DNA of 45,790 nt, from IMG/VR virus record IMGVR_UViG_3300034418_012525, positions 1 through 45,790 of that record; one strand, written 5' to 3'. Within the stretch, counting starts at the first letter, position 1. Every line of letters begins with the position of its first letter. The position numbers were made by a program, and so were the translations under genes. Positions 1-45,790 of this stretch are shown here, piece after piece. Under the pieces are notes generated by a model that was not told the origin of the DNA, searched no databases, and saw nothing but the letters and a program-made list of their open reading frames with translations. The DNA comes from a virus.

Positions 1-1
1 T

Positions 2-1102
2 AAGGATGCGGATAAGGGCGCATATCCTGTTTGTCGTGCTGCTGGTGTTGCGGGTAAAATGACTCAAGCTGAAAAAGATTCTGCATGTCGTAGAAAACGT
101 AAAAAAGAAAAGGAAGATCCTCAATCAGGAAAGGGTCAAAAACCTACACGTATTAAAATTAAGAATTACAAAAACAAAAAGAAAAACGAGGCGATTGATA
201 AATTGGTTAATATGATTGTTGAAAGCCAAAACAAAAAACCGATTATTTCTGAGGAGTTACAATATCATTTGGATAATAAAATATCCATAAGTGAAACTAT
301 TTTTAGACACGGTAGTCCTAAATATTTTGATGTAATTAACGAAGCACGTAAATTATATAAACAAGGGATTGGTGAATGGTCTGAAGAGGATATTGAAATA
401 TTGGAATCAGAAAGAGGTAAGTTCTTTATCTATAAAGGTGAGAGATTACCTTTGGATTTTCCTTTGGTTAATGAGCAAGGGGAAGACACGTATTGGGCAA
501 CAGATGAGGGTAAAATAACTCTTCAAGATATTTTAGAACTTACCAAAGACATTAAAATTATTAACTTTCCAACTGAAAAATTGGCTAATATTGTCTTAAA
601 TTGGGATAATAATCCTGAGGAGATTGAACGAATTTCTCAAGTGGAAGTCTCATCTCAATATCCTATTTTAATTATGGTAGATGAGAATGGTAAAATTCTA
701 TGGATATTAGATGGAAACCATAGAGCACAAAAAGCATTAATATCTAAATCAGAAACCATACCTGCTAAACTTATTAAGCCTTCCGATTTAAATCCTATCG
801 CTAAAAAAATATTTGGTTTATCGGAAGCAGAATATAAAGGTAAAGATGTTAAATTGAATAAACCTAAGACGGGTGGACCTAAAAAGTGGTATGTTTATGT
901 TCGTGATCCAAAAACAGGTAACATCAAAAAGGTAACTTATGGATCACCTGTTATGACTGCCAAGTGGAATGATCCTGCGGCTCGCAAATCATTTGCCGCA
1001 AGACATCAGTGTCACAAAAAGAAAGATAAAACAAAGGCCGGTTATTGGGCGTGTCGTGCACATAAAGATTTTGGTAAAAATGTATCAGGAAGATACTGGT
1101 AA
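2..1102 (+). CDS. ParB-like domain phage protein, 5' end outside window
   Basis: The reading frame is open from base 2, so the gene begins upstream of the window; the first internal Met is at 59. A Lys/Arg/Cys-rich stretch comes first. Around residues 215-228 (counted from that Met) comes WILDGNHRAQKAL, the signature of a ParB/sulfiredoxin-like fold. A basic C-terminal domain of about 75 residues has paired Cys and ends YWACRAHKDFGKNVSGRYW. I associate this C-terminal type with uncharacterised proteins of marine T4-like phages, from memory of the pattern. The ParB-like fold can bind nucleotides or cut DNA, but no activity can be assigned here. [I/V]xE motifs (IVESQ, IISEE) occur near residues 53-66. 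It lies 17 bases before the cupin-like gene on the same strand. Confidence 0.7.
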   Translation, partial: KDADKGAYPVCRAAGVAGKMTQAEKDSACRRKRKKEKEDPQSGKGQKPTRIKIKNYKNKKKNEAIDKLVNMIVESQNKKPIISEELQYHLDNKISISETIFRHGSPKYFDVINEARKLYKQGIGEWSEEDIEILESERGKFFIYKGERLPLDFPLVNEQGEDTYWATDEGKITLQDILELTKDIKIINFPTEKLANIVLNWDNNPEEIERISQVEVSSQYPILIMVDENGKILWILDGNHRAQKALISKSETIPAKLIKPSDLNPIAKKIFGLSEAEYKGKDVKLNKPKTGGPKKWYVYVRDPKTGNIKKVTYGSPVMTAKWNDPAARKSFAARHQCHKKKDKTKAGYWACRAHKDFGKNVSGRYW

Positions 1103-1119
1103 TAATCAACCCATAAGTT

Positions 1120-1665
1120 ATGATTTATCAACAAAAAAATATCAGTTTAAACATATTTGAAAGGATTTTTAAAGAATCCGTGGATACCGATGAGTTGAAA
1201 TGGCATAAAGATCAATATGACAGAAAAGTTTTTGTTAAAGAATCTAATAATTGGAAATTACAAATGGATGATGAGTTACCTGTTGTTTTGGAAAGAGGAA
1301 AAACTTATTTTATACCAAAAGAAACTTATCACAGGGTAATTAAAGGACAAGACGATTTGGTTATCATTATTGATGAATCATCAGATAAGGTCTTTGAAAA
1401 TAAAAAAATTACCATACCTAACAATGTTTTATCAAACATGAAAATGGGTTATTATTTATTAAAAGAAGATAAAAACAAATACATACGTGATATTATTGAA
1501 AGCAAATCTGCAACAATACTTGAATTAAAAGAGATGAAAAAGTATTTTGATTCAAAACGTACCAACATTATACAAGAAAATAAGGTCCGAAAAAAATCGG
1601 ACCTTGAACATATGATGCACGGAGGTAACAGTGGTTATTTATGGTTAATCTCCCTGTTCGGGTGA
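1120..1665 (+). CDS. Cupin-like small phage protein
   Basis: A 181-residue protein. Residues about 20-85 have a cupin-like beta-rich layout: WHKDQYDRKVFV, then WKLQMDDELPVVLERG, then YFIPKETYHRVIKG. Similar short cupin-type proteins (W-x-L-Q-x-D-x-x-LP... IPK-x-x-YHR-x-IKG) occur in T4-like phages of marine bacteria. The role is unknown; a sugar- or small-ligand-binding barrel is the usual guess. The C-terminal third is helical and charged. The last 27 codons contain a perfect 9-bp inverted repeat (1582-1605). The end overlaps the convergent gene at 1645 by 21 bases, so the extreme C-terminus may not be conserved. The ATG at 1120 is the first in frame after a stop codon. Confidence 0.65.
   Translation: MIYQQKNISLNIFERIFKESVDTDELKWHKDQYDRKVFVKESNNWKLQMDDELPVVLERGKTYFIPKETYHRVIKGQDDLVIIIDESSDKVFENKKITIPNNVLSNMKMGYYLLKEDKNKYIRDIIESKSATILELKEMKKYFDSKRTNIIQENKVRKKSDLEHMMHGGNSGYLWLISLFG
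1582..1605. terminator. Perfect 9-bp hairpin near convergent gene ends
   Basis: AAGGTCCGA, a six-A loop, then TCGGACCTT: a perfect stem of nine pairs, extendable by one U-G pair. It sits inside the last codons of the cupin-like gene and just beyond the stop of the minus-strand gene at 1645. Neither side has a long T tract (the minus-strand continuation is ATTTTCTTG), so termination is plausible for the leftward late transcript but unproven. Confidence 0.4.
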
Positions 1666-1839
1666 TTTGTATTTATTTACGGGTGTTGGTGTTGGCACCA
1701 TTTTCACACGAAAATCTTTATTTACCATGAAATCAGGTTGGATCACATAAAAGTAATCAATTGCACTATCAACCGATGCGGACTCAGTTTCCATAAAAAC
1801 TCTATCCCCCTTATAGAGGACATAACGATTTAATGACAT
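1645..1839 (-). CDS. Small hypothetical protein, 64 aa
   Basis: No family recognised. The 64-residue product has a beta-rich N-terminal half (MSLNRYVLYKGDRVFMETES) and a Pro-rich tail (VPTPTPVNKY). It is the last gene of the leftward block, converging on the cupin-like gene. Upstream on its own strand is TATATTTG, which fits the Bacteroidota -7 pattern TAnnTTTG, though no clear -33 partner was found. The ATG at 1839 is the first in frame. Its real status rests on co-orientation with its neighbours. Confidence 0.45.
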   Translation of the reverse strand: MSLNRYVLYKGDRVFMETESASVDSAIDYFYVIQPDFMVNKDFRVKMVPTPTPVNKYKSPEQGD

Positions 1840-1856
1840 AACAAACGAATTATAGG

Positions 1857-1877
1857 ATTTGTAATTTTTTTACAAAT
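1857..1877. other. 8-bp AT-rich hairpin between small genes
   Basis: ATTTGTAA, five T, then TTACAAAT. It lies between the stop of the 83-residue gene (1881) and the start of the 64-residue gene (1839). There is no T tract beyond the stem in the minus direction. It may be a weak terminator or pausing site, or an accident of AT-rich sequence. Confidence 0.25.
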
Positions 1878-1880
1878 ATA

Positions 1881-2132
1881 TTACTTTTTTTTCTTTGGAC
1901 AAAATTTTCCCGAACATCTTTTGTTTCCGTGTACGTCGGGCATCTTTCCTTTGCAAACTTGAACTGCGTACCCATTAGCGTAAGCTGAGGGGTATACTTC
2001 ATATTTAGCTTTTGCTGCGGTAATACCTCTTTTACAAAGGGTTGTGTCCTTCTTCTTAGATTTTTTCTTCTCGTCAATTAATGTTTTAACTATTGTTTTG
2101 TATTGACTCTCTGTAATTATTAACTGTATCAT
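1881..2132 (-). CDS. Small Cys-containing phage protein with ITE leader
   Basis: An 83-residue basic protein. The N-terminus is MIQLIITESQYKTIV. A core TLCKRGITAAKAKYEVYPS followed by AYANGYAVQVCKG continues to RCSGKFCPKKKK, with four Cys. The YPSAYANG-type core recurs in small proteins of unknown function in large marine phages. The start matters: ATG 2132 overlaps the stop of the upstream gene (2129), giving the hydrophobic IITE leader that resembles T4 capsid-targeting sequences. A competing 75-codon frame at 1850-2077 lacks this conserved core and is treated as a shadow. Localisation inside the capsid is an inference. Confidence 0.65.
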   Translation of the reverse strand: MIQLIITESQYKTIVKTLIDEKKKSKKKDTTLCKRGITAAKAKYEVYPSAYANGYAVQVCKGKMPDVHGNKRCSGKFCPKKKK

Positions 2133-3640
2133 TTTCTATCTACTATTTGGAACTTTATCTGTCTTTTATAAGTATTAACTTCTCTATCAGTGTTAACTTT
2201 TAGGTCAACAAAATATTCATTAGGTATTTTATCTGAAGTATCTAATATGAAATAGTGACCGTCTGGTGTTCTATTAATTTCAGTCCAGTCTTGTACTTGA
2301 ACTTCTGTTGTGCCTTCTCTTACATAAATACGGTAATATGCGTCAACTTTATTGAGTACTTCCCTTGTGGTATATGCTTTTTTAACAATAACCCCCACTT
2401 TGCGAATATCACCACCGAGTATTTTTTCATCTTGTTTTAGACCATAAAAATCAAACCCATATAATGATGGTTCTTGGTTGGTTGATCCTATTTGATAAAA
2501 ATCAGAAAGGGGTCTTAAAACGAATTCATTTTCCACATCAGATATGGATGTTCCGTTAATTGATAGACCTTTCCACGTATCATAGACCATACAAGGTACC
2601 GTAGTTGCTGTTAGACCGCTTATCGTCACCTCATAGACCCCCTTAGTCACCTGACAGGTAGAAAGTCCCGTAAAACCATTTATTTGGTCTCCGTTGATAT
2701 CTACCAGGTCCACCGTTGGGTTTGCATCCAAACTTTGGGGTTGACCTTGAGCGTATGAGTACAGATATAATTTATTTTGTTTTGTTTCATAGAAGATATT
2801 TCTATCATCTTGAATTAAGTCATCATAATTAGTTTCCAAATAGGGTTCATAAAACGTTTGAGTATGTCTTGTGAAAAACCCGACCGAACTATTTTCAGTA
2901 AGACCTGTTATATTTTCTATTTCAGGTCTAAAGGCGATACCCCATCCTGTGGTTCCAGTGGTTGCCCCCGTTAAGATGTTATTAATTTCATCGGTCATAT
3001 CAAATTCAATATCTTCATTTCCGAATTCAAAATGTTGAACATCCACGATGGTTAATGCTGAATAATTAAAGACCGCACTGGATCCCGTTAAAGAGTTTGT
3101 ATTATCATATATTCCTGGTGTGGTCCATCCTGATATGGTTTGAGAATTAAACCAATTGGAAGGACGAGTTGAATAAGACTTATCATTTGGGGGTGATTGT
3201 CTATAGAACATGGAATCAAATGAGTTGGTGGTATTTGCATCATAATAATCATAACCCACACCTTCATCCCATATTTGACCTTGACCAGTTGTTCCTGATA
3301 CCTTTGGTATTCTAAATAAGATTAAATCAAATGAAGTGGCACGTCTTCTTCCGTTGCTCCATTGTTTATTTAACAATTCTTGATCAAAAGATGATGAATT
3401 GGTCATTCTTAATGTATGTGTGATGTTTTTGCTACATCCCGTTGAAATGGTATTGTTTGAAATGCGATTTCTTAACTCATCAAGATCAATATCAAAAATA
3501 AAACGAGAATATCCTTTTGGGGAGATTAAATTATCCACGCTACCAAAAAATAATTCAGCAACAGGATTTCTTCCCGTATTTACATCAGAATTATAAACAA
3601 TTGTGTTATTTCTATTGAAATAAGATTTATATATTGACAT
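2129..3640 (-). CDS. Large virion-type structural protein
   Basis: A 503-residue beta-rich protein with many Asn, Ser, Thr, Tyr and Gly, typical of tail-fibre or baseplate-associated virion proteins. Residues about 30-270 resemble a DNRLRE-type jelly-roll: a DIDLDELRNRI strand, then an FDMTDEINNILTG helix, then FFTRHTQTFYEPYLETNY. The C-terminal half has repeated beta segments that look Ig-like (GDQINGFTGLSTCQVTKGVY; VQDWTEINRTPDG). It directly follows the gp5-like gene with an 18-base gap containing the octamer TATTTATA 12 bases from its ATG. Baseplate or fibre attachment is the likely role; no receptor-binding specificity can be read. Confidence 0.6.
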   Translation of the reverse strand: MSIYKSYFNRNNTIVYNSDVNTGRNPVAELFFGSVDNLISPKGYSRFIFDIDLDELRNRISNNTISTGCSKNITHTLRMTNSSSFDQELLNKQWSNGRRRATSFDLILFRIPKVSGTTGQGQIWDEGVGYDYYDANTTNSFDSMFYRQSPPNDKSYSTRPSNWFNSQTISGWTTPGIYDNTNSLTGSSAVFNYSALTIVDVQHFEFGNEDIEFDMTDEINNILTGATTGTTGWGIAFRPEIENITGLTENSSVGFFTRHTQTFYEPYLETNYDDLIQDDRNIFYETKQNKLYLYSYAQGQPQSLDANPTVDLVDINGDQINGFTGLSTCQVTKGVYEVTISGLTATTVPCMVYDTWKGLSINGTSISDVENEFVLRPLSDFYQIGSTNQEPSLYGFDFYGLKQDEKILGGDIRKVGVIVKKAYTTREVLNKVDAYYRIYVREGTTEVQVQDWTEINRTPDGHYFILDTSDKIPNEYFVDLKVNTDREVNTYKRQIKFQIVDRK

Positions 3641-3652
3641 GCCTTTTTTTTA

Positions 3653-3660
3653 TATAAATA
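3653..3660 (-). promoter_or_regulatory. Late-promoter-like octamer TATTTATA
   Basis: Minus-strand GTATTTATA, 12 bases before the ATG at 3640, between two tightly packed virion genes. Member of the recurrent octamer set described in the findings. Confidence 0.5.
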
Positions 3661-3661
3661 C

Positions 3662-5203
3662 TTAGTTAATCCGAATATTTTTGTTAAGTATTTTATCTGA
3701 GGCATCATATAATTCTTTTAATAATTCATCAACCGATCTTCCCGTTGATGATACGGGTACAGGGGGTACACCAGGAAATGGATGAACGTGTGAAATTAAA
3801 AATTCAACAATCAATTGCAAAAGTTCCAATAACTCTTCACCCCTCACCACAGATGAGGTATTCGGCTCAATCTGATCAGCCAACAGACTTTCACTTACCC
3901 CATATAAAGTATTTGATAAATCCACCTTCGTTTTTCCTGGTATCTGAGAAAGATGTGATAACAAATAAATTTGATCAGATCCTTGAATATTAACCGTTTT
4001 GTTGGATGAAACAACTTCTTTTGGAAGTACAGTCGTTTCCAAAACTTCAAACGGAACATTTTTGTTTTTCTGATCATAAACCAAACCATAAAACTCGTTA
4101 CTTGAATCAACTGGATTTTTAACCAACGACTGCAAAGTTTCCATATTTTCAATTTCTTGAGCAGAAAATGATGATGAAGAAAGATTTCTTTCATATATAA
4201 TCTTTCTTAATAAACTTGATGGTCTATAATAAAACGGAAACTTCTCATCTTCTCTAAATGTCCTTTCACCCGAAACAGTTAAACCAGGATATCTCGTGTT
4301 AACCTCCAACGAACTTAAATCACCTTGTTTAATCCGAGTTAACACCAAATTGATTATGTTACAATAATCATCCAAAGATACCGTTTGGTTAATATTAATC
4401 CTGTTTCTTAAGAATTTTAAAGATGAAACATCAGATGACACATTTAAATTATCTGTTGATACCTGTTCATCCGGCTTTAAAGAATAAATTAAAATTGAAC
4501 CCGTAAATGAATTTTGTGAATTCTCAGGGTTGTCCAAATTATATTCCACCAATATCCTAACCCTTGTGGTTTGTTTTTGAAATTCAAAATATTTTGACGG
4601 ATCCAAATAAAGAGTCTGACTATCATATTTGGTTAATTGAATAAATGATCTTTGATCATACCTGTTCGGAATTTCACGAGCACCGTGATTAACATTCTTC
4701 CCCGCCCTTAACAATAACTCATTCCCCTTTATGATTACATCAGCAGTACCCTTACCATAAATGGCAATATCATCAGGGTTCGCATACACACCTTTATACC
4801 TTTCTTCTTCACCACCATTTACAATAATGTCTCTGTAACTAAGTCTCTGAGACCCGCTTTCTAAATGTGTCTGTGCTGAGTCATAACCCTCATCAGGAAC
4901 CGTGGTCGGTGACGAATAAATTCCCGAAATGTAAAACTTATCTTTGTTCTTATCATAATCAGGATCCGTAAAAAGAACGTGAACATAATTCTCGTCTTGT
5001 GGCGTTACATTTAAAAAATAAGGCAATAAAGGAAGAACCAAAAAAGGATCATTCTCACCCCATGGAACATGAGGTATGGATTCAAGTTCCGTTCGGTTCT
5101 GTGTAGTAACGTGTGCACGAATTCTACCTAACCTTAGGGGGTCGTTATTATCCAATACGACCGCAGGAAATATAATTCTATTATTTCTATTAAAAAGACT
5201 CAT
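3662..5203 (-). CDS. gp5: gp5-like baseplate hub/spike protein with OB-fold
   Basis: A 513-residue protein. The N-terminal ~120 residues match the OB-fold of T4 gp5-type baseplate proteins: VVLDNNDPLRLGRIRAHV, then HVPWGENDPFLVLPLLPYF, then YVHVLFTDPDYDKNKDKFYISG. In T4, gp5 forms the central spike and carries a lysozyme domain. No obvious lysozyme catalytic triad is visible here, so cell-wall lysis may reside elsewhere. The C-terminus has a stretch (LLQLIVEFLISHVHPFPGVPP) like other phage spike or hub proteins with a metal-binding His pair. It overlaps the upstream 65-residue gene by four bases (ATGA), implying coupled translation. The family assignment is good; the exact T4 counterpart is less sure. 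Confidence 0.7.
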   Translation of the reverse strand: MSLFNRNNRIIFPAVVLDNNDPLRLGRIRAHVTTQNRTELESIPHVPWGENDPFLVLPLLPYFLNVTPQDENYVHVLFTDPDYDKNKDKFYISGIYSSPTTVPDEGYDSAQTHLESGSQRLSYRDIIVNGGEEERYKGVYANPDDIAIYGKGTADVIIKGNELLLRAGKNVNHGAREIPNRYDQRSFIQLTKYDSQTLYLDPSKYFEFQKQTTRVRILVEYNLDNPENSQNSFTGSILIYSLKPDEQVSTDNLNVSSDVSSLKFLRNRININQTVSLDDYCNIINLVLTRIKQGDLSSLEVNTRYPGLTVSGERTFREDEKFPFYYRPSSLLRKIIYERNLSSSSFSAQEIENMETLQSLVKNPVDSSNEFYGLVYDQKNKNVPFEVLETTVLPKEVVSSNKTVNIQGSDQIYLLSHLSQIPGKTKVDLSNTLYGVSESLLADQIEPNTSSVVRGEELLELLQLIVEFLISHVHPFPGVPPVPVSSTGRSVDELLKELYDASDKILNKNIRIN

Positions 5204-5397
5204 TTTGGAATTCTTTGTTCATATTCTTTTAATACCTTATGGTAAATTTTTTCCGTTGAATCTAAATGATGTGTCAAATCAATAATTAATTTTTTTGTTT
5301 TTTCAAAATCATCACGGAGATACCCTAAAACTCTTACCAAATCTTTGTTGGGTGAGTTTTTGTAATCATCAATTATATCCATAATATCCTTTTCCAT
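5200..5397 (-). CDS. Small helical protein in baseplate block
   Basis: A 65-residue charged, mostly helical protein (LVRVLGYLRDDFEKTKKLI) with a likely short coiled coil. No family recognised. It sits between the 648-residue structural gene (2-base gap) and the gp5-like gene (4-base overlap), so it is almost certainly co-translated with them. A small baseplate chaperone or adaptor is a reasonable guess from position only. Confidence 0.6.
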   Translation of the reverse strand: MEKDIMDIIDDYKNSPNKDLVRVLGYLRDDFEKTKKLIIDLTHHLDSTEKIYHKVLKEYEQRIPK

Positions 5398-5399
5398 AA

Positions 5400-7346
5400 T
5401 TAAAGTTTTTTTCCGTTAAGTGATACAGGACCTGCAGGTGTAATCATAGCAACACTCACTTTACCATTTTCAGTTTCTTCTTGATCCATACCATCAATTG
5501 ACGATTTTAAAAATTGTAAAACTTGATTCGGTGATCCATCAGGTAATGCACCTGTTGGTAATCCTTTTTTTTGCATTTCTTCAATTGCGTTTGCAAATGC
5601 CCTTATTCTTGAAAAACCAGGTAATAATCCCGCACTTAATAATGCAAATGATGGTATTTGAATTCCACCAATTGAAACTAAATTCAATAATTTTAGTATT
5701 TCATCTATTACACTTTCACATTTCCTATAATCAATTATTGCATTGGTTAATTGTAAAAGTACATATAAAATTCTTGTAATAATTGTAATTTGTTTGTTTG
5801 TTGTTTCTTTTGCAATTTCCAATAATAAAATCTGAACAAGTTCTCTTATATTTTCTTTTAATAATATAAAAAGTTCTTCAACAAAAATTGCACCCAATCT
5901 AGTTACGGCATTTACCGTAAATTTTCTTAAGTTTGTTACAAAAGTTTCAAAATCTTCAACACTATCAATATTCGTGTTACCTACCAATCTTAACGCAACC
6001 ATAATTCCCAAAACGGCTTTTGGTGTTAATAATGAAAGAAATACAGTTCTAGGTAAGTCTCTTAATAAGTCAAATTTCATTGACAAATTAATATTTAATG
6101 AAGGTGAGATTAAGTTTTTCCAATCATTATTATTTGAAGTTTTATTGATCATCTCAATAAAAGCTTCCACTTTTTGACCATCAGGTAATTGTCTTATTTC
6201 TCTAATATCATTAAGAACTTGTTCCGTATTTACCGGTAGTTTTATATTATCACAATCGGTAAATTCGGTTACACCTAATTGAAAATCACTAATTTCATTT
6301 TCAATAATTCTTAAATCTATTGGTGAAAATTGAAAAAATGATTGATCTAAATTATCTAATTGACCTAATTTGGCTGTTCCGGCAACATCAATTTCTTGGT
6401 TATCATCAAAACATAAACCTAATATTCTACTTAATAATAATCCAAACTTATCCTGATCTTGTTTTTGATCCACACTTATTTTTGCGCTAATATCAAATGA
6501 ATTTAATATGCTGTTCATTAAATTATTTATGATATTATCAAAATCTACTATCTCTATTGATTTAAAATAATCACTTATCAAATCAGAAATGTTATTACCT
6601 GATTGTCTGGCTTTTGGTATTATTTCGTAAAAATCATCAAATTCAAAACCACCACCCGGTAATGGTCTTTGATTGGTATATTTAATATCAAATAAATTGT
6701 TATTAGATATTCCTTGTAATGTAAAAGTACTTTGGTTTTGAGTTAAATTATATAATTCTCTATTAAGTGAAAATGGAAATTGACCACTACCTGTAGATTG
6801 GGATTCATACTCTAAATCCCAAGGTCCCTGATTGAAAGAATTTTTTAAAGTTTTTTTAAAGTCAATTTGTTTTAACTTTATATAAACTGGCACATTTGGA
6901 TTATATGTTTCCTCTTGAGAACAACCAGCGGCTTTAATTGTTTCTTCAGTGAATATCTCACCAATTCTTGATTTTGTATTTTGAGATGCTTGTAAAAGTT
7001 GTTCTAATATAAAATCAATCGTATTTGAATTAATATTCGGTCTTTCAGGTGCGATCGTATTTATATTAATATTTGGTTTTAAATTAATATTCGGTCTTTC
7101 AGGTACAATAATTCTCAATAAATCAATTAATTCCTCAAACTGACCTTTAATTTGTTGTTGTGCTTTTTGACGAACATCTCCAAGAGAATTAAGTTGTTTT
7201 AGGGCTTCTGATTTTGTTTTTTCAAAGTTATTACCAGAATTGTTTAAAAAATCTCTTCCTTTTTCTGAAATACTTTCATTTGCAGATTTGATCGCATTCG
7301 TCTTACTTTTTGCTTCATCATATGATTTTGATAGATCTAATGGCAT
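5400..7346 (-). CDS. Large putative baseplate/virion protein with 18-aa repeat
   Basis: A 648-residue protein of unrecognised family. It has a charged helical N-terminus (residues 1-75), then two copies of an 18-residue unit based on APERPNINxN (about residues 83-110). A middle part is rich in Asn and Gln. The C-terminal ~230 residues are hydrophobic helices (VFLSLLTPKAVLGIMVALRL, ILYVLLQLTNAIIDY, FALLSAGLLPGF). Those segments could be membrane-interacting or simply buried packing helices. The position upstream of the gp5-like gene inside a late block suggests a baseplate-hub or membrane-penetration part. It is long for T4 gp27 or gp48, and I could not match it to either. Confidence 0.6.
   Translation of the reverse strand: MPLDLSKSYDEAKSKTNAIKSANESISEKGRDFLNNSGNNFEKTKSEALKQLNSLGDVRQKAQQQIKGQFEELIDLLRIIVPERPNINLKPNININTIAPERPNINSNTIDFILEQLLQASQNTKSRIGEIFTEETIKAAGCSQEETYNPNVPVYIKLKQIDFKKTLKNSFNQGPWDLEYESQSTGSGQFPFSLNRELYNLTQNQSTFTLQGISNNNLFDIKYTNQRPLPGGGFEFDDFYEIIPKARQSGNNISDLISDYFKSIEIVDFDNIINNLMNSILNSFDISAKISVDQKQDQDKFGLLLSRILGLCFDDNQEIDVAGTAKLGQLDNLDQSFFQFSPIDLRIIENEISDFQLGVTEFTDCDNIKLPVNTEQVLNDIREIRQLPDGQKVEAFIEMINKTSNNNDWKNLISPSLNINLSMKFDLLRDLPRTVFLSLLTPKAVLGIMVALRLVGNTNIDSVEDFETFVTNLRKFTVNAVTRLGAIFVEELFILLKENIRELVQILLLEIAKETTNKQITIITRILYVLLQLTNAIIDYRKCESVIDEILKLLNLVSIGGIQIPSFALLSAGLLPGFSRIRAFANAIEEMQKKGLPTGALPDGSPNQVLQFLKSSIDGMDQEETENGKVSVAMITPAGPVSLNGKKL
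7028..7104 (-). repeat. In-frame 54-bp tandem repeat
   Basis: An identical 23-base segment starts at 7028 and at 7082 (beginning AATTAATATTCGG on the plus strand), 54 bases apart. The spacing is exactly 18 codons, so the repeat preserves the reading frame of the 648-residue gene and encodes the PERPNIN units. Confidence 0.85.
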
Positions 7347-7360
7347 TTTTACAAATTTAA

Positions 7361-7732
7361 TTAAAGTTTATAACCATCACCACCTGTTTCATTATCAACA
7401 TCCTTATTGATAAGATTTTGTAAAAATTCGTCATCCATTTCACTCAATACAAAATTATCTGCTTCAGTGTTTGTGGATTTTTCCCATATGGAAGATTGTA
7501 GTTTTGAAAGAGTTAGTTTTTTCTCAATGGTATCATTAACAATTTTTTGTTGTTCTTTGATAACAGGACCAATAACTTGCATATCTTCAGGATCTTTTAA
7601 CATCGCCAACATTTTATTTTGTATTCTAATAGCGGTCCCTCTCTGTTCCACAAGTTCATTATAGATTTCTTGCATCAGTGCCAATACTGAATCTTTATTA
7701 AGTTGAATCTGTTTTTTCTTTGGTCTTGACAT
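7361..7732 (-). CDS. Helical hypothetical protein heading the baseplate block
   Basis: A 123-residue, highly charged helical protein (NKDSVLALMQEIYNELVEQR; VIKEQQKIVNDTIEKKLTLS) with an acidic C-terminus. No family recognised. Length and helicity would fit a small terminase subunit or a tail chaperone, but no defining motif is visible. It is the first gene after the gp55-like sigma gene and has its own TATTTATA octamer six bases upstream of the ATG, so it looks like the leading gene of a late transcription unit. Confidence 0.6.
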   Translation of the reverse strand: MSRPKKKQIQLNKDSVLALMQEIYNELVEQRGTAIRIQNKMLAMLKDPEDMQVIGPVIKEQQKIVNDTIEKKLTLSKLQSSIWEKSTNTEADNFVLSEMDDEFLQNLINKDVDNETGGDGYKL

Positions 7733-7738
7733 AGTATC

Positions 7739-7746
7739 TATAAATA
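7739..7746 (-). promoter_or_regulatory. Late-promoter-like octamer TATTTATA
   Basis: Minus-strand ATATTTATA, six bases before the ATG at 7732 and 14 bases beyond the stop of the late sigma gene. If the octamer is a -10 element, the mRNA would be nearly leaderless. Confidence 0.5.
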
Positions 7747-7760
7747 TATCGGAATTTAAT

Positions 7761-8525
7761 TTATAGGTTATTTAACTTTTTGACAATTTCGTAATATAGA
7801 TCTTTATATTTCTTCATTGAATTACGTATTTCTTTTGTGTTCAAATTAGTCATTTCCCTTAGTGAAAGTAAGATTACATTTTTGTTGAATTTTTTATTTT
7901 CTGCACCTTGAAATATGACTTCATAATCAGAAAACAAGTCAATCAATGCATAACCTAATTTTAATTCATTGTTGTTTAATTCTGTTTCCTCAATATATTG
8001 TTCTAATTCTTTAGTAAATCGTATTATAACATCCGCGGCATCAATTTTTTCGTGTTCAATATAATAAATCATATCAGGACGATTTTCAATCTTACTTGTA
8101 ATGTCCTCATATGATATTTTTCTATTTTGTTCCTTTTGATCCTTAATCAACTGACCCATTAAATAATTCTTACATATGGTACCAAAATAAGAATATGCCT
8201 TTTTGTTACGTTCAGGTTTGAATTTTTCTACTTTGGTGATCAAAAAAGAATGTGTGTCATTATGTATTTCACGAAAATCCATATCCTTACGATAAAGTTT
8301 ATACCTTCTAATGATTGAAGATATCATCTTATCTAACGGATGTCTAAGATATTCGTTATAAATTTCGTTTTTTTCTTGAAAAGTGTCAGCAGACAAAAAC
8401 ATTTTAACCGCTTCTTCTTCACGCGTGTCAAAATAATTTGCCTGTTTAGCTTTTCTGCCTCTTTTTTTTGGTTTTGGATCTTCTGATAAATTTTCAGAAG
8501 ATCCTGTAAATTTTTCCAAGAACAT
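7761..8525 (-). CDS. gp55: gp55-like late-transcription sigma factor
   Basis: A 254-residue protein. After a basic N-terminus (KPKKRGRKAK) comes a sigma70 region-2-like segment, about residues 60-135: LDKMISSIIRRYKLYRKDMD, then FLITKVEKFKPERNKKAYSY, then FGTICKNYLMGQLIKDQK. This is the pattern of T4 gp55, the minimal sigma that recognises late promoters with the sliding clamp and gp33. No full region 4 is evident, as in gp55. T4 gp55 is 185 residues, so this one has extra length at the C-terminus. It is the last gene of the long middle operon (1-base TAATG overlap with the preceding glycosyltransferase), placed right before the first late octamer. That placement supports a switch function. 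Confidence 0.75.
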   Translation of the reverse strand: MFLEKFTGSSENLSEDPKPKKRGRKAKQANYFDTREEEAVKMFLSADTFQEKNEIYNEYLRHPLDKMISSIIRRYKLYRKDMDFREIHNDTHSFLITKVEKFKPERNKKAYSYFGTICKNYLMGQLIKDQKEQNRKISYEDITSKIENRPDMIYYIEHEKIDAADVIIRFTKELEQYIEETELNNNELKLGYALIDLFSDYEVIFQGAENKKFNKNVILLSLREMTNLNTKEIRNSMKKYKDLYYEIVKKLNNL

Positions 8526-9337
8526 TAATCATGCTGAACTTCGTATTTTATGTTCCTATCTTCTTTAAAGAAATGTTCTTTTTTTGCCGATTCAATCCAA
8601 AATGAAACCTCGTCTTGGGTCACCTTATTCTCACCATTTTTGTAATTCCAAAAAATGGATCCTTCTCTCATATTCGTGTGTTTGTAACCTATTCTAGGTA
8701 TCGTCATAATTTTATTAGAATTATACGTCATTCGTAATAGGAACTCATAAACAAATGTTAGTTTCATTGAGGGTTTAAAACCTCCAAACTCTTGGAACAA
8801 TTCTTTTAAAATAACCATTCCACTACTTTGAAAGTTTTGATAGTTTAGTAATACTTCGTTAGTCAAATATCCAATTTCAGAATTCATATTCGCCGCAAAT
8901 GTTGCTTCATTTGTAAAACCCGCAAATACACCTTTTTCATCCACATCCACAACCAATGGTAAAAATCCACCAACTTCAGGATATGCGGTCATATATCTTT
9001 TTACATTCTTAAACCAAATTGATGAATATTCATCATCAAATTCAGCAATTGATACCCACTTACTATTTGATTTTTCAACACCCAAATTAACTTGACTTGA
9101 AAAGTCAGTTGGTCCATCATTTTGAATAATGTTAACAGTTAAACCGCTAAATTCAAATTCATTTAGATAACTAACCAAATTTTCTTCACCTGAATGAACA
9201 ATAACAAGTTCATTTGGTAATAACTGTTGATTATGAACTGATGTAATAAAAGTTCTAAAAAAAGTGTCAAATTTTTTATGTTTTGTGCTTTCAATCGGCA
9301 AAATTACCGAAACGTCTATATTTTCCATATTATTCAT
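8525..9337 (-). CDS. Family 2-like (GT-A) glycosyltransferase
   Basis: About 270 residues. The N-terminus has the nucleotide-sugar-binding Rossmann-like start (DVSVILPIE) and LLPNELVIVHSG. The usual DxD site is represented by WVSIAEFDDEY, and an acceptor-side segment follows (GGFLPLVVDVDEKG; FGGFKPSM). This matches GT2-type inverting transferases acting in the cytoplasm. Donor and acceptor cannot be read. The ATG at 9337 is preferred over an in-frame TTG at 9346; another ATG lies at 9328. It overlaps the stop of the GT-B gene upstream, indicating coupled translation in the middle operon. It is the last sugar gene before the sigma factor. Confidence 0.75.
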   Translation of the reverse strand: MNNMENIDVSVILPIESTKHKKFDTFFRTFITSVHNQQLLPNELVIVHSGEENLVSYLNEFEFSGLTVNIIQNDGPTDFSSQVNLGVEKSNSKWVSIAEFDDEYSSIWFKNVKRYMTAYPEVGGFLPLVVDVDEKGVFAGFTNEATFAANMNSEIGYLTNEVLLNYQNFQSSGMVILKELFQEFGGFKPSMKLTFVYEFLLRMTYNSNKIMTIPRIGYKHTNMREGSIFWNYKNGENKVTQDEVSFWIESAKKEHFFKEDRNIKYEVQHD

Positions 9338-10394
9338 TAGTTTCAACTTTTAATTTTTCTAATTGAGTTTCAAAATTTTCTTTTCTTACTTGAATAAATC
9401 TGTTGAATGTTTCAAGTACTATATTCTGAAAATCTTCCATATTTTGATATTTCTTTGCAGTCTCCAAACCTTGTTCATATAACTTTTCAGAAATGTTATC
9501 TTCCAACCAATTTTGAATAAAATCAGCAACGATATCAACCATTTCATTTACATTGAAAGTCCAAATACCATTATCATCATTCATCCATTCAGGTTTAATG
9601 TTTGGTACCTTACCAATAACAGGTGTTTTAGACGCCATACTTTCCAAAGGAAAGGTTCCAAATCCTGAAAGATCATCTACCCATACAGAAACGAAAGAGT
9701 CTCTTAAATACTCTGAAAATTGTTCCTCACTAATACCTCTCATATCACGGAATGTGATCCAACGGAATTGTGGGTATTTTAAATAAAATGATTTAATAAT
9801 CTTCATAGTGTCTCTCTGATCACGAGTATGAATAGAAATTATTGGTTTTGACGGTTTGTCTTTTTCTTTAAATACAGGTGATAATACAGGAGGAATAATA
9901 TCAAACGTCACGTTCTTCATTATTCCTTCAACATAGTTCTGTTGTTGTTCAGATGTTGTGATTGACTTCAAAAAACCATATTGACTCCAAGAAGTTCCTG
10001 GTTGCAAAGTCTCCAACATATAATCATACGCTTGACACAATACGATTTTTCCTGATGGGATTTGAGATAGTTGTTCCAAAACGTGACCATAAAGTTCAGG
10101 AATGATTACATAATCTTCAGGCGAAATCTGTAGATTCTGTTCTTCAATTGATTCATGTGGAATGCCTTCATATCCCTCACTTAACCAAGAAGAAACTCCT
10201 TCATAATCATTTTTTTCGTGAAGAATAATTGCATTATACCCGTTATCTTTTAATACCTTTGCCATCTGATAAATGTATCTTATTGATGCTCTGGCATTTC
10301 CTTTTGTGTCTTGAACCAAGAAATATATTCTTGATTTTTTATCATTCAAATTTTGAATTGATTTTTCAACTTTTAATAATGTTTCCTTATCCAT
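9330..10394 (-). CDS. GT-B (GT4-like) glycosyltransferase
   Basis: A 354-residue protein with two Rossmann-like halves. The N-terminal half has SRIYFLVQDTKGNARASIRY. The C-terminal donor-binding half has PIISIHTRDQRD, then RWITFRDMRG, then VWVDDLSGFGTFPLESMASK, the E-x7-E-like signature of GT4-type retaining transferases. This is a cytoplasmic sugar transfer enzyme of unknown donor. The C-terminal tail is helical and charged. It sits one base from the 90-residue gene upstream and overlaps the GT-A gene downstream, so the two transferases may act in sequence. Confidence 0.75.
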   Translation of the reverse strand: MDKETLLKVEKSIQNLNDKKSRIYFLVQDTKGNARASIRYIYQMAKVLKDNGYNAIILHEKNDYEGVSSWLSEGYEGIPHESIEEQNLQISPEDYVIIPELYGHVLEQLSQIPSGKIVLCQAYDYMLETLQPGTSWSQYGFLKSITTSEQQQNYVEGIMKNVTFDIIPPVLSPVFKEKDKPSKPIISIHTRDQRDTMKIIKSFYLKYPQFRWITFRDMRGISEEQFSEYLRDSFVSVWVDDLSGFGTFPLESMASKTPVIGKVPNIKPEWMNDDNGIWTFNVNEMVDIVADFIQNWLEDNISEKLYEQGLETAKKYQNMEDFQNIVLETFNRFIQVRKENFETQLEKLKVETNE

Positions 10395-10395
10395 A

Positions 10396-10668
10396 TTATA
10401 AATGTTTTAATATTTCATGTCTTAATAATGTATTAAATGCTAAACGAAAGGGAATAGTTAAATTTTTTGCGTGATGAATACCCAAATTTTCATCAATTTC
10501 GTTTTCTTCGTTAAAAATAGATTCAATCATTAATTTTATCCCTTCATATTTTGCAATAGAAATGTGTTGTTCAGTTGCACCTGTCGGTATGTTAACACTA
10601 TATGAAATGAATTTATCCAAAGCATCCAAATCAATATAGTACTTTTCTCCCAATATATCTAGCATCAT
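10396..10668 (-). CDS. Conserved small phage protein, 90 aa
   Basis: A 90-residue protein with a pattern I associate with a small uncharacterised family in T4-like phages: EKYYIDLDALDKFISYS, then TEQHISIAKYEGIKLMIES, then NLTIPFRLAFNTLLRHEIL. No catalytic motif is visible; a mixed alpha/beta fold is likely. It overlaps the HAD-like gene upstream by four bases (ATGA) and lies one base from the GT-B gene, so it is embedded in the PhoH-glycosyltransferase part of the middle operon. Confidence 0.6.
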   Translation of the reverse strand: MMLDILGEKYYIDLDALDKFISYSVNIPTGATEQHISIAKYEGIKLMIESIFNEENEIDENLGIHHAKNLTIPFRLAFNTLLRHEILKHL

Positions 10669-11318
10669 TTTTTTAATTTTAATTGGTTATATAGATCTTT
10701 TAGATCGTTTATTTCTGAAATTTCATAATCAGCATTAAAATCTTTGTTATAAGTTGTTCCAAGTTTTATAACCGTTTTATTTTTGGGTTTTGATTTTATA
10801 ATTTCAGGATCGGCGGTCACAATGATTTCGTGATCTTTCCATATATTATCAAATGTTGTATTAGAATAAAATTTAATCGTTTCAATTAAACAACCATATT
10901 TTGATAAGAAAAATAAACTAGCGGGTTTGCTTTTTAAAACCTCATATGAAATAATTGACAAATTATGATCATCACGAAGATCCTCATAGATCTCATTTAG
11001 ACTTTGAAATGTTTTACTGTCCAATGAAGGCGCATGTCCAAAAATTTGCATTGGAAAATCCACATAAAAGAAATTATTTAAATCATCTTCAGATTTAAAT
11101 TTAAAATTTTCAATTAAGTTTGATTTATCTTTAATCGGCAAATTTAATTCATACTTAAATTCGTCTTCAAGATCAATTTCAATGAACTCTTCCTTTTCCT
11201 CATCAAAAACTGACGTTTTTTCTTCTTGGAATTCGTCAACATAAAATTTTTGGTATATCTCAGATGCTTTTACGTATGTGTTTCTTAAAACATCATTAAT
11301 ATCAAACGCTATTTTCAT
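10665..11318 (-). CDS. HAD-like protein with altered motif I
   Basis: A 217-residue protein beginning MKIAFDINDVLRNTYVKA. This resembles HAD motif I of deoxyribonucleotidase-type phosphatases (FDxDGVLRDT). The second Asp of the DxD pair is Asn here (D6-I-N8), so phosphatase activity is doubtful. The later core strands TIKFYSNTTFDNIWKDHEII and KTVIKLGTTYNKDF fit a Rossmann-like fold. The middle is an acidic insertion (residues 30-70). It overlaps phoH by four bases. It may be a degenerate or regulatory nucleotidase; this is inference. Confidence 0.5.
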   Translation of the reverse strand: MKIAFDINDVLRNTYVKASEIYQKFYVDEFQEEKTSVFDEEKEEFIEIDLEDEFKYELNLPIKDKSNLIENFKFKSEDDLNNFFYVDFPMQIFGHAPSLDSKTFQSLNEIYEDLRDDHNLSIISYEVLKSKPASLFFLSKYGCLIETIKFYSNTTFDNIWKDHEIIVTADPEIIKSKPKNKTVIKLGTTYNKDFNADYEISEINDLKDLYNQLKLKK

Positions 11319-12022
11319 GATTCATATTTTTTTAATATTTCTCCAATCAAAGGATTTCTAATAACATCTTCTTTTTCAAACTTAAAAATTCCAATATTTT
11401 TAATGTCATTAAACCTTGACATCGCATCATACAAACCTGATTGTGTTTTATCCTTATATCTGTCCGTTTGATCAATATCACCTGATATGAAAAATTTACT
11501 ATTGAAACCGATTCTTGTCAATAGTAATTTCATTTGTGATGGAGTTGAATTTTGTGCTTCCTCAAAAATCAAGATTGAATTATCTATATTCATACCTCTC
11601 ATATATGCCAAGGCAAATACTTCAATTACATCATTTTCTTTAAGTTTTTCTCTCGCATCTTTTCCGATTATCTTATTTAAAAGATAATATGAAGGAAAAA
11701 TATAAGGATCCAATTTTTCTTCCAAATTACCAGGTAATGAACCTAATTTTTCTTCAGCTTCAACAGCAGGTCTGACAATGATTATTTTTTCATATGAATT
11801 ATCCTTATCCATTAATAAATCAATTGCCGCTCTCATCGCAATATAAGACTTACCAACACCCGCAGGGCCTGTACAAATGGTTATCTCATTTTCTCTGAGA
11901 TATTCATAATAATTTTTTTGATTTTCTGAAAGAAACTTTCTTCTTGTTCTTTTACCGATAATATGATTGATTAAATCCTTCCTGTTATTAAAATCCAAAC
12001 TCTTCTTACCTCTTTCCGGCAT
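11315..12022 (-). CDS. phoH: PhoH-like ATPase
   Basis: A 235-residue single-domain PhoH-family P-loop ATPase. The Walker A motif is GPAGVGKS (residues 52-59). Other family motifs are IIIVRPAVEAEEKLGSLPG, the Walker B region SILIFEEAQNSTPSQMK, and the sensor strand KFFISGDIDQTD. The length is typical of phage and stand-alone PhoH domains. PhoH is common in marine phages; RNA- or nucleotide-related roles have been proposed, but its function in infection is unsettled. It lies 20 bases downstream of the nucleotidyltransferase gene in the middle operon and is translationally coupled to the HAD-like gene. Confidence 0.92.
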   Translation of the reverse strand: MPERGKKSLDFNNRKDLINHIIGKRTRRKFLSENQKNYYEYLRENEITICTGPAGVGKSYIAMRAAIDLLMDKDNSYEKIIIVRPAVEAEEKLGSLPGNLEEKLDPYIFPSYYLLNKIIGKDAREKLKENDVIEVFALAYMRGMNIDNSILIFEEAQNSTPSQMKLLLTRIGFNSKFFISGDIDQTDRYKDKTQSGLYDAMSRFNDIKNIGIFKFEKEDVIRNPLIGEILKKYES

Positions 12023-12041
12023 CTATTAAAATTTTAAGTAG

Positions 12042-12437
12042 TTATTCATTCTTATAAAACTCCAAAATTTTTGTGGTTGAGTAGTCCGAAAGTCTGTCAA
12101 AATAAATAATATTCTCAAACAAATCACCACCAATTATTTTTTTGTTTTTATAATCCGATCCAATGACCATAGTTTTAGAATTCCAATTTTTTATTTCGTT
12201 AACTAAACTATAATCATCATTAAATATTACGACACTATCAACATAAACTAAAGACTCCAACATCTCTTTTCTTACGTTCATCGTATTAAAAGGTCTCTCA
12301 GGTCCCTTTAATTTTTTAATCCTATCATCCGAATCTATACCGACACGAACTTTCCCAAAAGTACTAGCTAATTTTAATAAACGAATATGTCCTACGTGTA
12401 AAACATCAAAAGTACCGTTTACCCAAACGTTATTCAT
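12042..12437 (-). CDS. HldE/TagD-type nucleotidyltransferase
   Basis: A 131-residue cytidylyltransferase-like protein. GTFDVLHVGHIRLLK carries the HxGH nucleotide-binding motif (residues 14-17). It continues with DSDDRIKKLKGPERPFNT, then VYVDSVVIFNDDYSLV, then the C-terminal STTKIL. The LKG-x-x-RP and STT elements favour the ADP-heptose-synthase C-domain (HldE/RfaE2) branch over glycerol-3-phosphate cytidylyltransferase, but the substrate cannot be fixed by eye. It would activate a sugar phosphate to a nucleotide sugar for the surrounding transferases. Its start overlaps the end of the zinc-ribbon gene by eight bases. Confidence 0.8.
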   Translation of the reverse strand: MNNVWVNGTFDVLHVGHIRLLKLASTFGKVRVGIDSDDRIKKLKGPERPFNTMNVRKEMLESLVYVDSVVIFNDDYSLVNEIKNWNSKTMVIGSDYKNKKIIGGDLFENIIYFDRLSDYSTTKILEFYKNE

Positions 12438-12600
12438 TATTTAGATCAATTTTATCACATCTGTGACAAACTAAAAAACCCGCTTCAATATAAGGGATAG
12501 ATGTGATTTTATTTGTAAATTTACCACAATTTTCACAATTCATATAACCATACAAAAATCGTAGTTTTAATATTCTGAAAAGTTTATTAATTTTTTTCAT
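12430..12600 (-). CDS. 56-aa zinc-ribbon protein
   Basis: A short frame starting at ATG 12600. The basic helical N-terminus (MKKINKLFRILKLRFLYGYM) is followed by two CxxC knuckles, MNCENCGKF and VCHRCDKI, 25 residues apart; these would bind one Zn. No larger domain is present. It overlaps the fucosyltransferase-like gene upstream by 14 bases and the nucleotidyltransferase downstream by 8 bases, as expected for a real gene in this overlapped operon. The function is unknown; a nucleic-acid-binding or protein-adaptor role would be typical of such ribbons. Confidence 0.65.
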   Translation of the reverse strand: MKKINKLFRILKLRFLYGYMNCENCGKFTNKITSIPYIEAGFLVCHRCDKIDLNNE

Positions 12601-13303
12601 GTAATTTCATTTGTATATAATTTGACTGACAAAGTCCCAACCACCATTGCATTTCACTAAAACTACTCATTCTTGTACCATATAAATTTTTTGCCATACC
12701 TCCTAAATATTGATCTATTAATATGTCTTGCATACCTTCTACAGTAGTAAAATCTCCGAATTTAGTTCTTTTTGGTGTGGTATAAACATCATATTTATTT
12801 TTTATTACGTCTGTAACATCATTATCGTCACAAGTTAATAGAATTTTACCTTCTAAATTATCCATAATTTTAAATAAATTTTCTATTTTAAAAAATTTAC
12901 CCCAAGATTCATACTCTTGCTCAAAACTTCTGAAAGTTCTTACACTAACAGTATTAAAATCACCTAATTTATCTTTTTCTTCTTTAACTCTTTCTAAAAT
13001 ATAATCAACAGGTTGTAATGTTTTTATTACATTTAAGTATTTTTGTTTAAGTTCATTAGATAATGTGTTTTTTTCTTCATCTTCTAAGGTATTCATTTCT
13101 TCATGTATAAATTTACAACTATTTACTATTTTGCTTGAATGTCCTTTATAGATATTTTTATAAATGTCATTAAATTCACATCTAACACCACCACCGGTTT
13201 CAGGTATTTTCCATATTAAATTAATTTCATCATACTCTGCAATACATGAAATTATACATTTCATTCTATTTGAAATTCCACCATATGGTCTACAATGAAT
13301 CAT
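12587..13303 (-). CDS. Fucosyltransferase-like (NodZ/POFUT-type) GT-B
   Basis: A 238-residue protein with the landmarks of the fucosyltransferase GT-B superfamily (GT11/GT23/GT65-like). The N-terminus is CRPYGGISNRMKCIISCIAE, corresponding to the G-x-GN-R motif. VSVRTFRSFEQE stands in place of the HxRRxD loop. KILLTCDDNDVTDVIKN is a donor-site strand, and the C-terminus is GGMAKNLYGTRMSSFSEMQ, corresponding to the SxFS donor loop. It is shorter than most members. It probably transfers a GDP-activated deoxysugar, but donor specificity is inference. It overlaps the GT-D gene upstream by four bases. Confidence 0.65.
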   Translation of the reverse strand: MIHCRPYGGISNRMKCIISCIAEYDEINLIWKIPETGGGVRCEFNDIYKNIYKGHSSKIVNSCKFIHEEMNTLEDEEKNTLSNELKQKYLNVIKTLQPVDYILERVKEEKDKLGDFNTVSVRTFRSFEQEYESWGKFFKIENLFKIMDNLEGKILLTCDDNDVTDVIKNKYDVYTTPKRTKFGDFTTVEGMQDILIDQYLGGMAKNLYGTRMSSFSEMQWWLGLCQSNYIQMKLHEKN

Positions 13304-13977
13304 ATTTTATTGGTTTTATATTGTCTGTGATAACTTCTAGTTTGTTTACCAACAAATGGATCCCATATAGATCCAAAATCAATCATAGTACATCTATCTC
13401 CGATAACATCGTAAAGTTCGTCTACAATTACATTTGTGGCCATAGATGCCGATAAACCAAATACTACATCTTTATATTTTTCAGTCATTTTAATCATGTC
13501 GAGTTTAATCCTTTCTTTATCTAAAAAACAATTACGTGAAGGTACGGTAATAAAATCACAATATTTGATGTTTAAGTTTTTTAAGTTATCGTTTGACACT
13601 ATTACAAAATTTCTTTTTTCTAAAGAATCTATTAAAGTTTTTAATTTACCATTAAGAGTAACATCTTCCCATATTCCGGCATTTACCCAATCTACAGATA
13701 TTTTATTATCATTTAAAAAAGGTAGTAATCTATTTAAGATATTTTTTATTTGTCCATGATCTAAATTCCATATTGCCTTATAATAACCTTTATTATTTTT
13801 TAATGCTAAATTAAGACCATCTTTTAATTCTGGAAAGTAAATATGTGAGTCACAATTTTGACCCTGTACTCCCATAGCACAAAACCACTCTCCATCTCCC
13901 CATCTGGTAAATGAAAAATGTTCTTTTTTATTTAACTTATCTATATAAAATTCTATTGGATGATTTTTTATATTCAT
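13300..13977 (-). CDS. GT-D fold glycosyltransferase (DUF1792-like)
   Basis: A 225-residue protein. FSFTRWGDGEWFCAMG near the N-terminus contains the R-x-GDGE motif whose D-x-E pair (D28, E30) binds metal and UDP-sugar in GT-D fold enzymes of the DUF1792 type. Later segments WVNAGIWEDVTLNG, VVFGLSASMATNVIVDELYD and TMIDFGSIWDPFVG match the expected order of that fold. The known prototype adds glucose to streptococcal adhesin glycans; the acceptor here is unknown. Such enzymes are unusual in phages. It lies 11 bases from the sulfotransferase gene. Confidence 0.7.
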   Translation of the reverse strand: MNIKNHPIEFYIDKLNKKEHFSFTRWGDGEWFCAMGVQGQNCDSHIYFPELKDGLNLALKNNKGYYKAIWNLDHGQIKNILNRLLPFLNDNKISVDWVNAGIWEDVTLNGKLKTLIDSLEKRNFVIVSNDNLKNLNIKYCDFITVPSRNCFLDKERIKLDMIKMTEKYKDVVFGLSASMATNVIVDELYDVIGDRCTMIDFGSIWDPFVGKQTRSYHRQYKTNKI

Positions 13978-13988
13978 AATTTACGAAT

Positions 13989-14618
13989 TTAATACCCTAA
14001 CATTGAAACATCGTACTTATCATATAAGTGTACTTGTTTACCTGTTGATGATGAAGGTTTTATGTTTATTTTAGGTAAAAATAAAGTATTATCACCAATA
14101 AATTGCTTAATTATTTTTAGTTGATTTTCTAAATCAACACAAAGATCTTCATATTTTATAATTAAATCTGATTGTTCACAGGATTTAATAGATTCATTTA
14201 TATAATATTTTATTTTACCGTCTAAATCATTACACTTAATATTACTATATTTACAATGAGGTTTATATTGATTTTTAACCGCCATATCTATTGGATGTCT
14301 CATAATATATACTGTTTTACATCCGGGAAAATTTTCTTTAAGTACATCATTAATAAACATAAAATGACCATGTTTAATGGCAAAACGATCTGAGTTTTTT
14401 AGATTATCTTTAATAAACTTAATAACTTCATTAAAATTTTTAACTCTCCAAGATCTGTCAAATGCACCTACAAATTTACCTTTACCAAAATCTAATGAAT
14501 TTCCACCAATTTCTCTTCCGATATAGTATCCAAACGCTTCAAATATTTCAGTAATAACTCTACTTCCCGTACCACCAAAACCACCAATAAAAATTTTATT
14601 AACTATTTCTTCTTTCAT
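13989..14618 (-). CDS. PAPS-dependent sulfotransferase
   Basis: A 209-residue protein with sulfotransferase landmarks. The 5'-phosphosulfate-binding loop is IGGFGGTGSRVITEIFEAFG (residues 11-30), the 3'-phosphate-binding segment is KTVYIMRHPIDMAVKNQYK, and a DLIIKYEDLC strand follows. It would move sulfate from PAPS to a hydroxyl, most likely on a sugar given its neighbours. No membrane segment is visible, so the enzyme is cytoplasmic. It overlaps the GNAT gene by 20 bases. No PAPS synthesis gene is in the window, so the host would have to supply PAPS. Confidence 0.75.
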   Translation of the reverse strand: MKEEIVNKIFIGGFGGTGSRVITEIFEAFGYYIGREIGGNSLDFGKGKFVGAFDRSWRVKNFNEVIKFIKDNLKNSDRFAIKHGHFMFINDVLKENFPGCKTVYIMRHPIDMAVKNQYKPHCKYSNIKCNDLDGKIKYYINESIKSCEQSDLIIKYEDLCVDLENQLKIIKQFIGDNTLFLPKINIKPSSSTGKQVHLYDKYDVSMLGY

Positions 14619-15021
14619 ATTTCATAAATATATACTTTTGATTTCTAATGATTTTAACTTCACCTGTTTCTATAAAACCTAAAGATTTATATAAGTTTTT
14701 TGCAAAGTTATTTTCAAAAACCCATAAAGTGGCGTATGATTTATCTTTTAAGTATTCTAAATAAGCTTGACGAGCATAACCTTTTCTGCGAAAATTAGGA
14801 TGAATATCACAACCAACTTCATCACCATTAGTTCTAATATAACCAACTCTTTCGTTATTGACTTCAATAATAAACCAATTAGGTTTTGTAGTATTAAACC
14901 AATTTAAACTTTCATCATACGTAAAAATAGAATCATTTTCTAAAAATCTACGTGTAGAATCATCATTTCTAACTTCAAGTAAGAAATCAATATCATTTAT
15001 GGTTAATGGTCTCAATTTCAT
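14599..15021 (-). CDS. GNAT N-acetyltransferase
   Basis: A 140-residue GNAT protein from ATG 15021, which overlaps the stop of the aminotransferase gene by one base (TAATG). The start MKLRPLTINDIDFLLEVRND is typical. The acetyl-CoA motif A appears as GCDIHPNFRRKGYARQAYL (V/I-x-x-x-x-R-x-x-G-x-A), and the C-terminal NFAKNLYKSLGFIETG is the usual motif B. Next to a sugar aminotransferase, the best guess is N-acylation of an amino sugar, as in dTDP- or UDP-amino-sugar pathways; a protein-acetylating role cannot be excluded. Confidence 0.8.
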   Translation of the reverse strand: MKLRPLTINDIDFLLEVRNDDSTRRFLENDSIFTYDESLNWFNTTKPNWFIIEVNNERVGYIRTNGDEVGCDIHPNFRRKGYARQAYLEYLKDKSYATLWVFENNFAKNLYKSLGFIETGEVKIIRNQKYIFMKYERRNS

Positions 15022-16202
15022 TACCAACCTTTTTTTATTGTCTCAACAATATATTCTCTTTCTTCAGGTGTTACCCACCAACCAACAGGTATTGAAACAA
15101 TTTTGTTTATTGTTCTATCTAAATTAGGTAGATTACTAACATATTCTCTAACGCAAGTGTGTTTATCATTTCTTTCATGAACTTGAGATACTGAAATATT
15201 GTGTTTTTCCATATGTTTATAAAAACCATCTCTATCTTCAACTAACATTGAGTATATCCAAAATGCAGAATCAAAACCATCTTCTCTTTTTAACAATGTA
15301 ACACCATTTACCTCTTTTAAGTTTTCATCGTAGTATTTGGCATTTTCTCTATGCTTACTAATAATTTCATCAGCATGTTTTAAATTTTCAATACCAACCG
15401 TAGCGCAAACATCATTCATATGAAACTTAAAACCCCATTCCTCAATATCGGCCTCACATCTAAAATCTTTTCTATCACTGTCTCTGTCAATACCATACCA
15501 CCTAATTAACCTTGCCCTGTCATTTAATTTTTTATGTGGTGAAAAAAGCAACCCACCATCTACAGATGTTATATGTTTAATTGCTTGTAAAGAAAACATT
15601 GTTAAATTACCATGTGTACCGATAAGTTTACCTTTGTATTCTGAACCAAAAGAGTGTGCACCATCTTCAATAATAGCGGGTTTAAAACCATACATACTAT
15701 ATGCTCTTTCTTGAATTTGTTTAACTTTTTCTAAGTCATTCGGATAACCACCCCAATGTACCAACATTATTACTTTTGTTTTTGGTGTAATTTTTCTGGC
15801 TAAATCATCTAAATCCATATTTAAAGTAGTTGGGTCAATATCTACCCATTTTATTTTAAGATTATTTGCCAATATAGGCCAGTTTGAGGCGGTACAAGTC
15901 ATCGGTGTAGCTAAAACTTCATCTCCATCTTCTAAACCTGGCCATTTTGATTCATACATTAAACTACCAAATTTAGTCAATTGATTTATTGAAGGCTTTT
16001 TTAATAAATGAAGTGCTAAATGTAGGGCAGATGTTCCTGCATTTACAGTAGAAATATAATCGTGGTTAAATCTTTGTTTTAATATTGTTTCAAATTCATC
16101 TACTTTTGGTCCTTGACCTATGTAACCACTGTTTAAAACTTTACCCACTTCTTCAGCTGCGGTAGGTGACATAAAAACTTTAAATAAGTCTATTTTTTTC
16201 AT
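15021..16202 (-). CDS. DegT/DnrJ/EryC1-type sugar aminotransferase
   Basis: A 393-residue PLP-dependent enzyme. GYIGQGPKVDEFE is the usual N-terminal motif, VNAGTSALHLALHLL binds PLP phosphate, and IIEDGAHSFGSEYKGK contributes D180 and H183. MFSLQAIKHITSVDGG places K209 as the Schiff-base lysine. WVDIDPTTLNMD and SIPVGWWVTPEE complete the pattern. These enzymes aminate nucleotide-linked keto-sugars. There is a short insertion around residues 68-90 compared with typical members. No matching 4,6-dehydratase is in the window, so the keto-sugar must come from the host or from genes outside it. A 74-base AT-rich spacer precedes it. Confidence 0.88.
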   Translation of the reverse strand: MKKIDLFKVFMSPTAAEEVGKVLNSGYIGQGPKVDEFETILKQRFNHDYISTVNAGTSALHLALHLLKKPSINQLTKFGSLMYESKWPGLEDGDEVLATPMTCTASNWPILANNLKIKWVDIDPTTLNMDLDDLARKITPKTKVIMLVHWGGYPNDLEKVKQIQERAYSMYGFKPAIIEDGAHSFGSEYKGKLIGTHGNLTMFSLQAIKHITSVDGGLLFSPHKKLNDRARLIRWYGIDRDSDRKDFRCEADIEEWGFKFHMNDVCATVGIENLKHADEIISKHRENAKYYDENLKEVNGVTLLKREDGFDSAFWIYSMLVEDRDGFYKHMEKHNISVSQVHERNDKHTCVREYVSNLPNLDRTINKIVSIPVGWWVTPEEREYIVETIKKGW

Positions 16203-16276
16203 AATTTTAATTTTTTAAAAAATTAATCATTTTATATAAAATATGTATTATTAAATACATTTTTAATTTAAAAGTT

Positions 16277-17098
16277 CTATAACCATTTTTCAGTTATGTT
16301 ATTTAACAACTCGTCATAATTATTGTGACCAAAAATTTTAGATCCCGATAACTTTTCCATCCAAGATCCGGTTCTCCAAACTTCTCTATTTGCTGAGGTA
16401 CAATTAGGACAATTATATATAAAAAGATCACCACCAAAATATGCTGGTATTACTGCATCACCTGCGGGTGAGATATGATGATCTGAGTTAGCTAATATCA
16501 TAAATTGAACTTCGTTGTAAATTTTATTTGTTTCTAATAACAAATTTTCAATATCAATAACTTCAGGATGTTTAGTTAAAACTTCTTTATCTCCAATATC
16601 TACAGAGTTTTGATGTTTATCTTTTTGTAATTTAAATTTTTCTGAGTTATCAGGAGGTCTAAAATACACTATTTGAAATTTATGTTTTAACATAGAAAAC
16701 ATTTTGTCTAATGTAACAGAATCAAAGTAATTATGTGGGTGAGACATCCATTCCTTAGTGTTTTTATTGTGAATTGTTAATATTGGTTTATCATAAACAA
16801 ATTTATCATTTTTATATACTTCATTATAAGGTGGAGGAGTCCAATTATTATTAATAAATTTTGGACCTTTAAGTGTATAACACGAAGTATTATGTTCTTC
16901 AGGATGTAATATTTTTGCTAAAATAGGTGGATCAAAATGTTTATTCTCTTCTGAATGATTTTCAGAAAAATAAAAAACAGGTTTAGTGCCTATTTTACTT
17001 TTAGTGTACTCTAATTCTCCTTTTAAAAAACTATTATAAGCTACTGGTGCGTAATACCACAAAATGTAGCCAAATTCGTCAAATGCTTCAATTTTCAC
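16277..17098 (-). CDS. Putative GT-B-like transferase, uncertain
   Basis: A 273-residue protein not firmly recognised. KPILTIHNKNTKEWMSHP and KHKFQIVYFRPPDNSEKF resemble the strand-loop starts of a C-terminal GT-B domain. EVQFMILANSDHHISPAGDA followed by VIPAYFGGDLFIYNC resembles its donor-side glycine loop. WRTGSWMEKLSG is near the C-terminus. The context (between an aminotransferase and a double glycosyltransferase) supports a sugar-transfer role. The start is GTG at 17098, which begins KIEAFDEFGYILWYYAP after Met. No membrane segment is visible. Confidence 0.5.
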   Translation of the reverse strand: MKIEAFDEFGYILWYYAPVAYNSFLKGELEYTKSKIGTKPVFYFSENHSEENKHFDPPILAKILHPEEHNTSCYTLKGPKFINNNWTPPPYNEVYKNDKFVYDKPILTIHNKNTKEWMSHPHNYFDSVTLDKMFSMLKHKFQIVYFRPPDNSEKFKLQKDKHQNSVDIGDKEVLTKHPEVIDIENLLLETNKIYNEVQFMILANSDHHISPAGDAVIPAYFGGDLFIYNCPNCTSANREVWRTGSWMEKLSGSKIFGHNNYDELLNNITEKWL

Positions 17099-17114
17099 CT
17101 AAAAAATTTTAATA

Positions 17115-18764
17115 TTATTGATTATAAACCTCTAAATATGTTTGCTTAAATTTGTTTATTGAATAATCTTTTTCAAAAACTTTAAGATTATCAGGTACTT
17201 CTGTATATTCAAAATTTTGAATGTTTCCTGAATTATCAACGTAATAAATCCAAGCAGGTTTTCCACATAAATACCCTTCAATCGTTGTTCTTCCCAACAT
17301 TATTCCTGCGGTAACATCGCACTTTTGATAAAAATCTTCAACTTTATCACTTTCACCAAAATATTTTACATTATCATAGTTATTAGAATATTCGGTCGCG
17401 TATCCCATTGTATCTTTTCCCACCAACCATAACGTCTTATTTTCTGATGTTACCTTTTCAATTAAGTGTTCAATAGATTGTTTTCTCAAATAATCCATTG
17501 TTCCAACAAAAAGTATTATTTCTTTTTCATTGTTTGGTTCGGGACCTTTTTTAAATCTTGAAGTGTCAAATGGATTATAAATCACATCAATAATATTTTC
17601 TTTTATGTTAAACTCATTAACTAAATAGTCTTTTATTGATGGTCGTATTGTTATGTATTTTTTAACTTTTTCATCCACAATTGGATTTTCCAAATCTATT
17701 ATTTCAGACCGAACCACTGTTACGAATTTTTTTTCAGGATAAAGATTTAACAATAAGTTGGTAATTGGTGTGTGGTTAGTTTGAATAACATCAAAATCAA
17801 CACCACCAACTTTATAGTATTTTCCTTTTTCTGTTCTAACTTGTCCTTGTGGAGTATTAATAATTTGGTTTCCATCTCCGACCAAAAACCCAGGTGGATT
17901 TGATGTGGTATATGTTTTGATATTATGTTTTTTGCAGATCTGATCAAAATTTTTGCCGATGCTTGTTGAAATAACTGATACGTCACAACCATTTTTTGAA
18001 AGACCTTTGGCTAATTCTAATGTGGACACCTCAGAACCGGTAAGACCTTGAAAATTTAATACCCCGAGTAAAACTTTTAATGGTCTATTTTCAAAATTAT
18101 CATAAATACGAATAGGTAATTGATCTTTGAATTTTTCTGAGAATAATTGTCTATTTTTCTCCCATTGTTCATTGGTTTGTCCGATAGATAAGTGAGTAAT
18201 TCTAATGTCGTATAATACACCTATTTTTACTTTTTCTATAAAGTTATTGATGCAAAAATCAACATCATACATATGGAACCCCTGAACATCGGTGCTGAAT
18301 TGATTTTTGATGTTTTTTTTGTTTAACACCATAAAAAGACCATCAACGAGTACCACATCTTCAATTTTATTACCCAAACTGGATGAATACCTTGACTCCC
18401 ATTTTTTTCCTTCGTGTTGATGATTTACGATCCCCCTCATTTTTGTTTGGTCCTCCCACCACATTCCACTTTCAGGTATTTTTATGGAACCAGCGACACC
18501 CAAAATCCCATATTCAGGATTTCTCTTAAAATGTTTTAAGATTTTGTTACCCCAATTTTTGGTATCAAAATAGATATCATCGTGGCACAGGACAACAATA
18601 TCATTTGTGGATTGTTCCAAAATGATGTTATATGCTTCGGTTAGTGAGTGAGTACCGGGATTTTCAAATGGTATAATTTCCACGTTGTGTAAACCGCAAG
18701 ATTTTTCTATGTAGTTTTTAAACTCGGGATCAATTTTTTTGGTGCTGTATCCTATTGTAATCAT
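17115..18764 (-). CDS. Two-domain glycosyltransferase (GT-A plus GT-B)
   Basis: A 549-residue fusion. Residues 1-220 form a GT2-like domain: MITIGYSTKKIDPEFKNYI, then NDIVVLCHDDIYFDTKNWG with the HDD metal site, then VVLVDGLFMVLNKKNI and FHMYDVDFCINNF. Residues 230-549 form a GT4-like GT-B domain: KVLLGVLNFQGLTGSEVSTL, the donor half EIILFVGTMDYLRKQSIEHL, and GIMLGRTTIEGYLCGKPAW. Such fusions can add two sugars in succession. It overlaps the HAD gene upstream by one base. It is the largest sugar enzyme of the operon. Confidence 0.78.
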   Translation of the reverse strand: MITIGYSTKKIDPEFKNYIEKSCGLHNVEIIPFENPGTHSLTEAYNIILEQSTNDIVVLCHDDIYFDTKNWGNKILKHFKRNPEYGILGVAGSIKIPESGMWWEDQTKMRGIVNHQHEGKKWESRYSSSLGNKIEDVVLVDGLFMVLNKKNIKNQFSTDVQGFHMYDVDFCINNFIEKVKIGVLYDIRITHLSIGQTNEQWEKNRQLFSEKFKDQLPIRIYDNFENRPLKVLLGVLNFQGLTGSEVSTLELAKGLSKNGCDVSVISTSIGKNFDQICKKHNIKTYTTSNPPGFLVGDGNQIINTPQGQVRTEKGKYYKVGGVDFDVIQTNHTPITNLLLNLYPEKKFVTVVRSEIIDLENPIVDEKVKKYITIRPSIKDYLVNEFNIKENIIDVIYNPFDTSRFKKGPEPNNEKEIILFVGTMDYLRKQSIEHLIEKVTSENKTLWLVGKDTMGYATEYSNNYDNVKYFGESDKVEDFYQKCDVTAGIMLGRTTIEGYLCGKPAWIYYVDNSGNIQNFEYTEVPDNLKVFEKDYSINKFKQTYLEVYNQ

Positions 18765-19168
18765 CAGTCTTCAAATACTTGTATGGTGGTTTCTTTTTCC
18801 GTTAGTGGTGTCCATTTTCCATTATAACGTGTCCCTCTAACTATGTGATTATCTATCCAATGGTAGTTACCTCCTCTGGGTTTATTCATCAATAAGTTGT
18901 GGTATTTAAAATTATGTTTTTCAAACCACTTTTCTGTTATTTCTCTATGTTCATCTGTACGTGAGGTAAAGAAGGTAATAATATGTCCTTCATCATACCA
19001 TCCGTTTATAATTTCAACTGAACCTTCATAAGGAAAACAAGTTTCCATTCTTTCGGGTTGTTCATTTGGAATATCATCGGTTATTGTTCCGTCAATATCA
19101 ATTAGATAATTCTTTTTCCCATCAGGTAAGACGGGACTAATATTAATTTCCTGTTGATCCGAACCCAT
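18764..19168 (-). CDS. HAD-family phosphatase in sugar cluster
   Basis: A 134-residue HAD protein. Motif I is YLIDIDGTITDD (D24, D26) and motif II is ITFFTSRTDEHREITEKWF. A Lys (LLMNKPRGG) and HWIDNHIVRGTRY give motifs III and IV. It is a compact single-domain type like those found in capsule and nucleotide-sugar clusters. Next to an HldE-like nucleotidyltransferase it could remove phosphate from a sugar phosphate, but polynucleotide 3'-phosphatase-like use is also possible. Its start overlaps the dUTPase end by 26 bases. Confidence 0.7.
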   Translation of the reverse strand: MGSDQQEINISPVLPDGKKNYLIDIDGTITDDIPNEQPERMETCFPYEGSVEIINGWYDEGHIITFFTSRTDEHREITEKWFEKHNFKYHNLLMNKPRGGNYHWIDNHIVRGTRYNGKWTPLTEKETTIQVFED

Positions 19169-19742
19169 TGTCTTTTCTCTCTTTATCTTGAACTTTATCT
19201 ATTTGTTGTAAGGTCACGTTTCTTCCTGTCATCACGGGACAAAGAACTGCTTGAGCAATTTTATCCCCTTTTTCTATGGTCTGAGGGTTTTTATCCATAT
19301 TGATGATGATGCACTTAATCTCACCTGTATAACCTTGATCTATGGTTCCTGGTGTGTTTAAAACGGTCAATCCTCTTTTGATTGTTAATCCACTTTTTGG
19401 ACGAACTTGAATTTCATAACCTTCGGGTATTTCAAAGAATATTCCTGTGGGTACGAGTTTTCTTTCAAACGGTTCAAGTGTTACGGTTTCATTTGCTCTT
19501 AAATCAAAACCTGAATCACTTTGATAATGATATTGTAATTCAGGGTTATCACCATCTTTTTGATAACGAAGGGTAACCTTTAATCTCATTTGATCTGCGA
19601 ATTCTTTATCCAAATCTTTCACATCAATTCCCAAATCTGTAAAGATGCTCATCGGATCTGCACTTCCGTCTGATTCCAGTGTATTTTTTAAATCTTTAAT
19701 TTTTTTTAAACTATCTCTTAATTCTTTAATGTTGTTTAACAT
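19143..19742 (-). CDS. dut: dUTPase with N-terminal extension
   Basis: A 199-residue trimeric-type dUTP pyrophosphatase. All five motifs are present: DSGFDLRA (76-83), RPKSGL (114-119), the GTIDQGYTGEI loop (132-142) with the catalytic Asp and the uridine-binding Tyr nearby, KIAQAVLCPV, and the C-terminal RKDNGFGSTG that closes over the substrate. It lowers dUTP and supplies dUMP for replication. Residues 1-50 are an added helical, acidic stretch not found in minimal phage enzymes (about 140-150 residues), possibly a coiled coil or partner-binding tail. It lies one base from the exonuclease gene. Confidence 0.95.
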   Translation of the reverse strand: MLNNIKELRDSLKKIKDLKNTLESDGSADPMSIFTDLGIDVKDLDKEFADQMRLKVTLRYQKDGDNPELQYHYQSDSGFDLRANETVTLEPFERKLVPTGIFFEIPEGYEIQVRPKSGLTIKRGLTVLNTPGTIDQGYTGEIKCIIINMDKNPQTIEKGDKIAQAVLCPVMTGRNVTLQQIDKVQDKERKDNGFGSTGN

Positions 19743-19743
19743 T

Positions 19744-20445
19744 TTATTTCATATTATAAAGTTTATCCATCACATCAATTAAAACCTTAACATCTCTTTC
19801 ACAATATTCTGCGATGGGTCCAAGACCGTTTTTGTTCCAATATGTATCGTGAACAAGGTTTCCTGATACCTCACCTGTTTTTGGACTTTCAATACCCAAT
19901 GATACACACATTAAGTCCAAAGATGAAATGGAATAATTATTCCCAAACCCCCAAACATCTTTTGTGTCCAACGCTTTCATTTCCCACGGTTTGGTGTCAT
20001 ATGTTGGAAGAATTTTTGGTGGTTTGATTCCGTTAATAACAAATCGTTTTCCGAGCATTGGAATATCAAATATTTTGATGTTGTGACCACATAACCAAAA
20101 ATCCAATTTATTCACCCGATCAATAAGTTCTTTCATCTCCAAAAGAATTTCTTTTTCATTATCACCTGAGAAGGTTTTAATGTGGGTTTTTCCATTTTGA
20201 TCAACGAATGCGAATGTTCCAACGATGATTTTTGCAAATTCAGGAACGAGTGCTGCTCGGTTCACGAAAGTTTCTTCAACGGTATTTTTGTCTTCATCGT
20301 TAAATTTCTTATCAAACCAGTTTTTATAACTCTCAAAAAGTCTTGCCAGTTCGGGATTTTTATCTCTTAATGTTGGAAGGTCTTTTTCAATTCCAACGGT
20401 TTCAAGATCAAAGAATAATAATTTTGTTTTTGGGTAATTAATCAT
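19744..20445 (-). CDS. DEDDy 3'-5' exonuclease related to PolB exo domain
   Basis: A 233-residue RNase H-like exonuclease. Exo I is LLFFDLETVG (D13, E15), Exo II is CGHNIKIFDIPML, and Exo III is YCERDVKVLIDVMDKLY with the Y-x-x-x-D form. NYSISSLDLMCVSLGI is the usual DnaQ-like helix. Stand-alone proteins of this type are found in T4-like phages and may proofread, trim recombination intermediates or process RNA. It overlaps the glycosyltransferase gene upstream by four bases. T4 DexA is a functional parallel, though homology was not tested. Confidence 0.8.
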   Translation of the reverse strand: MINYPKTKLLFFDLETVGIEKDLPTLRDKNPELARLFESYKNWFDKKFNDEDKNTVEETFVNRAALVPEFAKIIVGTFAFVDQNGKTHIKTFSGDNEKEILLEMKELIDRVNKLDFWLCGHNIKIFDIPMLGKRFVINGIKPPKILPTYDTKPWEMKALDTKDVWGFGNNYSISSLDLMCVSLGIESPKTGEVSGNLVHDTYWNKNGLGPIAEYCERDVKVLIDVMDKLYNMK

Positions 20446-21650
20446 TTTGCTAATGTTTTATAAAGTTCTGCTCGTGTTTTTGTTACTGTATTTAAATTGT
20501 ACGTATCTTTTACGGTTTCATAAAGTCTTTCTCCTAGATCTTCAGCCCAAGATGGGTTCTGAATTAATTTCTTCATATATTTTGCCCAATCACCGTGATT
20601 TCGGTTTTTATCTACCAATAATGCGTTTCCATTGGTGAATTTTCCATTATCTAATGCATGTTTCAAATCAATTGTATAAGGGCCCACATCTGATGCGATT
20701 AATGCTTTTTTGTAAAAACCTGCTTCAATAACTTTAAGTTGTGATTTTGCTCGGTTAAATGTATTATCCTTAATTGGTGCCAAAGATACATCAAATCTTG
20801 AATAATTTTTTGCATATGATGTAACAGGTTTGGTCCATACTCTATGGTAAAAGTTTGCATTGGGATATTCTGTTTCTTGAAAAGTCATCAAGAATTTTTT
20901 GTAATCTTCGTCAATCATTTTATAATTGTCCGTGAAGAATTCTTCATATCTTGCCCAAACGGTTTCTGTTGGTTTGATTGGTCTTTGTTTCTTCTCACCT
21001 GTTTGAGGGTTAATCTCAGTTACAGTTCCTCGTAAGTCAAAACCACAAATGTACATTTCAAACTGATCTTTCATACTTGAAAGTTTATTAACCGTACCTT
21101 TTAATAATTCCAAATCTTTTAAGTGTGAAGAACCACCTAACCAACCAAAACGAAGTTTGTCTGATGGTAAAGTTTCTGCCTTAAATTGGCTTTCATCAGG
21201 GTTAATTGAGTTTGGTAATACGTAAACATTTGGATTTAACTTTTTAATTAAATCCGCATATACTGAAGTAGTTGTGGTTACGTGACCTGCAACTTTCAGA
21301 TTGTTTTTGATATGTTGATCTATTTTTTCTTGCTTGACCAAAGAGTGTGCAGGATGTTCAGGTCCTGGTAACCAATAGTCATCTAAGTCCATAATGGTTA
21401 CAATACCCATCTTATTGAGTTTTTCAATAATCATAGGTGATTTTAAAAAATCTTTACCTATCTGTCTATGAAAATGTACGATATCGTATTGTTTCCAATA
21501 GTTATCATCATTGATTTTTGGTTCATAGTCAATATCCACGTGAAAATCATCAGGATACTTGTTTTGTAAGAAAATGTGAGGTTCTACAGAACGGAACTTT
21601 CCGACTCCGCTACGGTCTGAGGGCAGACATAATACATTAATTTTACTCAT
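20442..21650 (-). CDS. GT4-like glycosyltransferase, first gene of middle operon
   Basis: A 402-residue GT-B protein. The N-terminus is INVLCLPSDRSGVGKFRS, which is followed by YDIVHFHRQIG, then MDLDDYWLPGPEHPAHSLV, and then the donor half LRFGWLGGSSHLKDLELLKG. FDVSLAPIKDNTFNRAKSQLKVIEAG (in two parts, FDVSLAPIKDN and SQLKVIEAGFYKKA) is the E-containing nucleotide-sugar site. Unusually for a sugar enzyme, it is the promoter-proximal gene of an operon that continues with exonuclease and dUTPase. A TTGTCT-17-TATACT promoter lies just upstream. Confidence 0.78.
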   Translation of the reverse strand: MSKINVLCLPSDRSGVGKFRSVEPHIFLQNKYPDDFHVDIDYEPKINDDNYWKQYDIVHFHRQIGKDFLKSPMIIEKLNKMGIVTIMDLDDYWLPGPEHPAHSLVKQEKIDQHIKNNLKVAGHVTTTTSVYADLIKKLNPNVYVLPNSINPDESQFKAETLPSDKLRFGWLGGSSHLKDLELLKGTVNKLSSMKDQFEMYICGFDLRGTVTEINPQTGEKKQRPIKPTETVWARYEEFFTDNYKMIDEDYKKFLMTFQETEYPNANFYHRVWTKPVTSYAKNYSRFDVSLAPIKDNTFNRAKSQLKVIEAGFYKKALIASDVGPYTIDLKHALDNGKFTNGNALLVDKNRNHGDWAKYMKKLIQNPSWAEDLGERLYETVKDTYNLNTVTKTRAELYKTLAK

Positions 21651-21667
21651 GCTTTTGTTTTACAAGA

Positions 21668-21696
21668 AGTATAACAAAAAACAAAAGATAAGACAA
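21668..21696 (-). promoter_or_regulatory. Sigma70-like promoter of the middle operon
   Basis: On the minus strand: TTGTCT (21696-21691), a 17-base T-rich spacer, and TATACT (21673-21668), 17 bases before the ATG at 21650. It closely resembles the polymerase promoter at 27772-27800. Confidence 0.6.
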
Positions 21697-21697
21697 G

Positions 21698-22303
21698 TTA
21701 TTGTTTAAGTTTTTTTATCTTAGTTACCTTCCCTTCAAAAACGTGTTTTCCGACTCTTAATGATAAAGTATCATTTGTTTTTTGTGAAGATTCAGATATT
21801 AAACCTGCGTTTGATAATTCTTCTTTAACTACATCTCTAACTGTATCACGAACGACATCTCTGATCATTTGTTTTAAGTCTGAGTCATTTCTATTAACAG
21901 ATGATGTAGGAATGTTATTAGTTTGTGTTTCAGTCACTGGCGTGTTACTTTGTTTTTGACCCATAAGTCTTGTTGCTCCTTCAATAATGTCATCAGATAA
22001 AACAGGACCATTCATTTGTGGTTGTTCAATTGGATTTTCTAACATTAATCTTTTAATCTCATCAGGGAGTTTTGAGTTTTTAATTGCATCTTCCGTAACA
22101 GGTCGGTTAGTAGTGACTGATTGTGTAATTGGTGGTTGTGGTACAGGTGCGGGTGACTGACTAACTACTTCTTGTGGTACGTTATATGTCGCATTAACAT
22201 TTTCATTCACAGGAAGTTGGCCGGTCGCTTGTCCTCTTGGAATTGCATTATGTATATCCATCATCTTTTTTGAAGCTGCTAATTTTTGCATTAAATCACT
22301 CAT
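21698..22303 (-). CDS. Disordered late protein with conserved C-terminus
   Basis: A 201-residue protein. Residues 1-110 are low-complexity, Pro/Asn/Thr/Gln-rich and probably disordered. This is followed by a repetitive amphipathic helix (MIRDVVRDTVRDVVKEEL) and a short beta C-terminus (LSLRVGKHVFEGKVTKIKKL) that looks conserved among related phages. It may be a virion or scaffold-associated linker protein; no family could be named. It is the last gene of the small late block and overlaps the WYL gene by eight bases. Confidence 0.6.
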   Translation of the reverse strand: MSDLMQKLAASKKMMDIHNAIPRGQATGQLPVNENVNATYNVPQEVVSQSPAPVPQPPITQSVTTNRPVTEDAIKNSKLPDEIKRLMLENPIEQPQMNGPVLSDDIIEGATRLMGQKQSNTPVTETQTNNIPTSSVNRNDSDLKQMIRDVVRDTVRDVVKEELSNAGLISESSQKTNDTLSLRVGKHVFEGKVTKIKKLKQ

Positions 22304-22694
22304 CTTGTTCTGTATTAAATTGCGCGTTTAAAATGACCCTCTCCATACTTTTATCACCATTAAAGTTGTATCCGGGTCTTGGTGTATTAAAATTATCACC
22401 AGTAGGGTTATAAGTAAAGATTTTATCTAACCTGAATAACCTCCAACCAGGTAACGGTTGTTCACCTGTTGTCGCTGTATGCGATGCACCGTCAATATCC
22501 CAAGCACGTAATACAAGGTTTCCTGCTTTGCTATATCCCAAGCATACAGGTTCAATACGTCTTAAACCTTTACCTCCAGGAATATCACCATCATAATAAA
22601 TGGTCATAACTTTTTTATCCTGAATAGATTTTTGAACGTCTTGAATTGACGCAATTTCTGTCAATAAACCTTTAAACGTACTTATTAGTTTCAT
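22296..22694 (-). CDS. WYL-like domain protein with capsid-targeting-like N-terminus
   Basis: A 132-residue protein. Residues about 20-100 match a WYL-type Sm/SH3-like barrel: SIQDKKVMTIYYDGD, then RRIEPVCLGYSKAGNLVLRA, and then a GWRLFRLDKIF end strand. WYL domains bind ligands or nucleic acids and often regulate CRISPR or defence genes. There is no DNA-binding helix-turn-helix here. The leader MKLISTFKGLLTE|IAS is short, amphipathic and basic and ends with L-x-E, like T4 internal-protein targeting peptides. It overlaps its upstream neighbour by one base. Confidence 0.65.
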   Translation of the reverse strand: MKLISTFKGLLTEIASIQDVQKSIQDKKVMTIYYDGDIPGGKGLRRIEPVCLGYSKAGNLVLRAWDIDGASHTATTGEQPLPGWRLFRLDKIFTYNPTGDNFNTPRPGYNFNGDKSMERVILNAQFNTEQDE

Positions 22695-23032
22695 TACAAT
22701 ACTGGTAATGGGTTATTAGGTGTATTTGGACTTTGATCATCTTGAACATAATACGGTTTGTTGTTGTTATATTTGTTCACTTTGATGTCACCAATTCTTT
22801 CTTGAATATCTTGTAATGTACCTGCATTGTAATTAAAAATATCAAGAAATTGTCCTGTACCACGACCAGCGTTATCACCATCGGCAGTTGCGTCAGGGTG
22901 TGAAACGCCATATTCTTGACCTTCAGGTTGAAAATCATTTCTTGGAAGAAGTACTGATCTTCTTGAGTTTGCGATTTGTGTCAACTCGTTATTTGGTTGA
23001 GAAAAATCTAATTCGTCGTTTTGTGTTGCCAT
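22694..23032 (-). CDS. Hypothetical late protein, 112 aa
   Basis: A 112-residue polar protein rich in Asn, Gln, Asp and Gly with little predicted core (QEYGVSHPDATADGDNAGRG; YNNNKPYYVQDDQSPNTP). No family recognised. It is tightly packed between the WYL gene and the 152-residue gene, with the block sharing one octamer-type promoter at 24236. A flexible virion-associated or scaffold-related role would fit composition and position. Confidence 0.55.
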   Translation of the reverse strand: MATQNDELDFSQPNNELTQIANSRRSVLLPRNDFQPEGQEYGVSHPDATADGDNAGRGTGQFLDIFNYNAGTLQDIQERIGDIKVNKYNNNKPYYVQDDQSPNTPNNPLPVL

Positions 23033-23034
23033 AA

Positions 23035-23493
23035 TTAATTGGACATTAATTTGTTTATTATTCTTATTTGTTCCGTAACTGCGGTATCAAATTTATTAAT
23101 ACTTTTTTCGTGACTATCGTGAGGATTAACTGATCCACCCTCTTTGTCGTGTGTGTCAATAAATTGATTTTCCATTCCTGTATCGGCTTTAATTTTCTTT
23201 CCTTTTTCCATTGTATCTCTCCAATGGTCAAGTACTTGATCACACCATCTGTGCATTCTTTTTCCTCCATTTAAAATAAACGGAGCATCTTCTTCGTTAC
23301 CTTGATAACTATCAAACCAGTTTTTAATTCTCTTAATTTGTTGATACGTTGCAATACCTGATTCTCTTAATTCTTTATTTCTATTAAAACCTTCAGTATT
23401 GCTATCTGCATCAATATTCTTAAAAGAATCTTCCAAATGTTGTTTCAAACTATCAGGTAGTTTTGCTTTTCTATCGTATAGTTTACTGTTCAT
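23035..23493 (-). CDS. Conserved hypothetical phage protein, 152 aa
   Basis: A 152-residue charged helical protein. IKRIKNWFDSYQGNEEDAPF and ILNGGKRMHRWCDQVLDHWR look like a conserved pattern I associate with proteins near head genes in large marine phages. No catalytic signature is visible. It overlaps the 245-residue gene upstream by 11 bases, which suggests coupled expression. A head- or portal-associated role is a guess. Confidence 0.6.
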   Translation of the reverse strand: MNSKLYDRKAKLPDSLKQHLEDSFKNIDADSNTEGFNRNKELRESGIATYQQIKRIKNWFDSYQGNEEDAPFILNGGKRMHRWCDQVLDHWRDTMEKGKKIKADTGMENQFIDTHDKEGGSVNPHDSHEKSINKFDTAVTEQIRIINKLMSN

Positions 23494-24220
23494 TTTTAAT
23501 TAAACGTATTAATTCTTCATCTGATAAACCTAACACATCTGCTTGGTTTTTTAATGCTTTAATATTTCTTAATAAAATTGGTGAAACACCATCATCGGTT
23601 TTCTTTTTGATATCTTTATCTTCGCTTTTTTTAACCAAAAGATCTTCAGACATCTGTATAATGTCTTTTTTTGTGAATTTCTTTTCAACTAATCTCATTG
23701 TATCAATAAAATCTTCTTCATCTTTCAATTCAGGATTATCAGGAATATCGGGATCTTTACCCATTTCAACCGCCCTGTCTTCAGCATCATCTTTATCAAA
23801 ACCAAGTTCTTTTATAAAATAATCAATTGTTTCTTCTGCATTCATATCATTTGTTTCCTCATATCCGAATGCATTTTCCATATCTTCTTCTCTTACCAAT
23901 GATTCTCCGTAATATACTCTATAACCCCTCATTAAAGGATCTTGTGTTATTCTGGTCATAGCAACAGTTTTATCCATAGTATTTGTACCTTTGTTGGTTA
24001 CTCTTGGATCTAAGATTGGAATTTTTGAATTATTCATTGTTCCATCAAAGTCAATTACCTCTTCCATTTCTTCTTTGGATTTATTTGCTTTGACTTTTTC
24101 TTCATATTTTTTGTGAGTAGAACAAGGCATAAACCCCCCCTTATGTTTGTGTATTCCTTCACAACCAAGTTCTTCTGCTCTTTTTTCTGCGAAACTTTTT
24201 CTCTTAAAGATATCTTCCAT
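23483..24220 (-). CDS. Acidic late protein with CxxH-type N-terminal domain
   Basis: A 245-residue, strongly acidic protein. Residues 8-40 form a small Cys/His domain, AEKRAEELGCEGIHKHKGG then FMPCSTHKKYEE, which I have seen as a recurrent module in phage proteins. The rest is charged helices with IDYFIKELGFDKDDAEDRAV. A scaffold-like or internal head role would fit the charge pattern, but this is not demonstrated. It heads the leftward block and has an octamer-type site 15 bases upstream, back-to-back with that of the rightward gene at 24277. Confidence 0.6.
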   Translation of the reverse strand: MEDIFKRKSFAEKRAEELGCEGIHKHKGGFMPCSTHKKYEEKVKANKSKEEMEEVIDFDGTMNNSKIPILDPRVTNKGTNTMDKTVAMTRITQDPLMRGYRVYYGESLVREEDMENAFGYEETNDMNAEETIDYFIKELGFDKDDAEDRAVEMGKDPDIPDNPELKDEEDFIDTMRLVEKKFTKKDIIQMSEDLLVKKSEDKDIKKKTDDGVSPILLRNIKALKNQADVLGLSDEELIRLIKNEQ

Positions 24221-24235
24221 GATATAACTTTTTAT

Positions 24236-24243
24236 AATAAATA
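24236..24243 (-). promoter_or_regulatory. Late-promoter-like octamer, minus strand (TATTTATT)
   Basis: GTATTTATT on the minus strand, 15 bases before the ATG at 24220. It forms a divergent pair with the site at 24256. Confidence 0.45.
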
Positions 24244-24255
24244 CCGCAAAGAAAG

Positions 24256-24263
24256 TATTTATC
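24256..24263 (+). promoter_or_regulatory. Late-promoter-like octamer (TATTTATC)
   Basis: GTATTTATC, 13 bases before the ATG at 24277. Read on the opposite strand it is GATAAATA, so orientation alone is ambiguous at this divergent locus. Confidence 0.45.
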
Positions 24264-24276
24264 TAAAAAAACCATA

Positions 24277-26331
24277 ATGGCGAGTCAGAATATCAACAAC
24301 TACTATTTTAACAGGTATGATCTCCGTCTTGATGATTCCAGTTATTTTGATTTAACTTTGGTGTCGGATGAACGTGATTATGATGAAGAAGTTGTATTTT
24401 CAACCAATTTAATCGCCGAAAATGACGGAAACAGGTTGCCGATCAATATGGATTTATCATCATCTGATTCTGCGCAACAAATGACTTTATTATGGAATGT
24501 TCATTATTCAGGTAATCCTGTTGTATCAAAGAATTATTATAATCCTGACAATGTGGATCTCACTTGTTTAACTGCAAGCACGTTATGTGATATTGGTTTA
24601 ACGGGGACGGACAACGGATTATACAATAAGATGACTGGTGAAACTTTAACTTTCACGATGGGTATTAATACTGGTGAAACATTTAATCCCCATTATTTTG
24701 ATAGGAGAATGAAAATGTTTCCTGTTACCAGTTATGCCGATTGGCCAAACCATAGATTTTCAGGTAATTCAAAAACCATATATAATATAGTTTCCAAAAG
24801 TGGTGAAACTGTTGGTTATTACAATGAATTATATGGTGGTTTTTATCAGGGGTTTTATAAGTTATTCGGGTATGATTATGAAGTTTTTCCTGAAAGGGTA
24901 AATAAAGGTTGGTCTGCGGAGTTTCTTCTTAAACCTCGTCAAAGAGAAGAATATGAAATTCAACCTTCTGAAGTTTATTTAAATGATGTTTATCCTGATA
25001 ATGCGAATACGTTCTTTTTCTTTGGAACGAGAGCCGAAAACAAGTATTACCATCCAGCATCGGGTGACGTTCAAACAACCGAAACATTTACGTGTGATTT
25101 TAATATTGATATATCAGGCGATGCGTCAGGTTGGACCTATAACCGTGTAACATCAGGATTAACAAATTGTATTAAAACTTGTGCATGTGCAAACACTGGT
25201 GTAACCAACTCAGATTGTTTAACCGTATTTCCAACCACGGGTACAACCATAAAACATAATCTTGGTCCTTGTGGTGGTTATAATACAACGGTGGAAAATC
25301 CACCTGTTGATCCAGGAAAAGATGTGTTTTCAAATGCAATGTCTTTAAAGTTTGAGGGTGACCCCAAAAATCCCCAACTTTGTGTGAAATATTTAAAATT
25401 AACTGGTGATTGTGTAACAACGGGAAGTTGTGAGACCACTGGTTTAACATATTCATCAGGTTATTGTGTTAATGAAATTTGTTCCACTCGTGGAATTTAT
25501 GATGATTGTAATTACAATAACCCTATTTGTGTGACAGCAAACACTGAGGAAAGATGGGTTATGATAACTGCCGTGTTTGAAAGATATCAGAGTTTGGAGG
25601 GGTGTGATTTATTGAATTGGGGTGGATTGGGTGATATTCGGGAACAGTTATATCCTTCTGCGATAAATGGTGCTGCATATAATCTCATTATGCCACCACA
25701 GACACATCCAGGTTCAACCAAAGAAAAGAAGGAAAACATTGTGGAATTAAACCGCAAGTGGTTAAGAGAAAGAGATAAAAGAAAGGGATTATTGAAACTA
25801 TACGTAAACGGTTATCTGTTTATGGTTATTGAAGATTTTGAGGAGATTATTCCAAGAGAACTCAATACTCAGAAGGAAAAACAATTGGGTGTTCCGTTTA
25901 ACATCAGTTGGGGTGGTGGTACTCAAGGGTTAAGAGAAAGTTTGATGTTTAGTGGTTGTTCTGCTTTGGAAGGACCATATATTCAGGATCCTGAGAGTAT
26001 GCCAAATGAAACATTATCAGGTACCAGTTTATCTGGTTTGACGACCGATATTCTTTTGGAACAAAATTTTGGTGGGACATTTATGGGTGGTATTTCACAA
26101 TTCAGAATGTATGTGGAACCATTAAGTACACCGCAGATTCAACATAACGCGAGATTATTAAAGGACAGGTTTGACTTATATGATTATTGGTGTCCTGAAT
26201 GTTATCCGTGTTTATTGGGTTGTTTCTTCAACTTCTCATTGGAAACCGTGGCTTGTGACTTTGACTTTATTGCCAACGAAATTGAATGTGATTTCGGATT
26301 TAACATTGTTGATAATAATCCGAATGTATAA
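24277..26331 (+). CDS. Large Cys-rich virion/adhesin-like protein
   Basis: A 684-residue protein. An N-terminal beta-rich part (SYFDLTLVSDERDYDEEVVF) is followed by aromatic-rich segments, then a LamG/concanavalin-like region ending GGISQFRMYVEPLSTPQIQ. About 25 Cys cluster in CIKTCACANTG, TTGSCETTG and the C-terminal CPECYPCLLGC. Such Cys density is rare in phage proteins made in a reducing cytoplasm, suggesting metal binding or exposure-triggered disulphides. A tail-fibre or adhesin role is likely from the fold type and the paralogous baseplate-like genes downstream. No signal peptide is seen. Confidence 0.65.
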   Translation: MASQNINNYYFNRYDLRLDDSSYFDLTLVSDERDYDEEVVFSTNLIAENDGNRLPINMDLSSSDSAQQMTLLWNVHYSGNPVVSKNYYNPDNVDLTCLTASTLCDIGLTGTDNGLYNKMTGETLTFTMGINTGETFNPHYFDRRMKMFPVTSYADWPNHRFSGNSKTIYNIVSKSGETVGYYNELYGGFYQGFYKLFGYDYEVFPERVNKGWSAEFLLKPRQREEYEIQPSEVYLNDVYPDNANTFFFFGTRAENKYYHPASGDVQTTETFTCDFNIDISGDASGWTYNRVTSGLTNCIKTCACANTGVTNSDCLTVFPTTGTTIKHNLGPCGGYNTTVENPPVDPGKDVFSNAMSLKFEGDPKNPQLCVKYLKLTGDCVTTGSCETTGLTYSSGYCVNEICSTRGIYDDCNYNNPICVTANTEERWVMITAVFERYQSLEGCDLLNWGGLGDIREQLYPSAINGAAYNLIMPPQTHPGSTKEKKENIVELNRKWLRERDKRKGLLKLYVNGYLFMVIEDFEEIIPRELNTQKEKQLGVPFNISWGGGTQGLRESLMFSGCSALEGPYIQDPESMPNETLSGTSLSGLTTDILLEQNFGGTFMGGISQFRMYVEPLSTPQIQHNARLLKDRFDLYDYWCPECYPCLLGCFFNFSLETVACDFDFIANEIECDFGFNIVDNNPNV

Positions 26332-26342
26332 TATAACAGAAT

Positions 26343-26738
26343 ATGGAATTTTTTATAAAGAAAAATAGTACGTTACCGATATTAAAGGTTCAAATTATTA
26401 AGGACGGAAGATTAGATTTTCGTGAGTTTGATAATTTAACCAACAGTTCAACCATTACTTTTTCTATGAAAAACGTGGAAACGGATATGGATGTTATTGT
26501 TAATAAACCCGCATTTGTAGTTAAAAAAACAAATACGACCGGTGACGGACCTGAAGAAGATTATTTTGTTTATTATCAATTCACCAGAAAAGAAACCCGA
26601 AAAATGGGAAGATTTCAAGCGGAGTTTAAGATTACAAATAGTCAGGGTGAAATTATTTTGCCTTTAAGAAATAAACTATTTATAAACATTGATGATTCAT
26701 TCAGTGAGGTGGATTTATGTTGCAAACCAAATAAATAA
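26343..26738 (+). CDS. BppU-N-like small baseplate protein, copy 1
   Basis: A 131-residue protein starting MEFFIKKNSTLPILKVQIIK. The alternation (FREFDNLTNSSTITFSMKN; GRFQAEFKITNSQGEIILP) matches the beta-sandwich fold of N-terminal baseplate upper protein (BppU) domains, which attach fibres to a baseplate. It is paralogous to the next gene over its whole length (shared MEFFIK-N-S-LPILK start, ITFSMKN/IRFSMKN, GRF/GRYEGEF, NSQGE/NSMGE) but has an extra CCKPNK tail. It lies 11 bases behind the Cys-rich virion gene. Confidence 0.65.
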   Translation: MEFFIKKNSTLPILKVQIIKDGRLDFREFDNLTNSSTITFSMKNVETDMDVIVNKPAFVVKKTNTTGDGPEEDYFVYYQFTRKETRKMGRFQAEFKITNSQGEIILPLRNKLFINIDDSFSEVDLCCKPNK

Positions 26739-27092
26739 ATGGAATTTTTTATCAAACAAAATAGTGAATTACCAATCTTAAAGATGCAAGTTGTCCGTGA
26801 CGGAAGAACAGATGCTTACAAAATATTTGATGCCGATTTGGATACCGCAACCATTCGTTTTTCAATGAAGAATACGGATAACGGAATCCAAAAGATTTTG
26901 ATGAATAATGCTTACATCACAACAAAAACAAAAAACAACCCCGACTCACCAACGGAATATTATATCTACTACAAATTCTCAAAAAGAGACACTAATAGAA
27001 AAGGGAGATATGAAGGTGAATTTCATATTGTGAATTCAATGGGTGAGTTAATTGCACCGATACGAGAAATTTTATATATAAACATAATTTAA
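26739..27092 (+). CDS. BppU-N-like small baseplate protein, copy 2
   Basis: A 117-residue protein starting MEFFIKQNSELPILKMQVVR, directly abutting copy 1 (its ATG follows the previous stop with no gap). It shares the beta-sandwich layout and motifs of copy 1 (TIRFSMKNTDNG; YYIYYKFSKRDTNRKGRYEG). By eye the two are roughly 45-50% identical in the shared part, indicating an old tandem duplication with diversification. Two neighbouring subunits could form a hetero-oligomeric collar or fibre-attachment ring. Confidence 0.65.
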   Translation: MEFFIKQNSELPILKMQVVRDGRTDAYKIFDADLDTATIRFSMKNTDNGIQKILMNNAYITTKTKNNPDSPTEYYIYYKFSKRDTNRKGRYEGEFHIVNSMGELIAPIREILYINII

Positions 27093-27102
27093 TGTATTAA
27101 AT

Positions 27103-27750
27103 ATGAGTTACTTAGTTGCGAACTTACCACCATTAGAATGTTATGTTAGAAAAGAATATTTGTATGATTTTGAAAAAGGTTACGGTGAGTTTGAGCCTTG
27201 TTATTGGGTATCAGTAAAATCCATTAAGGGTAGTGCACTATACTTTGAGTCTTATTTAACCAATTATGGTGCGGTATATGATAAGTTACCCATATCGGCA
27301 TATGTTTGGAAAACAGATTTAAATGAAGATGAGTTGTTACCTTTGGATCATTTAGAATTGTGGGACGCGTTTTCATATAATATAACTGTTATTGAAAAAT
27401 CAACATTATCTAATTTAGATTGTAGAGTTTATATGAAAAATAAAAAATTTTATAGTGGTAACTATTTGTTTACAATAGATTCTTGCCATTCGGATCCGAA
27501 TGAGTTAAATGTATCCCTTTCTGAAACACCTAACGAACACAAATCATTTAATATTATAAAATTAGAAAATGGGCAATTCGCGGCACAACCAAATAATCGC
27601 GTATTATATTATGATCAATCATTGACACCAAAAGGTATTAAAATACCTGATTTTAAAGTATCAACTACAGAATTTTATTGTGAAGACGGGACCAAGTGGA
27701 GTGTTGGTGATCAAGATGTCTTCTTCTATGATGATAACAGCGAAGAGTAA
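27103..27750 (+). CDS. Conserved phage protein of unknown function
   Basis: A 215-residue protein with a pattern I recognise as conserved among marine T4-like phages: ANLPPLECYVRKEYLYDFEK, GYGEFEPCYWVSVKSIKG, DKLPISAYVWKTD, FTIDSCHSDPNELNVSLSE and NEHKSFNIIKLENGQFA. The level of conservation implies a precise role, yet no fold or catalytic motif can be named; the Cys/His residues could bind metal. It is last in the plus-strand virion block, 86 bases before the polymerase leader, so it may belong to either. Confidence 0.65.
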   Translation: MSYLVANLPPLECYVRKEYLYDFEKGYGEFEPCYWVSVKSIKGSALYFESYLTNYGAVYDKLPISAYVWKTDLNEDELLPLDHLELWDAFSYNITVIEKSTLSNLDCRVYMKNKKFYSGNYLFTIDSCHSDPNELNVSLSETPNEHKSFNIIKLENGQFAAQPNNRVLYYDQSLTPKGIKIPDFKVSTTEFYCEDGTKWSVGDQDVFFYDDNSEE

Positions 27751-27771
27751 AAAATTATTACTTACCCCAAA

Positions 27772-27800
27772 TTGACTTAAGGTTTTTTTTGTCTTATATT
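27772..27800 (+). promoter_or_regulatory. Sigma70-like promoter of DNA polymerase
   Basis: TTGACT (27772-27777), a 17-base T-rich spacer, then TATATT (27795-27800): five of six and five of six consensus matches. The start point would fall near 27807, one base before a mini-ORF. Confidence 0.7.
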
Positions 27801-27807
27801 TTGAAAA

Positions 27808-27840
27808 ATGTCAAAGAGTAATCACATCATTGCGGTGTGA
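27808..27840 (+). CDS. 10-codon leader ORF upstream of DNA polymerase
   Basis: ATG-initiated MSKSNHIIAV and a TGA stop. It begins where transcription is expected to start and its stop overlaps the GTG at 27837, a possible polymerase start (GTGTGA). It may be a translational-coupling leader. Too short to be judged by composition; its position is the only evidence. Confidence 0.35.
   Translation: MSKSNHIIAV
27822..27840 (+). promoter_or_regulatory. Hairpin overlapping polymerase leader, possible gp43 operator
   Basis: TCACATC, loop ATTGC, GGTGTGA: seven base pairs in RNA including one U-G. It includes the GTG start candidate and the leader stop. T4 gp43 represses its own mRNA by binding an 18-nt hairpin near its start (established); an analogous role here is inference. 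Confidence 0.45.
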
Positions 27841-27872
27841 GCAAAATATCTCAGACGGAAAAAACAAATATT

Positions 27873-30701
27873 ATGGTATCACAACAAGAAATTGAAGAGT
27901 TCCTCAATGGAGAGGACCCTGAAAAATATATCGTATCACTTGAATATGATTATGCGTCAGGAAAAATATACAAAATCATTCAACACCCCGAACAAGGTAA
28001 GGTAATTAAGACCGACTCCTTTGTTCCCTTCGCATGGGTCGGAAATCTTCACGGATTAAAATTTTATAACGGATCAAAGGCTCAACAGAAAGAGGCGATG
28101 TCTGAACACGGGATTATCATTGAGAAGCAAGATACAATGGGTGATCCTCGCATGGAAAAGGGTTTTAAGTTTTTGGTTAAATCCACCAAATCATATGCAA
28201 ACTTGGTTAACTTTTTCAAAAACGGTGGATTGGATCCGTGGGAACGCGGAAATTCAAAACACATCATCATATTATCACCAACCGAACAATATCTCGTTCA
28301 GAAAAACAAAAGGTTATTCAAAGGATTTGATGAATATGATGAGGTTCACCGATTTGTATTTGATATTGAGACCACAGGTTTATCTCCCGAGACCAGCAGA
28401 ATATTCTTAATCGGAATGAAAGATAACCGTGGTTTTGAAAAGGTTATCGCATGTGAAAATGATGATGAAGAAAAACAGGTTATTATTGAGTTCTTCAATA
28501 CAATTGCGCAACTTCGTCCTTCATTGGTCGGAGGTTATAACTCGGCATTCTTTGACTTTCCTTTTATTTTAAGGAGAGCGGAGATTTTGGGTTTGAACCC
28601 CAAAAAGATTGCAAAAACATTAAATCCTCAATCCAAAATCAAACAAAAACAAGGGATGCTCAAATTGGCAAATGAGATGGAGGAATATACCCAAATTCAA
28701 ATGTGGGGTTATAATATTGTGGACATTGCTCATGCGGTTCGCAGAGCGCAAGCCATCAACTCGGATATCAAAAGTTGGGGTTTGAAATATATTACCAAAT
28801 TCATCGGAGCAGAAAAAGAAAATCGGGTTTATGTTGAGGGAGATAAAATCGGAAAAATCTATTTTGATAACAAAGATTATTATTTTAATCCAAAATCAGG
28901 TGGTTATAAAGAAGTTGGTGCACCTGGTACCGAAAATCTTATGGAACGGTTCCCTGATGCTTTTGAAAAGGTTAATGGTCAATACATCATTGAAAGATAC
29001 CTTTATGATGATATTTGGGAAACGATGGTGGTTGATGAAGAATTCAATCAGGCAAATTTCCTTCTTTCAAAACTGGTTCCGACCACATATGAAAGGTTAT
29101 CAACGATGGGAACTGCAACATTATGGAAAATGATTATGGCCGCATGGTCTTATAAAAAAGGTCTTGCAATACCCCAAAAAGGTGAAAAAAGATCATTTAC
29201 CGGTGGTTTATCACGACTACTTGCTGTTGGGTATTCAACTAATGTATTAAAACTTGACTATTCTTCACTATACCCATCCATTCAGTTGGTTCACGATGTA
29301 TTCCCTGAATGTGATGTTACAGGTGCAATGAAAAGTATGTTAAAGTATTTCCGTGATACTCGTATCAAATACAAAAAACTGGCTGCGGACCTATATGAAA
29401 CCAACCCAAAAGAATCTTTAAAATATAACCGCAAACAGTTGCCAATTAAAATCTTTATTAACGCATTCTTTGGTTCATTATCCGCACCACAAGTATTCCC
29501 GTGGGGTGATATGGATATGGGTGAACAGATCACCTGTACAGGTCGTCAATACCTTCGTCAGATGATTATGTGGTTTATGGATAGAGGTTACAAACCCCTC
29601 GTTATGGATACGGATGGTGTGAACTTCTCATCACCACCTGGTCGTGAATCGCAAACTTATATTGGAAAAGGATTAAATGATTTGGTTGTTGAAGGAAAAG
29701 AATATCACGGAACCGAAGCCGATGTTGCTGAATATAATGATCTGTTTATGAGAGGTGAAATGGGGTTGGATACAGATGGTATTTGGCCGTCAACCATAAA
29801 TGTTGCCCGTAAAAACTATGCCCTTCTTACTGATAAGGGTAAAGTAAAACTTACAGGTAACACCATTAAGTCAAAAAAATTACCCACATATGTTGCAGAG
29901 TTTTTGGATCACGGATTAAGATTGTTATTGGACGGTAAGGGACACGAATTTTTGGACTACTATTATGAATATTTGGAGAAGATTTATAACCAACAAATTC
30001 CAATTGCAAAGATTGCAAACAAAGCAAGGGTAAAACAAAGTATTAATGAATATAAAGTTCATATTACAAAGAAAACCAAAGCGGGATCATTAATGTCACG
30101 TCAAGCACATATGGAACTTGCAATTCAACATAACCTTCCTGTTGGTTTGGGTGACACCATTTATTATGTGAATAATGGTGAGAAAAAATCACACGGCGAT
30201 GTGGTTAAGAAAAATGTTTGGAACGCAACCGCACAAGAAAAACGTGAATACAAGGCAAAATACGGAAAAACAATGCCCGCAGATGATGTTGATATTCAAT
30301 TGAATTGTTATTTAATTGATGAAAAAGATATTGAAAATTATCCCGATAAATTGGGTGAATATAACATCGCTCGTTACATCAGTTCATTTAATAAAAGAAT
30401 TGAACCCCTATTGGTTGTTTTTCATCCTGATATTCGTGATGAAATATTGATTGAAGATCCTGCGGATCGTCCTTTATTTACTCACACCCAAACAGAATTG
30501 GTGAGAGGTTATCCGAGAAGAGATGGGGACCAAGATGATTTGGATGAGGTATTAACCCTTTCAGATATGGAAATTGTGTTTTGGAAGAAAATGCAAAAAG
30601 ATCCGTTTTATATGTATTTGGAAAATACATTGGATTTGGTTGATATGAATTATGTGGAAAAAAATAAGAAGTTGGTGGGGTTAGATTTAGTCAATGCTTA
30701 A
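27873..30701 (+). CDS. gp43: Family B DNA polymerase (T4 gp43-like)
   Basis: About 942 residues, close to T4 gp43 (898). The proofreading domain shows Exo I FDIETTGL, Exo II GYNSAFFDFPF and an Exo III YxxxD element. Polymerase motif A is KLDYSSLYPSIQLVHD, motif B is KIFINAFFGSLSAPQ, and motif C is VMDTDGVNF; all catalytic acids are present. No split or intein is seen. ATG 27873 (MVSQQEIEEFLNG) is taken as the start, with GTG 27837 (12 codons earlier) as an alternative overlapping the mini-ORF. The 3' end overlaps the convergent gene at 30687 by 15 bases. Confidence 0.95.
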   Translation: MVSQQEIEEFLNGEDPEKYIVSLEYDYASGKIYKIIQHPEQGKVIKTDSFVPFAWVGNLHGLKFYNGSKAQQKEAMSEHGIIIEKQDTMGDPRMEKGFKFLVKSTKSYANLVNFFKNGGLDPWERGNSKHIIILSPTEQYLVQKNKRLFKGFDEYDEVHRFVFDIETTGLSPETSRIFLIGMKDNRGFEKVIACENDDEEKQVIIEFFNTIAQLRPSLVGGYNSAFFDFPFILRRAEILGLNPKKIAKTLNPQSKIKQKQGMLKLANEMEEYTQIQMWGYNIVDIAHAVRRAQAINSDIKSWGLKYITKFIGAEKENRVYVEGDKIGKIYFDNKDYYFNPKSGGYKEVGAPGTENLMERFPDAFEKVNGQYIIERYLYDDIWETMVVDEEFNQANFLLSKLVPTTYERLSTMGTATLWKMIMAAWSYKKGLAIPQKGEKRSFTGGLSRLLAVGYSTNVLKLDYSSLYPSIQLVHDVFPECDVTGAMKSMLKYFRDTRIKYKKLAADLYETNPKESLKYNRKQLPIKIFINAFFGSLSAPQVFPWGDMDMGEQITCTGRQYLRQMIMWFMDRGYKPLVMDTDGVNFSSPPGRESQTYIGKGLNDLVVEGKEYHGTEADVAEYNDLFMRGEMGLDTDGIWPSTINVARKNYALLTDKGKVKLTGNTIKSKKLPTYVAEFLDHGLRLLLDGKGHEFLDYYYEYLEKIYNQQIPIAKIANKARVKQSINEYKVHITKKTKAGSLMSRQAHMELAIQHNLPVGLGDTIYYVNNGEKKSHGDVVKKNVWNATAQEKREYKAKYGKTMPADDVDIQLNCYLIDEKDIENYPDKLGEYNIARYISSFNKRIEPLLVVFHPDIRDEILIEDPADRPLFTHTQTELVRGYPRRDGDQDDLDEVLTLSDMEIVFWKKMQKDPFYMYLENTLDLVDMNYVEKNKKLVGLDLVNA

Positions 30702-31034
30702 ATCTTCTTCTTTCAAACCATCAGAAGATAAGATGTACCAACCACCCATAACAAATTTTAACTCAACTGAAGATTCATTTCCGAGTTCAATTTCTTTAAA
30801 CTTATCATCAATCAATAAGTTTGTTTGAATAATAGTTTTGGTTATTGATTTGATTGTTAGGTGATCCGTATTTGTTTCGTCCAATATAATTTGTGCCTCA
30901 GGTATATCTTTTACTATAATGCAACTTTCACCACTTGTTCGGTATCTTGGACTACTTACAATAGCATTATCGGAAGTTCTAATTTCCCTTCCATTGATAA
31001 TTCTAATTGAGGGTATTGACTTATAAATTGCCAT
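30687..31034 (-). CDS. Hypothetical protein beside neck-like gene
   Basis: A 115-residue beta-rich protein (SIPSIRIINGREIRTSDNAI; SVELKFVMGGWYILSSDG). The final strand pattern SVELKFVMGGWYILSSDG looks like that of small phage head/tail decoration or fibre-base proteins. It directly abuts the neck-like gene (sharing base 31034) and converges on the polymerase. No family could be named. Confidence 0.55.
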   Translation of the reverse strand: MAIYKSIPSIRIINGREIRTSDNAIVSSPRYRTSGESCIIVKDIPEAQIILDETNTDHLTIKSITKTIIQTNLLIDDKFKEIELGNESSVELKFVMGGWYILSSDGLKEEDLSID

Positions 31035-32146
31035 TATATTACATAAAATTGTCTTGGGAATGCTCGGTATTGAAGTGATTTGTTAAGATTTTCAGCAACG
31101 GATGCTTCCCTCTCCATCATTTTTTCTGGTCTTAATCTTTCCAATCTTTGTGTAAGTTCTTCAATTAACTTTGATCTTTCGTCCTTAGATTCAGTTAATA
31201 AAGAATCATATTCCATTTGAATTTCACTATCAGGTGTTTTTAAATTACCCTGATATTTTCCTCTAACACGACCAACAGTTTCTTTTACATATGCAACAAA
31301 CCATTTACGAACCCATGCTTGTGCGGGTGTATTTAATTCGTCCCATTTCATTTCGTCAATTGGAATATCTGACGGTAAACGTACCACATCAGGATTTTTT
31401 GCCAAACAATCTTCTCTATCAAAAGTATCATAATACCAATACCAAACTCTATATTCATTAAATTGAATATTACCGAAGTCAAACTTACCACCAGGTACAT
31501 TCATTAAATGTAATGCTTTTTTACCTTCAGCAAGTGCGGTAATACGATAAGTAAGTTCACCAGAAATAATTCTTCTTTTAATGTTAATATCTTGCATTCT
31601 TAATAAGATATCAAAGGCGGGTGTAATAAAGTAGTTACCCATTGTACCCATTTGTGAAAAACCAGCAGCACCACCCAAACCGATACCACCAAATCCTCCG
31701 AATCCACCCATAAACGGATCAAAGAATGCGGCATCAAGTTCAGATCTACTAAACCATAAAAGTTCATTTACCTCTCTACCCGCAGGAATTTCGTATATTT
31801 GTTGATTTGGTACGAGATCAATATAATCTTTTTTAAGTTCAGAATCACCCCCCGCTTGTAGTCCAACAATTTTAGAGTAAGCGTATGTATATTGAGTTTC
31901 CCAATCTAATGATCGTGATGTAAATGCACGAGTTAAAGATTGTTCATCTAAATTAAGCCCATATAAAGATGTCCATTGTGATTCAATCAACCAATCATTA
32001 ACGTATTGTGCATAGTCCTGAATTGAAAGTTCAAGTAGAGAATCCATCATTTCATCCTCTATTTCAACACTTCTTATAGGTGCACCTAATAGGTGTTTAA
32101 CTCTCGTATAAAGTTTACTTCTATCTGGTTCGTTAATTATAGACAT
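31034..32146 (-). CDS. Putative neck protein (gp13-like)
   Basis: A 370-residue protein. RVKHLLGAPIRSVEIEDEMM followed by a helix and DLVPNQQIYEIPAGREVNE, then a Gly-rich loop (GGFGGFGGIGLGGAAG), matches the general layout of head-tail neck proteins of T4-like marine phages. WVRKWFVAYVKETVGRVRGK is a conserved-looking helix. T4 gp13 is 309 residues. The glycine-rich loop of about 30 residues is distinctive and may be a flexible insertion or a low-complexity expansion. It has an octamer site 14 bases upstream. Assignment is from pattern memory and context. Confidence 0.5.
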   Translation of the reverse strand: MSIINEPDRSKLYTRVKHLLGAPIRSVEIEDEMMDSLLELSIQDYAQYVNDWLIESQWTSLYGLNLDEQSLTRAFTSRSLDWETQYTYAYSKIVGLQAGGDSELKKDYIDLVPNQQIYEIPAGREVNELLWFSRSELDAAFFDPFMGGFGGFGGIGLGGAAGFSQMGTMGNYFITPAFDILLRMQDINIKRRIISGELTYRITALAEGKKALHLMNVPGGKFDFGNIQFNEYRVWYWYYDTFDREDCLAKNPDVVRLPSDIPIDEMKWDELNTPAQAWVRKWFVAYVKETVGRVRGKYQGNLKTPDSEIQMEYDSLLTESKDERSKLIEELTQRLERLRPEKMMEREASVAENLNKSLQYRAFPRQFYVI

Positions 32147-32160
32147 AGTGATATTTTTAT

Positions 32161-32168
32161 TATAAATA
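32161..32168 (-). promoter_or_regulatory. Late-promoter-like octamer TATTTATA
   Basis: Minus-strand ATATTTATA, 14 bases before the ATG at 32146, in the 31-base gap behind the SOD-fusion gene. Confidence 0.5.
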
Positions 32169-32177
32169 TCTTACTTT

Positions 32178-33758
32178 TTATAAATCTATATTATTATAAA
32201 GTGCAGAGATCGGATAAACGTATTTTCCGTCAATAATTTTTGTCTGTGCGTTATCAAAAACGAAGGTTCCTTTGGTGTTATGTTTAAACGCCATATAGTC
32301 TGTTTTATATGGTGCAACATTACCTGTTCCATAAAGAATAACAAAACCATCTTTAACTTCATAACCACTTAGGGGTTTAATTTGAACGGTTTTTTTACCT
32401 TCGGGTGTCATTACATAAGCATCAACACCACCGAGTGCATCCACTTTTTTACCAAGACCCCCTTCTTTTTCCACTTCATCGGTATTAAAGATTATTTTTA
32501 AATCTTTCACCGCATCAACTTCTCGTTTGTCACCTGAACGGTTATTGATATCCAAACCTGACATTACTTTTTTGAATGTCTCTGATTCTGGTGAAAAGAT
32601 TCTATATCTCAATTCCATTAGGTATCTTAAAAAACGGTCCAATTCTGATAACTGTTGTCTTTTATCATCTAAGTTAAATGCGATGGGATCAATACCATTA
32701 AGTTTAAGATATTGGTTTAAATCATTAACCAATGTGCAGAATGCGGTATAGTTAGTGTTCAATTTGTTAATTACCGAACGACCAGGTTGTTCAAAATCAT
32801 AAACACCCGATAATTCATCTTTTCCGTATTCATCAGCATCGTACCAATAATCGTGAAAAAGTTCTTTCAAAATACTCATAATGGTATTTTTGTATCGGTT
32901 TTTAATGTTGTAATTTTTGTTAAAAAGTTGAGCATAAAAACCAACTTGTTTTCTGTTGCAACCCAAACTTTTTCCTTCACTAATTACTTGTTTGATATTA
33001 CGAGACTCATTAACTTTTTTTTGTGTTCTGAGGTTATAAAGTTGATTAACAAATTCCCAATTTATAACTTTCCAAAAGTTTTTAATGTATTCATCTCTTT
33101 TATTTTTGTACTTTAAATAATATGCGTGTTCCCACAGGTCCAATCCCAAAATTGGGTAACCCCCATTTTTAATTACGTTCATTAACGGATTATCTTGATT
33201 TGCGGTGGACATAATTTTAAGGTCACCTCTTTTGGTTAATACCAACCAAACCCAACCTGAACCGAATCTTTTTCTTGCGACGGTTTCAAAACGATTTCTA
33301 AAACCATTAAAATCACCGAAGTCTTTTTTGATTTTTTCATAAACCTTTCCGTGTGCTCTTTGTCTTTTTGGGCTTAGCATTTTCCAAAATAAGGCGTGGT
33401 TAAATGCTCCACCGGCGTTATCACGAACGGTTTTATTGAACCTTGATATTCCTTTGATGATTTGTTCTAATTCCAAATCACCGTCTTCTTTATTTTCCAA
33501 GGCTTTATTTAATTTCTTTACGTACCCTTTGTAATGTCTATTATAATGAATATCCATTGTTTCTGCATCAATAAAACGTTTTAATGCACCGTAAGAATAG
33601 GGCAATTCTTCAATACCTATTTCTTTCATTTCTAGTAATATTTCTTGAGGTACCTTTTTGTAGATTTCGTTGAGAACGGCTGTTTTCGGGTACCTTTGGT
33701 TTCCGTTTATTTGTTCTGTAATCAGATCAACTTTTTTTCTTAAAATATTAAATTTCAC
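32178..33758 (-). CDS. Mn-type superoxide dismutase fused to nuclease-like domain
   Basis: A 526-residue fusion from GTG 33758. Residues 1-15 (MKFNILRKKVDLITE) look like a cleavable capsid-targeting leader. Residues 50-245 form a full Fe/Mn superoxide dismutase: EETM-type helix with H71 (TMDIHYNRHYKGY), H121 (GGAFNHALFW), D207 and H211 (GLDLWEHAYYLKY), i.e. all four metal ligands. Q188 in STANQDNPLM sits at the MnSOD second-sphere position. Then KQVISEGKS, another [I/V]xE|G site. Residues 405-526 carry E413, D446 and Q459-I-K461 (GGVDAYV ... TVQIKP), a PD-(D/E)XK-like set. No comparable fusion is known to me. Confidence 0.85.
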   Translation of the reverse strand: MKFNILRKKVDLITEQINGNQRYPKTAVLNEIYKKVPQEILLEMKEIGIEELPYSYGALKRFIDAETMDIHYNRHYKGYVKKLNKALENKEDGDLELEQIIKGISRFNKTVRDNAGGAFNHALFWKMLSPKRQRAHGKVYEKIKKDFGDFNGFRNRFETVARKRFGSGWVWLVLTKRGDLKIMSTANQDNPLMNVIKNGGYPILGLDLWEHAYYLKYKNKRDEYIKNFWKVINWEFVNQLYNLRTQKKVNESRNIKQVISEGKSLGCNRKQVGFYAQLFNKNYNIKNRYKNTIMSILKELFHDYWYDADEYGKDELSGVYDFEQPGRSVINKLNTNYTAFCTLVNDLNQYLKLNGIDPIAFNLDDKRQQLSELDRFLRYLMELRYRIFSPESETFKKVMSGLDINNRSGDKREVDAVKDLKIIFNTDEVEKEGGLGKKVDALGGVDAYVMTPEGKKTVQIKPLSGYEVKDGFVILYGTGNVAPYKTDYMAFKHNTKGTFVFDNAQTKIIDGKYVYPISALYNNIDL

Positions 33759-33773
33759 GTTGTCTTTTTAATA

Positions 33774-33781
33774 TATAAATA
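33774..33781 (-). promoter_or_regulatory. Late-promoter-like octamer TATTTATA
   Basis: Minus-strand ATATTTATA, 15 bases before the GTG start at 33758; the spacing supports that unusual start. Confidence 0.5.
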
Positions 33782-33813
33782 TTCTTATGAACCAAATGTT
33801 AAGAAAAATGAGG

Positions 33814-35577
33814 TTATTTTCGTTTATTGATCAAATTCATTATTTCTTCAAACGTATCTGTTGATCCTTCGTCGTCCCCCATTACTGTTCGGATGATTTT
33901 TTTCTTCTTATTTAAAATATCATAAATCACTCCTTCAATAGTATTTTCAAAAATCGGGTAATAAACGGACACGGAAAATTTTTGACCATAACGGTATGCT
34001 CTATCTTCTGCTTGTGCGTGATCAGATGGGACAAATGATAAGTCATTCATAATAACGGCTTCGGCCGCGGTTAATGTAATTCCAACACCAGCTGCTTTTA
34101 AGTTTCCAACAAAAACTTTGATTTTATCATTTTCTTGAAATTGGTCAACAGAGAGTTGTCTTGCATTCTTTGACATTCTTCCGTCCAACTTAACGGATTT
34201 CTTTCCAAAATGATCCGCAATTTGATTTAATGTATCAGTAAAATTGGTGAATATTAAAACCTTTTTTCCTTGTTCAATAATATTTTCAGCAAGTTCAATC
34301 GTATCTTTTATTTTTTCTTCTGCGATACATTGTCTAACTTTCATTAATTTTGTGAATTGAACGGTCAAAGATTTTTTTTCATCATCATTTTCGTACCAAT
34401 CATAATAATCCCCCATTAATTCTTCATATTCTTTTGATTTTAATCTCAAATAGACGGGAGTTATAATTTTCTCAGGTAAATCTAAAATATCTTCTTTTAA
34501 TCTTCTTAATACGTGAGATTTGGTTCTATCTCTTAATTCTTCCAAATTGGATGCCCCATTTACGTTCCATACTTTTCTTGCTCCGACATTAAATTGGTAA
34601 CCTTCGCAATAACGAATAACATACGCCATCCAATTGTAAGCGACGGGTGATTCCACCAAATCCAACAAATTATAATAATTAATTGGACGTGAGGTCATTG
34701 GGGTTCCTGTTAAAAACCAAACCCGATCAATTTGTGATATCACATCATTTAACAGTTTGGTTCTTTTGGCTTGTGTGTTCTGAATATAATGGGCCTCATC
34801 TAATACAATTAAATCAAAATCTTCTTGCAAGATGATTGATTCTTCTTTATTTTTGGAATCGTGAAAATTTTTGATAATATCATAATTGATGATCACAAAG
34901 TCTGCACTTTCCCATTTTTTCCCTTCAATAACAGAAATTGACCTATCTGTATAATTTTCAATTTCCCGTTTCCAATTCAGTTTTAAGGATGCGGGACAAA
35001 CAATCATTATCTTTTTTGCACCCGTTTCTAATGCTCCGATAACAGTTGAGGTCGTCTTTCCCAATCCCATATCATCCGCCAAAATGAATTTTTTGTTCCC
35101 AACCAATTTTTCAATCGCTTCCTTTTGATGAGATAATGGTGGTCTATGAGAATATTTTTCATAATCAATATTAACCTCAACCTGATTTTGATTTTGCAAG
35201 ATTGCGACTTTTGGTAACCAAAATGGATGTAGTTTTTCAGATTCAAATGTTTTTCCCCAAATGTGGTATGCCTTATCTTTTTCAACCAACAGTTTTTCCA
35301 CATATATTTTCTCAGGTATTTTGGTATATAGGTTATCTTCCATCATTTTTTTTGCAAAATAACTGTCCAATTCCACCCATTTTCTTGCCACCTTTGGAAC
35401 TACTTTATGGTATTTGTTAATGTAATCGGCTTGTGCACGAGTCAGTTTAAAATGTTTTTGTTTTTCTTTTTTTGATTTAATGGATAGAATATAATTATTA
35501 AACCCACTGTAATTTTCTAAAATACGGTGGGCTTTAACTTCGGGGATTGAAGATAATATTTCTTTATTGTTTTCCAT
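33814..35577 (-). CDS. SNF2-family helicase/translocase
   Basis: A 587-residue SF2 protein with SMARCAL1-like SNF2 features. The Q-like segment RPPLSHQKEAIEKLVGNKKF is followed by Walker A LADDMGLGKTT (167-176). Motif II is LIVLDEAHYIQNTQA and motif III WFLTGTPMTSRPINY. The C-terminal RecA half has KVLIFTNFTDTLNQIADHFG, VGNLKAAGVGITLTAAEAVI and the motif VI HAQAEDRAYRYGQ. It is likely involved in fork remodelling or recombination, comparable in role (not proven in homology) to T4 UvsW. The N-terminal 140 residues are not recognised. An octamer lies 30 bases upstream. Confidence 0.88.
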   Translation of the reverse strand: MENNKEILSSIPEVKAHRILENYSGFNNYILSIKSKKEKQKHFKLTRAQADYINKYHKVVPKVARKWVELDSYFAKKMMEDNLYTKIPEKIYVEKLLVEKDKAYHIWGKTFESEKLHPFWLPKVAILQNQNQVEVNIDYEKYSHRPPLSHQKEAIEKLVGNKKFILADDMGLGKTTSTVIGALETGAKKIMIVCPASLKLNWKREIENYTDRSISVIEGKKWESADFVIINYDIIKNFHDSKNKEESIILQEDFDLIVLDEAHYIQNTQAKRTKLLNDVISQIDRVWFLTGTPMTSRPINYYNLLDLVESPVAYNWMAYVIRYCEGYQFNVGARKVWNVNGASNLEELRDRTKSHVLRRLKEDILDLPEKIITPVYLRLKSKEYEELMGDYYDWYENDDEKKSLTVQFTKLMKVRQCIAEEKIKDTIELAENIIEQGKKVLIFTNFTDTLNQIADHFGKKSVKLDGRMSKNARQLSVDQFQENDKIKVFVGNLKAAGVGITLTAAEAVIMNDLSFVPSDHAQAEDRAYRYGQKFSVSVYYPIFENTIEGVIYDILNKKKKIIRTVMGDDEGSTDTFEEIMNLINKRK

Positions 35578-35584
35578 TTGATAA

Positions 35585-35592
35585 TATTTATA
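35585..35592 (+). promoter_or_regulatory. Late-promoter-like octamer TATTTATA (rightward)
   Basis: ATATTTATAA, 29 bases before the ATG at 35622. It faces a minus-strand copy at 35608-35615 across a 15-base gap. Confidence 0.45.
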
Positions 35593-35607
35593 ATATAATC
35601 TATTTTA

Positions 35608-35615
35608 TATAAATA
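35608..35615 (-). promoter_or_regulatory. Late-promoter-like octamer TATTTATA (leftward)
   Basis: Minus-strand TATTTATA, 30 bases before the ATG at 35577. With the rightward copy it makes a nearly symmetric crossed promoter pair. Confidence 0.45.
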
Positions 35616-35621
35616 ATCAAT

Positions 35622-36137
35622 ATGTCGCAAAGAAAAGTCCCGATTACTCGCTTAAATAAATTCTTCGGAGCCGAAGATTATGATTTGGATATCGCAATGG
35701 GCCGTGAGTGGTTGGAGGGTGATATGAATTTCAGTTTGGTGTTATACCGTGTGGATCGTCAAAAAACAAAAACAGATGATGTATATGGTGAAACAGTTGA
35801 AAATGGTATAAAATATCTTCCACCCGTTCAGTTTAATGGTTATGTTACAATTGAACAACCTGAAAACCAAGATTATGGTAATTCAAGAATGTCTCAAATG
35901 GAACCTGGTAATTTAAAAGTCGGTGTTTATCAAAATCACTTGGACGAATTAAATATTGAAATTGAATATGGTGACTACATTGGATATTATGAAACTGAAA
36001 CACGAGTTCGTTATTATACGGTGGTAAATGATGGTCGTGTGGTGAGCGATAATAAACACACTTATGGAGGTTACAAACCTTTTTATAGAAGCATTGTTGC
36101 ATCACCAGTTAACGATGGTGAATTTACGGGATTATAA
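35622..36137 (+). CDS. Putative neck/head-completion protein (gp14-like)
   Basis: A 171-residue protein, KVPITRLNKFFGAEDYDLDI then MNFSLVLYRVDRQKTKTDDV followed by YGETVENGIKYLPPVQFNGY. The RVDRQKTKTDDVYGE segment recalls the 'VPR...LFGED' stretch of T4-like neck protein gp14, and the gene order (neck, tail completion, sheath, tube) mirrors T4 genes 14-15-18-19. Both points are suggestive only. It is the first gene of the rightward tail operon. Confidence 0.45.
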   Translation: MSQRKVPITRLNKFFGAEDYDLDIAMGREWLEGDMNFSLVLYRVDRQKTKTDDVYGETVENGIKYLPPVQFNGYVTIEQPENQDYGNSRMSQMEPGNLKVGVYQNHLDELNIEIEYGDYIGYYETETRVRYYTVVNDGRVVSDNKHTYGGYKPFYRSIVASPVNDGEFTGL

Positions 36138-36150
36138 TTCTATACTTTAG

Positions 36151-36158
36151 TATTTATT
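36151..36158 (+). promoter_or_regulatory. Late-promoter-like octamer (TATTTATT)
   Basis: GTATTTATT, only four bases before the ATG at 36163, so it may be inherited from neighbouring sequence or define a leaderless mRNA. Confidence 0.35.
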
Positions 36159-36162
36159 GTTA

Positions 36163-37203
36163 ATGGCATTACCAAAAAAAATAAAAAAGACATTACCCTT
36201 AACTCCTGATGAAATTTTATTGAGGAGAAGAGAAGAATTGCTTGAAAATATTGAAAGAGACGGAACGTATCTTCCAAAAGGAATACAACATTCTGATTTG
36301 GATAGAGGTATGTTGGATTTTGTAAAAGAAAATTTGGAAATTTCTGCAGACGGAAAAAAGGTTCCAACAATAGACATTATTATTACGACACAAAATTGGG
36401 CACAATTCACGGAGAGTTGGAACTTCCAAGATTTAGATAAAAATATCAGACCACCTTTTGTTGCTACAGTTAGAAAGCCAGAAGTACCTTATGGTACCAA
36501 TCCTTCAACACAATACAATATTCCAAACCGCAGACAATTTATATATGCGAAAGTTCCAACTTGGGATGGTCAAAGAAAAGGTATGGACATATATACCATA
36601 CCTCAACCAATACCTGTTGATATTACATATAATATTAAGATTTTCTGCAATAAGATGAGACATTTGAATGATTTTAACAAAAAAGTTCTTCAGGAGTTTG
36701 CATCACGTCAGTCTTATGCAACAATCAAAGGACATTATATTCCAATCGTATTAAACAGCATCAGCGATGAATCAGTTTTGGATATTGAGAAAAGGAAATA
36801 TTATGTTCAAAATTATGAATTTATGATGATGGGATTTTTGTTGGATGAAGAAGAGTTTGAAGTGAAACCAGCAATATCAAGAAGTCTTACCTTATTGGAA
36901 ACAGATGTTTCATCAAGTTCAAAAAGATTTAACAATCCAAATAAAAATTCAGATCAGTTTGATTTAAATATTAATTTTGCCACAGGTATAACCGCACTTA
37001 CCGAAACATATAGATACACCGCAGATATCAAAATCATTAATAGCGAAAATGTGGATAGTTTTTCAGTATATATAAATGGAAATTATTATGGTGATGATAT
37101 GACCGAAATTTCCGTTAATACTAATGATGTTGTGGTTATTGAAATAGTAAAAGATGATAATTCAAAAGAAGCGATTCTTTATTGCAACGTACAACTTTTA
37201 TAA
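36163..37203 (+). CDS. Putative tail completion/terminator protein (gp15-like)
   Basis: A 346-residue protein from ATG 36163 (MALPKKIKKTLPLTPDEILL). Segments TIDIIITTQNWAQFTESWN, NRRQFIYAKVPTWDGQRKG, DIYTIPQPIPVDITYNIKIF and RHLNDFNKKVLQEFASRQSY are followed by GHYIPIVLNSISDESVLDI. They resemble the conserved core of T4-like tail completion or sheath-stabiliser proteins. Its place just before the sheath gene supports this. The last ~100 residues form an Ig-like beta C-terminus (YRYTADIKIINSENVDSFSV) not expected in T4 gp15. An in-frame TTG at 36157 is not favoured. Confidence 0.5.
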   Translation: MALPKKIKKTLPLTPDEILLRRREELLENIERDGTYLPKGIQHSDLDRGMLDFVKENLEISADGKKVPTIDIIITTQNWAQFTESWNFQDLDKNIRPPFVATVRKPEVPYGTNPSTQYNIPNRRQFIYAKVPTWDGQRKGMDIYTIPQPIPVDITYNIKIFCNKMRHLNDFNKKVLQEFASRQSYATIKGHYIPIVLNSISDESVLDIEKRKYYVQNYEFMMMGFLLDEEEFEVKPAISRSLTLLETDVSSSSKRFNNPNKNSDQFDLNINFATGITALTETYRYTADIKIINSENVDSFSVYINGNYYGDDMTEISVNTNDVVVIEIVKDDNSKEAILYCNVQLL

Positions 37204-37353
37204 TTTATCACCATATATATCAGTCGGTTCTGAACAGTGATCCTCAATCAGTTTTTCCAAGAACTTATACAAAACCAATCCCTCTTTTTCACAATACTTC
37301 TTTAGTACTTCGTGACTTCTTTTTGATATTTTTATGTTTTTGATATCCCCCAT
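37198..37353 (-). CDS. 51-aa ribbon-helix-helix protein, antisense in tail operon
   Basis: A short frame from ATG 37353. KNIKISKRSHEVLKKYCEKE is followed by GLVLYKFLEKLIEDHC: one beta strand (IKIS), helix, G-turn, helix, the layout of CopG/Arc ribbon-helix-helix repressors. The pattern alternation I-K-I-S supports DNA contact by the strand. It lies on the minus strand in a 281-base gap between two plus-strand tail genes; its stop overlaps the stop of the gp15-like gene by three bases. It probably binds an operator near the sheath promoter or its own. RHH regulators are common in phages but seldom sit antisense inside structural operons. Confidence 0.65.
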   Translation of the reverse strand: MGDIKNIKISKRSHEVLKKYCEKEGLVLYKFLEKLIEDHCSEPTDIYGDKL

Positions 37354-37445
37354 CGGTAAATGTTTTTGGCAGAAAAAAGGTAGAAAATTTTCTTACTGAC
37401 CCATAAATAAATACAGAAAATATAATTTTTTGTTTTTTTTCCAAG

Positions 37446-37453
37446 TATTTATA
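37446..37453 (+). promoter_or_regulatory. Late-promoter-like octamer TATTTATA before sheath
   Basis: GTATTTATAG, 31 bases before the ATG at 37485. The rest of 37354-37484 is AT-rich and non-coding, and holds no other recognised feature; read leftward, the same site is TATAAATA, facing the RHH gene. Confidence 0.5.
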
Positions 37454-37484
37454 GTAAAAATAAATTTCAAATAAAATTAACAAA

Positions 37485-40400
37485 ATGGCGACATCAAACA
37501 AAGTATTTGTCTCACCGGGTGTTTATACATCAGAAAGAGACTTAAGTTTTGTGGCACAAAGCGTCGGGGTTACAACCTTAGGGTTGGTCGGAGAAACTTT
37601 ATCGGGTCCGGCATTTGAACCAATTTTCATCTCAAATTATGATGAATTCCAAACAATTTTTGGTGGTACAAACCCTGCAAAATTTGTGAACACACAGATT
37701 CCTAAATACGAAGCAGCCTACATTGCAAAGGCGTATCTTCAACAATCTAACCAATTATTCGTAACAAGAGTATTGGGTCTTTCAGGATATGATGCAGGTC
37801 CTTCGTGGTCAATTACCACAGTTGGTAATTTGGATTCATCAGGTCTTACCGTAACTAGTGCTCCTGCTACAGTATATAGTGTAGATTTTTCAGGGGTAAC
37901 AGGTGATAGTACGACCATTTCAATTTTCAATCAAAATTTACCAGCATCAATTTCATCGGTATTCTCACTTCCTTATACTACATTCAGTGGTGGTGAGTCT
38001 TCATTGGAAGATGATTTTATCGCTCACTTTAATGGTGAGATTAATGATGTGGCGACTTCAGGTGCTACTGCACAGTTTTGGGGTACCGTATCGGCATCTA
38101 CATTTAGTTCAGTAACAGGTGCTTCGTCTTCATATACAGGCTTCAGTGAAACATTTGGAGTTGATGGTATCACAACTGATGTTGCAGATTTCACTGCACC
38201 AGAAAATGATCCTTGGTATTATGCGATGTTCCCAAGTAACTCAAGTCAATACACAGGTGTTGGTTTTGGTATGGTAACAACAGGTTTAACTTCAACAGGT
38301 GCTGGATCTTATTCAGGTACTGCAGTTATATATGTAACCAACTATTCGGGAACACCTATTAGTGATTACAATGATATGGTAATTGCAACTTTACGTTCAA
38401 GAGGTATTAGTGATTACGGTACAGGTGATGGACCAATATATGAAGTATCAGGATTAACCGATGTTCAAATGATCTGTTCAGGTGTGTATTCGGGAGTTAC
38501 TTCTAATCCTTTTGATACATTTAAAATTTCAGGTATCACAAAAGATTCTAACACATTTGAATTTGAAACTTCATTCTCATTGGCTAATACAAATTATATT
38601 ACCAAAGTATTTGGTCAGAGTAATTTTGCAAAACCAAGAACTGAAATTCCTTTATTTGTTGAAGAAGCATATTATAACTTATTAAATTATGGATACCGTG
38701 AAGGTAAGATTCGTGGTTTAAATTGCACATTAATTGATCTTCCTTCTGCAAGAAATGATAATGCAACTAATACATCAATTGGTTGGTATTTGGATCGTTA
38801 CCAAACACCTGAAACTCCATATGTGGTTTCAGAATTGCGTGGTAATGAAGTATATGACTTATTTAAATTTGTATTGATTTCTGATGGTAATTCAGCGAAT
38901 CAACAAGTTAAGATTTCAATCGTGAATATGTCATTTCAAAACTTAACTTTTGATATTATTGTTAGAGATTTCTTTGATACGGATGCGAATCCATTTGTGT
39001 TAGAAAAATTCACAAACTGTACGTTAGATCCAAATCAAAATGGTTTCGTTGCTAAAAAAGTGGGTACTTCAAACGGAGAATATCAATTGAGATCATCATT
39101 TATTATGTTGGAAATGAGCGAGGACGCACCGACAGATGCATTACCTTGTGGTTTCAGAGGATATTTAACGAGAAGATATGAGTCCAACTCAATCAAGTCT
39201 CCACATTTATTATATAAAACAAAATATAACACACCGGGTGAAGTTTTATTTAACCCACCATTTGGTACCGCTTCAGGTGACAATGTTACAAGAAGTGCAG
39301 GTGATAGAGTTCGTAGAACTTATTTGGGTGTTTCAAATACAGTTGGAATTGATGTTGATTTCTTCCAATATAAAGGAAAACAAAATCCAACTAACTTAGG
39401 TCAAGCATTAGAATCATCACCTTGGGCTTACCTTACAAAAGGTTTCCATATGGATTCAGGTGCTACCGTAGTTACAGTTCCTTCAAATTATATTACATCA
39501 GGTCAATCACAATTTGAGGTTGGTGTTGCAGAATTCAGAAATGATCCATCAACCAATGATAACCCATATTTCAGTTTATCTGCTCGTAAATTCACAATCG
39601 CACCTTCAGGTGGTTTTGATGGTTGGGATATTTACAGAGAATATAGAACAAACTTAGATTCATTTACATTAGGTAATACAGGTTATCTTAAAGGTGCAGC
39701 AACTTCTGTAAATTATTCAAACGCAACAGGATGGGGTGCATTCAAACAAATCGTGGGACCAGACAAACAAAGATGGGCAAACACCGATTATTATGCTTAC
39801 TTATGGGGTCAATCAACATTTGCGAACCCTGAAGCGGTTAACATCAACTTGTTTGTAACACCTGGTATAGATTATGTTAATAACTCAAACTTGGTTGAAA
39901 GTGCAATTGATATGATTGAAACAGATCGTGCTGATTCAGTTTATATCTGTACTACACCTGATTACAATATGTTTGTTAATAACACAAGAAGTTTCACAAC
40001 CGATTTCATTTATCCTGAAGAATCAGTAGATAATTTAGATGAAACAGGTATTGACTCAAACTATACGGCAACGTATTATCCTTGGGTTCTTACAAGAGAC
40101 AGTGTTAATAACACACAAGTTTATATTCCACCGACAGCTGAAGTTGTAAGAAACTTGGCGTTGACGGATAACATCGCATTCCCTTGGTTCGCTTCAGCGG
40201 GTTACACTCGTGGTCTTGTGAATTCAGTGAAAGCAAGAAAGAAACTCACACAAGAAGATCGTGATATTCTTTATAAAGGAAGAATTAACCCAATTGCAAC
40301 ATTCTCTGATGTGGGAACTGTAATTTGGGGTAACAAAACTCTTCAAGTTAGAGAATCAGCACTTGATAGAATTAACGTGAGAAGATTGTTATTACAAGCA

Positions 40401-40676
40401 CGTAAGTTGATTTCAGCGGTTGCTGTACGTCTATTGTTTGATCAAAATGATCAACAGGTTCGTCAAGAATTCTTGGATTCAGTTAATCCAATCTTGGAAA
40501 ACATCAGACGTGACAGAGGTCTTATTGACTTTAGAGTTGTAGTAACAGACACACCTGAAGATCTTGATTCAAATACTCTAACAGGTAAGATTTATATCAA
40601 ACCAACAAGAGCATTAGAATTTATTGATATTGAATTCTTGATCACACCAACAGGTGCTTCATTTGAAGATGTATAA
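37485..40676 (+). CDS. gp18: Tail sheath protein with large insertion
   Basis: A 1063-residue contractile sheath protein. N-terminal FVSPGVYTSERDLSFVAQSV, then TTLGLVGETLSGPAFEPIFI and YIAKAYLQQSNQLFVTRVLG are the conserved core start. The C-terminal VRRLLLQARKLISAVAVRLL, then FLDSVNPILENIRRDRGLID and ALEFIDIEFLITP are classic. T4 gp18 has 659 residues. The extra ~400 fall largely between about 95 and 375, a Ser/Thr/Gly-rich beta region (YSGTAVIYVTNYSGTPISDY) that would project outward. It may bind host glycans or stabilise the sheath. Confidence 0.88.
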   Translation: MATSNKVFVSPGVYTSERDLSFVAQSVGVTTLGLVGETLSGPAFEPIFISNYDEFQTIFGGTNPAKFVNTQIPKYEAAYIAKAYLQQSNQLFVTRVLGLSGYDAGPSWSITTVGNLDSSGLTVTSAPATVYSVDFSGVTGDSTTISIFNQNLPASISSVFSLPYTTFSGGESSLEDDFIAHFNGEINDVATSGATAQFWGTVSASTFSSVTGASSSYTGFSETFGVDGITTDVADFTAPENDPWYYAMFPSNSSQYTGVGFGMVTTGLTSTGAGSYSGTAVIYVTNYSGTPISDYNDMVIATLRSRGISDYGTGDGPIYEVSGLTDVQMICSGVYSGVTSNPFDTFKISGITKDSNTFEFETSFSLANTNYITKVFGQSNFAKPRTEIPLFVEEAYYNLLNYGYREGKIRGLNCTLIDLPSARNDNATNTSIGWYLDRYQTPETPYVVSELRGNEVYDLFKFVLISDGNSANQQVKISIVNMSFQNLTFDIIVRDFFDTDANPFVLEKFTNCTLDPNQNGFVAKKVGTSNGEYQLRSSFIMLEMSEDAPTDALPCGFRGYLTRRYESNSIKSPHLLYKTKYNTPGEVLFNPPFGTASGDNVTRSAGDRVRRTYLGVSNTVGIDVDFFQYKGKQNPTNLGQALESSPWAYLTKGFHMDSGATVVTVPSNYITSGQSQFEVGVAEFRNDPSTNDNPYFSLSARKFTIAPSGGFDGWDIYREYRTNLDSFTLGNTGYLKGAATSVNYSNATGWGAFKQIVGPDKQRWANTDYYAYLWGQSTFANPEAVNINLFVTPGIDYVNNSNLVESAIDMIETDRADSVYICTTPDYNMFVNNTRSFTTDFIYPEESVDNLDETGIDSNYTATYYPWVLTRDSVNNTQVYIPPTAEVVRNLALTDNIAFPWFASAGYTRGLVNSVKARKKLTQEDRDILYKGRINPIATFSDVGTVIWGNKTLQVRESALDRINVRRLLLQARKLISAVAVRLLFDQNDQQVRQEFLDSVNPILENIRRDRGLIDFRVVVTDTPEDLDSNTLTGKIYIKPTRALEFIDIEFLITPTGASFEDV

Positions 40677-40688
40677 TTAATATACTTA

Positions 40689-40696
40689 TATTTATA
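40689..40696 (+). promoter_or_regulatory. Late-promoter-like octamer TATTTATA, distant
   Basis: ATATTTATAT, 60 bases before the small gene at 40757. The spacing is outside the usual range and a GC-rich hairpin follows at once, so this site is less certain. Confidence 0.3.
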
Positions 40697-40700
40697 TTAT

Positions 40701-40726
40701 GGGGGTTCACCAATTGATCCCCCTTT
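40701..40726 (+). terminator. Weak hairpin after the sheath gene
   Basis: GGGGG ... CCCCC with a short AT-containing loop, interrupted by one mismatch, followed by only three T. It could be a partial terminator that lowers read-through into the next genes. Confidence 0.35.
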
Positions 40727-40756
40727 GCCAATTAAATTTTTTAAAACTATAAGAAA

Positions 40757-40900
40757 ATGCAATTTAAAAAAAATGTAATTACTGAATCTCTTAAATTAGA
40801 GGGGTCTGAAAAAAAATACTTTTCAGAAAAACCACAAAACATTGTGATAACTGAAGAACAATTTGAAAGATTAATCGGAACTATTTCTTCTGAAAAATGA
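40757..40900 (+). CDS. 47-aa protein with two ITE motifs
   Basis: A short frame from ATG 40757 whose TGA overlaps the ATG of the next gene (ATGA). MQFKKNVITESLKLEG and QNIVITEEQFERLIGTISSE repeat the [I/V]-T-E-[S/E] element seen at the N-termini of the 83-residue protein and, less exactly, the SOD fusion. It is otherwise polar and possibly disordered. No family recognised. As the translational leader of the HAD gene it may be a small internal virion component; this is inference. Confidence 0.6.
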   Translation: MQFKKNVITESLKLEGSEKKYFSEKPQNIVITEEQFERLIGTISSEK

Positions 40901-41754
40901 AACACATTATAAGAAAACACTTAAACGAGGTTTATCAAACAAAACAACTTTTTGAAGGTTTTGATGATCAGGACAACCCCGATTTAAAGTATTATGCATT
41001 TGATTGGGACGACAACATTCTTGAGATGCCGACCAAAATTATTGTTTTGGACGAAGATGGAAAGGAAGTTGGTATGAGTACCGAAGATTTTGCAGAGTAC
41101 CGTACAATGATCGGTGTGGAGGAATTTGATTATAAGGGACACAAGATTGTTGGTTTTTCTGAAAATCCGTTTAAAAACTTTAGAGTGGAGGGTGATAAAC
41201 AATTTGTTGTGGATTCAATGTTGGCAAAACCAGGACCGTCGTGGAATGATTTTGTGGAATGTATCAATGCGGGATCTATTTTTGCAATTATAACTGCAAG
41301 GGGTCACACACCGACTATTTTAAGGGAATCTATATATAATTTCATTCAAACGAACCATATGGGTATAAACAAAGAGATCTTGGTTTATAACCTTAAAAAA
41401 TACAGGGATTTGGTGGGTGAAAAAATTAAAGATGATAATAAATTAATTAATGACTATTTGGATTTATGTAAGTATTATCCTGTTAGTTTTGGGACCAATG
41501 CTGAAGCAAATCCTGAAGAGGCTAAAAAAGAGGCTTTAAAAGAATTTATTGCATATGTTAAGGAAATGTCTTCTAATTTAGGTAAGAAAGCGTTTTTAAA
41601 GAATGATATTTCTAATAATTTCATACCTAGTATTGGATTTTCTGATGATGATGTAAGAAATATTGAAAAGATTAAAGATTTTCTTGAAAAAGAGTATGAA
41701 GATAATCCAGTTAGAACATATTTAACTAGTAAAGGGGAGAAAAAAGAAGTATAG
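40897..41754 (+). CDS. HAD-family phosphatase-like protein with LNE leader
   Basis: A 285-residue HAD-type protein. Motif I is YYAFDWDDNILEMPTK (D36, D38), motif II is FAIITARGHTP, and a Lys region (KKAFLKND) precedes motif IV IGFSDDDVRNIEK. An insertion of about 60 residues lies between motifs I and II, and a long cap lies after motif II. The leader MKHIIRKHLNEVYQ is basic and ends with L-N-E, comparable to the proposed capsid-targeting peptides. It is oddly placed between the sheath and tube genes. The substrate is unknown; nucleotide, sugar-phosphate or 3'-phosphorylated DNA ends are possible. Confidence 0.7.
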   Translation: MKHIIRKHLNEVYQTKQLFEGFDDQDNPDLKYYAFDWDDNILEMPTKIIVLDEDGKEVGMSTEDFAEYRTMIGVEEFDYKGHKIVGFSENPFKNFRVEGDKQFVVDSMLAKPGPSWNDFVECINAGSIFAIITARGHTPTILRESIYNFIQTNHMGINKEILVYNLKKYRDLVGEKIKDDNKLINDYLDLCKYYPVSFGTNAEANPEEAKKEALKEFIAYVKEMSSNLGKKAFLKNDISNNFIPSIGFSDDDVRNIEKIKDFLEKEYEDNPVRTYLTSKGEKKEV

Positions 41755-41808
41755 TATAGAGATTTTAACTGGATCAAAAAAAAAGTAAATAGAAAAATCT
41801 TTAAGAGA

Positions 41809-41816
41809 TATTTATA
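41809..41816 (+). promoter_or_regulatory. Late-promoter-like octamer TATTTATA before tube gene
   Basis: ATATTTATAAATA, 29 bases before the ATG at 41846; it overlaps a TATAAATA on the same strand (41813-41820), the exact T4 late-promoter octamer. Confidence 0.5.
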
Positions 41817-41845
41817 AATAAATAAAAAACAAAAAAATTTAAACC

Positions 41846-42337
41846 ATGGCAGATTTATTAATGAAAATGCCCGTACCGTATGAACCCAAAAGAAAGAATA
41901 GATTTATCTTATCTTTTCCTTCTTCATTGGGAATTAATTCATGGTTTGTAGAGTCGGCATCAAGACCACAAATAAACATCGGAGCAACACCAATACCGTT
42001 TTTAAATACGGAAACATATGTTGCAGGACGTTTTACTTGGGAAACAATAAACGTAACATTTAGAGATCCAATCGGACCTTCAGCTGCACAAGCGTTGATG
42101 GAGTGGGTTAGATTACACGCAGAATCTGTAACAGGTAGAATGGGTTATGCTGCGGGTTACAAAAAAGATGACGTTACTTTGGAAATGTTGGATCCTACAG
42201 GAGTTGCTGTTGAAAAATGGATTTTACAGGGAACTTTCTTAACGAACGTTAACTTTAACGATTTAAGTTATGGTGATGACGGGTTGGCAACAATTTCAGC
42301 TACGTTACGTCCTGACAGATGTATATTAGTATACTAA
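41846..42337 (+). CDS. gp19: Tail tube protein
   Basis: A 163-residue protein, the same length as T4 gp19. PYEPKRKNRFILSFPSSLGI, then NSWFVESASRPQINIGATPI, then RFTWETINVTFRDPIGPSAA and LSYGDDGLATISATLRPDRC match the tube-protein beta-barrel pattern. It polymerises as hexameric rings on the tape measure inside the sheath. It is preceded by an octamer-type promoter and followed by a strong terminator, so it is probably transcribed at high level as its own unit. Confidence 0.92.
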   Translation: MADLLMKMPVPYEPKRKNRFILSFPSSLGINSWFVESASRPQINIGATPIPFLNTETYVAGRFTWETINVTFRDPIGPSAAQALMEWVRLHAESVTGRMGYAAGYKKDDVTLEMLDPTGVAVEKWILQGTFLTNVNFNDLSYGDDGLATISATLRPDRCILVY

Positions 42338-42362
42338 TTTAAAAACAATACATATTTTATAC

Positions 42363-42405
42363 AATCCACAATCTATTTCGGTAGGTTGTGGATTTTCTTT
42401 TTTTA
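42363..42405 (+). terminator. Rho-independent terminator with UUCG loop
   Basis: A 14-pair stem (42363-42376 with 42381-42394, two G-U pairs) closed by a TTCG tetraloop, then TTTCTTTTTTT. It is the clearest terminator in the window and ends the tail tube transcript. Confidence 0.9.
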
Positions 42406-42460
42406 TACTACAAAAAATTATTTCTTCAATTATATTTAATTATTAAAAAGGTTAAAAACT

Positions 42461-43207
42461 ATGGATCAAACAACACAATATGGACAAATGAACTTTGATT
42501 TACCACACGATGTGGTTAAATTACCCTCTGAAGGTAAGTTCTATAAAAATGGGAAAAAATCAGTTAAGGTTGGTTATTTAACAGCCAAAGATGAAAATTT
42601 AATAATGAACGCTAATCAGAATGATAATCTTATTAAAACATTATTAAGAGAAAAAATTTATGAACCCGATGTAAATATTGATGAATTGTTGGACGTGGAT
42701 ATCCAAGCGATCCTTATTTTCTTAAGGAACTCCTCGTTCGGTCCTGAATATACTTTTAAAGTAAAAGATCCTGCAACAAACAAATTTTTTGAATCTTCAG
42801 TAATGTTGGACCGTGTATCTGTATTGGATCCTGAAATTACACCAAATGAAGAGGGTCTATTTGAAATTAGTTTGACGAAATCAAATAAAAAAGTTTATTG
42901 TAGAATTTTATCATCAAAAGATCTTCAAGAAATTAACAATATTATTGAACAATATCCTGATGGTGTGATTGCACCCGTATCAACTACTCGTTTGGAACGA
43001 ATGATCGTTAAAATTGAAGGAGTAGACGAAAGCAAAAAAAGTGAATTTATAAATAACTTACCAATTATGGATAGCAAACACATCAAAAAATTGATGGCAA
43101 AAGCTGAACCAAGATTGGACCTAAAAAGAAATGTAAAAGCCCCGTCAGGAGAGAATGTAGAGATTAATATCTCTTTCGGGGTTGAGTTTTTTCGCCCTTT
43201 CTTCTGA
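42461..43207 (+). CDS. T4 gp26-like baseplate hub protein
   Basis: A 248-residue protein. The start VVKLPSEGKFYKNGKKSVKV, then GYLTAKDENLIMNANQND and LLDVDIQAILIFLRNSSFGP is the pattern of the T4 baseplate (gp26-type) family, including the 'L-x-GD-x-x-AIL-x-LR-x-SYG' signature. T4 gp26 is 208 residues. No zinc ribbon is seen in the C-terminal part (GENVEINISFGVEFFRPFF), unlike related proteins where Cys pairs occur. It immediately precedes, and overlaps, the small chaperone-like frame at 43182. Confidence 0.65.
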   Translation: MDQTTQYGQMNFDLPHDVVKLPSEGKFYKNGKKSVKVGYLTAKDENLIMNANQNDNLIKTLLREKIYEPDVNIDELLDVDIQAILIFLRNSSFGPEYTFKVKDPATNKFFESSVMLDRVSVLDPEITPNEEGLFEISLTKSNKKVYCRILSSKDLQEINNIIEQYPDGVIAPVSTTRLERMIVKIEGVDESKKSEFINNLPIMDSKHIKKLMAKAEPRLDLKRNVKAPSGENVEINISFGVEFFRPFF

Positions 43208-43346
43208 ACATAGAAAAAACTTATTAGATGAAATTTATTATCTGATTAAATATGCTCATTTTTCTTATGGGGATATAATGATTATGCCTACCTATGAAAG
43301 AAAATACTTCATTAACAAGCTGATTGAAGAAAATCAAAGCAAATAA
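43182..43346 (+). CDS. Small baseplate-chaperone-like protein, start uncertain
   Basis: A frame open from 43161 to a TAA at 43346. SSEHRKNLLDEIYYLIKYAH then FSYGDIMIMPTYERKYFINK matches the pattern of the short protein found behind gp26-type genes in T4-like phages ('MSPE...E...L...G.F.Y..V..MP...R...'). No ATG occurs before that core. A TTG at 43182 inside the upstream gene gives 54 residues; a +1 (or -2) ribosomal shift around the T-rich 43187-43205 would instead fuse it to the gp26-like protein. It leads directly to the tape-measure gene. Confidence 0.6.
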   Translation: MSFFALSSEHRKNLLDEIYYLIKYAHFSYGDIMIMPTYERKYFINKLIEENQSK

Positions 43347-43359
43347 TTCTTAGGTGTAA

Positions 43360-43367
43360 TATTTATT
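43360..43367 (+). promoter_or_regulatory. Late-promoter-like octamer (TATTTATT)
   Basis: ATATTTATTA, 17 bases before the ATG of the tape-measure gene at 43385. Confidence 0.45.
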
Positions 43368-43384
43368 AGAAAAGAAATCTACAC

Positions 43385-45220
43385 ATGGCGGGTACAATTG
43401 GTGATGCAAATAATGCGATGAAAAATTTAAGTAGTTCTACAAATGCAACTACTGATAGTTTATTCAAATTACAAGACACATTAAAAAATTTAGTTCCTAA
43501 TAAGATGTTTGAATCTGCTTTGAATATAAATCAGCAGATTGTAAATTTAAATAGGGAAGTACTACAGAGAGGACCCGAAACTGTTAGACAATTAGAAAAA
43601 GTTTTAACGGACACTACAATGGCGACACTGGAATTTGGTGTTTCTATTGAGGACAATATTGATTTATTTTCTAAACTCAATCAATCGCTACAAAGAACTA
43701 ATTTCTTTACCAAAAATCAAATAATTGATATGCAACTGATTGCCAGAAACACAGGTTTGGCAGCTGATGAAATGGCAAAATTTGAAGAGGCTTTTGACAC
43801 ATTGGGATTGAGTACGGATTATATGATTGATAATTTGGAAGATATGTCCAATATGGCAAGAAATTATGGATTGAATGTGAATCAATTCATGGGGGTTATT
43901 GCCGATAACGTAAAACTTTTGGCTGGATATAATTTCAAAAATGGTATTGATGGTCTTTCTGAAATGGTTGCACGTGCACAATCATTACGTTTTGACTTTG
44001 GCAAAACTGTTGAATTGGCAGATAAGTTAATGGATCCTGAACAAGCAATTGAAATGGCTGCAAGTTTCCAAATGATGGGTGGTGAGATAGGTAAGTTGGG
44101 TGACCCTATGCAAATGTTGTATATGGCACAACAAGATATGGGTGGTCTACAAGATTCAATTATGGAAGCAGCGGCAAGTGCGGTGAGTTTTAACAAAGAA
44201 ACAGGTAAATTTGATATTCCTGTTACTCAAATGTATCGTTTGAGAACTATGGCAGATCAGCTGGGTATGTCTTATAGTGATTTGGCCGAACAGGCGATGC
44301 GTTCTAAACAAGAACAAGAAAAATTATCAGTAATTGAAGGTCTTGGTACTATACCTATGGAGTATCAAGAATTGGTGAAAAATCTTTCAGAATTTGATAC
44401 TGAAGGGGAGTTGAAAATTAAACTTCCGAATATGGATGATAGTATTGAAGTTTCACGACTTACTGCTGGTAATTTTAAAGAATTAAGAGACTTACAAGAG
44501 TTAGAGGGAAAAAGTCAAAAGCAAATCGCCGACGATCAACTTAGTGTTCAAGAAGAGATACTCGCTCAAATATCTAAAATTGAGTTTCAACCTGGTGCTG
44601 CACTTCTAACAGAAGGAAGAGATGCTGTTGTAGGAATAACAAGTAGTTTAAAAACTTTTTATGGTGCAACTTCTGATTTTATAGAAGAAAACTTAGGTAA
44701 AATGATCAGCACTAGTGAGACTGTAATAACAGAATATATAGAATCAATTGCACAAATAGATTTAAAAAGATTAGCTAGTGAAGAGGGTTATGCTGATAAA
44801 GTATTTAATCAAATGTTAGATGCATTCAAAACTGAGGAATTAAAAGTTAATTCAGAAAAAACTAATGTTTATGGTAAAGAAGGTAGAGTAATTACTGGTG
44901 AAGAGGTAGTAACGGAAACACCACAAAATAATAATAATGGAGAAGTGAGACCATCACAAGTTAAATCTGAACTATCAGATACTACTTCAGCACCCCCACA
45001 ATTTATTGATTTTAAAGCACTTAATCCTAATTCAAATAATACAGTTGCTGAGGTTAAATTTAATCAACCTATGCAGATATCATTAGATGTGAATGTGAGA
45101 GGTAATCAAATGGCTGCAAATGAAATCGCAAATATTATTAGAACGGATACAGAAATACAAGGTAATTTAAAAACATTAATTAAAGATGCCATTAATGATT
45201 CTAGTACAGCTTACGGTTAA
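43385..45220 (+). CDS. Putative tape-measure protein
   Basis: A 611-residue helical protein. An N-terminal coiled-coil-like region (NREVLQRGPETVRQLEKVLT) precedes a conserved segment, DMQLIARNTGLAADEMAKFE then MARNYGLNVNQFMGVIADNV and LADKLMDPEQAIEMAASFQM. The latter parts repeat the helical 'M-x-x-MGG-x-I-x-x-LGDPM' pattern of tape measures in T4-like marine phages. The C-terminus is polar with a beta/helix end (KFNQPMQISLDVNVRG). It lies in the standard place after the baseplate chaperones. No transmembrane helix is obvious, so the injection-active part may differ from lambda-type tape measures. Confidence 0.65.
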   Translation: MAGTIGDANNAMKNLSSSTNATTDSLFKLQDTLKNLVPNKMFESALNINQQIVNLNREVLQRGPETVRQLEKVLTDTTMATLEFGVSIEDNIDLFSKLNQSLQRTNFFTKNQIIDMQLIARNTGLAADEMAKFEEAFDTLGLSTDYMIDNLEDMSNMARNYGLNVNQFMGVIADNVKLLAGYNFKNGIDGLSEMVARAQSLRFDFGKTVELADKLMDPEQAIEMAASFQMMGGEIGKLGDPMQMLYMAQQDMGGLQDSIMEAAASAVSFNKETGKFDIPVTQMYRLRTMADQLGMSYSDLAEQAMRSKQEQEKLSVIEGLGTIPMEYQELVKNLSEFDTEGELKIKLPNMDDSIEVSRLTAGNFKELRDLQELEGKSQKQIADDQLSVQEEILAQISKIEFQPGAALLTEGRDAVVGITSSLKTFYGATSDFIEENLGKMISTSETVITEYIESIAQIDLKRLASEEGYADKVFNQMLDAFKTEELKVNSEKTNVYGKEGRVITGEEVVTETPQNNNNGEVRPSQVKSELSDTTSAPPQFIDFKALNPNSNNTVAEVKFNQPMQISLDVNVRGNQMAANEIANIIRTDTEIQGNLKTLIKDAINDSSTAYG

Positions 45221-45245
45221 CTAATATAAAAACGATTCAAACATC

Positions 45246-45253
45246 TATTTATG
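45246..45253 (+). promoter_or_regulatory. Late-promoter-like octamer (TATTTATG)
   Basis: CTATTTATGA, 18 bases before the ATG at 45272, overlapping an 8-bp inverted repeat at 45251-45270. Confidence 0.35.
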
Positions 45254-45270
45254 AATAAATAATTATTCAT
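45251..45270. other. 8-bp inverted repeat before the last gene
   Basis: ATGAATAA, loop ATAA, TTATTCAT, ending one base before the ATG at 45272. It may be an operator or a start-masking hairpin; it may also be accidental in this AT-rich context. Confidence 0.3.
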
Positions 45271-45271
45271 T

Positions 45272-45790
45272 ATGAACAGTCCTTTAAGTTTTAGTGCAAC
45301 ACAACAACTTAGAAATAATTTATTGGTAAGAAATTTACCTCCATATACTGCTGAGGCGTTCAATTCAACTACTTCACCAGCGGATGGTGGATATGTTCAG
45401 GATAATTATTCAGTTGTTGATTCAGAACCGTTATTCAATCAGACGGAGAATGCATCTGTTAATATGTTTTTAAAGAACAGATACGGACCTCCTGAGGGAT
45501 ATACTGAAAGGTATATTCAGACCATTATAGATAATATTATTGATCCCAGAAGTGAATATTTCACTTTTGTTTCTTCATTTTATTCACCTGGGCAGATTTT
45601 ATTAAGTAATAATCCAACGGGAACAAATGGTCCTTTATCTGAAGATTCAGAATTGGCGAAGATTGGTGCTGAAAGATTAAAGAGTGAATTTGAAGCGAGA
45701 ATTGCTCAGGAAATTTTTCAAGAGACATTAGGTCGTGCAAACATTATTGGTGCATTAAGTGATCCTTATGATTTATTAAATATTGTATCA
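45272..45790 (+). CDS. Virion-type protein, 3' end outside window
   Basis: The frame is open from ATG 45272 to the window end (173 codons). NSPLSFSATQQLRNNLLVRN, then LPPYTAEAFNSTTSPADG and NMFLKNRYGPPEGYTERYIQ precede a helical part (LKSEFEARIAQEIFQETLGR). The pattern looks like an uncharacterised structural protein of Bacteroidota T4-like phages, but no fold could be named. It directly follows the tape-measure gene, so a baseplate or tail-tube-initiator role is plausible. Confidence 0.6.
   Translation, partial: MNSPLSFSATQQLRNNLLVRNLPPYTAEAFNSTTSPADGGYVQDNYSVVDSEPLFNQTENASVNMFLKNRYGPPEGYTERYIQTIIDNIIDPRSEYFTFVSSFYSPGQILLSNNPTGTNGPLSEDSELAKIGAERLKSEFEARIAQEIFQETLGRANIIGALSDPYDLLNIVS

Follow-up and report, generated by a model that had tools for sequence, protein, structure and literature searches.

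The SOD–nuclease gene occupies positions 32178–33758 on the minus strand of the window, the whole 45,790-nt stretch of viral DNA analysed here, and the ORF list gives it a GTG start and a product of 526 aa. Immediately upstream lies a SNF2-type helicase gene (33814–35577, minus strand; Pfam SNF2-rel_dom, PHROG 62) and immediately downstream a neck or head–tail adaptor gene (31034–32146, minus strand; PHROG 211 Ad2). This order is constant across relatives—SNF2 helicase, SOD–nuclease, neck protein, small protein—with the helicase upstream in 159 of 159 loci and the neck gene downstream in 148 of 153, counting on each side the loci in which the next ORF could be seen. A second IMG/VR contig, L003, encodes a 99% identical version of the protein. 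Elsewhere in the window, the tail sheath gene (37485–40676, plus strand) encodes 1063 aa; its main match to a PHROG sheath family is limited to residues 744–1060, leaving a very long N-terminal extension ahead of it. Two adjoining short genes (26343–26738 and 26739–27092, plus strand) have at their starts a 75-nt repeat whose copies are 76% identical, and are apparently tandem paralogues.

Residues 44–251 (33006–33629, minus strand) form the predicted mature Mn-type superoxide dismutase (SOD), with the SOD fold at residues 49–242 and a C-terminal end at VNE|S. Pfam places Sod_Fe_N at residues 50–129 (E 1e-21, 77.6 bits against a curated cut-off of 27) and Sod_Fe_C at residues 136–239 (E 1e-39, 134.9 bits against a cut-off of 20.9), NCBIfam returns a Mn-SOD match (E 6e-59), and Foldseek finds the same fold in the full-length model. 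The sequence-only reading had proposed a complete Fe/Mn-SOD, and its four metal ligands, H71 (33546–33548), H121 (33396–33398), D207 (33138–33140) and H211 (33126–33128, all minus strand), together with the Mn-type Q188, are all in place and invariant among 33 non-redundant relatives, as are H75, Y79, W169, E210 and Y214 near the ligands. Because the metal ligands, Q188 and the neighbouring residues are invariant, dismutase activity of this half is likely. The best solved relatives in a PDB sequence search are bacterial Mn-SODs (E 3e-58); the enzyme of Sphingobacterium sp. T2 (6gsc/5a9g) has the same fold, four metal ligands and Mn-type Gln at 45–50% identity. Unlike bacterial Mn-SOD, the phage SOD is embedded in a polyprotein between protease-type sites.

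The predicted mature nuclease product spans residues 262–526 (32181–32975, minus strand) and is helical from 262 to about 404, followed by a PD-(D/E)XK core at residues about 405–526 (32181–32546, minus strand). An AlphaFold model of the product, made with 33 aligned sequences, has a pLDDT of 91.6 and a pTM of 0.84. Foldseek with this model lists NhoI (E 9.8e-4) and the resolvase Hjc (prob 0.98) first, and VIA-align superposes it on Hjc over 99 residues at 3.2 Å (Z 7.6), with Z 7.0 to NhoI and 6.3 to DpnI and with HhaI and PvuII also listed; Z values under 8 taken alone may reflect a common arrangement, and it is the invariant residues falling in register that back the PD-(D/E)XK fold. The likeness lies in the last 120 residues of the protein. 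There, E413, D446, Q459 and K461 are invariant in relatives and placed as active-site residues, giving the PD-(D/E)XK pattern, in which helix 1 carries an acidic residue, strand 2 a D and strand 3 the (D/E/Q)xK motif, and all four are kept in a standalone homologue, L001, that is only 26% identical. An earlier suggestion that the SOD is joined to a PD-(D/E)XK-like domain carrying E413, D446 and QIK (459–461) is thus borne out by the model, the Hjc superposition and the invariance of these residues. On the strength of the model, residues about 405–526 have a PD-(D/E)XK nuclease fold, and DNA cleavage is predicted.

The phage nuclease has the core fold and E–D–QxK arrangement of invariant residues in common with Hjc resolvases, NhoI and DpnI, and differs from them in its additional helical N-terminal part of about 130 aa, in the Gln that replaces the Glu/Asp of the (D/E)xK motif and in having no sequence-level match to a named family. 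The helical part, residues 262–404, gave no match of its own in the searches with the nuclease half. Pfam and NCBIfam returned only scattered weak matches to the nuclease domain, a PDB sequence search with the nuclease profile returned only noise, and neither of the distant homologues L001 and L226 brought up anything new when used as a scan query. The homologue L001 (positions 3770–4642 of its contig, from the 735-kb phage LR756501) stands alone, with neither SOD nor evident propeptide. Separately, BFVD A0A8D9CCA0, a protein of 1113 aa from an uncultured marine phage, has a domain that matches the nuclease-half model at a query TM of 0.82, so the nuclease domain may have another fusion partner too.

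The SOD–nuclease fusion is a conserved family in uncultured T4-like phages. Relatives occur on at least 598 IMG/VR contigs; the best 80 of these all cover the whole fusion, at 50–99% identity, and their contigs reach 322 kb. The fusion was absent from the isolated phages in the phage collection searched, and, judged by capsid or neck protein, Flavobacterium phage immuto and Microcystis phage Mel-JY01 are the isolates nearest to the carriers. From these isolates and the style of signal peptides we would guess a Bacteroidota host; a search for a T9SS tail family gave sub-threshold matches only. One family member is already deposited, UniProt A0A6J5L953 (uncultured Caudovirales phage, 501 aa), which aligns with 257 columns of the nuclease-domain model (E 1e-25) but carries no annotation beyond ‘superoxide dismutase’, its nuclease half and sites going unnamed. 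A scan of cellular genome contigs found SODs only, from Gammaproteobacteria, Bacteroidota and others at 42–50% identity; it used SOD-derived patterns, which place cellular homologues of the nuclease domain and the SOD donor outside its reach. Models of defence systems did not match the SOD–nuclease protein.

Three glutamates mark the boundaries of the predicted chains. E43 ends a predicted N-terminal propeptide (residues 1–43, 33630–33758, minus strand; ILLE|M), and E251 and E261 bracket a 10-residue linker (residues 252–261, 32976–33005, minus strand) between predicted sites VNE|S and ISE|G. Each has [ILV] two residues before it in the window protein and, in the otherwise variable N terminus and linker, these three are the only invariant residues besides C267 among the 33 non-redundant relatives. 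A larger set of 111 sequences has E251 and E261 without exception (100%), always with [ILVM] at the second position before the Glu; the two are spaced by exactly 10 in 110, with the remaining linker columns mostly 15–75% conserved. Glu occupies column 43 in 93 of the 111, and the remaining 18 have an [IL]xE shifted upstream by a few residues. Exactly two linker motifs were counted in 23 of 23 representatives (<70% identity), when two or more are expected in about 13% of sequences after shuffling of the linker. Of 20 sequences outside an automatic linker count, those inspected by eye in the alignment, for example L005, L014, L027, L035, L060 and L067, have both sites. The N-terminal site is statistically weak by itself: after shuffling, about 48% of sequences contain one. 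Residues 249–262, in the linker, fall below a pLDDT of 50 in the full-length model, as expected of an accessible site.

It had been proposed that an [I/V]xE|G site between the domains, VISEG (258–262), could separate them. The site is there and is conserved, but E261 follows an [IL]xE rule for which Gly at P1′ is not required, and VISE|G is one of three such sites rather than the only one. A cut at E43 would place the N terminus of the SOD 9 residues ahead of its LPY motif. The Met at P1′ of E43 is atypical in comparison with capsid (Ala) and protease-propeptide (Ser) sites and counts against cleavage at that position.

This pattern suggests sites for a prohead protease. In T4, cleavage by gp21 follows L/I-X-E, and the N-terminal propeptides removed from head proteins are 7–65 residues long (PMC9026906). 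E43, E251 and E261 match this rule, and also the LINE|A expected in the relatives’ major capsid protein, where it lies just ahead of the conserved core and is conserved in 77 of 77 sequences; as in T4-type head proteins processed by the prohead protease, the [IL]xE sites bound the predicted mature chains. The window is a fragment lacking the S77 protease and gp23-type capsid genes; these occur together in four carrier relatives (G001, G002, G004 and G009). Applied to 50 conserved Glu columns in six neighbouring proteins, the same island criterion found no [ILV]xE-type island. It found two in an acidic protein between the protease and capsid genes, a presumed scaffold identified by its position; the alignment of the protease propeptide was too poor to give a second positive control.

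T4 internal head proteins and Alt, which have a capsid-targeting sequence and are processed by gp21, share with the SOD–nuclease phages an N-terminal propeptide ending in [IL]xE, an S77 protease in the genome and a T4-type capsid. Two enzymes in one precursor and the extra internal sites set the present case apart, as does the cargo, SOD and nuclease being undescribed for T4; processing in these phages is deduced from sequence.

In the 322-kb relative G001 (loci L096–L112), 23 of the 302 ORFs begin with one of three common leaders, MKKIIRLTESDLxRIVKRxIxE[QS], MKNLxFLxESERxRILNLH or MNLKExIKRILREE, each then followed by [ILV]xE (for example at 37187–37621, 39107–39478 and 316370–317395), against a match rate of 0.02% in shuffled sequences. 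These leaders are possibly capsid-targeting signals for a large set of packaged proteins.

Natural versions of the gene without the SOD exist, which had escaped the reading of the single sequence. A search reaching more distant nuclease domains gave 59 fusions and 20 loci scored as lacking SOD. Eighteen of the 20 share the locus and retain both a propeptide and, ahead of the nuclease, an [IL]SE|[GST] site; the remaining two are L226, which is distant and has a different context, and L244. In L244 (4051–5594) the SOD and nuclease frames differ and are joined within the linker, by a frameshift error or a true gene split; this two-gene arrangement, which looks like a frameshift, was left out of the evidence. 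The clearest comparison is that of L258 with L031 and L027, relative to which it lacks exactly 609 nt (203 codons), in frame, with 81–88% identity on both sides of the deletion. INE|M and ISE|G are kept, the junction leaves INEMKKIEIEKLKSIISEG, and eight near-identical contigs have the same deletion. A second SOD-less clade (L232, L254, L274, L275 and L300), separate from the L258 group in the tree, consists of propeptide, LSE|[ST] and nuclease at the same locus. On three large SOD-less contigs (318, 309 and 215 kb) there is no SOD elsewhere. Given that propeptide, site and nuclease are all retained at the SOD-less loci, the constant part of the protein is the nuclease together with its propeptide, and the SOD is an added, removable domain. 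The SOD has been lost at least twice and was probably gained once.

We consider it likely that the gene encodes a capsid-targeted polyprotein that is cut into propeptide, SOD and nuclease, with both enzymes packaged and probably entering the host with the DNA. The conserved capsid-protease-like sites between the domains suggest that both enzymes are packed in the particle. As a propeptide, the first ~43 residues would direct the precursor into the prohead core, where an S77 prohead protease of the gp21 type would cut after E43, E251 and E261 and free a Mn-SOD of normal length and a PD-(D/E)XK nuclease inside the head. Both would be retained in the virion and probably reach the host along with the DNA. 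The SOD would remove superoxide, whether in the virion or on entry; the nuclease, which may stay inactive until cleavage, would cut DNA, either the host’s or during head completion. The nuclease would be the core part and the SOD an inserted and occasionally lost cargo domain. What has been computed comprises the domains, the invariant active sites, the fixed locus, the conserved sites with their controls and the natural in-frame deletion of the SOD. By analogy with T4 we infer cleavage, packaging, ejection and the enzymatic activities. Against this account stand the standalone homologue from the 735-kb phage, L001, which shows no propeptide, and the restraint that an active nuclease would need inside a full head.

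A more specific version, in which our confidence falls a little short of even, is that of a cargo-loading cassette: the SOD would have been inserted between the protease sites of an obligatory packaged nuclease precursor, to be freed at head maturation and injected against host superoxide. Infection would then begin with SOD already at hand, and the slot could gain or lose its SOD over evolutionary time. The target of the SOD may be superoxide that the host produces when infected, the role proposed for the Cu/Zn-SOD of the chlorovirus PBCV-1; alternatively, the SOD may protect the particle. The PBCV-1 enzyme (a245r) is reported to be packaged in the virion and is linked to lower superoxide in infected cells (PMC7019647). 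Both are viral SODs, but a245r is of the Cu/Zn type with an unrelated fold, is a single-domain protein and comes from an algal virus.

A chance fusion, assembly artefact or chimera has practically no chance of accounting for the gene, being refuted by the same fusion and gene order on hundreds of independent contigs. It is improbable that the protein instead stays uncleaved and works in the infected cell as a stable bifunctional enzyme, its nuclease tethered to an auxiliary SOD and its conserved glutamates serving a structural role. Nearly all relatives do have both domains complete in one frame, and the SODs of freshwater phages have been read as a host-helping defence against reactive oxygen (PMC6802176), but the conserved Glu lie within otherwise variable, low-confidence linkers, the motif persists where its position shifts, SOD-less versions keep the site before the nuclease and none of the six neighbouring proteins has such islands. 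Somewhat less doubtful, though still unlikely, is that the SOD shields packaged DNA or virion proteins from environmental, for example photochemical, superoxide and does not act in the host. A SOD retained in the head would suit phages of surface waters, and the domain is fully conserved down to its second-shell residues; however, it is missing from some close relatives, and superoxide is a poor direct oxidant of DNA.

The position of the gene ahead of the neck gene, in 148 of 153 loci, bears on a further possibility, to which we give a modest chance: that the nuclease half chiefly serves head completion, in the role that gp4 has in T4, with the SOD as passenger. T4 gp4 is itself a PD-(D/E)XK protein (PMC1189080) needed for head–tail joining, and its nuclease activity is required for T4 morphogenesis according to Benler 2020, as cited in PMC7824862. 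PHROG 218, the gp4 family, was not found in ten carrier contigs, whereas the same search finds gp4 in T4; a seven-member gp4 profile likewise gave nothing convincing in carriers, in which a gp4 may be too diverged to be seen. The nuclease half might thus replace gp4, with which it has in common a structural gene neighbourhood and an [E/Q]IKP motif. Nevertheless, the SOD–nuclease protein does not match PHROG 218, hhalign of the two families detects no profile similarity (probability 0.1%), and T4 gp4, at 150 aa, differs in size and begins directly, without an obvious propeptide. Membership of the gp4 family was rejected on the hhalign result, and gp4 is kept as a functional rival only. A role of this kind can coexist with a packaged polyprotein.

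Earlier work has listed freshwater-phage SODs as a safeguard against oxidative stress (PMC6802176), and packaged, processed T4 proteins are classical. In the literature on phage and viral SODs that we searched, mostly outside subscription journals, we found no description of the SOD–nuclease fusion, nor of a single precursor in which both enzymes lie between sites of the prohead-protease type and which has natural alleles lacking the SOD.

A SOD gene in a phage is usually taken to be a metabolic gene of benefit to the host cell. Here, the SOD lies between apparent capsid-protease sites, in a structural-gene locus conserved across a T4-like lineage that is abundant in aquatic habitats, and this points to a particle-borne enzyme. 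Two questions thereby become directly testable, with the SOD-less sister phages as natural controls: whether bacteria respond to phage entry with superoxide, and whether virions come equipped against it. If the cleavage model is true, the gene would also be a template from nature for filling T4-type capsids with enzymes.
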